Positions 1 to 64,000 of a DNA stretch of 64,000 bases are shown here, piece after piece. Under the pieces are notes generated by a model. That model was given only the letters and a program-made list of their open reading frames with translations. It ran no database searches and was not told where the DNA came from. This stretch comes from Thelephora terrestris (Eukaryota > Basidiomycota > Agaricomycetes > Thelephorales > Thelephoraceae): contig WIUZ02000002.1 of assembly GCA_015956445.1 (NCBI GenBank), positions 1,426,001 through 1,490,000 of the forward strand, read 5' to 3'. Position 1 is the first letter of the stretch. Every line of letters starts with the position of its first letter. The translations under genes were made by a program, and so were the position numbers.

Positions 1-3000
1 GTGTGGTGACAGGGGGTGTCGACGTACGTCCATGGGATAAATGACCGATTATCATCTGTGAGGTACGGGAGTCTGTTTCGCTGGCAGTTGCTTGCTGCTG
101 AGGCGGATCTACGGGTCCAGGTAGGGCATTATCATCCTGCGAATACGCACACCCCTCACCAAGGGTGACTATTCCCACGTCCATGTGTGAGATGCCAGAG
201 GTGACTGTCGGAACTGGGGAAATGTTGCCGTGCTGGGTAGGGCACCTTAGCCCGTCTAGATGTTGCGCGACCTCCACAATGTTGGGTCGAGTGATGCCGG
301 AGGACGGCCAAGCGATTGGATTGATGGTCAGGCTAAACATCGGAGTTGTGGAAACCGTTTGGTTTGAGATTGGACCGATGGCTACGGTGGCGGGGAGATC
401 AAGTGTCCCGTGCGCCACACTCCAGATGGGTCGATTTACGTCAGGTTGGAAGGGAGAGTCCATCGTGGCAAACCCTTGATTTGCATTCGACACGCACCCC
501 GAAACAGCACCGAGCCCTGGTTGATCAACGTCCATATCTAGGCCCCGCGAAAGAACCAAATGAGAACCGGACGTTGTCGTTATGTTGTCAGGAGAGGTTG
601 TGCTAGAAGACGTCGGGAGGCCTATCGCGAGACTGGAAATTGCAGGGTCGGTGTCCTGAGCAGCACCTGAGAAGGAATCAGGGGCTGTTTTTCCTGTTTC
701 AGAAGGCTCTTGCCGCGGACCTCTGCTTGGCGTTCCGTTCGCCAGTGAGTCACTGAGTTGATGACCCACAACCGCGATTTTCGAGGCCCCAGTTGCGAGA
801 GACCGTGGCGTTCTTGGGCTTTTGTACATTCGTGAGGGAATTTGGGACGTGGGGCGAGCATAAGGCTACAAAAAATTGTGAAGTTAGTACCAGGGATTGG
901 GCATAAGCACAACCGGCTACCTTGCGAACACCTAATCTTGAAACAGTGGAGGAGTTAACAAGTGATCCCGGGGCACGGGATTCTGACAACTGGAACAGTG
1001 CTGTATCTGCATGCGGCGTAACATGAGAAGGTCCCTGTTCGGAATCGTGTCGATTATGGTCGGAAAACCCTATCCCCGAGGGGTTCACATTGTAAGGAGC
1101 ATATCGTAGACAATATGGGGAACGTTGCGATACCTTGTTCGGAATATACTTGTTGGTGTTTATCCGACCGATATAATTCCTCACTACCCTGAGAGTTGGT
1201 GCGGGAAAATGAATCGTCAATACAAGCACGGATAAAATCCGTCTGTGATTCGACCTCGACCTCTCCAATGTCAAGGTTCCAGAAACTGCCCCCCTCAACA
1301 ATGGGACTAGATAGTGCGGTGTCAAGACCATCCAAGGTGGAGCTGATGGGAGAGTGCTGAGGCGTGACAAAACTTTGCCGCCTCTTTCCAGCGGCTGTTG
1401 ATTTTCGAAGAGCACCTAACAAAAGGGGAAACTTTTCAATGTGTGTGAATCGAAAGGCACGTGAACCAAAACCTGTAAAAAGCGGTCCATCTGGAGGATG
1501 TACTTCGACAACAGAACGTGGGTCGAGGGGGTGGGTTTCGGACTCCTGCACCATAAATGCATTGGAGAGGGTTGTTGTGGTGCTATACGTGTCTCGGGGG
1601 CGACAGGGTGTCTGCACGAGGGCCTCCGGGGAAACCTCTGGATCCCGTTGTGACGGCCGAGTCGTCGAAGGACGGTGGATATCCGTTGATGAGTTGCATG
1701 AGTCGATGGCTGAATCAATTTTGGATCCGGTTGGACTGGCAGTAACTTCTCCAAAGGTGGGAACACGAACGGAACCTTCCTCCTTCTCCTGAGGTGTATT
1801 GTTACATCCCGTGGTACCATGAGGGTCGAGAGTGGTATCTAAGTCCAGGGGGACTGCAAGAAGAGCATCGACAACCAACTCATCCTGTCCATCTTGTTCC
1901 TCGTCGTCTTGTTCTTGGCGTGTGGAGAAGGTTGTGTGCTGGATGATATCTTGATTCCTCGAGACACAAGCAACATCTGATCCATCCACCATCGCATCGG
2001 CGGCATGAAGATGTGGGGGTGATTGGGGGTCCTGCGTGGAAGCGAATGCCAACCTGCTGATTGATTCTGCGAAAGGCGTGTGCTGTGTTTTGGTCACTGA
2101 AGGGTTAGGCGATTCATTAGTCGGAGCGGCAGGACACTTGACGACAGACGGGGTTGATTCTTTGACGGGTGGGCGGACTGTAGCACTGGCAGGAAGGGGG
2201 TTTGGCACTGCATCAGCGGGAGCGATTGGATCCTCAGCGATCGGAGGGACAGGTTCTTCGACGGCGGGGGGGGTTGGGATCAGGGGTATTGCTCTTTCAG
2301 CTGTTGGAGGTACTGGTTGAGAACCAAATTGCGGGATCTGTTCTGCCTGTCCACCTCCCTGACGGACGACGTCGGATCCGTCAAGGGAATTCTCTGGGAT
2401 GCACGAGAGGTGGTTAGACATATCCACCTCCGATATTGCGCCCCCCAGGAGTTCCCCAGACTTGGGTTCCACCATGGGCGTTAACGAATCTAGATGGCCA
2501 GTGAACGTTGGCTGAACGAACAGTAAAGCTTCCGATCCATCTGAGCGAAGAACCTCTGCACCGCGAACACACTCTTGTAGGCTGGCATTTGGAAATGGGT
2601 GGTTGCGAGCAGTGAGCTGTCCTTGAACTTCCGCGCCCGAGTGGAGACCTCTTCGCTGGGTAAAGGAAGAAATTGCGTACGACGTCGAATCGATGTCGCT
2701 TCCAGGTGCTGATGGTTTGGGGTTGGCCATGACCGATGGCGTGTCTTCGATAGTATGAGTAGATAGGCGCAAGGATGGTAGCGCGGTTGCGTCCGCTGAT
2801 ACAATAACGGCATTTGTGGTGACGTCGGGAGCGGGCGACTGAAGGCGATTGATGGCTGAGGGAGCAGCTTCGAATGTCAAGGCCTCAGCTCCAGGTGCAT
2901 CCCCTCTCGACCAGTCTCCTAACTAGCAAACATCTGCCGTGAGCATGAAGATACTCCCACAAAAACTAGCCACACGCACAGAGACACTTACAGTCTGATC

Positions 3001-3687
3001 CATACCCCCAATGAGAGGAGGGTATGCGCCACTTGAGGAACCGTCTTCCATATCGATTTTGTCGCTCCTCCTGAACAAGTACATAGGATCGGGCGACTCA
3101 GGGGTGGTGACAACGTTCGTTTCTCCGTGACTGATGGTGTATTTCCATTGGCCGCCCCGAAGTGGAGCAGGGTAAGAGGCGACTGACTGCTGAAAACGGA
3201 GAGGCACGAGAAAGGTGAATTGTTCCCTGTAAGAACCATAATGTAAGTTTGTCAGTTCCGGGGCCTGAGGACCAACTAACCTCTTATCACCCAAGGGGGG
3301 TTTAGAAGAGGTAGCTTCGGTGGGACGATGTTGACCCCCGGACCAAGACAGACGATGGCCGATGACCATCTGTTTGAAAGCAGAATCCCTCCTGGTCGAA
3401 AAACGCGGCAGGAGGTCAATAGACTTCGATCTACTGGCCACCCGCCTCTTCTTAGCGTCCCCGGGATTATCGGAGCCGTCTGGTCTTTTTGATGCACCGG
3501 GGTCATCTGGGTTTGTTAGTGTGCTAGGCGTTTATTGATTTAGCTGGAAAAATTCATAAGGGTGCAGGAAACCCAACCCGTATTCCTGTTCCTCGTGTTC
3601 TCCAAGTCCTCTCTTCCTGGCTCTATCGACAAACTGGCTTGGGGGATCCTCGGGGTCTATGTCCATATCCTCTGGCGCCTTCGACAT
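1..3687 (-). CDS. Large low-complexity multi-exon protein (paralog of the 33.3-37.6 kb gene), cut by window edge
   Basis: Function not recognised. The start is the Met at 3687 (MSKAPEDMDIDPEDPPSQ), followed by an acidic/basic N-terminus ending in KKRRV, a likely nuclear signal. A GT-AG intron (about 3603-3512) joins it to the next exon. The long exon 2880-1054 is Pro/Ser/Thr-rich and probably disordered. Reading continues on the minus strand through 1-480 and leaves the window. Its N-terminus aligns with MADVPENMIIDHEDGPSQ at 33263. The stretch around 130-400 (SLTINPIAWPSSGI, VEVAQHLD, EGCAYSQ) aligns with SPAINPINSPIPGI, VTQYLE, GSAYLQ near 35.7-35.9 kb, so both ends of the gene support paralogy. 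The C-terminal conserved domain of the paralog would lie outside the window. Exon borders between 2923 and 1 are approximate. Confidence 0.6.
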
Positions 3688-4289
3688 GGACGGTAAGTGA
3701 GCTCTGTGGGGAAGTGGGTTGTCGCAGGTTGAAGGTAAAGACGATGTCAATATTGAGCCACTGGACAGGTTGGCGGATCATGACCTCGGTTGCGTCACAA
3801 AGAACTCTTTGGGTGGGTAAAATTGAAAGAAACTTCATCAAGATAACGAGAGAACTGTGGTCCTAGGCTATCCGCGTTCTGGGTGAACTGGAAAGCGAGG
3901 TGTCAGCGGCGACATATTCGGGGGAGATTGCTGATTGCTGGAACACCCGGAAAACATGAAATGCATGAAAAAAGATGAAAAAGCACGACGCGGCATTAGC
4001 AGGAAAACCATGTGAATCGTGCGATGGAAAAAGCAGGTGCATTTAATTTTCAGAAGGGAACATAAAACATTTATTCAACTCATACACAAAAGCCAACCCG
4101 AAGAGAGCAGACCCGTGACAATGGGGCATGAGTCAACTCTCGGATTATTTAGCCCAGAGCGTCCCCCGCATCCAAAACCGTACCCCCAACGGCGTCCAGC
4201 ACGATGCATCCAATCTCAATGCACAATCTCGCGAACACTACCGCAATCTGAATACAAAACTGTGAAACCTGAAGTAAATGTTAGTACAT

Positions 4290-5724
4290 CGTGTTAACAT
4301 TGCAGAAGCAAAAATACCTTGTTAGTGTTGGGCAGTATCACTGTCTTGATCAGCGCAGCGATAATGAATGCAACCGCCAAGGTGGAAATCGCCCATCCCT
4401 TTTGTACGTGGAAGTCATGCTGAATCTATCCGCTCGCTCAATGTTGAGGGCCAGATCACTACCTGCCGAAACCATTACTCACTTGGAGCCGGAGGGAACG
4501 CTTCCTGGCGGTCCAAATTCTGACCGTGGCATGTTCCCCGCGATCTGCTGTCGCAATGTTGTGCGCATCGTTCGAAACGTGGTACGCCTTTGGAGAAAGG
4601 GAAATGAGTATGGGCACGTTTGCATCTTTGGGTGGAACTTGGACGTACGATCACTGAGACGGCGCGATTGACGATCGCTAGCGTAAGGATTAGAGAATGT
4701 CACAGAAAACACAGAAAACGCGGATGACGAATACCTGTATGCTCCAGCAGCTGGTTTTCGCGGTGGGTGACCGTGTCCCGTATTATTGCGGCGCCAATTG
4801 AAGACCCTGAGAGCGTGGCCGCACCTCCGTTGATGAAAAGGAATGGGAAACTACCGCCGTCTGTCTCCGATGCGTGGCCGTAGACCCAAACACGTGTGAG
4901 CCGATGGATCTCCTCTTCATTTGCGGAGGTGATGACCTTCAGTAAGGACAGGCCGGAATAGTCTCTGTTGTTGGTTATGTCAGTCGTCTGAGTACCAGAC
5001 AGGCGTGCCTCACATTTTGGCGGTCTGAAAAGATGAATGTAACCGCGAGTCACCGTCAAACTCGAGAACGATGGACCTGATAAAAGGGGTGAGGTTGGGC
5101 TTTTGATGCACGATTGTGGACCTCACGCTATATATTGCCTGCAGAACGTGATGATAAGCACATTGTTGGGAGCAAAGCAGATAGACCTCGGAAATGGTGG
5201 GGCTGGGGTTCCCGGATCCTTGAAATTGAAGCGGGTTGAGATACTGGCAGTGAAGCTGAATTCGCCTCGAGATGCATAAGTTTACCGCCACGTTTCAATG
5301 AATGAAACTTACTTGTTGAACCTCTCCTCCGGAATGCAAAGACGCTTGGGCCCACAGATATTACCAACGTCCTAGACTCCACATCGAGGGCCATTGCGGT
5401 GATGGGAAACCCTTCTTTACGGAGGCAACCATTCCCGAAGCCTTCCACCAATTGGTTTTCTTTGGGGTAAACTCGGAAGTGGACGAAATAACCATCGCTT
5501 GATCCAACATAAAATGTCTCGTTGGTTTCCCAGACGAGGGCTGTGGGTGCGGCGGACAGAGTGGCACAGAGCTTTGGGTGGAACCCAGCGAGTTTATCGA
5601 GGATGTACAAAGACGAGAGGCCCTTATCTCCAACCGCCAGGAATCGACCGCTTGGCGAGAACTCTAGGAATGCAGTCGATATTCCAGGGGAGGGAATGGT
5701 GAAGTTCAATTCGTAGTTGTCCAT
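4290..5724 (-). CDS. WD40-like protein with C-terminal membrane anchor (copy 1)
   Basis: The likely start is the second Met of the open frame (MDNYELNFTIP, about 5724). The N-terminal blades contain FSPSGRFLAVGDKGLSSLYI and ALVWETNETFYVGSSDGYF, typical WD40-type strands. The frame continues through 5128, then exons at about 5059-4740 (SGLSLLKVITSANEEEIHRL, RVWVYG). The last exon, about 4430-4290, encodes a hydrophobic segment (WAISTLAVAFIIAALIKT) near the C-terminus, so the protein is probably anchored in a membrane with its propeller in the cytosol. This architecture matches the plus-strand gene at 25.8-27.9 kb. The propeller is short or degenerate and no catalytic motif is seen. Partner and pathway are unknown. 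Introns between the blocks were placed by eye. Confidence 0.6.
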
Positions 5725-6085
5725 TGTCGGTGGGCGATGGAAAGAAGGGAAAAGAAGGGGATATTGGGCCACTCTTCATCGCGGCTGCTTAAATCTGATC
5801 AGGACCTGTATTTCGGAGCGTGCCGTGCGAGTTCGTGAAAGAAAGGATTGGGTACTCCGGAGCGTGCCGTATCATAACTCACTGATTGGTCATGGGCGTC
5901 GTGAAAGAAAATTGGGCATAGATGATCAAAAACCACATCCAAGAGACAGTCACATTGCAGTCACATGACATTCGGCCGCTCTCACCAGCCGCTCTCACCA
6001 GGTCACGTCAGTCAGTCAATTTTATTAATATTCCGCCATCCACAAACTTACACTCTACTTCCGACAACATTACAATATTGACCAA

Positions 6086-7306
6086 TCACTGTGCTCCTTT
6101 CCTCCTAGACTTGTTCGTTACACATGTTTGTTTTGTAATCCAACTTGGTTCCCCATTCTTGCGAAGTTTGAGTCGGCGATCTTTGAACGAAGGGTGTGAC
6201 AATCCTGAGATGACACGCTCAGGCGCAAACTTGTCATCGTATTCCAGTACGATTCTCTGCCAAGCATTTGGCTCGCGACAGATCCAAATTTGAATCGAGG
6301 CGCCAGTCGTGTTCCTGTGGATATAGAGATCACCGACTGTATAGTTGATGTTACGAGGCGGAACCGCGAGGTCACTTCCGCAGCGACTCTCCCACCAAAC
6401 TGTTTCCCCTTCGCTCACAGAAGATTGGAATTTACGGGCAGTCCGTGTCGGCAGGGGCATTTCCCCGCTCCGAGTGTCACTGGGAGGCATTGTCAGTAAG
6501 TGCCTATGCATTTAGGTATCCCACAAACATTGGCACAGCACGAGCGCGCGAGGACAGGTCATCCGGAACAGATTGTGTTGGTGATCTGAAAATGAAGTCA
6601 TCATTCGGACGGGCGGGAAGGATAAAACCAACCCTTCATTACCGCCTTGATTCATCTGTGACAATAAAGACTCCAGGATGACGGCAAAATTGGCGCCAAC
6701 CACCGGGGCCTCTCTGTTCGCGTTTAACAGATTCTTGATACCAGAGCGTACGTCATCGCCTTTCCGGAAATGATTGCGAGTCTGCCCAGTACCGGGAGTG
6801 TGATTCTCGGGAGCCTCGCCTTCATCCGACGACATTTCTTCGATCACGCCAGCATCTCCATCGGGGCGAAGGCGTTGGATGGGGACAGGTCGAAAAGTAG
6901 CGGTGTTTGCGTGTTCCGAGTTGGTGCCAGGCTTCTGGCTTGAGGACCCCCTGTCAGTCCGTTGGATCTGGATGATCTGAGTGACGGGGAGTGCACGAGC
7001 TGGGGATTCGGAAGCGAGTAGATCTTCCGAGGTGACATTGTCCTTTGGGTCCATAACCTGCTCGTCTTCGGACTCAGGAGAGAAATGAACTCTCCGATTG
7101 GCGGTGCGTCGACGAGATCCACGGTTGCCCGGAGAATAGCCCGAAGTGACCTCTGAAGCGTTGGCTTCAAGAACGATTGAGGCGGAACGGGAACGGGAAC
7201 GGGGGGGTGGACTGCGATTCTTTGACAGTCGGGCAGGTTTTGTCTGCGGATAAGGGCCAGCCTGTGCACTAAATCTGGAGCTGAGCTTCACCTTCGTTTC
7301 GTACAT
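6086..7306 (-). CDS. Uncharacterised protein with conserved 'GETVW' C-terminal domain (copy 1)
   Basis: Exon 1 (about 7306 to 6655) begins MYETKVKLSSRFSAQ and is Ser/Arg-rich and acidic, probably disordered. It ends near the donor in the GGCGGTAATG context. The last exon (about 6500-6089) holds a compact domain with SEGETVWWES, VGDLYIHRNTTGASIQIWI, VISGLSHPSFKDRRLKLRKN, GEPSWITKQTCVT and KSRRKG. The same domain occurs at 18401-18814 with GETVWYES, IGDLYFHKDRMTGNLQLWI, ALHPKFNDRLLKLRANGEPS and KSRKKG. Aromatic, glycine and charged positions are shared, which shows selection on the domain. I do not recognise a named family. The basic tail suggests nucleic-acid contact, but that is inference. 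Confidence 0.62.
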
Positions 7307-7714
7307 TTACAGAGCTCTGCACACCGTCGCGTGACTCTGTCCGCAGACACACTATGAGTCTCGTCTCTATCGAGACGGAATGAGAACCGCCTTCTGTCCG
7401 CTGCGGTCTTCGCCTAAGTTAGTAAATTGGTTCGAACACATAAGAAGATCTTTACCATACGAAGGTCTTTCCCTTCTGGCAAATCGAGATGGAAGGGGTT
7501 TTTTTTAGGGGACATACTTATGCGGGTGATAGACGGGTGAGGGAGATGTGTCGAAAGAAATCCGAGTGGCGTCAGGCTCAAGATCGATCAAATCATGGTA
7601 TCGCCGTGGCCTGGAATCGACCTGAGCGCTAGAACCCATGCACGCTAGGCCCAGATTTATTCCCACCCGATGAATACGATCATCATTTATATGGAAGGAA
7701 CCCCATGGGGGCGA
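7307..7714. other. Intergenic spacer
   Basis: Between the divergent edge of the GETVW gene and the 3' end of the transposase gene. It holds a short T/G-rich run near 7500 and no convincing ORF, RNA gene or transposon end. Confidence 0.5.
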
Positions 7715-8741
7715 TCAGAATACAGACAAAAGTAGTATATAGCTCGAGCGATCTTCTTCGGCTTCATACGGGGGACATGGCTGACAAATAACTTCATTCA
7801 ACTCCATCATTTTGAGCAGCTTCCTCAATGTCGGACATGAACTGACGTGTGGTTGAATACCCAGCGCAACAACAGACACCAGAAGTACGAACCTGATCAA
7901 GAGGGAGGGTGTGTACGCATGAGCGTTCTATCCCGAAAACCTTCCCAACACTGGTCTTAGCGATGTGTCCGAGAATCTGTGTAGGTGCGATGATAAGAGG
8001 GGTCTCCAGGAAAAGGTCGTAGAATAATTCCCCGCCGGCGAAACCCCACAATCGGTACGGGTCGTTCTGTTGGTCTTCGAGAGACAGCGGTGAAAACGTT
8101 TCAATTGAAAGGAGGACCGAGTGAATATCTGCCGAGCCTTCTGGCAAGAGGATTTGGTCGATGAAACCACTCCATATTTCGGCTCCATTCTCAAAAGTGA
8201 TATAGCTATCTCTAGCTGCAGCGTGTCTCGTCTGGAATGTAACACCGTGGATGATGATCTTCTTGTATGCCTTGATTTTCTGGCGATGGCTCGCGAAGAA
8301 GTCGACCCATTGCGCGGGCGCATTCTCTGCAGAAGTCACGGAAGAACTGAGAGCAGAATGCGTACGTTCATCCAGATGGATTACTCTGGGATTGCCTACA
8401 AGCTTCAGCCGTTGTCCAGGGTTCCTGAGATCGGAGAGGCGAGAGCCACGGCGGTTCTCACCCGTGAAGGATGCGAACGCGTTCAATAATCCCCCAACCG
8501 TGTCAGCTACGGCTTCATCTTTGAGGAGTACTTGAAGATTTGCGTTCCTACATGCGGTCAACAGGAATGTTTTTTCCATTTGACCTACAAGGCGAAGGGA
8601 GGTTAATTGCGATTTAGAGAGCTCGCGGTTGAGGAATTTACCGGGTCTGGCGTTTGTTTTCATCCTCTGCATCATGTAGTTTATTCTCTCAAACGCGAAT
8701 GTTCGGTAAGCGTGGAGCCCATTCAGCTACTTTTTCCCCAT

Positions 8742-9795
8742 GACCCATGGACCGTACGGCGTAACAAAATCCCATGACCCATGGGCCATACGTCGCCGTA
8801 CGACAGGTACAAATCCCCATGACCCATGGACCGTACGATGGTGTGTGGGCCCCATGACCCATGGGTTGTACGGTGCTGTATGACAGTATGGCCTGTCCAT
8901 GACCCATGGGTTGTACGATGCCGTACGGTGGTATGCCCTTCCCATGACCCATGGGCCGTACGGTGGTGCTGGACAGCCATCCACCCTGCCCATGACCCAT
9001 GGGGCGTACAGCGCCGTACGGGGGTTTGCCCTGCCCATGACCCATGGAGCGTACGGCGCCGTACGGTGGTATGCCCTACCCATGACCCATGGAGCGTACG
9101 GCGCCGTACGGTGGTATGCCCTACCCATGACCCATGGGTCGTACGGCGCCGTACGACAGTATGCCCTGCCCATGACCCATGGAGCGTACGGCACCGTACG
9201 ACAGTATGCCCTGCCCATGACCCATGGAGCGTACGGCGCCGTACGGTGGTATGCCCTACCCATGACCCATGGAGCGTACAGCGCCGTACGGTGGTATGCC
9301 CTACCCATGACCCATGGACCGTACGACACCGTACGACAGTATGCCCTGCCCATGACCCATGGGTCGTACGGCGCCGTATGGGGGTTTGCCCTACCCATGA
9401 CCCATGGAGCGTACGGCGCCGTACGACAGTATGCCCTGCCCATGACCCATGGAGCGTACGACGCCGTACGGTGGTATGCCCTGCCCATGACCCATGGGTC
9501 GTACGGCGCCGTACAGGGGTTTGCCCTACCCATGACCCATGGGTCGTACGGCGCCGTACAGGGGTTTGCCCTACCCATGACCCATGGAGCGTACGGCGCC
9601 GTACGACAGTATGCCCTGCCCATGACCCATGGAGCGTACGACGCCGTACGGTGGTATGCCCTGCCCATGACCCATGGGTCGTACGGCGCTGTATGGTGGT
9701 ATGCCCTATCCATGACCCATGGAGCGTACGGCGCCGTACAGTGGAATGCCTTGCCCATGGCCCATGGGTTGTACAGTGCCGTACGGTGGATTACC
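8742..9795. repeat. Left 45-bp tandem array, about 24 units
   Basis: Units start near CCATGACCCATGG and continue to the 16-base perfect palindrome CGTACGGCGCCGTACG, or a variant of it, then GTATGCCCTGCC or similar. Successive units fall at 9036, 9081 and 9126, giving a 45-base period. Each unit has one or more NcoI-type CCATGG palindromes. Variants alternate (GTGGTATG, ACAGTATG, GGGTTTG), which suggests higher-order turnover. Confidence 0.93.
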
Positions 9796-10075
9796 TTGAA
9801 AATTTTTTTTAATGGATTACCTAATAAGGAACTATATGATGGATTACCTAAAAAAGAAATATTTGATGAATTACCTAAAAAGGAAATATTTGATGAATTA
9901 CCTAAAAAGAAAATATTTGATGCATTACCTAAAAAGGAAAGATTTGATGAATTACCTAAAAAGGAAATATTTGATGGATTACCTAAAAAGAAAAATTTGC
10001 TTGACTGCCTAAAAGAGAAATAGTTGATGGATTACCTAAAAAGGAAATATCTGATTGATTCTGGAAAATAGCAAC
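9796..10075. repeat. Left 27-bp A/T-rich tandem array
   Basis: About nine to ten units of the type GATTACCTAAAAAGGAAATA plus TTTGATG. The complementary array lies at 11296-11530 in the other arm. Confidence 0.9.
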
Positions 10076-10179
10076 ATCCTAACCTAACCTCAAGGCACTG
10101 CCAGATCAGGAATCCATTCACCTCTTGCATTAGTTTTCTGTTTGTAGTCCTGACTGACCCAAAGTGGTTAAGCTAACAT

Positions 10180-10266
10180 CATCCAATCTAACCTAACCTA
10201 ACCTAACCTAACCTAACCTAACCTAACCTGAAACAGCCAATCTAACCCATTTCACCCTAACCTAAC
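10180..10266. repeat. CCTAA pentamer run (left arm)
   Basis: A run of consecutive CCTAA units, about seven or eight, with flanking degenerate copies. The complement, TTAGG with some GGGTTAGG variants, lies in the right arm at about 11094-11180. It is interstitial, inside the transposon, not a chromosome end. Confidence 0.85.
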
Positions 10267-11089
10267 CTGCAGTGGTCTATCCAACCTGACTATAGCTTTG
10301 CTTAAGCTGACCCATGACAAACAAGTCCTAACTTAAACTTGACCTTGCCTAGCACACCAACATGTAACATGGGTTACAGGAATGCAGTGCAAAGTGCATA
10401 CCCCTTGGGGGACCTCCACTTGTATTTAGCCATAAGCTGGCTATCACTTGAACACACCTACTAACCTGGACCTACCAGTTGGTGGACCTGCAAGCCAAAA
10501 GGTCCTTGGACTGGTATTCCATAAAAGATCCTGCCACTCAATTACCACCAAACCACATTCACAAAACATCTCTTGCCCAGGCCAAAACTCAGCAACAACT
10601 CAAATTTACCTACCTGAACAGACCCAGAATCCAGCTGGGTGTGTTCCTCCACATTACAGGCCCACAGACCTATAGACTTATGAATTAATGAGTCCACTGG
10701 GTCATAGTTTCAGCCAGGTGGATTGGCTTTATTTGTCATCAAGTTAATATCTGGTACAAGAGAGGTGAATATGGTTGGGTGGCAGGCACAGCTTATGGAA
10801 TATAGTCCATGGACCTGTTGGCTTGCAGGTCTACCAACTGGTAGGTCCAGCTTAGTAGGTGTGTTCAAGTGATAGCCAGCTTATGGCTAAATACAGGTGG
10901 AGGTCCCCCAAGGGGTATGCACTTTGCACTGCATTCCTGTAACCCATGTTACATGTTGGTGTGCTAGGCAAGGTCAAGTTTAAGTTAGGACTTGTTTGCC
11001 ATGGGTCAGCTTAGGCAAAGCTATAGTCAGGTTGGATAGACCACTGCAGGTTAGGTTAGGTTGAAATGGGTTAGATTGGCTATTTCAGG

Positions 11090-11185
11090 TGGGTTGGGTT
11101 AGGTTAGGTTAGGTTAGGTGAGGGTTAGGTTAGGGTTAGGTTAGGGTTAGGTTAGGTTAGGTTAGGTTAGGTTAGGTTAGATTGG
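11090..11185. repeat. TTAGG pentamer run (right arm)
   Basis: Consecutive TTAGG units interspersed with GGGTTAGG variants, mirror of the left-arm run. Some hexamer-like steps make the array longer than the left one. Confidence 0.85.
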
Positions 11186-11295
11186 ATGATGTTAGCTTAA
11201 CCACTTTGGGTTAGTCAGGACTACAAACAGAAAACTAATGCAAGAGGTGAATGGATTCCTGATCTGGCAGTGCCTTGAGGTTAGGTTAGGATGTT

Positions 11296-11530
11296 GCTAT
11301 TTTCCAGAATCAATCAGATATTTCCTTTTTAGGTAATCCATCAACTATTTCTCTTTTAGGCAGTCGAGCAAATTTTTCTTTTTAGGTAATCCATCAAATA
11401 TTTCTTTTTTGGGGAGATCCATCAAATCTTTCCTTTTTAGGTAATTCATCAAATATTTCCTTTTTAGGTAATCCATCATATAGTTCCTTATTAGGTAATC
11501 CATTAAATATTTCTTTCGAGGTAATCCACC
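11296..11530. repeat. Right 27-bp A/T-rich tandem array
   Basis: Reverse complement of the 9796-10075 array (ATCAAATATTTCCTTTTTAG plus GTAATTC units). It has fewer units than the left arm, so the arms differ in copy number. Confidence 0.88.
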
Positions 11531-12790
11531 GTATGGCACTGTACAACCCATGGGTCATAGGCAAGGCATTCCACTGTACAGCGCCGTATGGTCCATGGGT
11601 CATGGGCAGGGCATACCACCGTACAGCGCCGTACGCTCCATGGGTCATGGGCAGGGCATACTGTCGTACGGTGCTGTACGGTCCATGGGTCATGGGTAGG
11701 GCATACTGTCGTACGGCGCCGTACGCTCCATGGGTCATGGGCAGGGCATACTGTCGTACGGTGCCGTATGACCCATGGGTCATGGGTAGGGCATACCACC
11801 GTACGGCGCCGTACGACCCATGGGTCATGGGTAGGGCAAACCCCCATACGGCGCTGTACGACCCATGGGTCATGGGCAGGGCATACTGTCGTACGGTGTT
11901 GTACGGTCCATGGGTCATGGGTAGGGCATACCACTGTACGGCGCCGTACGCTCCATGGGTCATGGGCAGGGCATACTGTTGTACGGCGCCGTACGCTCCA
12001 TGGGTCATGGGTAGGGCATACCACCGTACGGTGTCGTACGCTCCATGGGTTATGGGCAGGGCATACTGTCGTACGGCGCCGTACGCTCCATGGGTCATGG
12101 GTAGGGCAAACCCCCATACGGCGCCGTACGACCCATGGGTCATGGGTAGGGCATACCACCGTACGGCGCCGTACGCTCCATGGGTCATGGGCAGGGCATA
12201 CTGTTGTACGGCGCCGTACGACCCATGGGTCATGGGCAGGGCATACCACCGTACGGCGTCGTACGCTCCATGGGTCATGGGCAGGGCATACTGTCGTACG
12301 GCGCCGTACGACCCATGGGTCATGGGTAGGGCATACCACCGTACGGCGCCGTACGCTCCATGGGTCATGGGTAGGGCATACCACCGTACGGTGTCGTACG
12401 CTCCATGGGTCATGGGCAGGGCATACTGTCGTACGGCGCCGTACAACCCATGGGTCATGGGCAGGGCATACCACCGTACGGCGCCGTACGCTCCATGGGT
12501 CATGGGCAGGGCATACCACCGTACGGCGCTGTACGCCCCATGGGTCATGGGCAGGGCATACCACCGTACGGCCCATGGGTCATGGGAAGGGCATACCACC
12601 GTACGGCATCGTACAACCCATGGGTCATGGACAGGCCATACTGTCATACAGCACCGTACAACCCATGGGTCATGGGGCCCACACACCATCGTACGGTCCA
12701 TGGGTCATGGGGATTTGTACCTGTCGTACGGCGACGTATGGCCCATGGGTCATGGGATTTTGTCACGCCGTATGGCCCATAACCCATGGG
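11531..12790. repeat. Right 45-bp tandem array, about 28 units
   Basis: Reverse complement of the left array (CCATGGGTCATGGGCAGGGC units with CGTACGGCGCCGTACG). It has a few more units than the left arm. Unit variants differ in order between arms, so the two arms have diverged by unit gain and loss. Confidence 0.93.
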
Positions 12791-15700
12791 GAAAAAGTAG
12801 CTGAAACCTGTGAAGCGTGAACGGGGCCAAACATTTTTAAGAAGTGTCCGAGATGGAGGGAAAGGTGGTGGTTTGGTTTGATGTCTGCATCTTTGTACAA
12901 CTCGAGGACACCGCTGATGTATGAAGAGATATGGTGGTCATAGAGGGCGATATATTCATCATTGGTGACACGCATGCTTGCAATGCGAACGGCTGTGACG
13001 AGATCCATAAAATTTGCAAGCATAGCTGTGTGTCGTTCATTGCTATCGTTCCATATCGAGATGAGGGATATGGGGAGGTGAACGGTACAAAGTACCCTCC
13101 ATTGGTCCGCACTGAGTTTTCCATGCTCAGTGGTCCCCCAGTTCCGTGGTGCTGGTTCGATCCAAGACGGCAAAACGGTCTTATCCATGTCCGATCGAAT
13201 GATGGCGAAGGTGTCCTTCCCCAAAACAGGAGTGCTAGCTTCCAATTCCACTGTATTCCCCTCTTGTGGGTTATCATCGGGACGATGGAAAGGCCTGCCA
13301 AGCTAAGGGGCCAGTCAGACACTCCAAAACGCTTCCATACTACATAACTCACAGCCGCAAAAAGCTTCTCGGCCAGGTCGAGCTTCTGCGATTTTCCGGG
13401 GTAGGAAACATGATTTTCGTCGCATAAAGCGCGTAGTACATCCTTGTTGAATTTGCGGAGACTTGCCACGGACGATCCGTGATCCCTCAATGTTTCTCGA
13501 GCCTGTTGAAGTTGGCCGAGATTCGAAGGGTCGATTGGCCGCAGAGGCGTAGGTGGGATCACCTGAACGTTGGGGCCGGGCAGTTCCTCGATCGATGGAC
13601 CGTGATTCGTACGCTGGGCGTTCTCAGAATAGAGTTTTCAAGCATTTTAGGAAACACGTACCCATTTTACAATTCTTCTTGCCAGCTTGTATTGATCGCC
13701 GTCCCTCCGAAGTCCATAATCAAAACAGATATACCAGAGAGCCGCACGAGACACACCCCTCTTGCACAACGTTTCAAGAAGCCTTGACATGTCCTCCTCC
13801 TTGCGGATGGTGTCCAAGAGGGAAGAAATGACCATGGCGTTTGGTCGATGGTGTAGTGCCTTTGGACGAAGTTCCCCATCTCCACCGTCGTAATCCGTGT
13901 GTATGCCCCATATGTTACGACAGTGATCTTGAATAAGCCCAAGGTATAGGTTATGCATAGAGTCTATGACCGTTGACAAAGAGGGGTTCCAATAGCGGAG
14001 CTCAAGCAGCGGTGACCACCGGATCTGGTGCGCTTCTTCAATCTTCTTGCGATCTCCGAGGGTGAGAGCGTCCTTCCAGAGCGTGGCATGTTCACGGTGT
14101 TGCATCGGATCGCGTTCAGGCCAAGGTTGCGCCAAAGTTTCGAGTTCGTGAGTGGTGATGAGACAGAAAGTGCATGGGCGGTATGAAGTAACGGAACGAA
14201 ATCCTGCAACCTGCCGAGCGGCAAGTGCGTCGGTGACGAGAACGGCGATGATGGACTTGCACGCTCGGCCGTTGGGATAATTGGCGGTTTTGCTGTACCT
14301 TACCCCATGCTCGTACAGGGGCGCAAATTCATCGACGATCAATTGGGTGAAATGGTTTATCTGCTCGTTCGATGGTTTCCCGGGACCCGGAATGACACCG
14401 GCGTGATACAAGTTCTCGGTTTTGTGTCGAAGGTGTGGAGGAAGATTTAGTAGGACCATGTTAATTCCCGTTGAGCTTATGGAATGTTTTGCAGTGACGT
14501 TTCCCAGGGGATCAAAGGAATCCATGGAGAGAGAGAATGCGTAGCGACCATCCTGCTTCATGTCGGGGGTGAAGAAGGGTTTCCGTTCATGGGTTGTTTG
14601 AGCGGAATCTGGAAACTCTCGCATGAACTTGGTGTCCCAGATGTCTTCGGTGCCATCCTTTTCGGTGAAAAGCCGATCGTAATCGTCAACGACATCCTCA
14701 ATCCCTGGATGACAGAGCATACTCGCAAGCCAGTGTCTAAAACTCTGGTGAGTATAGGTCTTAATCGGTACCCAGCAATCGCCGTCGTCGTCTCCTCCCT
14801 CCTCATCCGCTTCAGATCCAGAAAAGTTGCCGTCCTGATATCGGCCCCGTGTGGTTGTCTTGATGAGTCGTACTATAAGAGCGCTGCAGGGATCTGATTC
14901 CTCTGTTGGCTTATAGGTACACATTTTTTCGGTGGTGGTGAGAGGGTATAAAGCGTAACATTCGGGACACATGATGTATGTGGTCGTGATTGGGTCGAGT
15001 CGAAACATTTCTGTGACCGTGCGCGAGTCTCGTGGGAAGTTTTCAAGCTGTTCCGAAGGTACATTTGTGAGGCGAAGGATATCGCGTAAACTGGCGAGCA
15101 CCACATCTGTTTTCCGGCGAGAGAGGTTGAAAAGATACCGCAGGACAAGGATAAGAATCAGCAAAGCGTGGACGACTGGCAGCAATGTATACGTGTGTCT
15201 GGAATAATACATATCTAACAACCATCCTTCATTAAATCATTTGCAGGTAATGGGCAAGTTGGTCCTCACCAGAGATGATGAACGTATTGGGGTTGAGTTG
15301 AGCATACAGCTGCTTATTCCATTCATCCCCCTTCCTTCGGTCCAAGTGCCGCAAGGTGTCAAAGATTGTTGCCTTGATTGTTTCCACCTCAGACGCAAGC
15401 GTGTGTCCGCCTTCTGGCAGAAGCGTATTTAGGACATCTAGACACTCGACAAGAATGTACTCGTAGCTGACAACGGCTACGGAATCTATGTTGACGAGAG
15501 AGAGCGGGTGGTATGAGTTGGGTAACAGGAGTTGGCCGTCGACCCTCAGTTGGTAATGGTTCGAGACTTTGGTGGGTGGTGCGGTAAAAACAAGGGATGA
15601 AGGAAATTGGAAAGTTGCATGCTTTTGTGAAAGCAGGAGACGGATTCGACTGATTGAATCGATTTGGAACATTTGCGAAATGGCGATAGGATTGGGATAG

Positions 15701-15912
15701 GCATGCGGATAAGGAGAATCATTATCTCCACTGTCCAGCGCGTCAGTGGATGAAGAGAGCGGTGGAGGGACTATGGGTCTTGAGGATGACGAGAGCGGCG
15801 GCGGGACTGCGGATCTTGAGTCTGTCCAGTTCGAGTGGCGTTGGTATGTCGTCCGCGACACTGACTCCCCACCTTTACCGCACTGTCTGCAATGACAGAT
15901 ATATCGATCCAT

Positions 15913-16317
15913 GGATACCGACGGTCACCAGGCTGGGGGAGTCGATTGAGGGCTCCTGACCTGGGTGTTTGATGCCATGACCTCGATCAACAAATTCTTC
16001 AATAATATTAATATTGACGGGATGATTGAATCGGCGCGTCACGCGTCAAGAATATTAATAAACCACCTTCGTGTCGTGGGGCCACGGGTTATCGATAATT
16101 ACCAGCCAAGACGGAGAAGACCCTTTCAACTCTCATATATAACAACGTACACGCCCGTAAACTATTGTTCACTAACAACGGCACAGTACATACAAAGTCT
16201 TACACGCAGCCCTGCAATCTTTGTTGAGTCTGATCCTCTTGTTCCACCAAGCCCGAGTGCGATGTGTTTAGTCAGCCTGCTTTTCCTGTTGTAGATCGCG
16301 AAGCTGTGGATGAATTG
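15913..16317. other. Intergenic spacer upstream of the transposase
   Basis: Contains two AATATTAAT segments (about 16003 and 16050) and no convincing gene. I looked for a CACT-type terminus of the transposon and did not find a clear one. Confidence 0.45.
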
Positions 16318-16910
16318 TTAGGAGTTGCAGATGGTAACTGTATGTCTGCGGCTGACCTCTGCTTCCTTCTTCCGGATCAAAGCACGCAAGGATTCAAGCA
16401 GAGAGATCCTTTTCTGCTGTCTTGCAATCATATCCGCTCTCCGCTCCTTGGCCAAAGTCGCTGCTTCCTGAACCATCTTCACTGACTTTTTCAGTCGGTC
16501 CGAAACATCGCGGCATGTTTGAATTTCTTGAGTAAGATGGTCGTGTTGCTCGGCAAAAATATCACCGGTCCTATTTTATGTCAACATCATCTTGTGGCAA
16601 ACAAACAAGATTGAGATGCGTACAGGTAGGTACCTCCAAGGTGTTCCTTTATGGCCTTGTCTTGCTCGTCCTCATCCTTAAAGGTGAGGTATACCCGTTT
16701 CAACAAACCGTGCCCCAGATTACAGCCTGGATACGTTCGTGTCTTTTCACAGACTTCACAAATTATAGTGTCTGTACAATGTTAATGCATGTCGCGTCTG
16801 ACGAGTGAGGAAGCATACGCACCGCAAGCACAGTAGTAGAGTTTTGTTTCTGGGCTTTGAATCGGAATGCGACAAATAGCGCAACAGATGTGGCGATGTT
16901 CGTTGTCCAT
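16318..16910 (-). CDS. RING-like zinc-finger coiled-coil protein (copy A)
   Basis: The start is MDNEHRHICCAICRIPIQ (Met at 16910). The finger continues LYYCAC, intron (about 16821-16772), DTIICEVCEKTRTYPGCNLGH, so Cys pairs are spaced as in a RING-like finger. A second intron follows LKRVYLTFKDEDEQDKAIKE. The last exon (about 16575-16318) is a heptad-like helix: EQHDHLTQEIQTCRDVSDRL, LKKSVKMVQEAATLAKERRA, RISLLESLRALIRKKEAEVS. A finger plus coiled coil would fit a ubiquitin-ligase-type or scaffold protein; the activity is inference. The same layout occurs in the next gene (17376-18081) and at 29220-29890. The position of the first intron, inside the finger, is shared. Confidence 0.65.
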
Positions 16911-16994
16911 CCTAAGGTTCACGGAATTTTGGGCCGTAACTCTTGAAGTCGTTCACGAAGTGGGAATGAAAGAAGCCAAGGGGGTATCTGTGGC

Positions 16995-17312
16995 TCAGGA
17001 GCCGGGACTGATTTCTAGCCTCGTGTCTACTTCTTTGAGCCCATTCATCATAACACGAGGCTGTGGCTGTGCTGCACAAGAGAGGAGTGCCAGCCTAGCG
17101 CAGAACCAGAACGTTTCTGTCCGCGGTTCACCATCGTGACAACCATTGCACTTTGGCGTAAAAATCCCATCCCTCCCTTTCACCAGCGCCAAATCGAGGG
17201 CGTCCTTCGGCGTCCTTCGTAACCAGTGATCTGGATATTCGGACAAGGGCACAAGACTACTCAACGCTTTCAGGGTTAAGTCGGAGACAATGTTGTTGCA
17301 AATGAAGAACAT
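16995..17312 (-). CDS. Short uncharacterised ORF
   Basis: 105-residue frame beginning MFFICNNIVSDLTLKALSSL and containing CNGCHDGEP. It may be a 3' exon of the neighbouring RING-like gene or noise. Little can be said. Confidence 0.2.
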   Translation of the reverse strand: MFFICNNIVSDLTLKALSSLVPLSEYPDHWLRRTPKDALDLALVKGRDGIFTPKCNGCHDGEPRTETFWFCARLALLSCAAQPQPRVMMNGLKEVDTRLEISPGS

Positions 17313-17375
17313 GAAGGTGCGAATAGCCGATAACAGAATAGGTGGAAGTTGAACCAGGATAGCAAACCCCTCACC

Positions 17376-18081
17376 TCACTGGCCCAAGATGTTGTTGCCT
17401 CCGCGTCCATCAGACCTCCAGATACCGCCTCTGCTAGAGATACACGCAATCTGTGCTGGGTAAGCTGAGTGGTTTGAGATGTCAACCGATATTTGCCTGA
17501 CCTTCTCTTCTAACTGGCAGAGTTTCTCGATTTCTCGAGTGACTTGTTGGCGTAGTGCAACATCCTGAGTCTCCAGCGTGGCCAACTCTGCGCAGGCCTC
17601 ATGAAGTGCCTGTTCGAGGGCCATTCCCGCAGAGTAATCTTGGAGAGCATTACCTAGGATGGTGCGTTCGTCATCCAGTTCCACGGCACATTTATCGAGA
17701 GCGAGATTGAGTTCTTGAAGGCGCTTATGGGACTTTGAGTCCAAAATTTGTTTCCTTTCCGGGAAGTGATGTGAGCATGGCATGGTAACGAATGTGGATG
17801 ACAAAAGCGCACCAGTTTGGAAGCTCGGCATCCATGTACTTCAATCGAATAGAATGTGCCTCCCTCACTTTCAAGATTCCGCATCTCAGGTAGCATTGTT
17901 TACCCTTCATCCTGGTCCTGAGACACTCCAAACATATTGCATGCCCTATGGTTGAGGAAAGGTCAGCCGAAAACACCAAGGATGGGTCGAGTGGCATACC
18001 ACAGGGAGGTACGACCGGCGAGTTGGGCTGGGCTAGCAAAGAAGTATAATCCGCCAAACACAGTTGGCATTGAGCCTTCAT
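17376..18081 (-). CDS. RING-like zinc-finger coiled-coil protein (copy B)
   Basis: The start is MKAQCQLCLADYTSLLAQPN with VVPPCG, then an intron (about 18007-17949, GT..AG), then HAICLECLRTRMKGKQCYLR and C: a C-x2-C ... C-x-H-x2-C-x2-C ring pattern. After a further exon (KVREAHSIRLKYMDAEL) a long coiled coil follows: SKSHKRLQELNLALDKCAVE, then LATLETQDVALRQQVTREIE and KLCQLEEKVRQISVD. The intron splits the codon series between the CG and H of the finger exactly as in the plus-strand gene at 29220, where VVPPCG is followed by intron and HARCYGCARKK. Shared intron position and coiled coil show descent from one ancestor. Role unknown; ubiquitin-ligase-like is a guess. Confidence 0.68.
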
Positions 18082-18400
18082 GCAGGGAGTTATTGTAGTT
18101 CAACGTTTGAAGTAGGCTTGTGATGAAGGGGAGGGGGTGAACGAATTTCGAAAGATCGGAAAAGAACGACGACGTCGGGGCCGTGATCTGACGGTTATCG
18201 GCTCCAGTCGCCGATCATTGATGTCAGTAAGCAGCGATTGAATATTGAATATCGAAGTGCCCCCCGCAAGTAGTATATTGTTACTTTACATCGCCAAATA
18301 AACACAACTCGTGCAAGAACGGGATTTGGAGACAAGCAAGGTAGTCAGGTGGACGTTGAGCAATCCGAATGTTGTGAAATTTGAACATGATTTCAAACCA

Positions 18401-19400
18401 CTACCCTTGTGTAGTTCCTCCCTTCTTCCGGGACTTTAGGGTTGCCAGCGTTTGGCGAGTCACCCAACTCGGCTCTCCATTTGCTCGCAGCTTCAACAGT
18501 CTGTCGTTGAACTTCGGGTGTAAAGCGCCCATCACAATTCGATCAGGGAGGTATTTCTGGATGTATTCGATTGCTACGCTTTTCCACCGACCTTCGTCGG
18601 TTGAGATCCATAGCTGCAAGTTGCCGGTCATACGATCTTTGTGAAAGTAAAGGTCGCCGATATCAGGGCAAATTGCAACATCAGGATGCACTAGTGGCGC
18701 GTTGTCGGAGCTTTCGTACCAAACCGTTTCCCCGGGAGTGTTGGAGGATTGGAACATCCTGGTGTGTCGGAGGTACGGTTTCGCAAATGCTGCGTCACCA
18801 CCCAGCGTGGGCACGAGATTTTGGGGCCTGGAAACGGCAATTGGTGAGTCAGAATAGAGCCCGGGAGCAACTCATTCCCATACGCATTTGTTTTTATCGG
18901 CCCGTTGCTGATGTTGGACGAATGGTCTCTACTTAGCTGTGAGCAGGGTGGGTGTACCAAAATCTGAGTTACCGACACCAGGATTTCCGCATTTAAGTCG
19001 TTGATAATCTTTTGAAGTCTATCGGCTTCTGCCGGAGAGGTTTCCTGGAGGAGGGAGTTCAAATTATCCCGGATCGACCTGAGACTTTCCGTTTTAATTT
19101 GAGTCGGACTGGATCCAATTATTCCAGGTGTGGCGCATATCGCGGCCCCGATGTGGGAGAGGGGGTTGTGGGGGAGTGCGCTGGGCTTGCCATTAACTTG
19201 GGTTTCGATGTGGGCATCCTGTGTGTTTGTCAGACCAAGCTACCGTGTTTTGAGCGGAACGCGCCCCACGCAGTTGAGGGACTCAATCTCAATTGATTTG
19301 CCTGTAAATGGGTTGATAGGTCGTGGTGGCTCAGCAGTGTTATCTTGTTTGCGAGGATCACTGCGTGATAGACAATCGAAGAGAGTCGGTCACAATTAGA
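18401..19400 (-). CDS. Uncharacterised protein with conserved 'GETVW' C-terminal domain (copy 2)
   Basis: The last exon (about 18825-18401) encodes LGGDAAFAKPYLRHTRMFQS, GETVWYES, ICPDIGDLYFHKDRMTGNLQ, LHPKFNDRLLKLRANGEPSW and KSRKKGG. Upstream exon(s) at about 19260-18960 read NPLSHIGAAICATPGIIGSS and SIRDNLNSLLQETSPAEADR, followed by LQKIINDLNAEILVSVTQIL, a helical stretch before the splice donor. The partner copy is at 6086-7306. The 5' end is not fixed; a stop lies in the best frame near 19250, so the first exon either starts after it or lies further upstream. Confidence 0.58.
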
Positions 19401-19780
19401 ATATTATGTAGATGGAGTTCTGCAAGTACACGCACGCGTCCACCGGGTCAGAACGACCGCAGAGAGAAAACCGCCTCCGATCCGTAGAGGGCTAGAATAT
19501 GGATGAAACACACGAGCTGTGGGGGACATATCGTTCAAAACTGACGTTGCTCGATCCGTCGCCGAAGACTGTGAGGCACAGAAGGGGAGTATTCGTATGG
19601 GGAGGCATCCTACTTCGTACAATCAGCAGACGAGGAGACACCCACTAAGTGTAGTGGATCTTTGATGACGAGTTGATGACGAGCCTGCCTAACGCGTCTT
19701 TGATGCGGGCGGCAGCGGCTTTGGGTGATGCAGGAAACAAATCGGAGCAGTTCGTTGTATCAATAGTGAAGTCTACGGTA
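19401..19780. other. Intergenic spacer
   Basis: No supported gene or repeat seen. It separates the GETVW gene from the 3' end of the ALG2 remnant. Confidence 0.4.
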
Positions 19781-21600
19781 CTAAATGCACAGCAATGGTG
19801 AGGACGAGAGCGCTAGCAAGGAAGGCCACAGCAGGGTGTACTGTAATCCTCCCTCGACCGGACCTACCCTCACAGCTCCTAACAACGCAGCTTCAATCTT
19901 ACTAGCCATCGCATCCATACCAAACTGAGTCCTCGCTCTCACCTTCGCCCGATGCGCTAACATCTTCCTCTCATCTACGCTCAGTTCCACAACATCGCGT
20001 AGGGTTTCCGCCCAAACCTCGGGATCTGGAGGTCGCAGCCAGCTGGTCTTCTCGATTTCCAGAGAATTTGCGACGCTTTCAGTAGGCCCGCCGGTGTTGC
20101 AAGCCAATACGGGCACCCCGCATGCCATAGCTTGCACCGGAACAATGCCGAGGTGCTCGTTAGTTGGTGTGTATAAGAGAGCAAGTGTCGACGAGGACGT
20201 TAGTAATGCGGATCGTTGAGAGGTGGTTAAGCTGAGTAAGAAGATCACATCGGGGATGTGACAGTTTTGTCGAACGGTGGCAAAGTGCCCGCCTTCTTGG
20301 ACGGAGTGAGGATGTGGTATGTGAGATTGCGTGTAGTGGCAATCTCGAGTAGGGTTTTGAGCGCGGAGACGTTGTCTTCCAGCCGAGGATCATATCCACC
20401 TGGCTTACCGTATTTAGCGAAGCCAGAGGAAGAAGCGACACCACTTACCTGCGAGGACCAGCCTCCAATTTTGTTTCACTGTAGCAGTGGCTTTGAACGC
20501 GGCGAATGCCTGTATAGCCAAGGCGACGTTCTTTTTCCGTTCAAAAAGGTTGAGAGATAAAAAGGTCAGACAGTCACTACCTTGGTCGTTCCGGTTGAGT
20601 TGCGGCAGTAGTAGCAGACCGAGTATTGGGCTTACGATCAAAGTGCTGCCACGTCAGGGTCGTTTTGGTCAACCACAACCTCGTACGCCGAGATGTTGAT
20701 CCCAGGGTGGACAACCGTTGAGCTGAAGTTTATGCTAGGAAAGTACGTTCTAAAGACTCGTACTGTAAATAGAGAGTTGGCGAGAATAACGTCGGCCTGG
20801 CCTGACACGAAGCAAACGGGCGACGTTGAGGGTGCAGAACACGAGAGAGCAACGTGGAACATACGGGTGGTCAACTCTTCCAAAAGATCCATGGGTAGCC
20901 TGTACAACCCTTTTAGCACACCGGCTTTCCACCTCCCCGACGGAGAACAAGTTCCCAAATTTCTTGGGGAATGTGTGATATATCTACTGGCACGATCTCT
21001 CGCTGATTGGCCGAGGCAGAATGCTTAGACCTGTCGCGGTTGTCAGCACGGTTAACTTCAAGTCGGTTAACAATCTCGAAGCGGCGTTCGAGCGAGGTGT
21101 CATGCGATTATAGAGCCGAGCCTCGTGGTAAAATGCTCCACATACTGCAGAGATGTCGAGGAAGATTCGCACGAGCACCATTTGCAAACACCTGGGTGAA
21201 AGAGTGGGGCGGAGAATAAGCTCACCTGTTGGTTGACTTCTTTCGTGCCAAGCGTTTGGCCTGTAAACTGGAGCTTGTGCCATGGCGAGGAGACGAGAGA
21301 GATGGAGAGGGAATGAAGGGGTGGTGACTATGGGTAGAAAAAGAGATGGAAGGGAGTGACTCGTGCCGAGCCAGCCACTCTCTGCGGACAAGCGGAGGGA
21401 GCATCTATCGACGCTCGAGAGTGACTGAACGACACGAACAACGAGGTGTGGTGCGATCGGTGTGATCACGCCCGAAGGGGACGTCAAGTGTGTGCGATGG
21501 AAATTGACGTTCGGGTAGAGGAGCGGGAGGTGCCGGTCACTGGGCAGGGTCGTGGTCCCTAGATCAACAAGGACTAGGGCCGGCGAGCGGCAGCACCCGG
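19781..21600 (-). pseudogene. ALG2: ALG2-type alpha-1,3/1,6-mannosyltransferase, decayed copy
   Basis: ALG2 adds the second and third mannose to the dolichol-linked N-glycan precursor on the cytosolic ER face. Diagnostic blocks on the minus strand are VLKGLYRLPMDLLEELTT, then after an intron ADVILANSLFTVRVFRTYFP, VVHPGINISAYE, LTFLSLNLFERKKNVALAIQ, YDPRLEDNVSALKTLLEIAT, LLTSSSTLALLYTPTNEHLG and IVPVQAMACGVPVLACNTGG followed by PTES, the GT4-type nucleotide-sugar binding site. A one-base frameshift separates FDKTVTSP from DVIFLLS near 20262. The N-terminal region (21.0-21.6 kb) shows only scattered traces of the expected opening in different frames. ALG2 is essential in yeast, so an intact copy is expected elsewhere. 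A sequencing error cannot explain the N-terminal decay. Confidence 0.82.
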
Positions 21601-22187
21601 GACCGTGGAAAGGAATCTCAGGTGGGTACATAGATTGACGTAGCTACGAGTCGAACATCGTACACAAGGTGGCGGCAGCTGCAGTTGGATCGGCAAGCTC
21701 AACCTGGTCAAGTGTCTATACAATCTGACCCGAGGATGATGTCAATGTCCCCCATATTGTTTGATTGAATAGGGGGACTCCGGGGAGGGATCGCAACCGC
21801 TACTACATAAGACTGAGATCGATTGATCTGGGGACTGGCAACCCGCCTTGGCTGCGCGTGCTCATTTGAAATTGGCTCCCCAGTGAGAAGTCCTCCGGCT
21901 TCCTCTGGTCAATTTTCCAGCCCGTCCAAAGTGCATGCGTCGGATTAGATACACGGAAATAATATGTGGCGTAGCCGTGCATCGATTTGATCACGCAATA
22001 GCAGTCATGTGACTCTGAGAACTACCACGTGACTGTGCCACTTGGTGCCTTTTCTGCGGGACGGAGGCTAATGGAAAAACTTTAAGACCCAGGACTTACA
22101 GTCCCGGGAATTTCAGTCCTTTGCCGTCGCCTCTCCTCTCGACCGTCTCGCTGTCACCTGTCAACCATCTCGTTCTTTTCTAAATCT
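21601..22187. promoter_or_regulatory. Probable upstream region of the H3-mimic gene
   Basis: No gene seen. The last 80 bases (about 22100-22187) are pyrimidine-rich (CCGTCGCCTCTCCTCTCGAC), as is common just upstream of basidiomycete start codons. No TATA box stands out. Confidence 0.35.
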
Positions 22188-23895
22188 ATGGCCAGAACAA
22201 AACAATGTGCGAAGAGGTCGACGGGGGGCACGTCCACCCATTTTCCGCTCAACCCACCCGGATCTCCCCCAGTTGTCCCCCCATCTTCGTTGCCAGAGCC
22301 TCTCCCTGAAGCTCCTCCCCGCGAACCTTCGATCCTGTCAACCACGCCGCCTCCTTCCGCTCAACCCACACAAGTCAAGATTAAGTCGGTGCGCCTCATA
22401 GTGAAGGAACCGGCGAAGAGCGGAAGCAGATCCCAGGGTGGCGACCATGTGCGTAAACCCATCGCTACTTTGGTCACTCTCAACTTTCTGACCATTTGAC
22501 AGTGGTGTTCGCTGTGCAACGACGGCGGAACACTCCTTGTCGAATGCAGCACTTGCTGGCGTTCGAATTGCTCCGCGTGCATCCCTGGAATCACGGAAAT
22601 CGATGAAGACTCGTTCAAGTTCCTGAACTACCGCTGTCCTGCCTGCCATGGAAGACGACAGCGATTTTACGTGCGTTACCAACAACTTTCACAACTACCA
22701 GACCCTGACTGCCACGATAGGGCCTTTATCAAGGCGACCAGCCCTTCTTCCCCGAAGGCATGCTAATTTCCGAGACGGCCAAATCTGGCCATGGAACCCG
22801 AATCAACAGCAGCCCTCTCGTGATCTTCGAACTGATCCTGGACACCCTTTACAAGGAAGGAACTCCTGCAAAGGCGCTGCACATGCACATGAAGGCCGCG
22901 TTTGCGTCGAACCCCACGGACCTCAAGCTCATCACCTGCGCGTTCGACATCGACCCCGAAAAGACAAAGACCCACCAGACCAGGATGAAGAGGCTTGTGA
23001 AGGGCCTGAATAGGTGAGCACCAGGGCTCAACCGTCGTCACAATCGTGCATACCCAGTGCTGACATATCCCTAGTGGGAACTTCGAACGCATCGTGCTAA
23101 TCATTCAGACACATACGGACAAGGGACATGGTGGCTTGATGTACCGTGGGGATGGAGAGAGTTCCACGTCGTTGAGCTGTGGAATATCCCATGTGAGCAC
23201 TACCCGTTTTTCACAATTTTGCTTCCTTCGCGCTGATCAGCATCAAGTTTTTTGAATCTGTCATCAGCTCGGATCTCCAGGAGTATATCTCGGGGCGCAA
23301 GTATTCTCTGATGGTTCTGGCTGCTTGCGGCTATTTTTTCGACTTCCCTGATGCCCGAGAAGAGCTTCGGGACGCCGTGAACAGGTATGTATGGCCCGTT
23401 TTTTTAGATCAATTACTGACCATACAACCTTGCTCCCACTATTGCAGGTTCAAATTCTGTGATGCGTTCGCCTTTTCCGACCACGGTCTGGACCCGACCC
23501 GCCTCAACCCCTTTATCAACGAGTTCGCAACCGATATCCTGATCACTGGCCACCAATCCGCTGCCTCACTCCCGCTCATCCTATCCTCCTCCTCCACCAT
23601 CCGTTATACCGGGATCCTGCACCTCATGCAGACCGAAACAGGAGTCGCGATGAAGCACTACCAACGCTTCGACCCTACCTCTCGGCCCAGCGGCAGCAGG
23701 TTCCCGCAACAGTGTTCACGGTGTCGCGCTTACCGGCCTTGGAGGGTGCCTTCTCCAGCGAAGAAGAAGTGCAACAAGAGCCAGATGTTCAAATGCAAGT
23801 CGAAAAAGTGCAAGGGTGTCTTCGAGGTTCGCCGTCAGAAGGGATATCGGCCGTTGCCCAAGGATTACGCAAAAATATATCACGCTTTGATTTGA
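22188..23895 (+). CDS. Histone H3-tail mimic / PHD-like finger / putative caspase-fold protein
   Basis: Exons by eye: 22188-22448, 22503-23013, 23075-23192, 23248-23384, 23448-23895. The N-terminus MARTKQCAKRSTGG copies the histone H3 tail (ARTKQTARKSTGG), keeping K4 and the STGG motif. A Pro-rich linker follows. Exon 2 opens WCSLCNDGGTLLVECSTCWR and SNCSACIPG and ends YRCPACHGR: a PHD-like finger with Cys where His is usual. Further on come ERIVLIIQTHTDKGHGGLMY and YSLMVLAACGYFFDF, a His then Cys after beta-strand-like stretches, as in caspase-like or CHAT folds. The C-terminus has CSRCRAYRPW and a basic Cys tail (CKSKKCKGVFE). The expected site of action is chromatin. In exon 2, KAT (about 22733) and FFPEGMLISETAKSGHG (about 22745 on) lie in different frames, so this copy has a one-base shift or a sequencing error there. 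Confidence 0.72.
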
Positions 23896-24055
23896 CTGCT
23901 CATCATGTATTCATCATCTACGTCTTTACCCAATGAATCTGCAATGAATACAAAATGTTTCCCCGATGCGGTTTGCCCAAGGTTTGCCTGTTCCATAGGG
24001 TTCATGTTCCGGTTGCAGCGAGTTGCAAAACAATAGACATGTTTTTAAAAAGGCA

Positions 24056-24240
24056 GGACAGTTTTTCTTTACACTGTGACATATAAACAAAGATATCTGA
24101 ATTTAAAATCGGACATATATCAAACCTGGTGTCGACGGATGGTGCGGTGGGACGTCAAACCGCGGAGAGCGTTCAGTTGAGGGGGCCTCAGGCTCGAATC
24201 TTTGTTTATGTGTCACCGTGTAAACAAGAAAAAACGGTCC
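24056..24240. mobile_element. Small MITE-like inverted-repeat element
   Basis: The left end GGACAGTTTTTCTTTACACT continues to ATAAACAAAGAT (about 24056-24094). It is matched in reverse complement by ATCTTTGTTTATGTGTCACC to AACGGTCC (about 24199-24240), about 40 bases with a few mismatches and a small indel. No clear target duplication is seen. No coding capacity. Confidence 0.6.
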
Positions 24241-24377
24241 TATTTTTTACAATAAAAAAACACGTCTATCCGCTCTCACGTTCCTCTCACTCGGCCGCCA
24301 ATCCACGGAGCGCTCATGAGGAGCCTCATGGTGCCGATCGCGATCAACTCGGTTATGGGTTGAGATCCTTCCTCAAC

Positions 24378-25008
24378 GGCGTCGCTCTCGCGTCGGAGGA
24401 ATGCGTCCATCTGTGTTGGCGCTATCGGCTTCACAGATGGTCGCAAGGTAAGGGGACTGCCTATCCACCGACGAAGCTCTCTCGTCGATGGCAGTTCCCT
24501 TTTGCCACTGCGGGCTCTGGGGGATATTGCCTCACTAACGACGTTGCTCTCGCGTCGGAGGAACACGTCCATCTGTGTTGGCGCTATCGGCTTCACAGAT
24601 GGTCGCAAGACAAGGGGACTGCCTATCCACCGACGAAGCCTCTCTCGTCGATGGCAGTTCCCTTTCACAACAATGTGGTCATTGCCACTGCGGGCTCTGG
24701 GGGATTTGCCTCACTAACGACGTTGCTCTCGCGTCGGAGGAACACGTCCATCTGTGTTGGCGCTATCGGCTTCACAGATGGTTGCAAGGTAAGGGGACTG
24801 CTTATCCACCGACGAAGCTCTCTCGTCGATAGCAGTTCCCTTTTGCCACTGCGGGCTCTGGGGGATATCACCTCACTAACGACGTTGCTCTCACGTCAGA
24901 GGAACGCGCCCATCTGTGTTGGCGCTATCGGCTTCACAGATTGTTGGACAAGGGGGCTGCCTATCCACCGACGAAGCCTCTCTCGTTGATGGCAGTTCCG
25001 TTTCATAC
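24378..25008. repeat. Tandem repeat, four units of about 160-180 bp
   Basis: Units begin near GTCGCTCTCGCGTCGGAGGA, at about 24380, 24541, 24721 and 24881. They contain CATCTGTGTTGGCGCTATCG and GGCTTCACAGATGG. Unit 2 carries a 20-base insert (AACAATGTGGTCATT region) relative to units 1 and 3. Unit 4 is partial and more diverged. ORFs across it are shadows of the repeat. Confidence 0.85.
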
Positions 25009-25705
25009 TGTATTTTGTTAACTTCTAGAGATTCCATCACTGATTTCGCAACAGATAGTGTCCCCCCTTGTCTTCCATCGCTCCAGCAGGATCTTCGGCA
25101 ATGTCCTTTACGCCAAACGACTGCAGACACTCTGCGGACCTTCCCAGACTGAACCGTTGACCAGCTTCCGCAAAGACAATGATCACGAGGGCGTTGAAAT
25201 AAAATCCTGGGCCCTATTGCCAAGGCTCCTTTTTTGATGGTGAATGTACATAATAATGGTGAAAGGATACCACGCAAACGGTTTAAGCCAACTTGAAGCG
25301 CCAACGTCACGGTCCAACCTTTGCTCCTTTGTAAATCAAACGCAATCGGTTAGACTTAATTAAGCTGTCAAGCGGGTAATCCCGAGTCCCGAGCTAGTGA
25401 GTGATGCATGACGTCGCGGACCGGATCGGCAAGACTGACGACGCCAACAAGCAAACGCTCTGATGGTCCAACGCCCAACGCCCAACACGCATACGCGACA
25501 CGTCTTCACGTCTTCGAACCAGCGACAGTGACTGAGCCCTTTGCTTTCTTGTGGAAAACGGTCCAGGCCCAACAAAACGCGAAGGGTTGTCACGCGCACC
25601 GATCAATGATCAATGCGGCCTTTCAGAGTGGCCTCCAGCGGCGTACGGTACTTAACTTGTGCCAATCGCGTGCTGGGTGGCTCGACTTCCCTCGACTTCC
25701 AACTT
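25009..25705. other. Intergenic, probable promoter of WD40-like gene
   Basis: No gene supported. Region lies between the tandem repeat and the WD40-like start codon. Confidence 0.35.
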
Positions 25706-25707
25706 CC

Positions 25708-25748
25708 AACACCACCACCACCACCACCACCACCACCACCACCACCAC
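25708..25748 (+). repeat. (ACC)n microsatellite in the 5' leader
   Basis: About 13 ACC triplets directly 5' of the start codon at 25760. If an upstream Met were used it would encode polyproline; the Met at 25760 is preferred because the WD40-type sequence starts soon after it. Confidence 0.9.
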
Positions 25749-25759
25749 CTCCCCTCTCC

Positions 25760-27892
25760 ATGGCTCACGATAACTCGAACCCTTACCGACTTCTAGTCAC
25801 TCTCAACGGTCAACACACTGACACCATCACCTGTATGCAGTTCTCACCCTGTGGGGAGTATTTAGTCACTGGTGCCGACGACCTTCGAATGAATGTTTTT
25901 GACTGCGCTGACAATTTCAAAAACATCCTGAGCATCAGTTCTACTTCCCCCGCTAGTGCGATCTGTTGGGACCCTGAAAAGCCCAGGTCTTGTTTCGTGG
26001 GCTACAGTAGCGGTGCAGTCGTTTCCCACACATTTGGGAAGGATCAAGAAGAATGGGCCGCAGAGATCTTATTGTTCAACGGACGTTGTCGCGTTGTGGC
26101 TTTGGCTTGGGACAGCATGCTTGCTGTTGCGACAGAAAGGAATGTCTTTTTGATTAATGATATTAAAGCTAGTGAGTCAGCTTGGTTTGTACTCCACACA
26201 AAGGCTAAAAGACGCCTCGCAGGTACTGATGGCCAGCGTGGAACAGTTGACATCCAGCGCGGAGCGATTACCATCTCACCCCCAGCTACGAACCACGGAC
26301 AGCCCGAACCGAGGTCTATCTGTTTCACCCCTGACGGTTCTTTGGTCATTGCGTATTTGGAGCACGGCGTCGTGTACGTAGTCTCTAGACCTCAACAACT
26401 TTTTTGCGTGCCTGACCAGACTCCAGGTGCTGGTCGCCCGACGGAAAGACTTTAAATGGACGTTCATACCTCGCGCCCTACGCATGTACGCACACGGCGA
26501 ATCTCAGTTATGCCTCCTACATCAAAGCTGATTTTCGTTTGTAACAGCGGCCGATTCTTTTATTCTCAAAAATTGGACCTCTTTGTCGTGCACAACCTCT
26601 ACGACGGGTTCGATGCGTATATGATGAAATCACGTGCCCATTTTCGCTCGTATCGGTTCCCAGCGTCGGAAAAGGACAACGTTCCGTTATCCTGTATCGT
26701 TATCAATGATGGGAGGCATATTGTATGTGGAACGACCTCCGGCAAGGCAGTCGTACTGGATGCGATAACTCTGGCCCACCAGGCGGACCTCCTCCACTGT
26801 CGTAAGTGTCTGTTCCCTTGCTTTTCCGTTCCACTTGCTTAATAATGGGGGTAGATCCCGGCCTTGTTCAAGATGTGGTGGGTGTTTTTATTGAGTGTGC
26901 GTAGAACATAGACCCACTCAATGGGATTTACAGGCACACTGCAGCAAGAATGGAGTGAACATCCTAGCGACGAGCGCATCCGAGAAAGGCCCCGAAACAA
27001 CAATCAAGATCTGGACCGCTGATGTTGTCTCGTGTCAATCAACCGGTTAGTCCTGAGGATATTTTGTTTTTTCACTTCTCATATCATGTGCAGGCTATGC
27101 GGATCGAATCACCGTGAGTGACGTAGGTCATTACAGATAGTACAGATATTCACTAGTCTCCAGGAAGCCTTCCGGGGTATAATCGACCTTCTCGGCGATT
27201 TGTGCGCACGAGTCATCCGCTGGCGTAGTCGGACGATCGAAATCCCAGTTCTCTCCCTTATTTTCTGGACGCTGGTACTTCTCACTGTGGTTACCGTGTT
27301 TTCTTATTTCAATGCGAGCACCCTTGAGGTAAGCTTAAACCCTGTTCTGAGAACAATCATCCGACCCCTCTACCAGGAATTTCGCTTGTCTTTAACTTCT
27401 GCATGCCGTTCGTTCTGGGCTATTTTGAAGGACATATTCTTGAAGAATGGACAAGTGCTCCAGAAGGCCATCATATTCAGTGTTCGCGCGTGCTACTTGT
27501 TCCTCAAAGGAGTCGTGATTGCGCTGTACACATTTTTGGAAGAAGAACAGGTCAGCGTGACCTCTACCGAGTCCAGAGTCACGCCGGGGGACAGCCTCAA
27601 GCTTGTAGACATACTCAAAAAGCAAGACACGGAGACTGCACGAGGGAGCAGTCTCGTAATCGACGTTTCCAATACGCGGGATGACGAATCGCTGGATACG
27701 GTCGCCGTGCCAGCGCAAGTCGGTATCGCTCTTGACTGGGCGGTTTCCGTCGGGTTTCTGCGTTTTGAGGCTGGTATACCTCCAATGGAGGACGTATTTG
27801 ACCGTGGGGTGACTACGGACATTCAGGTTTACACCGCAGGCCCCACCAGTTCAACGCTTGGCGTTCAGACTTCGGACCAGGTGAAAAACTAG
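25760..27892 (+). CDS. WD40-like protein with C-terminal membrane anchor (copy 2)
   Basis: MAHDNSNPYRLLVTLNGQHT opens a WD40-like propeller: TITCMQFSPCGEYLVTGADD, LRMNVFD, ASAICWDPEKPRSCFVGYSS, VVALAWDSMLAVATERNVFL, SICFTPDGSLVIAYLEHGVV. Later blocks lie at about 26510-26800 (VVHNLYDGFDAYMMKSRAHF, CIVINDGRHIVCGTTSGKAV) and about 26950 (SEKGPETTIKIWTADVV). The last exon (about 27165-27892) has a membrane segment (PVLSLIFWTLVLLTVVTVFS) and a 190-residue tail. The plan matches the minus-strand gene at 4.3-5.7 kb. Between 26400 and 26520, and again near 26940, I could not find a splice pattern that keeps a single frame, so the gene may be damaged or have unusual introns. Function unknown. Confidence 0.6.
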
Positions 27893-29219
27893 ACGAGCGC
27901 CCTCGCCTTGTTTTCACTGATGAAACGTTCTCGCGCCTTCCCGGTCTAACTTACTTTACTGTTATCATACCTCATGAAGTTGTCGAGCGACTATTTGTGT
28001 TAATTATTGTTCCACTGCATCCGGAATGCAATGAGCGATTGGGGATTGACTTGGTTTCACCACATCGATTGAACGATCGAGTAACTAAAGAAGTGGCGTT
28101 GTCACTTAATCGTGGCACCGACTTCGACGTCAAGCCGCTGATCCGAACTCCGGTACCTGAGCCGCATTCCGCTCGTAAGCGCTAAGTTCATCACCCGCTC
28201 CCCATTTCCCTCACTGTTCCATCTCCTGCCCTCCACTATCTCTCTTTTCCGCCCTCGGAACCCAACAAATCGACCGGCCATCCTTTAACACATTGCGCAA
28301 CACCCTTCGTTTGGCATAAAAGTCGTCCGTTCTTTCCAGTGCACGCCTCGCGTCGACCGCGCCCTCGCCTCAAACCCACCCGACATCTCGTCCTTCGACA
28401 CCTCTGCCTTCGCCCCTGCCGCTCTCAAATCTCTCTTTTATAAATCTACGGGTGCTATTCTACAAATCCCGACCATTTCCATGCCAAACGGCTGCCGCCA
28501 ACAGTACCTATCCCAACTCTTGGCTCTCTCTCTTCTCCTCGCTTTCTCCCCTTCTCTCTCTTTCTCCTCCCTCTCGAATCTCCCCTCTTCGCGCAAATCG
28601 GCCGCCTCTCAGCCCCAGGTTACCCCAACACCTTGAATTTTAGAAGAAATTTGGAAGGATAACGGGTTACCGCTGAGTGGATCGTGTCTCCTTTTCTCTG
28701 CACCCTCTCTTTTCTCTCCCTCGTCTATTAACGCGTTTCAATTTGATTTTCGCCTGGTTTTGACATCTATCAAAATTCTTCTTAGCCTCGTCCAGATCAA
28801 CCTCGGACCCTTCCTATTTTCCCGGACTCACCAAACCTCCGCGATGCCAAGACTCGTTGCCAGTCGTTGCCCCGCAAGACCTCCTCCCTCTATATCGGCT
28901 GGCCGAGTTCTGAGATCTGAGATCTGAGAACTCGCGCCTCAAAACCATCTCCTCCGCCCTCTCCCTTCCATCAACCCCGCCTTACCTTCTCACCACCCGT
29001 ATACGCCAGCCTTTCCCCATTTATATACCTCGAGCGTCAACGTTCACCACCACTCCAACTTTTATTTTCTTCTGATCCACTTTCTCAAAGACACGGACAC
29101 AATCTCTTACGCAGTCAGTTGTTCACTCCTACTCAGAGAATCACTCGTATTCTTGCTCAAACACCCCGTTCGTAGGCCTCTGCAAGATCAGGTCATAAAC
29201 CAAGAAACAGAAACAAAAC
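27893..29219. promoter_or_regulatory. Long intergenic region with strongly pyrimidine-rich stretch
   Basis: No convincing gene. From about 28200 to 29180 the plus strand is C/T-rich (for example TCTCTCTTCTCCTCGCTTTC near 28530), as in long basidiomycete 5' leaders. A TTTATATACCTCG motif near 29020 could be a TATA box for the downstream gene. A short direct repeat GATCTGAGATCTGAGA lies near 28915. Confidence 0.4.
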
Positions 29220-29890
29220 ATGCGCCCTTTCTGCCCACGATGCTTTCGCCCATATGGGCACCTACCCAAGGATAGCGTTGTTGTTCCGCCCTGTGGTAAG
29301 AAAAATTACAATATCTTCATAAACCTGCTAAGCGCTAATGGCTGCAGGACATGCGAGGTGCTACGGGTGTGCAAGAAAAAAAAGGTTTCGCATCTGTTCC
29401 CCAGCCTGTGAGGAAACTATCGAAGCATCATCAGTCGTATTTGTGACCTTTGACTACATCAATCTCAACGATGGCGACTGGTGTGTGCAGCGACTTTTCA
29501 CTAAGCCATGGCTTATACTCGTTTAGGGCGAAGAAGTTGATAGCTGCGCAAAACGCATCACAGTCTGTTGACAAGATTACCCTCGATGACACCTGCGACC
29601 TGCTGGAAGAGGAACGCTCTGAGGCAAACCTCGCTCTCCAAGCCTTTGATCTTGGTTCCCCTTTACAGGCCGCTCTCGAGGTTCTTGTTTATGAGACTAA
29701 CAACGTTGAAGAAGAGGAAGGTAGAATTCTGACTGCCATCGCCATGGAGACCCGAAGGCTCGAAGAGTTGGAGTTCGAAGTATGTATTTTCTTCTGCGTC
29801 TCAACACTTGTGACTCAGGTGAGGCACAAAGATCCAGGTAGCGAAGTCGCAACTGGAACGACAGAAGGCGATGGATTGTGATTTGTTGTA
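29220..29890 (+). CDS. RING-like zinc-finger coiled-coil protein (copy C)
   Basis: MRPFCPRCFRPYGHL, then VVPPCG, an intron of about 50 bases (about 29295-29345, GTAAG..GCAG), then HARCYGCARKKRFRICSPAC: a ring-type Cys/His layout. Coiled-coil exons follow after further introns: KLIAAQNASQSVDKITLDDT, CDLLEEERSEANLALQAFDL, EEEGRILTAIAMETRRLEEL. The last exon begins at about 29839 as VAKSQLERQKAMDCDLL and stops at about 29890. The sequence GHARC directly after the intron matches the GHAIC junction in the minus-strand copy at 17376-18081, a conserved intron position. Function unknown. Confidence 0.68.
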
Positions 29891-30404
29891 GTCAAGACAC
29901 GTGTAGCGAACAAGTTCAGGAAGAAAGGGGCATAATGCACACTGGTTGTCTGGTATTCGTGTATATCATCATGTCGTTGCAATTGGATGGTTGTGTTGTC
30001 CAAAATTCGCGAACAACAGGATAAATTTTCCGAGTCGTCACCACATGATCGAGGCCCAATTTTTTTTTGGCATTCGACTATCGTTCAGAACGTTCAACGT
30101 TCACCTCCACAGACCCTCAGCTCTGGATCTGGGTACTGAGCACTTCAGTCCCCATGTTTTGGTTCGTCCCCCGCGACCACGTAGCCAGTGCTCGCTCATT
30201 TTATCGGTCTTCAACGTGAGTCGGCGCATTTCAGCAGATCTTTCTGAGCCCAGCGCTCACATTCCCAGACCTTCGGCCGACTTCCTCTTGGTTCCACTGC
30301 CGGATTTCAGCCCACTTGGATCGCTCACCCCCGATGTTGAATTTTCGCTTTTGCAATACATCGGCGCTGCTTCTTTACTTCGCCGTATTTCAAGGCCCAC
30401 CCCC

Positions 30405-30758
30405 ATGGATCGCACTCCCCCAGTTAACGCGGAATCCTCAAGTCTTCCTAGTATACATGGCACGCCTCACGGAGGGTCGTTCAGTCGGGAAGATGTTCGG
30501 TATCCCAATTCGCATGTTCCACACTGGCCTCTGCCTACAGGTTTTGGTGAGTTGCGAATACAACATCTGCCCCCGTCTGCGGCCTTCGCCAACAATTCAC
30601 TGGTATTTGTTGAAATCATGAAGCTTCTCCAATCCTCCGTGCTATTGGTAACACATCCGCACGCCATTTGCGATCTGCAGCGAAGCACTTGGATAGCATT
30701 CTCAACAGCGGCTGCTATGTCTAGTATCCCCGGCCTCGAGGCGACTCCTTTAAAATGA
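30405..30758 (+). CDS. Uncharacterised Pro/Ser-rich ORF
   Basis: An open frame runs from 29946, but the Met at 30405 (MDRTPPVNAESSSLPSIHGT) looks the more natural start. The sequence FSREDVRYPNSHVPHWPLP follows. It may be the first exon of the gene at 30843-32191, since both are low in complexity and in the same direction. No domain recognised. Confidence 0.35.
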   Translation: MDRTPPVNAESSSLPSIHGTPHGGSFSREDVRYPNSHVPHWPLPTGFGELRIQHLPPSAAFANNSLVFVEIMKLLQSSVLLVTHPHAICDLQRSTWIAFSTAAAMSSIPGLEATPLK

Positions 30759-30842
30759 CACGGAGGATCACGTGGTGGTCTTTCAAACTACGGTACCCCC
30801 ATCCCCTCGACCCCCATTCCTCCACCGACATTTTATCTGACA

Positions 30843-32191
30843 ATGACTTCTGGTCACAAGCGTCCACTCTCTCCCGTCGCGATGCACGATTCTTCTCGCC
30901 CCCATAAGGCCCTGCGACCTCACGATCTGGCTAGCCAACGAGTGGCACTGAGTGAACATCCGCAACGGGAAACTGCCCCCCAGTCCACACAAGCGGGGGA
31001 TAGGGTCCCTGCCCCTGTGTTCACCTTCGGTGACGCCAGAGGTATGTCACTTTTCTCATACGTGTAGAACAGTTGAGAAGTGTTCTTTCAGCAACAACTC
31101 CATTCACGTTCACCCCAAAAAATTCATTCAATGGGGTTACCACACCCGCTTCCACGGTTCCTGGTGAACCAGCCCTCGATGCCAACGTCTCCCCCCTCAG
31201 CGGCGATGATCCCTCACCCTCCCCCATTGGTGCCAATGCACACTCTTCGAACACCACCACTCCCGACAAAGAACCGATCGCTGTTTCGGGCCCCTTTGCG
31301 ACTTCCGAGTTTGCTAATCCCACTGCCCTCATTTCTTGCTCAAACGACCGCCATCATCAATACCTCAAAGAGCCGATCCGAGAGAATGCCTCTGCAGATG
31401 ACCCCATGGGACTCGCCATGTATTTGGAATCTCCATCTTCTTCCATGCGTGCGTGAGCCCATCCGCTTTTCACTCGTTCGGAAACTGATTTCCCACACCG
31501 TTTAGCAGCTCACGAACCCGCCATCTCTGGTGAAATTTCTGACGAAGAACAAAGTGTGTTGTCCTATGCAGACGAATACCTTATGGAAGGGCCAGCCATT
31601 ATCCCTGGGACAAGACATTCCACGCCCAATGGTCGTAGACTCCCCCATGTGACGATTTCTTCCAGGGAGCATTCCTTGTACCAAGGTCGCAAGCGTGGTT
31701 CGGAGGGAGTCCTTGTCGAATCCCCCAGCCCCATCGATGCCCTCCAACGCTTATCGAGGTCAGACGGACAAACTCCTAACCCGCTCGCTGGTCAAGGTGT
31801 CTTGGATCCCGACCACGATCCCAGTACCCACCCAATCCCAGGTAGGCCTGAATCAACAACGCCCAGAAATGGCTTGACAAATGAAGGCGAGGTCCACAGC
31901 ACCTCTATGGGCGTCCCGGGCGTTGAGACTCCTCGCAACCTCCACAGCTACCCAGCTCCCAGGAACGTCGCTCCCGGGTCATTTCTAGACCCAGACGAGG
32001 ATGCTACCCTCCAAAACCGCAGTCTCGCACACGACGGTGCTGCACCAACCACGGTTAACCCTTCCGTTCCCCCTCGCGTTCGTTTCCGGGGTGTCTTTAT
32101 TGTTGGGAATGGTGCTCCCATAAGGATCGATGAGGGCATAGAAGTCCGTTTGAGAGATGGAGTTGGTGGACAGGTTGACTTCATCATGTGA
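30843..32191 (+). CDS. Uncharacterised Pro/Ser-rich protein, multi-exon
   Basis: MTSGHKRPLSPVAMHDSSRP starts an exon ending in FTFGDAR at the donor near 31041. The next exon (about 31093-31455) reads TPFTFTPKNSFNGVTTPAST and on to AMYLESPSSSM. After a short intron the final exon (about 31506-32191) runs AHEPAISGEISDEEQSVLSY to FRGVFIVGNGAPIRIDEGIE and GGQVDFIM. Mostly disordered. The last 40 residues are the only compact-looking part. No known domain. It sits directly upstream of a fold-back element whose insertion point is about 90 bases beyond the stop. Confidence 0.5.
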
Positions 32192-32283
32192 TGACGTTTT
32201 CACTTCCCTCTTTTTTGGTCAACGAATCAGTATGGTTTTTCTCATACTCTCTGTACTCGTATCATTAGCGCTGTCGCTTCAAA

Positions 32284-32784
32284 CACTGGGGGCAGGGGCA
32301 CCTGGAATCAGTGATTACATCTTGATTACATGGTGAATTCATGTGCACTTTTCAATGATTGTAATCACCGATTCCAGGTTGATTACATTTCAAATGTTAC
32401 CTTGACATGTGATCCAACCAATGTCCACCAATTCCATTTGAAATGTTCTCAACAAATGTTTCTGGGATGCTTTTGACCTGTCAGCAAAAATGATACTGCA
32501 ATGTAGTCAACATGTTCTTCAATCGTCCGAGATGTAATCTAAATGCGCTCAAAAACATGAGATGTTTTCACAATGTGCCCAGTGGGCACATTCAGGAAAC
32601 ATTGCTTGGGAACATCTTGAGGAAATTTCAAATGGAGTTGGTGGCAACAGTTGGATTACATGTCAAGGTAACATTTGAAATGTAATCAACCTGGAATCGG
32701 CGATTACAATCATTGAAAAGTGCACATGAACTCACCATGTAATCAAGATGTAATCACCGATTCCAGGTGCCCCTGCCCCCAGTG
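32284..32784. mobile_element. CACTG-ended fold-back MITE, 501 bp (copy 1)
   Basis: The ends CACTGGGGGCAGGGGCACCT and its complement are flanked by AAA (32281-32283, 32785-32787), a 3-base target duplication. The terminal inverted repeat is about 170-180 bases long. The interior has AAATGT/ACATTT motifs. The copy at 46178-46678 is the same length and nearly the same sequence in the opposite orientation. CACT(G/A) ends with 3-base duplications are the hallmark of CACTA-type transposons. Confidence 0.92.
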
Positions 32785-32787
32785 AAA

Positions 32788-33262
32788 AGTTCTCAATCTA
32801 CATGTCCTAACCTCCCCCTGCTCGCAAGCCGCGCAAACTATGAGGGAAATCTTTGGAAACCAGGAGATCGTCGGAAAATACCATCAAAAAAGAGATTTTT
32901 TTGCCGTTCAACCCGAATTCAACCCGCCGCCCGATCGGGAACTTCAGGCAGCGATCAGCACAACTTTCGACCAGATCCACTATCACCTCTCATTACCGAT
33001 GGAAATACTCAGGGTGGTATGGAAAACCCGCATCTGGCTGATGACGTTAATGCAGTCAATTTTTTCTTGGCAAATAATTAACTCAGATCGATGAAGTCAC
33101 AACTTTCCCAATCCTCAAAGGGCTCTTTGTGACACAACCGACATCGCGATCCACCAATATGGTTCGTGGCTCACTACCCTCTTGCCTTCAACCCCCACAA
33201 GTCCAACCCCCACAAGCCACAGTCCAAATCGAAAGGCTACTGAACCCGCCCTGTCGCCTGCC
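32788..33262. other. Intergenic, possible small exon material
   Basis: Short open frames exist (about 32840-33094), but none shows a recognisable domain. Probably the upstream region of the next gene. Confidence 0.35.
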
Positions 33263-36200
33263 ATGGCGGACGTTCCAGAGAACATGATTATAGATCACGA
33301 GGATGGTCCGAGCCAGTCTGTCCACCGAGTCGGAAAGCGAGGACTTGAACAGGAAGGACTTGAGGAACAAGAGAAAAGGTCTGTTTGGTCGCGTTCAGTT
33401 AGTTGACTTACGACTAATCAGCACTCAGCGCCCTCACTGCATCAACGAGCCCAGACAACTCCGCCGAGGCTAGAAAAATTAAGAAGCGGCGGGTGATCAA
33501 CACCCAAGGGCTGATGTCCAAAGGTCTCCCGCCGCCACGCTTGTCCATCAGTAAAAGAGAACCGGCATCCAAACGGTATCATCGAGGTCAACATGTACCC
33601 CTAGCCGGGGTTAACAGAAGGTTTACTAGTCTTTCGAATCCATGTAGTCTTTGAGCTCAAGCGGCAATTCTTGCAGGGAGCGTTCCACCGCTGTAAAGAA
33701 AAGAGGTGAAGCCAAGGACATTGAAATGGAAAATTGTTCTGGGAGTGTCACCTTCCCTCCTTTCGTTGCGAGTGCCACTCTGACTGTAAGGGTGTGTGGT
33801 TGAATTCTGCGAAAGCTATGCGCACTCACAACATAGTTTTGTCAGCTTGGAGGCTCGTCGAAGGAAACCACGTCTGTTCCTGAGCTCTCGTCACTCGGGG
33901 AGAGCTTACCAGCAAACCGCGATCCTCAGTTGCCCGATTTGAGCGTCGGATCAATAAACCCACTGAAGGTGCGCTCAGGCGTTGTCATCGGTAGTGCTAT
34001 GCCGGTCGGACCGAGGGGATTTGCTCCAGTGGACACAACCTCCCTAGCCGCTCTGGATTTACCCACCTCCCTTGCTGGAGACACATCGCCAGTACTGCCT
34101 CGGGGTTACCAGAGTTCGACATCGCACGTTCCTTCCTTCCCGGCAACGTCGGTCGCTGTTACCGAACCCTTGGACCTCCCATCTTCCTTTGAACCGCAAA
34201 CGTCTCCCGCCACTTCCGTGCCATGTCAGGGAACACTGGATAGTGTCACGGTTGGCCCTTCGAGTATACGCAATACTGCTGTGGGTTTAACCCCTCCAGA
34301 ACCCATGGAAGGACCTGTTCGCACACAACTTCGCCGCCTGGAATCGGCGCACGTTGTTCACCGGCCAGTTGGACCGACCGAACCGGACCCACGCGAAGAG
34401 TCAATCTCGCTGATCATCGAAGGTCCGGCCGCTGGAGTTCCTGTTAGCCCGCCGGTTGAAGAATCTATTCATCAAGTTATCGAACAAGCTAAGGACCTGG
34501 TTACTCCACTTGCCGAGCAATTGGTTCACCCCGTCTCCGCGGTTCCGACTGCTACATCGACTCTTCTTCGCCCTGCTCACCAGGCGGCCAGCCAGCGCTT
34601 TTCCCTTCCGTCCTTCCAACGCCCAACTCTGTTGGATGCACTAATCAAGCGACTGCGGGCAAAGCGTTTCCTCATGCATAGCTGGAGAATTGCGGATCAA
34701 CCTTCGGAATGGCAAGATACCCCACCAACTCGTTACAGCCTGGGGGACCTTGATTCGAACCAGATATACGAATACCTCAAGTCGGGTGGAAAATCTGTCA
34801 ATGCACTGCCTCAACCTGCAAAGGAAAAGGTCGGTACCCCTCCACCGCCCGTCGCAAATGGCTTGACTCGTATTGCACAGGCTCTATCTGGACTAACCGA
34901 GTCTGACGTTGCGAAATCTCCATTGCTGACGGCTACGTTTCGGCAAAAGAAGTTCACTCCACCGCGCCCCTCTCTGCACGACACGATCGCTAAATTACTG
35001 GCACTTGTGCGTTCCAGCATACGTTTTCATCGTACAGACACTGACTCGGGACCCAGCCGCCTGCTGTGCCCTCCACACTCGCAACACAAAATATACAGGT
35101 CATGACCATGGTGGTGGAACAGCCTCTCCCCTGTGGTGCTGGTGCTGGTGATACTTCTGTCAGCTCACACAGTGAACAGGTCGGACATTTACTTGTCGCG
35201 GCCGTATCAAGTTGCTGACCCTGGAACAGACGCGGACGGTTGAGTCCACATCTGCGGAAATGAGCAGCATTGTGACTCATCACAAACCCGACAATCATGG
35301 GCAAAATCCGCCTTCACTGATCTCTCCCGTTCTCGATGAACACGTATCCGACACACAAACTAGCCATTGCCCCAGTCCCAATGTGAGCAATGGGGACACT
35401 CTGTTAAGACCATCTGCCGAAGCCGCCCTTCTGTTGAGCCGACGTTCGTATCGAAGTCATGGCAGACTGGTATATCTTTCGGACAAGAGCACCAGCCCAG
35501 CCTTCAATCTGCCTCCTGGGTCGCCTTCGAACACCGCGCGGAGCATGGAAGCAGCCGCTCACCGTCATCGTAGTGGGCTGGTATATCTTTCAAACAACAC
35601 CGAGTCCGCTCCGACAACTAACTCGACCCCCAACAACACCGCTGGACCCTCATCTAGTATCACGCAGGGGATGTCCGCTCTTCGTCATGATGAGGAGATG
35701 GCAGATCTTTCACGCCAAAACATTAGCCCAATATTCAGCCCGGCCATCAACCCAATCAATTCGCCGATTCCTGGAATTGTACAGAATACCGTTCCAGAAG
35801 TCACTCAGTATCTTGAGTACTGTGCCCCGGTGGAGCGTGTTTCAACAACTCCAATGATCAGCCCGACGTCCAACTCACTGTCGTTATTCACTCATGAAGG
35901 TAACGGGTCAGCGTACCTGCAGGGCAATCGTTCTTCTCTTGCGGTACTGCCTTTCGGTCAAGACAAAGATCGACAAATCTTTACCGTCCCCGGGAATACC
36001 GCCGAACCTCCATCTGGACCCTCAACTCTGTCTCAACGGTGGGCGGTCACTGAAGAACAAGTCTCTCACATCTCGCGCATGGATGTCGATCATGAAATTC
36101 ACGGACGAGACTCTGACGCCTCACGCACGGGTGATCACCATGAAATTCACGAACGCGTGTCAACCGCATCGACAACTACATTCCCTGTCCCTGCATCTAC

Positions 36201-37566
36201 TACGGAACCGGCCCTGGGACGACCGAACCAGTCGCACACCGGTGAGCTTCCCCCTTCTCCAACCACTCCCACGCCTGTCAGCAGTGGGCAACGACGATGG
36301 CGTTCGCGTCAACCCAATACGGTTGGCCAAGAAATACCGGAGATGCTCGGGGAAATGAAGAATGTGATTATCGACCTCGCGACATCCGTCAATGGTCTCA
36401 AGGATGCCGTTTCCGACTTCCGGAGCAGTCAACGCACACCAGGAGGTTTTGGATCGGCTCCTGTTCAACGTTCTGGGAAAGGTAAGGGAAAGGCTAGGAT
36501 GGGTGGCGGAAACAGCAACAGTGGTAGATCCCACGGTGACACCGGGAGAGAGAGTCAAGCCCAGAGCGCAGGCGGTCATGTGGGTGATGACTATGTTGCA
36601 GACGACGAGAGTCGAGGGGACGACGGCGAGGGTTCGAAGAACCTCAAATTGCGCGTGAGTTTCGTTTTGATGCCCGCGCTCGTCGGTTTTGAGGCTGATG
36701 ACTTTCTAGGATGATATCCGGAAACACGCCGTGTCTCTGCTGGGCACTCCGAAGGACGGTACGCTCACCCAGAAGGTTACCAAGGCCGATGCCGATGCTT
36801 TCGATCCACTGCGCCAAATCCCATGCACAGCCGATGACTTCAAGCTCCACCTGGCTGGAACACCTGCCCACCCGTGGAACAAGGCGGCCACGGCGGTGTT
36901 CGTTCAAAGCTTTTGCGCGAAGTTCTCGCAGTACGGACCTGAAGATACGGAAAATCATTTCAAGGTCCACCTCGCCACCTTGATTCGGAAGTACAAGTCT
37001 CAACAGAGCTTGAATGCCAAACCAGGTGCAGTGGACGAGGCCAAGGCACAGAACCGGAAGAATACGAGGAAAGCAAGTGTAAGCCCCCTTCCCCTTCGAC
37101 GAAGGGGACCACGATACTGAGCTTGCTTGACTGTGCATAGCTTTTTGCGGGATGTATGAAAACGATACGAAGCATCCCAGAACTGCAAAGGCACGAATCT
37201 GCAGTTGGCAGCCTTGGCTGTGCGGGCATGTCTTCCGACGAAACGAGCACGGAACGCGGGCTGAGGGTCTATCGTATCAGGAAGAAGCGCTGGAGAGCTG
37301 CGGAAGTTGGCACCTTCCTCCATGCAATTGACCGGGTTACGGAACAAACCAAGAACATCACTACTTCCAGGGGGTCTACAAAATACCATCGCCTCCCCGG
37401 CGAGAAGGAGTCCCAGGAAGGAGGAATCGTGTCGGGTCTTCCCATCAACTTCTACAGCCCGACGTGGCTAGCAAATTTGCGCGCCCACATGAAGCCTGTG
37501 TATGATTCGCTGAATATTAAACACGAGGTGTATCCTCTGGTCCACGACCAGATAATCCAACAGTAA
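33263..37566 (+). CDS. Large low-complexity protein with conserved C-terminal domain (paralog of left-edge gene)
   Basis: MADVPENMIIDHEDGPSQSV and KKRRV open the protein as in the left-edge gene. Long disordered exons follow (about 33830-35100 and 35200-36654). The last exons give a compact domain: exon about 36710-37078 begins DDIRKHAVSLLGTPKDGTLT and includes FKLHLAGTPAHPWNKAATAV and TENHFKVHLATLIRKYKSQQ. It is joined in phase after KNTRKAS to the exon 37141-37566, LFAGCMKTIRSIPELQRHES, CAGMSSDETSTERGLRVYRI, RWRAAEV, GLPINFYSPTWLANL. I recognise this domain as one with many copies in Agaricomycetes and no established function. The spacing of basic helices suggests DNA or protein binding, but that is inference. 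Confidence 0.68.
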
Positions 37567-38540
37567 GTACCTCTACGCACTCTTCCAGGCGCGATATTGA
37601 TTGGGTGCCAGGATCGCTATACAAAACCCTGGGTTGGCCGGATTCATGTTCCGTTGATCATCGGACTACCCCGATTCCCTGGTCTCTGCTGCTCTACGTA
37701 TAACCTTTCTCGTGTATTTAACGTCCAATGTAAACGTATCTATATCGGAATCAGAGATTCTTGATTTGACCCGCAACCCTGACCGACGATGCACGCCTGT
37801 GCACAACTGATCGCGGTTGTCTTTGACATCGTCTTTCATCGATGATTGATCATCGACATCTCCCGCTTTCCACACCTTTCATCAATATCTCCCAGCCTCA
37901 CACCTCACACTTTCTCCCAGCTGCTATCTGTGCGCCTTCGCCGGTGATGCGCTCTGGCCGACACCGTTTCCCGCTTTTTCTGTCGTTCCTGAGCGCCGAA
38001 CTTGAGTTGACACTTGGGGCGACGGTCGGTCTGAGGAACACGGGTCCTCGATCTCGACCTTACGAAGAACTGGGGAGGGAAGGACGATGATTCGGTGGGA
38101 ATCGTTTTGGCAGGTGCGTTGCGTGATACCCATTCTCCCCTGGATCCTCCACCCACTGGATCAACGCATTAGATCTGCTCACCACACCGTTCTTCCATGC
38201 AAGTATACGCATCTGGGAAATCGCACGAGATGAGTTCGCTCGTACGGAAGGATGCGATGGATATTGATGAGGACACGGAGCAGAGGGCACAGCAGACGGT
38301 ACCGAAGACCGCGAACATCGCTCCTGGTGGATCTCGAATCAATGGCTTTCTGTCGCTTTCGAGTGCACGAGGAAAGTGAAGACCCCTTCAAAGACTTTGA
38401 GAGTTTGAGGGATGAAGAGCGGTCGGTTTTGAACGATGGACCAATTCATTAGCTCTGGATGGGCAACAGGATGACTGTACGTGCAGGTATCTTCCCCTTT
38501 CGCGTCATCTCACCTTTCGTCGTTAGATCTGGATGAATCT
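37567..38540. other. Intergenic with minor ORFs
   Basis: Nothing firm. A 60-residue frame at 38197 contains DAMDIDEDTEQ, faintly like the N-terminus of the large low-complexity proteins; too short to call. Confidence 0.3.
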
Positions 38541-38559
38541 CCCTCAAAGGCAAGCAGTG

Positions 38560-39530
38560 TTCCCGCGCCAACGTCGGGATCGCCGTCGAGGGTGCTGCCG
38601 ACGCTGCCCGTGGTGCCGCCGACATCGTTTTGACCGAGCCAGGTCTCTCCACCATCGTTCACGCCATTCGTGGTTCCCGTGTCATCTTCCAACGTATGAG
38701 GCCTTGAGGAACTACCCGATCTACGCTTGCGCTGTCACCATCCGTATCGGTCGTCTGTTTCACCATCCTTGCCTTCGCCTACAAATTCAACTTCCCTCCC
38801 TTCATGGTTATGGTTATCGCCCTTCTCAACGACGGTACTGGCATGACTCTCTCGGTTGGTCGTGTTTTGCCCTCGATGACTCCGGATAGCTGGGATCTCT
38901 TTGAGTTGTACCTCACCCTGTCCACCGTTGTCCTCGGACCACCTTCTTCCAGGATAAGTTTGGCGTCCACCTCGAAAACGCGCCAGGCGTCCCAGCTGCC
39001 AACGATCGTATGCTCCACATGATCATCTACCTCCAGGTTGCCATCATCTCGCAGGCTCTCATTTTCGTGACTCGGTCGCACGGTTTCTTCTTCATGGAGC
39101 GTCCCTCTGCTGCCTTGTTCTTCGCCTTCTGCGTTGCCCAACTCGTTTCTTCCATCATCGCCGCGTACGGCGACTGGGGCTTCACCAAGATTCGCGCCAT
39201 TTCTGGTGGCTGGATCGGAATCGTTTGGGTCTTGGTATGTCAAACTCTCCCTCGCTGACCTTGTACATCACTCACCGTCATCTCACCGTCATTTTAGAAC
39301 ATCATCTGGTTCATCCCCCTCGATCTCGTCAAGTTTGCTATGAAAGCTACCGTCATCAAGTACCCTCGCCAGCGTCGTGAACGACGTACCGCCGGCGAGG
39401 CCAGCCTTGAAGCCACTGGCATTTCATCAAGAGGGCCGCCCGCAAGATCTCTGTCAAGCCTGAGGAATTGCAGCGATTCAGCAGCATCTTAGTTCGCTGG
39501 ATCTCCGCCCGCGGATCGTGGTACGCTACC
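38560..39530 (+). pseudogene. PMA1: Plasma-membrane H+-ATPase (P3-type) 3' remnant
   Basis: PMA1-type pumps export protons at the plasma membrane. Only the C-terminal third is present: [165 protein letters not shown]-like ISGGWIGIVWVLV, then after an intron NIIWFIPLDLVKFAMKATVI and the tail ELQRFSSIL. The blocks lie in different frames, with shifts near 38705, 38755, 38935 and after 39410. The P-domain DKTGT and all upstream parts are missing. Some sites deviate from the family, for example SVGRVLPS where SVDRVLPS is usual. Non-functional. Confidence 0.85.
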
Positions 39531-39609
39531 CCATCTCACCCATCCTCTCGATCCAAACAACCGCGCCGTCACGACCCAATCTCACCCATCTCGCGCGATT
39601 GTTCAGGCA

Positions 39610-40455
39610 CCTAATTAATTAATAGTCATGTCTATCATTCAACTATCATTCAATATTCAAATATTCACTGACATCGGCCGACGTCCACCCTTGAATTTTA
39701 CTGACATCGGCCGGTGTCCATCAAAAGAAACTACAATCGACGCCGTCAACCTCTATCCTACCGACGTTGATACATCGACTCGAGGTACACCAACGTCCAT
39801 TGACGTCCATCGACCGATGTCAATCGACTCAATGGACCGATGTCCATTGACCTCGGTTGATCGACGTCCATCAACTCATTTTCCGATGCGGATTATCTCC
39901 AGGTAAATGATGAGAAAATGATTAAGAAAATCAATAATAATCCGGGCTATATTATTTTAAATAATCGCGGGATAAACTAGGTGGGAAAACGTGAAGTATT
40001 CCGTTACTTATCCCCCGCCGAATATCTCTCGAAAATCTTCCAGGAAATGGGAAATAATCAGTTGCATATTCCGATCGGGAATATCTTCGGATTAGTTCTC
40101 CCAATCCAGCAAGTATTCCGAGACATATTCCGGTAAGTAAAGACAACAGATTATTTCGACTATTCTGACCACGATTAGTTCTGATTTTCCACCTTATATT
40201 CGTTTTAAAATCCGAAGTGGAAAATGTATTGGAATATCACACATTTCACGAAAGGTATACCTAACATATTCCGCTTAGGATTCTGTCGAGTATTTTGCAT
40301 GTATTCGGAGTGAGATAATAATCAGAAAATATTTTGAAAAATCGGAATTTACGGCCAGTAATCCAAAGATTTTCCTGACCGGATTAGTTCCAGAATATTT
40401 GACCTAGTCGAGGCATATTCCCGGCATATTCCGACTCAGAATAAGTTCCCATGCC
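39610..40455. other. A/T-rich repeat-like intergenic DNA
   Basis: From 39670 to 39890 the motif GACATCGGCCGATGTCCA and half-copies of it recur. From about 39900 to 40450 the sequence is A/T-rich with many ATTCCG and CATATTCCG repeats. Probably an old transposon, family not recognised. Confidence 0.45.
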
Positions 40456-41201
40456 CACTGTGTGTGTAGGGTTCCTATCTCTAGCCAATCGCAGAAGCTC
40501 AGAGACGGTTCTCACCTGACCCTTGGGTGTGGTCTAGATTCAGGTACGAACTTTCATGACCCCATGCCCCTTTTTCTTTTATGACTAGTGTTATCTTTAC
40601 CCCTATGTCTCATGCGGACATTTCTTATCTTTTATGCAATCCTTCACACGCTAGTAAGGCCCTTTGTCCTTTATTCTCCCACGCGTCATATTTGTTCGCT
40701 TCCCTTACTTAGCGTTCTCACACTCCTTATCTCCCTTTGTTCTGTCTTGATAAGGGTATATTAGGGTATTGACGTCATGGCCACTCCTTTAGTATAAGTA
40801 GCAACTGTGGCTGTATCGTAGTACCTTAGTTTTGTTACCTCAGGAAATCCTCTGCCCTTCTCAGCCCAGTTGCAGTTAAGGACAAGTCAGAGTTTCTTGT
40901 TTGAACACAAGGCATCCCCCATCTGCTAGCGTTCATCTTATAGAATACCTCAAGCATCCAGTCGATCACCTGGTGGAGTCATCAATCCTGTTGTAGAGAT
41001 AAACCCTTGCTTGTTAAACCGAACGAAGTACGGTTTAGGTTGGGTTTCTCTTTAGGATTTCAACCTGACTTGTAGTGACCTCGGACAACCTACCGGAAGA
41101 ATAGAGAAGTGATCTTTCTCTCACAGCTAGTCGGACTAGTGAGTACTCCGCGGAGTCGGCTCAGTGCACTGGTAGTTGTTGGGGTAGAGTGGCCCTGACA
41201 G
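40455..41201 (+). mobile_element. LTR-like repeat, copy 1
   Basis: Ends in GTAGAGTGGCCCTGACA at 41201. Contains a promoter-like TATAAGTAGCAACTGTGG around 40790. From about 40512 on it is the reverse complement of the copy at 41328. The TG/CA-type ends and internal promoter suggest a retroelement terminal repeat; the family is not recognised. Fossil, no coding part assigned. Confidence 0.5.
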
Positions 41202-41327
41202 TGGTCCACCTGACCCAGCCTGATGCAACTTGACTTGATCTTATCTAATCAGCTGTCATCTTATCTGCCCTTAATCTAAATACCTTAGCTGACCAACGTC
41301 TAACCCAACCTCACCCAGCTCACTGTC
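41202..41327. other. 126-base spacer between inverted LTR-like repeats
   Basis: Pyrimidine-rich sequence with CCTGACCCAGCCTGATGC at the left. It separates head-to-head repeats and could be internal element sequence. Confidence 0.4.
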
Positions 41328-42740
41328 AGGGCCACTCTACCCCAACAACTACCAGTGCACTGAGCCGACTCCGCGGAGTACTCACTAGTCCGACTAGCTG
41401 TGAGAGAAAGATCACTTCTCTATTCTTCCGGTAGGTTGTCCGAGGTCACTACAAGTCAGGTTGAAATCCTAAAGAGAAACCCAACCTAAACCGTACTTCG
41501 TTCGGTTTAACAAGCAAGGGTTTATCTCTACAACAGGATTGATGACTCCACCAGGTGATCGACTGGATGCTTGAGGTATTCTATAAGATGAACGCTAGCA
41601 GATGGGGGATGCCTTGTGTTCAAACAAGAAACTCTGACTTGTCCTTAACTGCAACTGGGCTGAGAAGGGCAGAGGATTTCCTGAGGTAACAAAACTAAGG
41701 TACTACGATACAGCCACAGTTGCTACTTATACTAAAGGAGTGGCCATGACGTCAATACCCTAATATACCCTTATCAAGACAGAACAAAGGGAGATAAGGA
41801 GTGTGAGAACGCTAAGTAAGGGAAGCGAACAAATATGACGCGTGGGAGAATAAAGGACAAAGGGCCTTACTAGCGTGTGAAGGATTGCATAAAAGCTAAG
41901 AAATGTCCGCATGAGACATAGGGGTAAAGATAACACTAGTCCAAAAGGAAATAGGAGCATGGGGTCATGAGAGTTCGCTCCTGGGGATCTCACCCAAGGG
42001 TCAGGTGGAAACCTCTCATTGCTTTGTGCAATTTTTGAGCGGCTCCGAGATAAGGGACCATGCATCATCCCTTGTTGTCTGTAGGCGGTAACAGCATCAC
42101 GGACTAGTGGCAACCTCAACGTACGTCCAAACATGAGGAGGTCAGGCCTAGACTCATGGGACATGAGGGATTACAGATTCGCCGGTGTTTCACGCTAATG
42201 GCTACTTCCACATTCGCTTGGCTGAACAAAAGGAGTCTAAGGCACTCCTTCCGAATAACGGCGATTCCTTCCTCCGGTTAGGAGACTGTGATGTGACTGT
42301 CCACGTGTGGGATCAGGGTCCAGGGTTGGTCGTTATCATGATGTCATAAATGAGTCATCAGGGTCGTAAAGGGGTTTGTAAAGGGGTCGTCAAGGTCATG
42401 AGACCTATTTTTAGTGCGCGCGTGTTCTAGGCGTTCCGGAACGAAGTTCTTCCAAGGCCATCCTGCGGGCTGAGGTGTCAGCTTGATGTAGTAAGCAAAC
42501 GATGATGGTACAGTGGCGGAAGTTGATGTGACCCGGACCAATGAGGTGCATCGAGGGAGGTCACGTGAAGGATCACCGATCTAGGCTATAAGAAGGATGT
42601 CTTCTTGGAGCCATCCTTGATCAGCAACACCAGCAACTTCCCCACATCATTACCAACATGTCTTTCCCAAACAACCACACCTACAAAGTCGCCAACGGTA
42701 TCTCCACCATCTCCCGTATCGACTGTCGTGCCGCCGCCCG
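41328..42740 (-). mobile_element. LTR-like repeat, copy 2 (inverted to copy 1)
   Basis: Starts at TGTCAGGGCCACTCTACCCC. About 680 bases mirror copy 1. The rest, up to about 42725, is shared with the third copy at 55501-56886, including a CTATAAGAAGGA promoter-like motif and a short plus-strand frame beginning MSFPNNHTYKVANGIST (about 42658). Copies 2 and 3 differ by only scattered substitutions and one small deletion, so they are relatively young. Fossil LTR-type material, incomplete. Confidence 0.5.
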
Positions 42741-43315
42741 CTGAACTAGCTGAACACTCCGGGTAGTTGGATACCCTAGAAAGAGTGGACAAGCAGTTGA
42801 GGTGGGTACCGGTTGAGTGTTGGGTTCTGTACGACCACCGGAACAGAAGATCTGTTCAGAGATGCCCGAAGATGTCTGGAGAATCGCCAGGGAAGACCGC
42901 GACGACTAGAGTAAAGCGCGAGATTCGAGACAAAGCAGAGGGGGATAGGAACCGAGGTTGTGGAGAATTGCGATAGAGAATCACCGCGAAGTCGTAAAGT
43001 AGCTGAAGTGGGCTTTGGTAGGAGCAAGCAATAAGACACAGAGAAGCCGAGAACTTTGACTTGAGAACTAGAGAGCGAACCGGGGAACTGGAGAACTCGG
43101 ACTGGAACTGAACTGGGGGATCTAAGTCGATGCATTCCAGGCTATCTAAGACACAGTATATAAGGGAAACCGAAGAATTTCCTAATTAAGCAGTGTTGAA
43201 ATAGTCTGTGAGAGAGAAGGGGAACGGAAAAGCGAAACTAAGAGGAACTTGGTAAGAGGGGTAACTACTAGGGGGGAACGACGACGAAGGCTGAGTGTCA
43301 GGGTTGAAGGCCTGC

Positions 43316-43939
43316 TTACTGTTTGTGGGGCGCTAGAGGATTAGCGGGATAGGGTGTATTGGGTCGGGGTTTGAAGGATGGGGTTCCTGGGGTGGAGACA
43401 AGAGGAGGTGGAATATCAAGAGCGAGTGGTGACTCGAATTGATAGGGATGAATAGGAGAGTTGTAGTCGCTACAGAATTCGACTAGGTGCTGAATGAATG
43501 GATTGAAGTCTTGGTCGCTAAGTCGTTCAAAGCTAGTCAAGTAATCTATAACAGCAAACGGGAGTTCAGTTGGTATGTCCCACCAGAGGACGATAATCGC
43601 TGGGCAATGAGTGTGAACGTTGGTAGCGAGATGAATACGAGGAGTGGGAAAATAAAAGGAGGGGCTAATACTGAAGTAGACGGTGGCTAGCACACTTTCA
43701 GTAAGATCAGATTTCCAGAGAAATTGATGATCCGCTCCTAGGAGAAAGGGAGGAGTGGTGACTCCGGCGTCAAGAGCAGCAAAGGGGCGGTAATACGGAT
43801 GATGAGCTAATAGACCTGTAGTCCTATTAAGCTGCAAACTCCTGATGAGTTTATACTCCCAGATGGAGCGTTGTGCATCGGGGATAACGGGGCGTGGAAC
43901 CGGGCTAGTAGAGGGAAAGGGATTGGGGGCGCTGAACAT
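43316..43939 (-). CDS. Uncharacterised 207-residue protein
   Basis: A single-exon frame starts MFSAPNPFPSTSPVPRPVIP (Met at 43939) and ends in NPLAPHKQ. Upstream on the minus strand lie TATATAAAGAAGAGTG (about 44096) and a leader with no other ATG close by, so it looks like a transcription unit. The sequence has aromatic-rich patches (WEYKLIRSLQLNRTTGLLAH) but no domain I know. It lies among LTR-like repeats and may belong to one of them. Confidence 0.4.
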   Translation of the reverse strand: MFSAPNPFPSTSPVPRPVIPDAQRSIWEYKLIRSLQLNRTTGLLAHHPYYRPFAALDAGVTTPPFLLGADHQFLWKSDLTESVLATVYFSISPSFYFPTPRIHLATNVHTHCPAIIVLWWDIPTELPFAVIDYLTSFERLSDQDFNPFIQHLVEFCSDYNSPIHPYQFESPLALDIPPPLVSTPGTPSFKPRPNTPYPANPLAPHKQ

Positions 43940-44428
43940 ACACTGGCAGGAGGATTCCTGCTTGAATGAGTCAGATGAGAGTAAACGTGTGAGGAGAATT
44001 CCTCAGCTTACTTTGTTTTATTGAGCAGTTGGTAGGAGAGTACAGAAGAGATTGAGAATGGGGAAAAGAAAGGAGCGAACACTCTTCTTTATATACCCAA
44101 TCCTCTACAGGCTTAGTAATCGTATGATGAGTCAAACGAGAGTCAACATGGTCTGTGCGTAGTTTAGGGTAGGGTAAATGAGTCAGAGAAGTGGGACTTA
44201 GAACGACAAATGGCGAGCACAAAATAAGGGAACAATAGCGAATGAGTCATTAGGAGTACAATGGGGATTTCTCACGTTTCATGGCAGTAATAGAAGACTG
44301 ATGGGGATTTCTCGGGATTTGATGGGATCGCGATTAGGGTTGAGGGTTCGTTTATCTCCTTTGGGATAATAATGAATAATGGTGCACTGTCATTACCCGT
44401 TTGGGTTGTCCATTGATCTGGGCGTTGT

Positions 44429-45722
44429 CGGACCCCTGGATTAATCATGATTTATTTACGATTTTTCGCACGATTAATAGTGTACTTACAGCCCAAGCAA
44501 GAATATTTTATGGACAATTGTTTATTCATTTGATAAGATAAGGACAAATAGATAAGATAAGAGATAAGATAAGCCTGGAAAATCACGGAAAATCATGGAA
44601 TTCCTTGGAGCCTACTGGAGAACACTGGAACATATTAGAAGGTAATGGAACATTCTAGAAGGTGACGGAATGTTATGGAATAATGTGGAATGCGTTGGAA
44701 TGTTCTGGGACATTCTCCTGTAAATTAGTATATATAGACCTCAACCACACTTCTAAGGGACGATCAGTTCACCCACTACTCAGGGAGAATCACCAACAGC
44801 TCAGTCTTCACCTAGACTGAGGCTCTCTTTGCTAGTTTCCCCCCCCCCCCCCCCCCCCCCCACAACTTTGCATCTACCCCCTACCCCTTAGGACTGATTG
44901 GTTGAGTGATTTTGAGTAATCACATACCACTTTCAGCCTCATCCTCTGTGTGAAGAAGCACTAAGTCAGAAGTACTGATAAAGCCTAGCACACTTGTGAC
45001 GTCGGAGTTTTTGGTGTCTGTATTGCTGAAGTCTGATACTTTAGGCAGATAGCCCTCCACCTCAGAAGAGTGATTGTCTAGGTAACAGCCAGATTTAGCA
45101 AGTACCACAAAGGTCTCCAACATATTCTACAACATACCGTTTTATCCCAAGTTTATTTGAAGTTATATTTGTTTGACGTACTAGGCGTCATCTGTAGCAA
45201 GTTTAAGGTATCTGACATACCTCTATAAGCTCTACGACATATCTTGTCACTTTTACGACATATCAAGCACAGCCTCAGGTGTAAGCGTACACCTTCCTTA
45301 TTTGGTTTAGCTTCACGACACAGCCTCAACACAGCTTTAGGTACAGCCTAAGCACAGGACTATTACACAGCCCAAGCACAGCCTCAAGGTCCATCCTTGA
45401 GTCAGGAACTCCATTCCTATCAGAACACAGATTCCCACGGTGAAGTTAGGTGTCTAATCAGAGTGTACAGAGCCCATGAGTGATAACATTACTGATTCCC
45501 TAGAATAATTACTGAGGGACACACTACTAGTAGATCCCCAGCGAACTCATCAGGACCAAGAGCCGGAAAGAGGAACCCCGCTCTACCCTGTGGAGTTGTT
45601 AGTTGAGTTCATTGACTAATCAACCAGCCTGCTTGGTTTCTATACTCTAGTCTCTAAGCAAACCAAAGGGTGTTAGTTATCTTCCATATAGAAAATAACA
45701 CTACACTCCCCACGAACCTGAC
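44429..45722 (+). mobile_element. Possible LTR-like fossil segment
   Basis: Begins near TGTCGGACCCCTGGATTAAT and ends near CCCCACGAACCTGACA. It has GATAAGATAAG-type repeats (about 44535-44575), repeated GGAACATTCTAGAAGG motifs and a TATATATAGACC box (about 44732). The layout resembles a retroelement terminal repeat followed by an ORF at 45829. Tentative; no second copy is seen in the window. Confidence 0.35.
44839..44871 (+). repeat. Homopolymer of 33 C
   Basis: Uninterrupted run of C after GCTAGTTT. Its length may be unreliable in the assembly. Confidence 0.9.
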
Positions 45723-45828
45723 AGTGTATTTAGACTGTGGGTTGCCTTTGTCTTTTCCGCCATCGTCTCTTTTCCACTCCCACCAATCCACAACAACTTC
45801 CCCCTCTCATAAATAACCTTTCGATACT

Positions 45829-46984
45829 ATGTCTCTCAACGCTGAAGCCGCCCCCTTTGTCTCCGTTTCTTACAAGGAGGACACTCCTTACGATGTCAAC
45901 CAGCACTTGTATGACTCCCCTGCCAACATCGCCCATGACAACCGGGTTGCTGTGGAGTTCTTGTCCGCCCACAATGCTCCTCCTCAAGTTTGGGAGGAGG
46001 CCGGTTATGAAGACCCTAACCGTGCTCGACTATGGGCTCCTGGTGTTTCTCCATTGGTGGATGCGATGGAGCGAGAGAGGGAGGAGCGTATTAGGAAGTT
46101 GGAGAACAGAATGGATGTCATGTATGTTGTCGTCAACAGTCTTAACGAAGACTTTACTCACTTCGCCTTGGAACATTCACTGGGGGCAGGGGCACCTGGA
46201 ATCGGTGATTACATCTTGATTACATGGTGAGTTCATGTGCACTTTTCAATGATTGTAATCGCCAATTCCAGGTTGATTACATTTCAAATGTTACCTCGAC
46301 ATGTAATCCAACTGTTGCCACCAACTCCATTTGAAATTTCCTCAAGATGTTCCCAAGCAATGTTTCCTGAATGTGCCCAGTGGGTACATTGTGAAAACAT
46401 CTCATGTTTTTGAGCGCATTTAGATTACATCTCAGACGATTGAAGAACATGTTGACTACATTGCAGTATCATTTTTGCTGACAGGTCAAAAGCATCCCAG
46501 AAACATTTGTTGAGAACATTTCAAATGGAATTGGTGGACATTGGTTGGATCACATGTCAAGGTAACATTTGAAATGTAATCAACCTGGAATTGGCGATTA
46601 CAATCATTGAAAAGTGCACATGAACTCACCATGTAATCAAGATGTAATCACCGATTCCAGGTGCCCCTGCCCCCAGTGATTGGAAACCGTTCCAGGAATC
46701 TCTCTTCCGCTATTTCGGCTACCAGTGCCAAGGGGCATATTGCACCGACCCCACTCCTCACTCCCCCGTTGTCCCTCTGACACCGCCAGGATCAAGGGGT
46801 TCCTCTTCCTCAATCCCCTCCTTGGAGTCCTGCTCCTCAGATGGTGGAGAGGACCTCGAAGAAGTCGCGCAAGAGTCCAATGACTCGTTCTGGACAACGG
46901 TGTCGTCTGTCGAGCAAGAGTCGCCAAGTTCGAATGCGGTTGAAGTTGGAAGTGGCGAGTTTGCAGGAGAAGTATGGGTTTGAT
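45829..46984 (+). other. ORF of unknown family, interrupted by a fold-back MITE
   Basis: MSLNAEAAPFVSVSYKEDTP begins an open frame with REREERIRKLENRMDVMYVV (short coiled coil). The 501-bp MITE at 46178-46678 lies inside it. Acidic, Ser-rich sequence continues on the far side (about 46679-46984). The position behind an LTR-like segment makes a retroelement capsid-region fossil one possibility, an uncharacterised host gene the other. Broken by the insertion. Confidence 0.4.
46178..46678. mobile_element. CACTG-ended fold-back MITE, 501 bp (copy 2)
   Basis: Same termini as copy 1 (CACTGGGGGCAGGGGCACCT). Flanked by ATT on both sides (46175-46177 and 46679-46681), a clean 3-base target duplication. 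The centre runs in the opposite orientation to copy 1. The few differences from copy 1 suggest recent activity. Confidence 0.94.
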
Positions 46985-47856
46985 CTAGTTCGTGAAGGAC
47001 TAGATTCAGTGAGGAGGGATATGTTCGATGGTTTGGAGCATGATGTTCTGGGGTGCCGGGACTGCTGGGTGGATCCGGTATCTCGAGACTACACGTACTG
47101 CCCTCAGTCCGTATATAATCCTTTCCATTTCGCGCATCGTTGTCCAATAGATCAGGACTGCGTCTGTAAGGTAGATCCCTTCCTCCTTGTTTAGTTTCTT
47201 TCTTGCTTCCTCTTGTATTACTATTACGGTGATTGCGAATAAGACCAATGTCTTGAATTATCTGTGTGACCTTGCTCAATATGTCACACGTTCGTGACAC
47301 TGAGTAACTACAGGGACGATGACGAAGGGGTGACGACGGCACGAGAGGAAGCTGCGTCATAAAGGAGAAAACGCAGGGGAACAGGAATCGAGAGCGGAAG
47401 ATAGCAACGGAGGCAAATGCCCGGTGAACGGAACGGTGCGGGGAATGGAACTGATCGATTGACCGGGAAGTTCCGATCGATAAGGAATCGCGGGGACGAG
47501 AGCGCAGAACGATGGGATAACCGGAGATCGATGGCGGGAGGAATCAATATCAATAGATAGCGATGGCGAAGGGCTAGAATGAGGGTCGAAACGAGGATGA
47601 AAGGCGAGGGGAACAAGGCGTCGGGGATATCAGAGTTCCGGAGGGTCGAGTAGCGGATGGCAGATGGCAGAACGCGAGGATTCGAAACAGGGTTCCCGAG
47701 GGGGGATGTGAAGCGGGGAAGAACGACCGAGGAACGATAGAGGTGGTCCGGTGATCAGGGTGAAGGTTGCCTCGAGGCAGTCGCGAGGCCGGGAAGAGTC
47801 CGGAACTCAATGGGGTCAAACGACCAATAGGAAGGAATCGGAGACTGGGAGTTTCA
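46985..47856. other. Intergenic, purine-rich on the plus strand
   Basis: From about 47310 to 47850 the plus strand is rich in GGAACGA/GATCGA-type repeats. No gene is supported; the many small ORFs are frame noise. Confidence 0.4.
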
Positions 47857-49367
47857 ATGTCGCGACACCGCAAGACCTATGCCAATGAGGCGGGGGTTCC
47901 CTACACCACCGATGAACAGGTGGGGGGGAGTTCAACGCTTTGGTGCTCGTCTAACTCTTCCGCAATTAGATCTTAGAGGTTGTCAAGCAGGTGGACACCG
48001 AACGTCTCAGGGAGACGACCCCTCATTTGATGGGGTTGACCTGGGACGATGAGCTCTGGGTCCGGTCCATGATCGCCGAGAAGGTGATCTTCCAGATGCG
48101 GGGTAGGTTCGGGGAGCTGGAGCATCCGATCAAGAAGGAGCTCTGGTGCACCCTTCAGAGGGGGATCTACAATCAGGACCTGTTGGAGCACGGGGCAACC
48201 GTTCCTCGGGCCGTTCGCCACACCACCGCTTCCACCACGCTGTTGTGGTCGCTCGTTCGAGAGGGGGAAAGCCAGGTAGGTTTTCCGTTTGAATATTCGA
48301 GTATGACTCTCGACTAATCAAACTGCCTAGGTTGAACGATTGGAGCGCGAGGTGAAGGAGGCGAAGGCAGACGTCCTTCGTCTGTCAGTGGAGGGTCTTC
48401 TGATGAAAGAGACTATGGCCGCCTTCCAGAAAGGGACGAACGAGGCGTTGGCGACGATGGCCGCTAACCATCAAGAGTTGATCACCGGCCTGAAGGTCCG
48501 AGACAACAACATCAAGGGGGCGTTGGATGCTAGGGACAATTGCCTGAATAGGCACTCGAAGAAGATCGGGGAAGAAGGCAGCAAGGTAACGCCGCTTTCA
48601 TCATTTGCTTATGAATGATGAAAGCTGACATTTCCTAGATCGAGGATCTCGAGGATCTGGTGTCCGTGTTGACGGCGCGGGTCGAGTCTTTGCAGGACAA
48701 GACCTGCAACTGCAAGGAGGGTCCTGTGTTGGTTGGACAGGGGACTGCTGACGTTCCGTTTGAGTTGGAGTACGCCGACGAGGTGGTACTCCCATCGCCT
48801 AACCCGTCTTCCTACGCCATGCCTCCAATCGAGAACGTGGTTCCCGTCCCGACTCCGGCTCCGGCTTCCACCTTGGCTGAGTCCGACAAGGAGAACTGTG
48901 GGCGCTGTGTACTGCAGCCGATCAGTCGGTTGGTGAAGATCGAGGATGAGGTCATGGTCGTTGATCAGGCCGAAGATGCTCCGAGAGTTGCCGAGGTACG
49001 TCCGGTGACTAAGGGGCAATGTTGCAGATGCTCTCGACGCCGTAACGATCATCGTATGGCTCCCTCGGCTTCAGTTGAGTCGGATGGTGACCAGTCTGGT
49101 CGAGATGAGGGACGATCCTTCCGATACCGGGTCAACCGTCCCTTCCGACAGGTCGAGTCCGAGGTCCAGCTCAGACACCAGCTTTGCCTCGCAAGACAGG
49201 ATCCCACCCAGGGGTCCGATGAGGGAGACGGCGGGTCTCTCTTCGACTACATCAACAGCGCTGCCGAGCAGTCACCTGGTGATGGAGATGTGGGACCCAC
49301 TGGGGGCAAGGGGTCAAATACCTGGTGGGTACATGCTGAACACATTGTGATCACAGTCAACAAGTGA
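47857..49367 (+). CDS. Coiled-coil protein whose C-terminus is supplied by a transposon
   Basis: Exons by eye: 47857-47919 (MSRHRKTYANEAGVPYTTDE), about 47971-48274 (ILEVVKQVDTERLRETTPHL to LVREGESQ), about 48331-48585 and about 48639-49367. Exon 3 is a clear coiled coil (VERLEREVKEAKADVLRLSV, KVRDNNIKGALDARDNCLNR). Exon 4 starts IEDLEDLVSVLTARVESLQD and has CNCKEG and CRCSRRRNDH. The frame enters the fold-back element at 49298 and ends TGGKGSNTWWVHAEHIVITV then NK, so the last 22 residues are transposon sequence. No enzymatic motif. Possible structural or DNA-associated role, inference only. Confidence 0.6.
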
Positions 49368-50250
49368 TCACAATGTGCCCAGTGGGGGAAATTTGAATAC
49401 ATTCAAAATGTGCCTGGCCATGTGAGTCCAATGTGCCCAGTAGGCACATTTTGATTGTGATCACAATGTACCCATCAATGTGATCTCAATGTGCCCACTG
49501 GGGACATTTTGATTGCAATCACAATGTACACATCAATGTGAACTCAATTTGCCTGCTGTGCACATTTTGATTGTGATCACAATGTTCCCATCAATGTGTT
49601 CTCAATGTACCCAGCTCATTACATAATAGTTTCTTTCACAATGTTGTCCACAATGTGTCCAGCATGTGGCTGAGCCACTCATTCAAACTTCTTTCACAAA
49701 GTATCCAGTGATGTGTCTAGAATGTGTACAGCCATACACATAGTGATTTCTTTGAAAGTTCATGGTGAAATTGAACAATATTGTGATTACATTGTGATTA
49801 CTTCAAAAAGAACCCCCTGGGGACATTATGAACACATCACTGGATAATCTTTGAGAGAATTTTGAATGAGTGGCTCAGCCACATGCAGGACACATTGTGG
49901 ACAACATTGTGAAAGGAACTATTATGTAATGAGCTGGGTACATTGAGAACACATTGATGGGAACATTGTGATCACAATCAAAATGTGCACAGCAGGCAAA
50001 TTGAGTTCACATTGATGTGTACATTGTGATTGCAATCAAAATGTCCCCAGTGGGCACATTGAAATCACATTGATGGGTACATTGTGATCACAATCAAAAT
50101 GTGCCTACTGGGCACATTGGACTCACATGGCCAGGCACATTTTGAATGTATTCAAATTTCCCCCACTGGGCACATTGTGATCACTTGTTGACTGTGATCA
50201 CAATGTGTTCAGCATGTACCCACCAGGTATTTGACCCCTTGCCCCCAGTG
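49298..50250. mobile_element. CACTG-ended fold-back element, 953 bp (copy 3, subfamily 2)
   Basis: The ends CACTGGGGGCAAGGGGTCAA and complement are almost fully self-complementary over both halves, built of AATGTGCCCA/TGGGCACATT and GTGATCACAATGT repeats. Flanking trinucleotides are ACC and TCC, so the target duplication is imperfect. It lies between the 3' ends of two convergent genes. Confidence 0.9.
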
Positions 50251-51708
50251 TCCAGAAATTTCTTGGGGAGGAACAGATTCGACGGCCCCGCATATTTGTG
50301 GGGGTGCAGGGCTTCTGGGACCATCGCTGGCAGCCTGAGGACCTGTGGTGAGTGGTTGACTGTCAACAGGGAAGGCGGTTGATGTCTCCAGAGGAACAGA
50401 CTCCATCGCTTCAACCCCCTTAGGAAGAGGGGTGATGGCGATGTCGGAAGTCTCGATGACTTCAAATTCGCCTACCAAGGCAGTACTGGTACTAGGCGAG
50501 GCTTCATCGGATTCCTCAATCGTCTCAGGATCCCCCACCTCAGGTGGGGCGTTGGTAAACATGTATCTTGACCGTCCACCGGCCCCCAGTTCTGGAAAAC
50601 AAAGTCAATTGTCAACCTTTAGCTATGTCTAGAGGGCACATATCACCGAAAATTTTCATTCCCCACTCGGTAAACCTCTTCTCAATTACATCGTCCCAGT
50701 CACTCCCACAGAATGCACGGAACTTCAAGTCCTCACCTCCCCCTTGACAATAACTTCATTGAACAGTTGTTAGTTACAGTAATCTGGCGACTCGAGCATA
50801 AACTTACTTTTGAAAAGACACCGTTCCGTCTCGTGGATCGGCGAATCCAACGAGGAGATGAGCGACACAGCTGGTCTGATCTTCGAGATTTTTGAGCACG
50901 CAGGTTAGCGACTTTGCGATCAACGGCTGGTTGCTAGGGTGGTGGGATTATTAGATAAGACATGTTGAATAAAAGGCAAGAATATCTTACTGTTCGTGCA
51001 TGGCAAGTTTTTTGTCCCTATCTTCCATGTTCTCGATATCCCGTATCGGTTGATAAAGTTTCTTCCATTCCTCGTCACGGAGATCGTCAATCTTCTTCTT
51101 CTCGTTGGCAGGGAGTGCATCGTAAACCTCTTTTGCAATCTTGAGTTTGAAGTCGATGGGGATGCTTGAATTTGCGGCCGCGACGGCAGAACCACCCCCT
51201 GCTGCAGATGGACGGGACTGCCTCTCACGCTCCCAATGGGCAGAAACCATCTTACCAAGACCTGAATTCCAGGCATAAGTGCAGTATGCCTGGGCAGGAG
51301 CGAGTTTCCATTTTTCGTTTTGGTCCAGTTGCAGGTCGGATTTTGAGGCTTTGGAAGTGGGACGAGCCCGATTATGGAACCACGAGCAAAGTTTCTGTTG
51401 AGGAAACCAGTGAGTAGTAGCACAAGGCAAAGACATGTGATTGTGCGCACCTGGTTGTTTTCTGTACGCGCATCTCCAGCCAAGCCCTTAGTGGCACCAG
51501 GAGCAGGGGTGATCGGCCACCTTTTGTACCAGCCTTCGTATACACGCAGCCAGAAACGGTCCAATGTTACGGCGGTCTGATGGGTGAGGAAGTCCTGGTA
51601 ATGGGTCACCAGATATTCGACTTGTTCCTTGAACTTGGAAGATATGCCCGCCGCTGGCCCAGACTCTGGCGCAGGTGCAAGCTTCTTTAACGAGCGTCTC
51701 AATCTCAT
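50209..51708 (-). CDS. Uncharacterised protein with a WF-containing helical domain
   Basis: The Met at 51708 opens MRLRRSLKKLAPAPESGPAA and FKEQVEYLVTHYQDFLTHQT, DRFWLRVYEGWYKRWPIT. After an intron (about 51450-51400) come KLCSWFHNRARPTSKASKSD, QAYCTYAWNSGLGKMVSAHW, KLKIAKEVYDALPANEKKKI and DDLRDEEWKKLYQPI. Further exons follow, with an acidic tail at 50562-50209 (PPEVGDPETIEESDEASPST). The W-F-x-N/H-x2 motif with a downstream W/L helix recurs in a large Agaricomycete family of unknown role that is often taken for DNA-binding. The 3' end runs a few codons into the fold-back element. Confidence 0.55.
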
Positions 51709-52915
51709 GGTGAAGGGCGACAATGGGGATTGGGGTGTGATTGGCTTCGCACTTTGTCTGATAACACCGATTTTATACCAACTGCAAGTACGGAAACATC
51801 CCTCCCCACAGGGAGTCGGTGACGAGTTGCCATGGAGGCCCTGATATCCTGACGATCCGTGCCACCTGTTCTCTCCCGGTGTCGTGCATTGTGGTTTTGC
51901 TTCCTGCGAGGTTCTCATGGTAATCAGAAAATCTGAACAATAAATCCCTGTAGGATGAGCATCTGCCTTCTGCAGTCCGATCTATTAGCCGGCACAGGAC
52001 GATTGCCTGTTGTTATGGGTTACCTTTTGGAGTCACATACATACACTCTTGGAAGACCTGTTTGCGCGGCTGTAACGATTGATTCTGCTATGAAAATCCC
52101 ACAGTCGTGCACATCTGGGAAGTGGCTCACTGGGCAATGGAACTCGGAGAATGATGAATGATTAATCAAGGCTTTGAAAGTGGAAGAGACATGTGCACCG
52201 GAGGGTGTGCATCGAGCCAATTGACACCATTAAGGAAGCCAGAGAACGGCAAGAACGGCGCCAAGAGTGTAACGACTGTGTAAGGCAAGTCGACGCCCCA
52301 CCTGAGCAAAAATTAGCTTAACAAACTTTAATCCATCGAGTAGGTCGAAGTCCCACCAGAGCAACGATTATGCCGTCAAGCTTGAATCCATAGATCAGAA
52401 GGCCATAGTGCGCACAGATTCTTCTTGCAGAAACGACACGTTCCTCTGCACTGAGTTTTGCCCCTTAAAGATGATCAGTGCTATCAAACAATACAAGTGA
52501 TATTTGATACTTATCCACACATATCGCCCACACATCCACTGCCCCCGTTCCCTCCCCATCCAACCCCAAGGTAGGTCTGACCAAGATAAGGCGGAAGGAA
52601 GGGCAGGGGATGGATCAAAACCCATGGGACGTGAAAGTTGCAGTGAGGCTTTGAGGTGCGTCGTTGCTTGATCATTTTCGCCTCAAGATCACCGTCCCTT
52701 GTTGAGGAGTTTTGGAGTAGACACGTCTCCCATCACGCCACACTCAAGGCCATGCGGCCGCCTCGTTGGCATTCATGTTCCCCAAAATGCCATCTGTCGA
52801 TGGCTTTAAATAACGGTAGCTTCAGACATTTTCCGAACCTCACGTCTCTTTTCCTCCGCCTGACCCACTTCGCACCACCCAACCTGCACTTCTTACCTTG
52901 CCCTCATAGATACTA
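51709..52915. other. Intergenic region
   Basis: Divergent promoter region between the WF-domain gene and the RNase H1-like gene. Pyrimidine-rich just before 52915. No ORF with a recognisable domain; no repeat seen. Confidence 0.4.
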
Positions 52916-53875
52916 ATGTGTCATCACAGCGTGGGAGAAGACCCAGTCCTGCTCTCCAAGTCTACTGCTTTTGCGATGTGTGATGGCTTAATCCGGATGT
53001 CTCATTGCTTGGTCATTGAGCTGCCCGAGCCTGAGTTGAGGGAAATCCGGTATATGCTGGACTCTCTCTTGGTTAAGGCTGACCTAGCATTGGATCTGAT
53101 GGAACGCGAGATCTCCTTGGACTTTGGCGGTCTTAACGTTGACATCGACCTGGGTGAGTCCTCAGTACCGGTCCTTTTTCCCAACTCGTCTGACATCTTT
53201 CAGACTCCTGCACTCCCCCTGGGGCTGAAGATTTCGGCGCAGTCTTGGTCTCGACCGCCGCCACGGCGGATGCTAATCAATCGGGCTCCATTTCCTTATC
53301 TCATCGCCGAGGTAGTGTTACATTTGACACTGGCCCTGTCGTGGCCGCATCCATGCCTCCGCCTCCTCCAACGTTGCCAGTTTCAGTTCGTATCCCCACT
53401 CCAGCCCCAGAGCCCACCATAGCCCCACCTCCAACCATCACCCATGGCCGCTATCCTCTCATTGTCTCCTCTCGAGAAAACGTTGGGTTCCCTGACTATT
53501 CTTACCATCCCCACTTTGTTTGTGCAGGTGTGTCTTGAACTTCGTCCGGTAGGATTATACTTGACTTTGGCTTTCGTGTCAGGCATTCCAGGAACCTATC
53601 GCTTCCCTCCCACGTCTTCTGGGCATGCGCCTGGTAGCCCGCACTATGCTATCATTAAGGGTTTGTATGTGGGCGTCTTTGATGATGAGTGAGTTCAATT
53701 GATATCAGCCATCACTTTGATTTTATTGACCCATTCTCAGGGATGAGATCAAGCCCTGGGTCTTGGGAATCCCCGGGAGTTCCTACCACATGGCAAGATC
53801 ATGAGAAGAAGCCAGGGATATCTACAACGCTCGCCTCAATTCCGGTGCTGTTCAGGTCTTAGCCTGATAGATTCG
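52916..53875 (+). CDS. Protein with RNase H1 N-terminal-like (hybrid-binding) domain
   Basis: Exon 1 (52916 to about 53151) encodes MCHHSVGEDPVLLSKSTAFA and a helical stretch (RYMLDSLLVKADLALDLMER). After an intron a Pro/Thr-rich exon follows (LPVSVRIPTPAPEPTIAPPP). After further introns comes the segment GSPHYAIIKGLYVGVFDDE then DEIKPWVLGIPGSSYHMARS. The order 'YAII-G---GVFDDE ... W-LGIPGSSYH' matches the small alpha/beta domain found at the N-terminus of RNase H1, which binds RNA/DNA hybrids. Similar modules are common in mushroom proteins. The reading frame ends inside the domain, so this copy is probably shortened. No RNase H catalytic domain follows. Confidence 0.5.
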
Positions 53876-54193
53876 CTGTTCCATAAAAAGTTCACGACCT
53901 GTGCTCACCCCTAATATTTGTTGTTGTGCCGTTGCGTCGTCATACCATTGTGTTGTCATACCGTTGTGTTGCCATGCTGTTACATCTTCAAAGCGAGTGT
54001 CTGCAAGTTTTAGTGTACTCGTGGGATCGATGTCTGAAAAATACACTCCTTGTTTCTCATTTCATGGCTGCGCCCCAAGGCTAAGGACACCATTGTGTGA
54101 TTGTAAATAAGTGTGTATTGTGTGCATGCAACCCCAGATGAATATACAGGCCTCAAGAGCAAACCGTCGAGCCCATTGGTTGCCTCGCGCTTT

Positions 54194-54917
54194 CACTGGA
54201 GGCAAGGGGGTACTTACCCAGTGGGTACATTGTGAGTTCATTGTGGGTTTTGAAACCATTCGCCCAGTTGTTACCCACCAGGTACTTTTTGGGTACTTTT
54301 TGAAAGATACCCATCAATTCGCCTGCATTTTACCCACTGGGTACATGGTGGGTACTTTTACAAAGTACCCACTCAGGAACCCAGTGGGTATTTTTGAGCG
54401 AAGCCTCTGGGTTCTTTCACAATTTACTTTCCAATGTGCCCATCACAAACCTGAGCCACTCATTGAGAGTTCTTTCATAAAGTACCCACTGATCTGATTA
54501 CAATGTGCTCAACCAGATACTCAATGGGTTCTTTGAGAGTTTGCGGTAAAACTGAGCCACACTGTTAGTTCTTTGTGAGTTCTTTGAAAAAAACCCGCTG
54601 GGTACATTTTGATCAGATCGGTGGGTATTTTGTGAAAGAACACTCAAAGAGTGGCTCAAGTTTGTGATGGGCACATTGGAAAGTAAATTGTGAAAGAACC
54701 CAGGGGTTTCGCTCAAAAATTACCCACTGGGTTCCTGAGTGGGTACTTTTATAAAGTACCCACCATGTACCCAGTGGGTAAAATTTGGGCAAATTGATGG
54801 GTATCTTTCACAAAGTACCCAGAAAGTACCCGGCGGGTAACGACTGGGCGAATGGTTTCAAAACCCACAATGAACTCACAATGTACCCACTGGGTAAGCA
54901 ACCCCTTGCCCCCAGTG
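54194..54917. mobile_element. CACTG-ended fold-back element, 724 bp (copy 4, subfamily 3)
   Basis: Ends CACTGGAGGCAAGGGGGTAC and GCAACCCCTTGCCCCCAGTG. Flanked by TTT on both sides. The interior is self-complementary, made of GTACCCA/TGGGTAC-rich motifs. Confidence 0.92.
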
Positions 54918-55500
54918 TTTGCGAACTGCCCACACAATCCCGTACAAAATTCACTCGGAAGGCCGCCAGCTGCCCGAATCATCCCCTACCGCCTCGTTAA
55001 GTCAGGAAGCCTACAAAACTCGCAAACTGTCACCCCTCCACGGCAGTATTATAATATCTAGTGTTACAAATAATCGCCCACTGAGTGGACATGACGCACA
55101 TACAAATGTACATCCGAGTTCCATGTCCGATGGACAATATAATCAATAAATCGATCAATAATCCATTAGTATTTTTACTTTGTGCGTCTGCTACCGTAAC
55201 ACCTGCATGCTAGTTACATTTGTTGGTGAGTAGTGTATATCTACGTAGGGTTCCAGTGCCCGAGGTTCATCCGCCATTATTTGAGGTCTTGTAGGTGCCG
55301 TGGGCGATGAATCGATGGACTGCTGAGAGATATGGCGATCACACCGCATCCGGTGTGCTTGAGGGAGTTAGAATTTCATCCTTCCCTTGCAGATAGTCAA
55401 ACAGCAGGTGCTGTGCTGTTTCTTCAGTGTTAGCGCGTGTGGATTCTGGTGCACGATTTAACCGACGGATGAGATATATGGGTGATCGGACCGACGAGTG
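54918..55500. other. Intergenic region
   Basis: No supported gene; small frames only. Confidence 0.4.
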
Positions 55501-56886
55501 TGTCAGGGCCACTCTACCCCAACAACTACCAGTGCACTGAGCCGACTCCGCAGAGTACTCACTAGTCCAACTAGCTGTGAGAGAAAGATCACTTCTCTAT
55601 TCTTCCGGTAGGTTGTCCGAGGTCACTACAAGTCAGGTTGAAATCCTAAAGAGAAACCCAACCTAAACCGTACTTCGTTCGGTTTAACAAGCAAGGGTTT
55701 ATCTCTACAACAGGATTGATGACTCCACCAGGTGATCGACTGGATGCTTGAGGTATTCTATAAGATGAACGCTAGCAGATGGGGGATGCCTTGTGTTCAA
55801 ACAAGAAACTCTGACTTGTCCTTAACTGCAACTGGGCTGAGAAGGGCAGAGGATTTCCTGAGGTAACAAAACTAAGGTACTACGATACAGCCACAGTTGC
55901 TACTTATACTAAAGGAGTGGCCATGACGTCAATACCCTAATATACCCTTATCAAGTCCGAACAAAGGGAGATAAGGAGTGTGAGAACGCTAAGTAAGGGA
56001 AGCGAACAAAGGTGACGCGTGGGAGAATAAAAGACAAAGGGCCTTACTAGCGTGTGAAGGATTGCATAAAAGCTAAGAAATGTCCGCATGAAACATAGGG
56101 GTAAAGATAACACTAGTCCAAAAGGAAATAGGAGCATGGGGTCATGAGAGTTCGCTCCTGGGGATCTCACCCAAGGGTCAGGTGGAAACCTCTCATTGCT
56201 TTGTGCAATTTTTGAGCGGCTCCGAGATAAGGGACCATGCATCATCCCTTGTTGTCTGTAGGCGGTAACAGCATCACGGACTAGTGGCAACCTCAACGTA
56301 CGTCCAAACATGAGGAGGTCAGGCCTAGACTCATGGGACATGAGGGATTACAGATTCGCCGGTGTTTCACGCTAATGGCTACTTCCACATTCGCTTGGCT
56401 GAACAAAAGGAGTCTAAGGCACTCCTTCCGAATAACGGCGATTCCTTCCTCCGGTTAGGAGACTGTGATGTGACTGTCCACGTGTGGGATCAGGGTCCAG
56501 GGTTGGTCGTTATCATGATGTCATAAACGAGTCATCAGGGTCGTAAAGGGGTTCGTAAAGGGTCATGAGACCTATTTTTAGTGCGCGCGTGTTCTAGGCG
56601 TTCCGGAACAAAGTTCTTTCAAGGCCGTCCTGCGGGCCGAGGTGTCAGCTTGATGTAGTAAGCCAACGATGATGGTACAGTGGCGGAAGTTGATGTGACC
56701 CGGACCAATGAGGTGCGTCAAAGGAGGTCACGTGAAGGATCACCGATCTAGGCTATAAGAAGGACGTCTTCTTTGGAGCCATCCTTGATCAGCAACACCA
56801 GCAACTTCCCCATCATCTTACCAGCATGTCTTTCCCCAACAACCATACCTACAAAGTCGCCAACAGCATCTCTACCATTTCCCGCA
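55501..56886 (-). mobile_element. LTR-like repeat, copy 3
   Basis: Begins TGTCAGGGCCACTCTACCCC and follows copy 2 (41328-42725) for about 1.39 kb in the same orientation with few differences. It ends where another element (CACTGGGGGCGAGG) has inserted. Fossil LTR-type material of unknown family. Confidence 0.55.
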
Positions 56887-57640
56887 CACTGGGGGCGAGG
56901 GCCCAAATACCCGGTCAGTACATGCTGAACACATTGGGGATACAGTCAATATGTGACCCCAATGTGCCCACTGAGGTTAGTTTGAACACATTTTAAATGT
57001 ACCCACCAATGGGACCTCCATGTTGCTTATGATCTCATCATGATCGCATTTTGAATGTGCTCAACCTGTACCCTTTCATTACATTTTCGGGGACAGCGCA
57101 AACACATTTTGTATGTACCCACCCTGTACTTAACACGCACATTCTAGACAAAAATTAGAGTACATTTTAAATGTGCATGCCAGACATCAGGGTGAATGCC
57201 ATCACAATGTGTACTGTGCCAGCATTTTGTTCACAATCAAAATGTGCTTGGTCAAGTCTTTTCAATGTGCAGCCTGGGGCATGGCATGAACATATCCAAG
57301 GGACATTCAAAATGTACCTAAAATGTCATCGACACAAATCCACCTGACACATTTTAAATGTCTCCCGCATTTCGATCACAATGTACGCGGGTGGGGACAT
57401 GCGGCGCACATTCACAATGTGTTCACGCCATGTGTTTTCAATGTGCTGGTCGGAACCATCGGGCCGACATTTTGAATGTCTTCCCGATGTCCTTGCTGAG
57501 CAAATTTGGTGGGTACTTGTTGATCGCATTGTAAATGTATTCGTTGGGTTCATTATGAACACATTTTAAATGTATATATAATGTAATTAAAATGTGCCCA
57601 TCGGGTACAGGGTGGACACATCGCGACGGAATTCCAACAC
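56887..57640. mobile_element. CACTG-ended element, degraded (copy 5)
   Basis: Left end CACTGGGGGCGAGGGCCCAA at 56887 inside the LTR-like repeat. The interior has many ACATTTTAAATGTG and CAATGTG motifs like copies 3 and 4. No matching right terminus is seen, so the right end is lost; the end given is approximate. Confidence 0.6.
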
Positions 57641-57654
57641 TTTTACAAACATGT

Positions 57655-57825
57655 GTTGAGGTTGAGGTTGGGGTTGAGTTGAGGGGGGTCGAGGTTAGGT
57701 TGCAGTTGAATCGGAGTCGAGTTGCGGTTGGATCGGGGTCGAGTTGAGGTTGGGTCGAGGTCGAGTTAAGGTTGGGTCGAGGTCGAGTCGAGGTTGGGTC
57801 GAGGTTAAGTTGAGCAGTTGGCATT
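57655..57825. repeat. Purine-rich minisatellite
   Basis: Repeats of GTTGAGGTTGGG and GGTCGAGTTGAG type, period near 12-21 bases, strand-asymmetric (G-rich plus strand). Confidence 0.85.
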
Positions 57826-58920
57826 GGCATTGGAGTTGAGTTGGGCGGTTGAGTTGTCGTTGGTGATCAATCTAAAGATCGGCGTAGATGGGGTTGAAGC
57901 TGGAAGAGACCAGGACCGGATCGCGCTGAGATCCGCGTCCGTGTCAGACATTGGCGAGAGATCTGGGGCGGATTCTGGGTTGGATGGCGAGGTCGGGGGT
58001 TGCGTTGTGTTTGAGGTCGACGACTGAAGCAGCATGAGTTCGTAACACATAAATCAATCGACGTGCACCACTTGAACCATACCTAGATTCCCTGTTGCGA
58101 TCCAGGTCGCGAGCCCGGTACCCTTCGGCCTCACGTTCTAGAACTCTCGGTCTTGAAATCTGCGCTCTGCCTTTTCTCTCTGTTCCTGTTCTTTTTGTTG
58201 ACGCTTGGCGAGTCCAACTCCAACTCCACGTGTTGCGCACTTGTGAGAAATCCGGGCTGGTAGTCGGGGTGGGTGGTCAAGGTTAATCAGAAGGAGACAA
58301 CGGCTGGAAGACACTGGACACATTAGTGACCGAGACTGAGAACCGTGTGTGTTACTTACCGGCAGATTTCCACCATCGGACACCATGACAAGACCCAGCG
58401 CGGTGGCGGTTGTCGTGAGTAGAACAGCGAGAAGCTGAAGAGCACCGGAAGATGGTCCTTGGTCCGGAGTGGAAATCAAGGAAGGGGCGAATGAGAGGAC
58501 AGGAGGGAGTAGATAGTCCAGAGGAAGTTCTGCGTGAGGCTGAGGGCGAGGTTGAAGGCCATGTTATATGTGTAGTCGACTCGGGGAAGTATGAGGTAGA
58601 TTATGTGAGCGATGCACACGATAAGGCAGGCGAGTGTAGAAAAACGAGACGTACTCATCGCCGGCGCATTTTAAGCTCGTAAAGAGGCATCGGTGGGTAC
58701 CTGTCACATAGTCGGGCTCTTGGAAGATGCTTTTCGTAATCCGCGAACCGGCCGCGTCGGAGGCAAGAAGAAGTGACTTCAAATGTAGGGACTTTGGTCG
58801 TGAAGACATCAGCAAGGTGAAGGGGGAGGTGCCGTCAGCCACGAGGGAACCATAGAGTAGGTTGAGGAGGTCGCTATCGATTGTAAGGAAGGAGTTGGTA
58901 GCCTAGAGAATCATGTCAGT
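57806..58920 (-). CDS. Uncharacterised multi-pass membrane protein, possibly damaged
   Basis: The minus strand encodes ATNSFLTIDSDLLNLLYGSL and VADGTSPFTLLMSSRPKSLH, then hydrophobic stretches FSTLACLIVCIAHIIYLILP, AFNLALSLTQNFLWTIYSLL and ALQLLAVLLTTTATALGLVM. A charged helix follows (AKRQQKEQEQREKAERRFQD) and a Ser/Thr-rich tail (SNPESAPDLSPMSDTDADLS). At least three membrane segments are visible. The first block is duplicated in worn form at about 60640-60760. The protein family is not recognised, and the exon chain is uncertain because frames change between blocks. Confidence 0.42.
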
Positions 58921-61209
58921 GTGGGGAATCCTAATGGTCAGAGTGAGGGTGGGGGACACACCCGCTATCTGCTGACGGGTTCGACGACCTCCGCAGCAAC
59001 AGTGGGTTTCATCGCTGCCGAAAAGAGTCCACACTACGCAGGCCGCGACCATCTACAGCGACTCCGGAGACCAGGACAGAGAAGGCGTAAGAGTCGACCG
59101 TGAGTTGGATTCGTTGGATGGACTTGTGTGGGCTCAGGAGCATTTCCCTTGGTGGTGGGGTCGGTGATTGGAGAGGATCCTTGAAGCGATGGAGCCGATA
59201 GTGAATAAGGCTATGTTGTCGATGGCAATGTAGGGCGTAGGAGGGCGTAGGGCGGGGCGGAAGGGTGCTGACCCCGGTAGTGGCCGAGATGTTGGAAATT
59301 TGTCGGAAGGCTTTGAGAGATTAGGCGGTCACTAATCGCGGACGGCCGGGCGTGTATTGCGACGTATATACAAATTTCCTAACTGTACAAAGATAATGAG
59401 AGGACGTCGTCTACGCCTAGCATGTCGAACGTGAAACTTTGACATCGGACTCGAAAAGAAATGGCTTGGCTCGCTCTTCCCTGCTGAGAGACGTGCAGCT
59501 GGAGTCAAACTACAAGGCACAGCAGCCTGGGATGCACCTTCTTCCGCGTGAAAAAATCTGTAATCTATCGTGAGGCGGATACAACTCCGATGTCAAGGGC
59601 ACAGGGCGGCTGCAGCTTCCTTAGAAAACAACTGTAAAACTCGTTCATCAGCAGGGATCCAACCAAAAGTTGAATCAATGACTTGCCTGTCTAACCTGGG
59701 CCCACATCACTGGTGGCTCATATTCGAGCGTTTGCTGTGCAGACATCCGTGCAAGCCCGTTGAATATGTCAGAAAGGCCACCAAACGCGACCGGATGTTT
59801 GCTCACGGACGACAAAGCCTCAGAGATCTAGCAGGACGGAGTGGCCCCGTACGCCGCAATCCTCCCCAACACTCGCAACCACTTTCTGAATGGCTTATCC
59901 ATATGATCGGCTGCCTTGGCACCTAGGGACGCAGGATGAACAACACTCTGCCGACAACGAGAGGGAAACTCTTAAGCTATCTACGTTGTTTGCCACCTTC
60001 GCCAATTCATCGTCTGCGAGGGCCTGAATAGACACCACACGTCCCCCTGGGCTTAGAGCAAACAAGTCAGGTTCAGGAAAGACGCATCAGGGCATGATCT
60101 CCTACAGGATGGTCGGGAGTAATTGACGCTGGAGGGAGTTCCCCAAATAGAATCACGCTGTCAAGACCTGACAATGGCGGCACTCGGTAGTTTATCCCTC
60201 TTGACCTTGTCGGAGGCAACACCACCGTCCGCATCCGTGAACTGGACCAGGATAAGCAAGAAATAATCGAGCGATGTGAGAAAACTTACGGCTGCGATGG
60301 CCTGGTCAGAGGGGAGTTCTGTTTCTCATCGAGATCGACTCAACAGAGGAGACGTGGGAGTGAGAACCGAGGGGACGATTAGGAGCGGCCATGCCAGGTT
60401 TAAGAAATTGATCAGGATCGTGCTTCTTGTCGCGAGCGATTTGTCGGTTGGCACGATCCAGGAGACGTCCGTAACCTTGTGGAGGTGTACCAGGGCTTTC
60501 GTTGAGGGTGCTACCGCCCCGTTGAGCGAAATAACATGTCCGAAGCGACAGAAGCACGATCCGGGTTTCGCGTGTGTGGTGCCTGTAGGAAGGGGTCGGT
60601 GCCGATGTCGAAAGTCACGACGGGAGAGTCAGGGAAGAAGTGATTCAAATGTAGACAACATCGAGGGGGAGGCGCAGTCAGCCACACGGAGACCGGGACT
60701 AGGTTGAGGACGTCGCTATTGATCGAATGGGGGGAGTTGGTAGCCTAGAGAATCGGGTCAGGGTGGAGAATCCCGCTGTCGGCCTGGTCGTGCAAGAACC
60801 TGGAGGAAAAGCGAACGGGACACACCGGGGGATAATCGATTCGGTGATGACTCTTGCGACCGGCAGTAGTCAATACCCAGTTGAGACACCGCGAGTGGTC
60901 GTCAGGTGGGAAACGGCTAAGTCAGAAGAGCAGGGAGAAACCAGTAAATGCCAGGGTGGTTTTGAGGTACCTGCAGACTCACCGACAACTGTTTCCGAGA
61001 TGTTGAGATGCAGTTTTAATGCCTCGAGCACCCCGCCAACCATGCCGAGACTCTATAGTGACAGATGCGACGTCGCGCTTAGAAGAAGATTCATCGAGCA
61101 TGGTGCTATCGGCCTCAATTATTCTTCAAGCACTTCGCAAGAGACAAAAGGGAATACATGTCGTCGCTGTCGTCTTCAGAGCCGTTCTCGATATGCCTGT
61201 ACAAAAATG
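58921..61209. other. Gene-poor stretch with eroded duplicate sequence
   Basis: Contains a worn copy of the membrane-protein segment (about 60640-60760 matches 58779-58920, with shared GAGTTGGTAGCCTAGAGAAT). The rest shows only frame noise. No RNA gene seen. Confidence 0.45.
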
Positions 61210-61875
61210 TCTTAGTCGAGCAGAGACCGTCCCACATTCGAAGCGACGTACGCTCTCTTGTTCCCAAAGTCCCCGTGCGTCGTGTGGTTTGCATGGATGT
61301 ACTTGAGACCTTCTGCCACATCCAACAACTTGGAAAAAAGTTTACGGTCAAGCACTGATTGGAGAGGAAAAAACTCACCAAGTCAACCCGATTTGCCCCT
61401 GGATTATTGATGATGTATTCCCTTAAAGTACCATTTGGCATCCAGTCCGAGACAATTTGCAAGGGATTTCGCGTAACACCAATGAAAGCAACGACATTTG
61501 GATGTTCCAACCTTTTCCACGTGATTGCCTCCTTGCAAAACGACTACGTGATGTTAGCATCTTTTGGTAGATAAGCCAATACCAGATACTCACCTTCTTG
61601 ACGGCCTCACAATTTTGAGCATGAAATTTTGGATCCTTGATGCAGACCTTGCGGCCATTGAGAGTGCCTTTCCATACCTCGGAAAAACCGCCGCCGCCGG
61701 CCGGGTCATGATCAACTCGGGAGAGATCGCCCGAGATCGTATAAGAAGATGGCAAGATCGCATGATCGCCACATATGGTTCGCAGTTTGTGTAGGCATCG
61801 TTGGAAAACATCGTCGGTATTCGGAGTGACATCAAGGATCTGTTCAATCTGTTCTGTAAGTGGGAATGAGTTCAA
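61210..61875 (-). pseudogene. Truncated protein kinase (TKL-type)
   Basis: FQRCLHKLRTICGDHAILPS precedes the kinase lobe. The glycine loop is AGGGGFSEVWKG and the lysine site NGRKVCIKD. The next parts are HPNVVAFIGVTRNPLQIVSD and WMPNGTLREYI, the hinge, then a piece with HANHTTHGD, the start of the catalytic loop. After HGD the sequence changes to FGNKRAYVASNVGRSLLD. The K-x2-N, DFG and substrate-binding parts expected next are missing. The introns look intact up to that point. Such kinases are a large Agaricomycete family; this copy cannot be active. Confidence 0.72.
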
Positions 61876-61959
61876 AAGGGAAAACGCACTTCGTCAAGAA
61901 AATTGACGAGGCGAGTCAACTCCGATCCTCGAAGAGTGGTCAAATAGTGTCCTTCATCG

Positions 61960-63010
61960 TCACTTTGGAACAAGCAGTAGAGGCAGCGCGGGACAACAGG
62001 AGAAGAAGTATTGAGTGAATAGAGGCGTTGTAGGACTTGTGAAGTGGACATCGCGGGCGGTTCCGCTTCCACCAACCGGTTCATTGAGAAGTTTGAGTAA
62101 CTTCTCGGTGTCCACCAAAGCGGTATTGATGGAGCGATAGATGGAAGCGAGCATGTTCAAGGGTTCGTAGAGTTGGACGATGTATGCAACATAAATGACG
62201 AAGTCGCTAGCGGTGCTCTGTCCGTTTGTTACTCGCAGGGCCACGACAATCGATCCAACGAGAAAACCGAGAGTCTAATGCGGAGTCAGACCAAAGAGAC
62301 GCTCAAGCCAGCAGTAAGACACACTAGAATCAAGTTTTGCACCAGATTGAGCAAGTAAGGGAAACTAGAAGTGGAATGAGAACAGGACAGCCACTTCGAA
62401 AATGTGACCCACCGATAACACGGTATTCAAGAGCCTGGTAGCTGGCAAGGGCGGCACGGTATCGCTCTCCCTTGTGTTGCTCACCAGTTGAAGTACTTCA
62501 CGGTTTCGTAGTTCAGGAGGCAGTCGGTATGTATTCCTCAGGTGACGATATCCTTGTCGTTCATTTGTCTGTGAAGCTTTGTTCTCCGGCGGGTCAGGAC
62601 GACGGTGGCGATGACTGAGGGTAAGGTCAATATGCGGTAACAAGGGCAGATAGTGGGGACATACTGTATGCACTGGTCGCGATGGCGATAACAACGACCA
62701 ATGTCCAGTCAAAGATAACGACGAAAATTACGAGTGCAACAATAATGTCAACAAATGTGGGAACGATGTTGAACAGGATGAGCTATGAATTTTCTAGTGA
62801 GTCGAGTTCTCTCACACTCATTGAAGTACTCACCTCAAGAGTGCGGTTGATGGCTGCACCTCTGTCCAGAATCCTGAGTACTTCCCCAGTCTTCCGGCGC
62901 ACATGCCAATACAAAGAGAGGTTTAGAAGGTGGTCGAATGCGAGTTGACACATAGCTAAGGAAACAATCAGGTGTGGGGTAGGACTAGGAACGAGACGGG
63001 CGCGTACCAC
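61960..63010 (-). pseudogene. ABC half-transporter remnant (HMT1/ABCB6-like)
   Basis: Minus-strand blocks match the membrane domain of mitochondrial/vacuolar heavy-metal-type ABC half-transporters: AFDHLLNLSLYWHVRRKTGE, VLRILDRGAAINRTLE, IVPTFVDIIVALVIFVVIFD, DETVKYFNW, VTNGQSTASDFVIYVAYIVQ, LYEPLNMLASIYRSINTALV and DTEKLLKLLNEPV. These match conserved positions such as LSLRWH-GRRTGEVLRI in family members. Several blocks are in different frames. The nucleotide-binding domain (Walker A, signature, Walker B) does not follow; the sequence runs into unrelated DNA and the kinase fragment. Up to 63.9 kb more worn N-terminal sequence may belong to it. Confidence 0.75.
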
Positions 63011-64000
63011 GATCGGAATATTGCATCACAGGTCCCCAAAGAGTCTGGGAGCGAAGGAGACGGCTCAACACCCATAAGTGAATGAATGTCGACGGTTCTA
63101 GACGCACAGATTAGGGGAGGCACACCATGAAAAACGCACCCATGGGTGAAAAATGCACCGCGCGCAGAGTCCACAGTCTTGATTTCGTTGCGGTCAAGGC
63201 TGAGGCCCATGGACTGCAAGTCAACATGCCTAATAGCTTTAGTAACGCCCTTCGTGAGGGGCATGGCATCCCCTTGGACCTCAAGGCCTTGAACACGTCC
63301 AGTCCAAATCGCCGTGTTTTGGTTCCAAAATGGTCCATCCCAACAAGGTTGTCGGTCACGGTCTGGTCGTGGAAGTGGGAAGGTGGGCCAGGCCTGGTGT
63401 TGAGAAGGCAACAACTGGCTTGGATCTCTGCTGCATTCTGGGGGAGTCGCGAGCCGAGATTCTACCTGGGGAGGTTGGTGAGCGTGTAGCTGATATATAA
63501 AGATGGAAAGGGACTGGGGACGGGAAGCTTGGCTAGAAACGGAACCCGAGATTTCCACCTCGCGTATCCATGAGGAAGTGTCGTCTCCGGTCAAAAAATT
63601 CAGCCGAGAGGCCAACGTCAATATGGGTGGTGTGAGTGTTTAGTCAAGAAGAAGTACCGGAGGGGTGATTTTCCCCCTTACAGCTCATCGAGGACTCACC
63701 GGTCGTGGATCCACGCCAACAAGACTTGCTGAAATAGAGCATCCACGGAACTTGCCAAGGTAAGACGCGGCGCAGATGGTAATCTTGTACCTCCAAATCA
63801 CGCCAGGTTCGAAGCCGCGCACGAGAGTAAAGATGATCAAAACCGCAGTTGCAGGCTTCTTGCGATGCGTCCAACGGCGAAAGTGCCTACGAGGGCTTCA
63901 GTAAATCGGTGAAAAACACGGATCCGGACACCGAGAGGATAATGGATGCCGTGCAACCCCTGATGGCCCACCGTCCCCACCGTCGAGTTGTCCAGCCCTG
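63011..64000. other. Possible worn 5' part of the ABC remnant; right edge
   Basis: Open frames on both strands without convincing domains. A Cys-rich minus frame (MDASQEACNCGFDHL, about 63874) may be part of an upstream exon. Nothing firm. Confidence 0.3.

Follow-up and report, generated by a model that had tools for sequence, protein, structure and literature searches.

This analysis identified, at positions 22188-23895 of the window (the whole 64-kb stretch of DNA that was analysed), a predicted gene that encodes a protein with an N-terminus resembling the histone H3 tail, and whose relatives in the same genome lie in dispersed repeats beside a TET/JBP-like gene. It is proposed, with a probability of roughly 0.5, that this gene family consists of accessory genes of mobile elements, the products of which mimic the H3 tail against silencing and carry a putative thiol-enzyme core. 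The copy in the window is then a lone, diverged, intact copy among ordinary genes, a stranded or domesticated relative of the copies in the repeats. Against the proposal stand an enzyme fold that is unsupported by the tests run, the weak tail of one paralogue family (b), and the lone state of the window copy, which may be a relic.

The window gene is real, as a predicted gene of six exons on the forward strand, and encodes 474 aa without stops. Its MARTKQ start, at 22188, is the first in-frame ATG past a stop, in a frame that opens at 22086. Exon 1 (22188-22448) encodes the H3-tail-like N-terminus (22188-22229) and a Pro/Ser-rich linker that closes the exon (22230-22448). A PHD-like finger with eight invariant Cys, one of which replaces the usual His, is encoded in exon 2 (22503-22670), and the first part of the core domain in exon 3 (22721-23013). 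Exon 4 (23075-23192) contributes a hydrophobic stretch and the invariant His254 in a TH[TS]D motif (codon 23112-23114), exon 5 (23248-23384) a further hydrophobic stretch and the invariant Cys307 in an [AS]CG motif (codon 23326-23328), and exon 6 (23448-23895) the end of the core domain and a C-terminal C4 zinc-ribbon-like motif (C415, C418, C442, and C447). The introns are GT-AG, with AAG at the fourth acceptor as in paralogue family c, and all five lie in identical alignment columns and phases in the window gene and in the two paralogue families, b and c. Next to it lie a minus-strand gene of glycosyltransferase group 1 and, downstream, a WD40 gene.

When this genome of 40.6 Mb was searched for relatives, at least seven copies of family b and at least four copies of family c were found, the products of which are 50 % and 26 % identical to the window protein, respectively. 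With the seventh b copy as the reference, the other six show 97.7-99.8 % identity to it over the gene. The 492-aa frame of family b is whole in six of seven copies, the remaining one being interrupted by an insertion, and the 495-aa frame of family c is whole in three of four, the remaining one being cut short. Fragments or fossils of the gene are also present at C4:280-287k, C56:2470k, C56:646k, and C12:160-163k. The predicted proteins form a new protein family, for which scans of Pfam, NCBIfam, and PADLOC gave nothing under E 0.05. Prokaryotic or viral relatives were not confirmed by tblastn in 77 stretches from genome_contigs and 27 from viral_contigs that had been picked out by pattern (two short peptide patterns per scan).

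The solitary state of the window gene could be read as that of a decaying element relic without function. It stands alone, without partner genes, since neither a TET-like nor a large-frame partner was found in its 64 kb, and a fossil relative (L039) does exist; no other copy in the genome exceeds 64 % DNA identity to it. However, a 474-aa frame over six exons with GT-AG introns has been kept, as have both Cys clusters and the His/Cys pair, and there is strong constraint on the protein relative to family b. Between the window gene and family b there are 0.32 non-synonymous differences per site, whereas synonymous differences, at 0.76 per site, are near saturation, and the protein is therefore constrained. 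A functionless relic is considered highly improbable.

The N-terminus of the window protein, MARTKQCAKRSTGG, is identical to H3 at 11 of 14 residues. Its best ungapped BLOSUM62 score against residues 1-14 of H3 is 57, while its first 60 residues, shuffled 5,000 times, score 31 at most, and it is the top match in a six-frame scan of 127,604 bases made up of the window and seven further loci. The H3-tail start claimed in the earlier note is thus borne out. A Pfam scan found no histone family in the window protein, and hence no sign of a histone fold.

That relatives also begin in this way holds for some of them. The tail of family c, MVKRRKNTARKSVGG, scores 44 against H3 1-14, and that of the fossil L039, which begins MARGKCTTRKTIGG, scores 41; in neither case did any of 5,000 shuffles reach the score. 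In family c the start codon is uncertain, as the frame is open upstream and has an earlier ATG. In family b the likeness is weak and displaced by a preceding insert, with KKNTAKKTNGG at residues 28-38 and a score of 29-33, depending on the H3 stretch, that 7-26 of 5,000 shuffles reached; against H3 1-14 the score is 29, with 26 shuffles as high. The tail of a fragment on C56 is not significant (score 19; 130 of 5,000 shuffles as high). The H3-like stretches of the relatives thus read NTARKSVGG, NTAKKTNGG, or, in the fossil, as given above. In ungapped alignments, the window protein, family c, L039, and family b all have Lys at the place of K4 and GG at 12-13; K9 is matched by a basic residue in all of them, and S10 by Ser or Thr. 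The window tail has Cys at T6 and K-R for R8-K9; because L039 and family c retain T6 and R8-K9, the Cys6 and the swapped K8/R9 of the window tail look derived.

Likeness of this sort has to be weighed against chance. A second H3-like start at window position 19795 (MVRTRALARKATAG), antisense to the glycosyltransferase gene, scores 41 and was rejected as a chance match. With that score as a caution, the weak tails of relatives count only because they are N-terminal in homologous proteins; isolated weak H3-like tails prove little. Across the genome, the pattern T-A-R-K-S-x-G-G occurs at nine sites, four of them c copies, four beside histone-fold matches, and one (on C58) directly behind a stop codon, and the reversed control at none. 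MARTKQ occurs at seven sites, three beside histone-fold matches, one in the window gene, and three at other loci (reversed control, none). Two of these three other loci were translated further on and neither is H3-like there; MARTKQ by itself is not diagnostic. Judged over its whole length, the H3-tail likeness of the predicted window protein is beyond chance, and it recurs in relatives.

The tails are also rich in Lys and Arg, and it could be that the H3-like start is mainly a basic tail for nuclear import or DNA binding, in which case the protein would be a non-enzymatic accessory factor of the element that binds DNA or chromatin, with a structural His and Cys. This is somewhat unlikely. Nothing would oblige a merely basic tail to retain the order T-A-[RK]-K-[ST]-x-G-G that is seen in b and c, and the window tail keeps the same order, with Cys for Thr and with K8/R9 swapped.

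The PHD finger is defined by eight ligands, Cys4-His-Cys3, at characteristic spacing. The finger of the family has the spacing C-x2-C-x9-C-x2-C-x4-C-x2-C-x18-C-x2-C, which agrees with that of PHD fingers, and all eight Cys are invariant in the three full-length sequences (window, b, and c). In all three the fifth ligand is Cys, not His. ADD-type fingers likewise have Cys at the PHD His position. With a profile of the three sequences, PHD chains of DPF3, ubi-d4, and MLL made up eight of the 13 matches, at E 0.11-0.91, with two unrelated matches scoring better and no ADD domain among the 13. An AlphaFold prediction for the finger exon, from a contiguous piece of the window, was too poor for use (mean pLDDT 47.5). 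The PHD-like finger of the earlier note stands as far as the spacing and the eight invariant Cys are concerned, although its ligand set departs from that of PHD fingers. 'PHD-like' is a fair label for this putative finger, its membership of the PHD family being no more than possible.

In the core, the evidence comes from conservation. The three full-length family proteins have 13-17 His and 16-18 Cys each, yet only one His, H254, is invariant across them. Thirteen Cys are invariant, eight in the finger, four near the C-terminus, and C307, which is the sole invariant Cys outside these two clusters. H254 and C307 are the residues that had been named in the earlier note, and no relative lacking the pair was seen, as it is present in all three sequences. 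Each is preceded by a hydrophobic stretch, and in the window protein they are 53 residues apart; the strand ahead of C307 is deduced from hydrophobicity alone. The His stands in IQTHTD in the window protein and in TH[TS]D in all three, and the Cys in VLAACG in the window protein, with AACG in the window protein and b and LSCG in c. The pair fits a putative catalytic dyad. The order of His and then Cys, each after a hydrophobic stretch, with the Cys after Ala or Ser, is shared with caspase-like peptidases (C14 and CHAT), in which the catalytic Cys usually comes after Ala.

The caspase or CHAT fold that had been suggested was not supported. In caspase-like peptidases of clan CD (C14 and CHAT), Gly follows the catalytic His, whereas in all three family sequences H254 is followed by Thr or Ser. 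A Pfam scan gave no family for either of two proteins, and hence no peptidase and no methyltransferase family; across the three family members it gave only a stray Zn_ribbon_9 match at 0.25. For family members there was no match in NCBIfam and a single stray match, at 0.08, in PADLOC, and a PDB profile search listed no caspase among ten matches. With HHalign, the family matched CHAT (nine sequences) at E 0.092, a score reached by three of 60 shuffles, and C14 (eight sequences) at E 0.39, reached by 26 of 60, whereas the control comparison of CHAT with C14 gave 4.2e-5. In the match to CHAT, the His stretch of the family is paired with the stretch around the CHAT Cys instead of with that around the CHAT His. 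Similarity to these peptidases is thus not above controls, and caspase or CHAT membership is rejected. The family profile is thin, at three sequences, and because of this a profile miss is not proof of absence. An AlphaFold prediction for exons 5-6, which included an in-frame intron and lacked the His exon, was too poor for use (mean pLDDT 34.8).

For the non-enzymatic accessory factor, these results cut both ways. It would be consistent with 12 of the 13 invariant Cys falling into two zinc-like clusters and with no enzyme family having been detected. However, one invariant His and one invariant Cys outside the clusters, both after hydrophobic stretches, suit catalysis better. The putative enzyme of the core would probably be a thiol protease or a related hydrolase.

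The union of tail, PHD-like finger, and invariant His/Cys in one protein would also allow a chromatin-sensing protease, as the earlier note had supposed, in which the finger holds the protein's own H3-like tail and a caspase-like domain stays inactive as long as no real H3 tails compete. The ADD domain of DNMT3A and ATRX resembles the finger in having Cys at the PHD His position, a feature that lends this idea some support, and in its link to the H3 tail. There is also a precedent in DNMT3A, whose methyltransferase domain is blocked by the ADD domain unless the latter binds the H3 tail (PMC10393158). Unlike DNMT3A, the window protein has no methyltransferase family in Pfam, and the weak matches of the finger profile include PHD chains but no ADD domain. 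The searches gave no support for a caspase-like fold, and self-inhibition of this kind is considered unlikely, at about the level of the decaying relic.

The carriers of families b and c support the proposal of a mobile-element accessory gene. The b and c copies sit on dispersed, near-identical repeats at unrelated sites. The b repeat is about 20.9 kb long, with flanks that differ; its ends were taken from two copies, C12:709767-733976, less an insert of 3.3 kb, and one on C1. It contains the family b gene, a TET/JBP-like gene, a large frame, and, near one end, an integrase fragment (rva_4, 7.4e-21). The c repeats have a TET-like gene that is 63 % identical to that of the b repeat and a large frame related to that of b (26 % over 303 aa, 8e-17); the large frame, at L040 903-2687 and in the b repeat, has no Pfam family. 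No terminal inverted repeats of the b repeat were found, and visual inspection of the ends from the two copies showed no obvious target-site duplication; the case for mobility therefore rests on the dispersed near-identical copies and their differing flanks.

A TET/JBP-like gene lies within 6 kb of the family gene, on the same strand, in 10 of the 11 b and c copies, the exception being the cut-short c copy on C14. Conversely, a search of the genome with the TET-like protein gave 17 matches at 12 places, and 11 of these have the family gene, whole or in part, upstream on the same strand at a distance of up to 6 kb (exception, C4:1076.8k). The fossil L039 likewise retains a piece of the TET-like gene. 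The TET-like protein has an HxD...H...R motif, in which HxD is HRD or HTD. A two-sequence profile of it matched the Tet-like dioxygenase structures 5cg8 (2.4e-5) and 4lt5 from Naegleria (3.5e-5), as well as CcTet (0.11), and Pfam Tet_JBP was matched at 0.06-0.077, under the family cut-off. By its motif and its similarity to TET, the predicted neighbour gene of the relatives would belong to TET/JBP. A PF12851 search at 0.001 gave no locus in this genome, nor a match in any control genome. TET/JBP-like genes with HxD lie at L040 6988-7596 and in the b repeat (L047 and L050).

There are at least 125 KDZ transposase matches in this genome. A KDZ transposon as the carrier was rejected, as all of the matches listed are more than 20 kb away from each of the 11 copies of b and c. 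Iyer and co-workers reportedly described KDZ and TET in fungi in 2014.

In the proposed mechanism, the protein would be nuclear and would expose its H3-tail-like N-terminus, which host readers or writers of the H3 tail, directed at K4 or K9, would bind or modify. The H3 machinery of the host would be drawn away by the tail or brought to the His/Cys core. The PHD-like finger may hold the protein on chromatin or on its own tail. Whatever the tail or the finger brings, be it the H3 tail or a silencing factor, would be acted on by the core with His254 and Cys307. In the related repeats, the H3 mimic and the TET/JBP-like dioxygenase could jointly reverse silencing by histones and by DNA methylation. 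Mobility, nuclear action, tail binding, enzyme activity, and a role against silencing are what we infer for the family; anti-silencing by mobile elements is suggested because the relatives sit in dispersed repeats beside a TET/JBP-like gene. A more specific form of the proposal, in which the protein is an H3-mimicking thiol protease of a mobile element, paired with a demethylase-like enzyme, and uses its tail, as a bait or a gate, in finding and cleaving host silencing machinery or H3 tails, is doubtful and quite unlikely as it stands.

TET-type enzymes on fungal transposons and imitation of histone tails by viruses are known already. The repeats resemble the fungal transposons with TET/JBP dioxygenases (PMC12730594), in that the dispersed repeats with relatives of the window gene also contain a TET/JBP-like gene next to these. 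According to that paper, the TET/JBP-bearing fungal transposons encode no additional protein for further modification, and the PE type is marked by HxE. Because the TET-like protein described here has HxD, not HxE, assignment to the PE type was rejected. In that paper, PHD, caspase, and peptidase are absent and histone occurs four times, in other senses. Plant VANDAL elements and their VANC proteins (PMC10398659; PMC5735166) offer a likeness of another kind, as accessory proteins of DNA transposons that counter epigenetic silencing. Unlike the protein with the H3-like tail described here, VANC is described as sequence-specific, and the opening lines of the two abstracts make no mention of histone mimicry.

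Viral and cellular histone mimics have been reviewed (PMC10208167) and candidates for H3K9 mimicry listed (PMC10611923), although one such claim, for a viral ARKS protein, has been contested (PMC10833455). The likeness lies in an H3-tail-like stretch on a non-histone protein. In contrast to the viral and cellular mimics, the stretch described here is N-terminal, extends to up to 14 residues, and occurs together with a zinc finger and a His/Cys core, in a family associated with dispersed repeats. Among the best matches in open-licence full-text literature, a collection with few subscription papers, titles and abstract openings gave no account of H3-tail mimicry linked to fungal transposons. If the proposal is true, a gene family of mobile elements pairs an H3-tail mimic with a TET-like enzyme. 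This would provide a testable system for the ways in which selfish DNA counters silencing based on histones, as well as a new protein family whose thiol-enzyme fold may itself be new.

The DNA around the window gene is itself repetitive in part. Just 5′ of the gene, pieces of 21562-22113 recur at C22:48972-49791 (79-95 %), and several further sites match in part; the window gene itself is absent from the matches listed there. Just 3′ of the gene, and outside it, is a MITE-like palindromic repeat (24012-24270) with many genomic copies (69-85 %). Beyond it lies a 162-bp tandem array (24375-25005), in which stretches of 52-57 bases match the arrays of a related repeat at 82-85 %. At the locus L045, tandem arrays of about 103 bp, inverted with respect to each other (1168-1607 and 6713-7790), flank the family b gene and have short matches to the 162-bp array. 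Elsewhere in the window, a Transposase_21 (tnp2) frame lies at 13650-15236 on the minus strand (E 3e-11), and the segment 8752-12755 is mirror-like, with 45-bp, 27-bp, and CTAAC telomere-like arrays followed, after about 860 bp, by GGTTA, 27-bp, and 45-bp arrays in inverted order.
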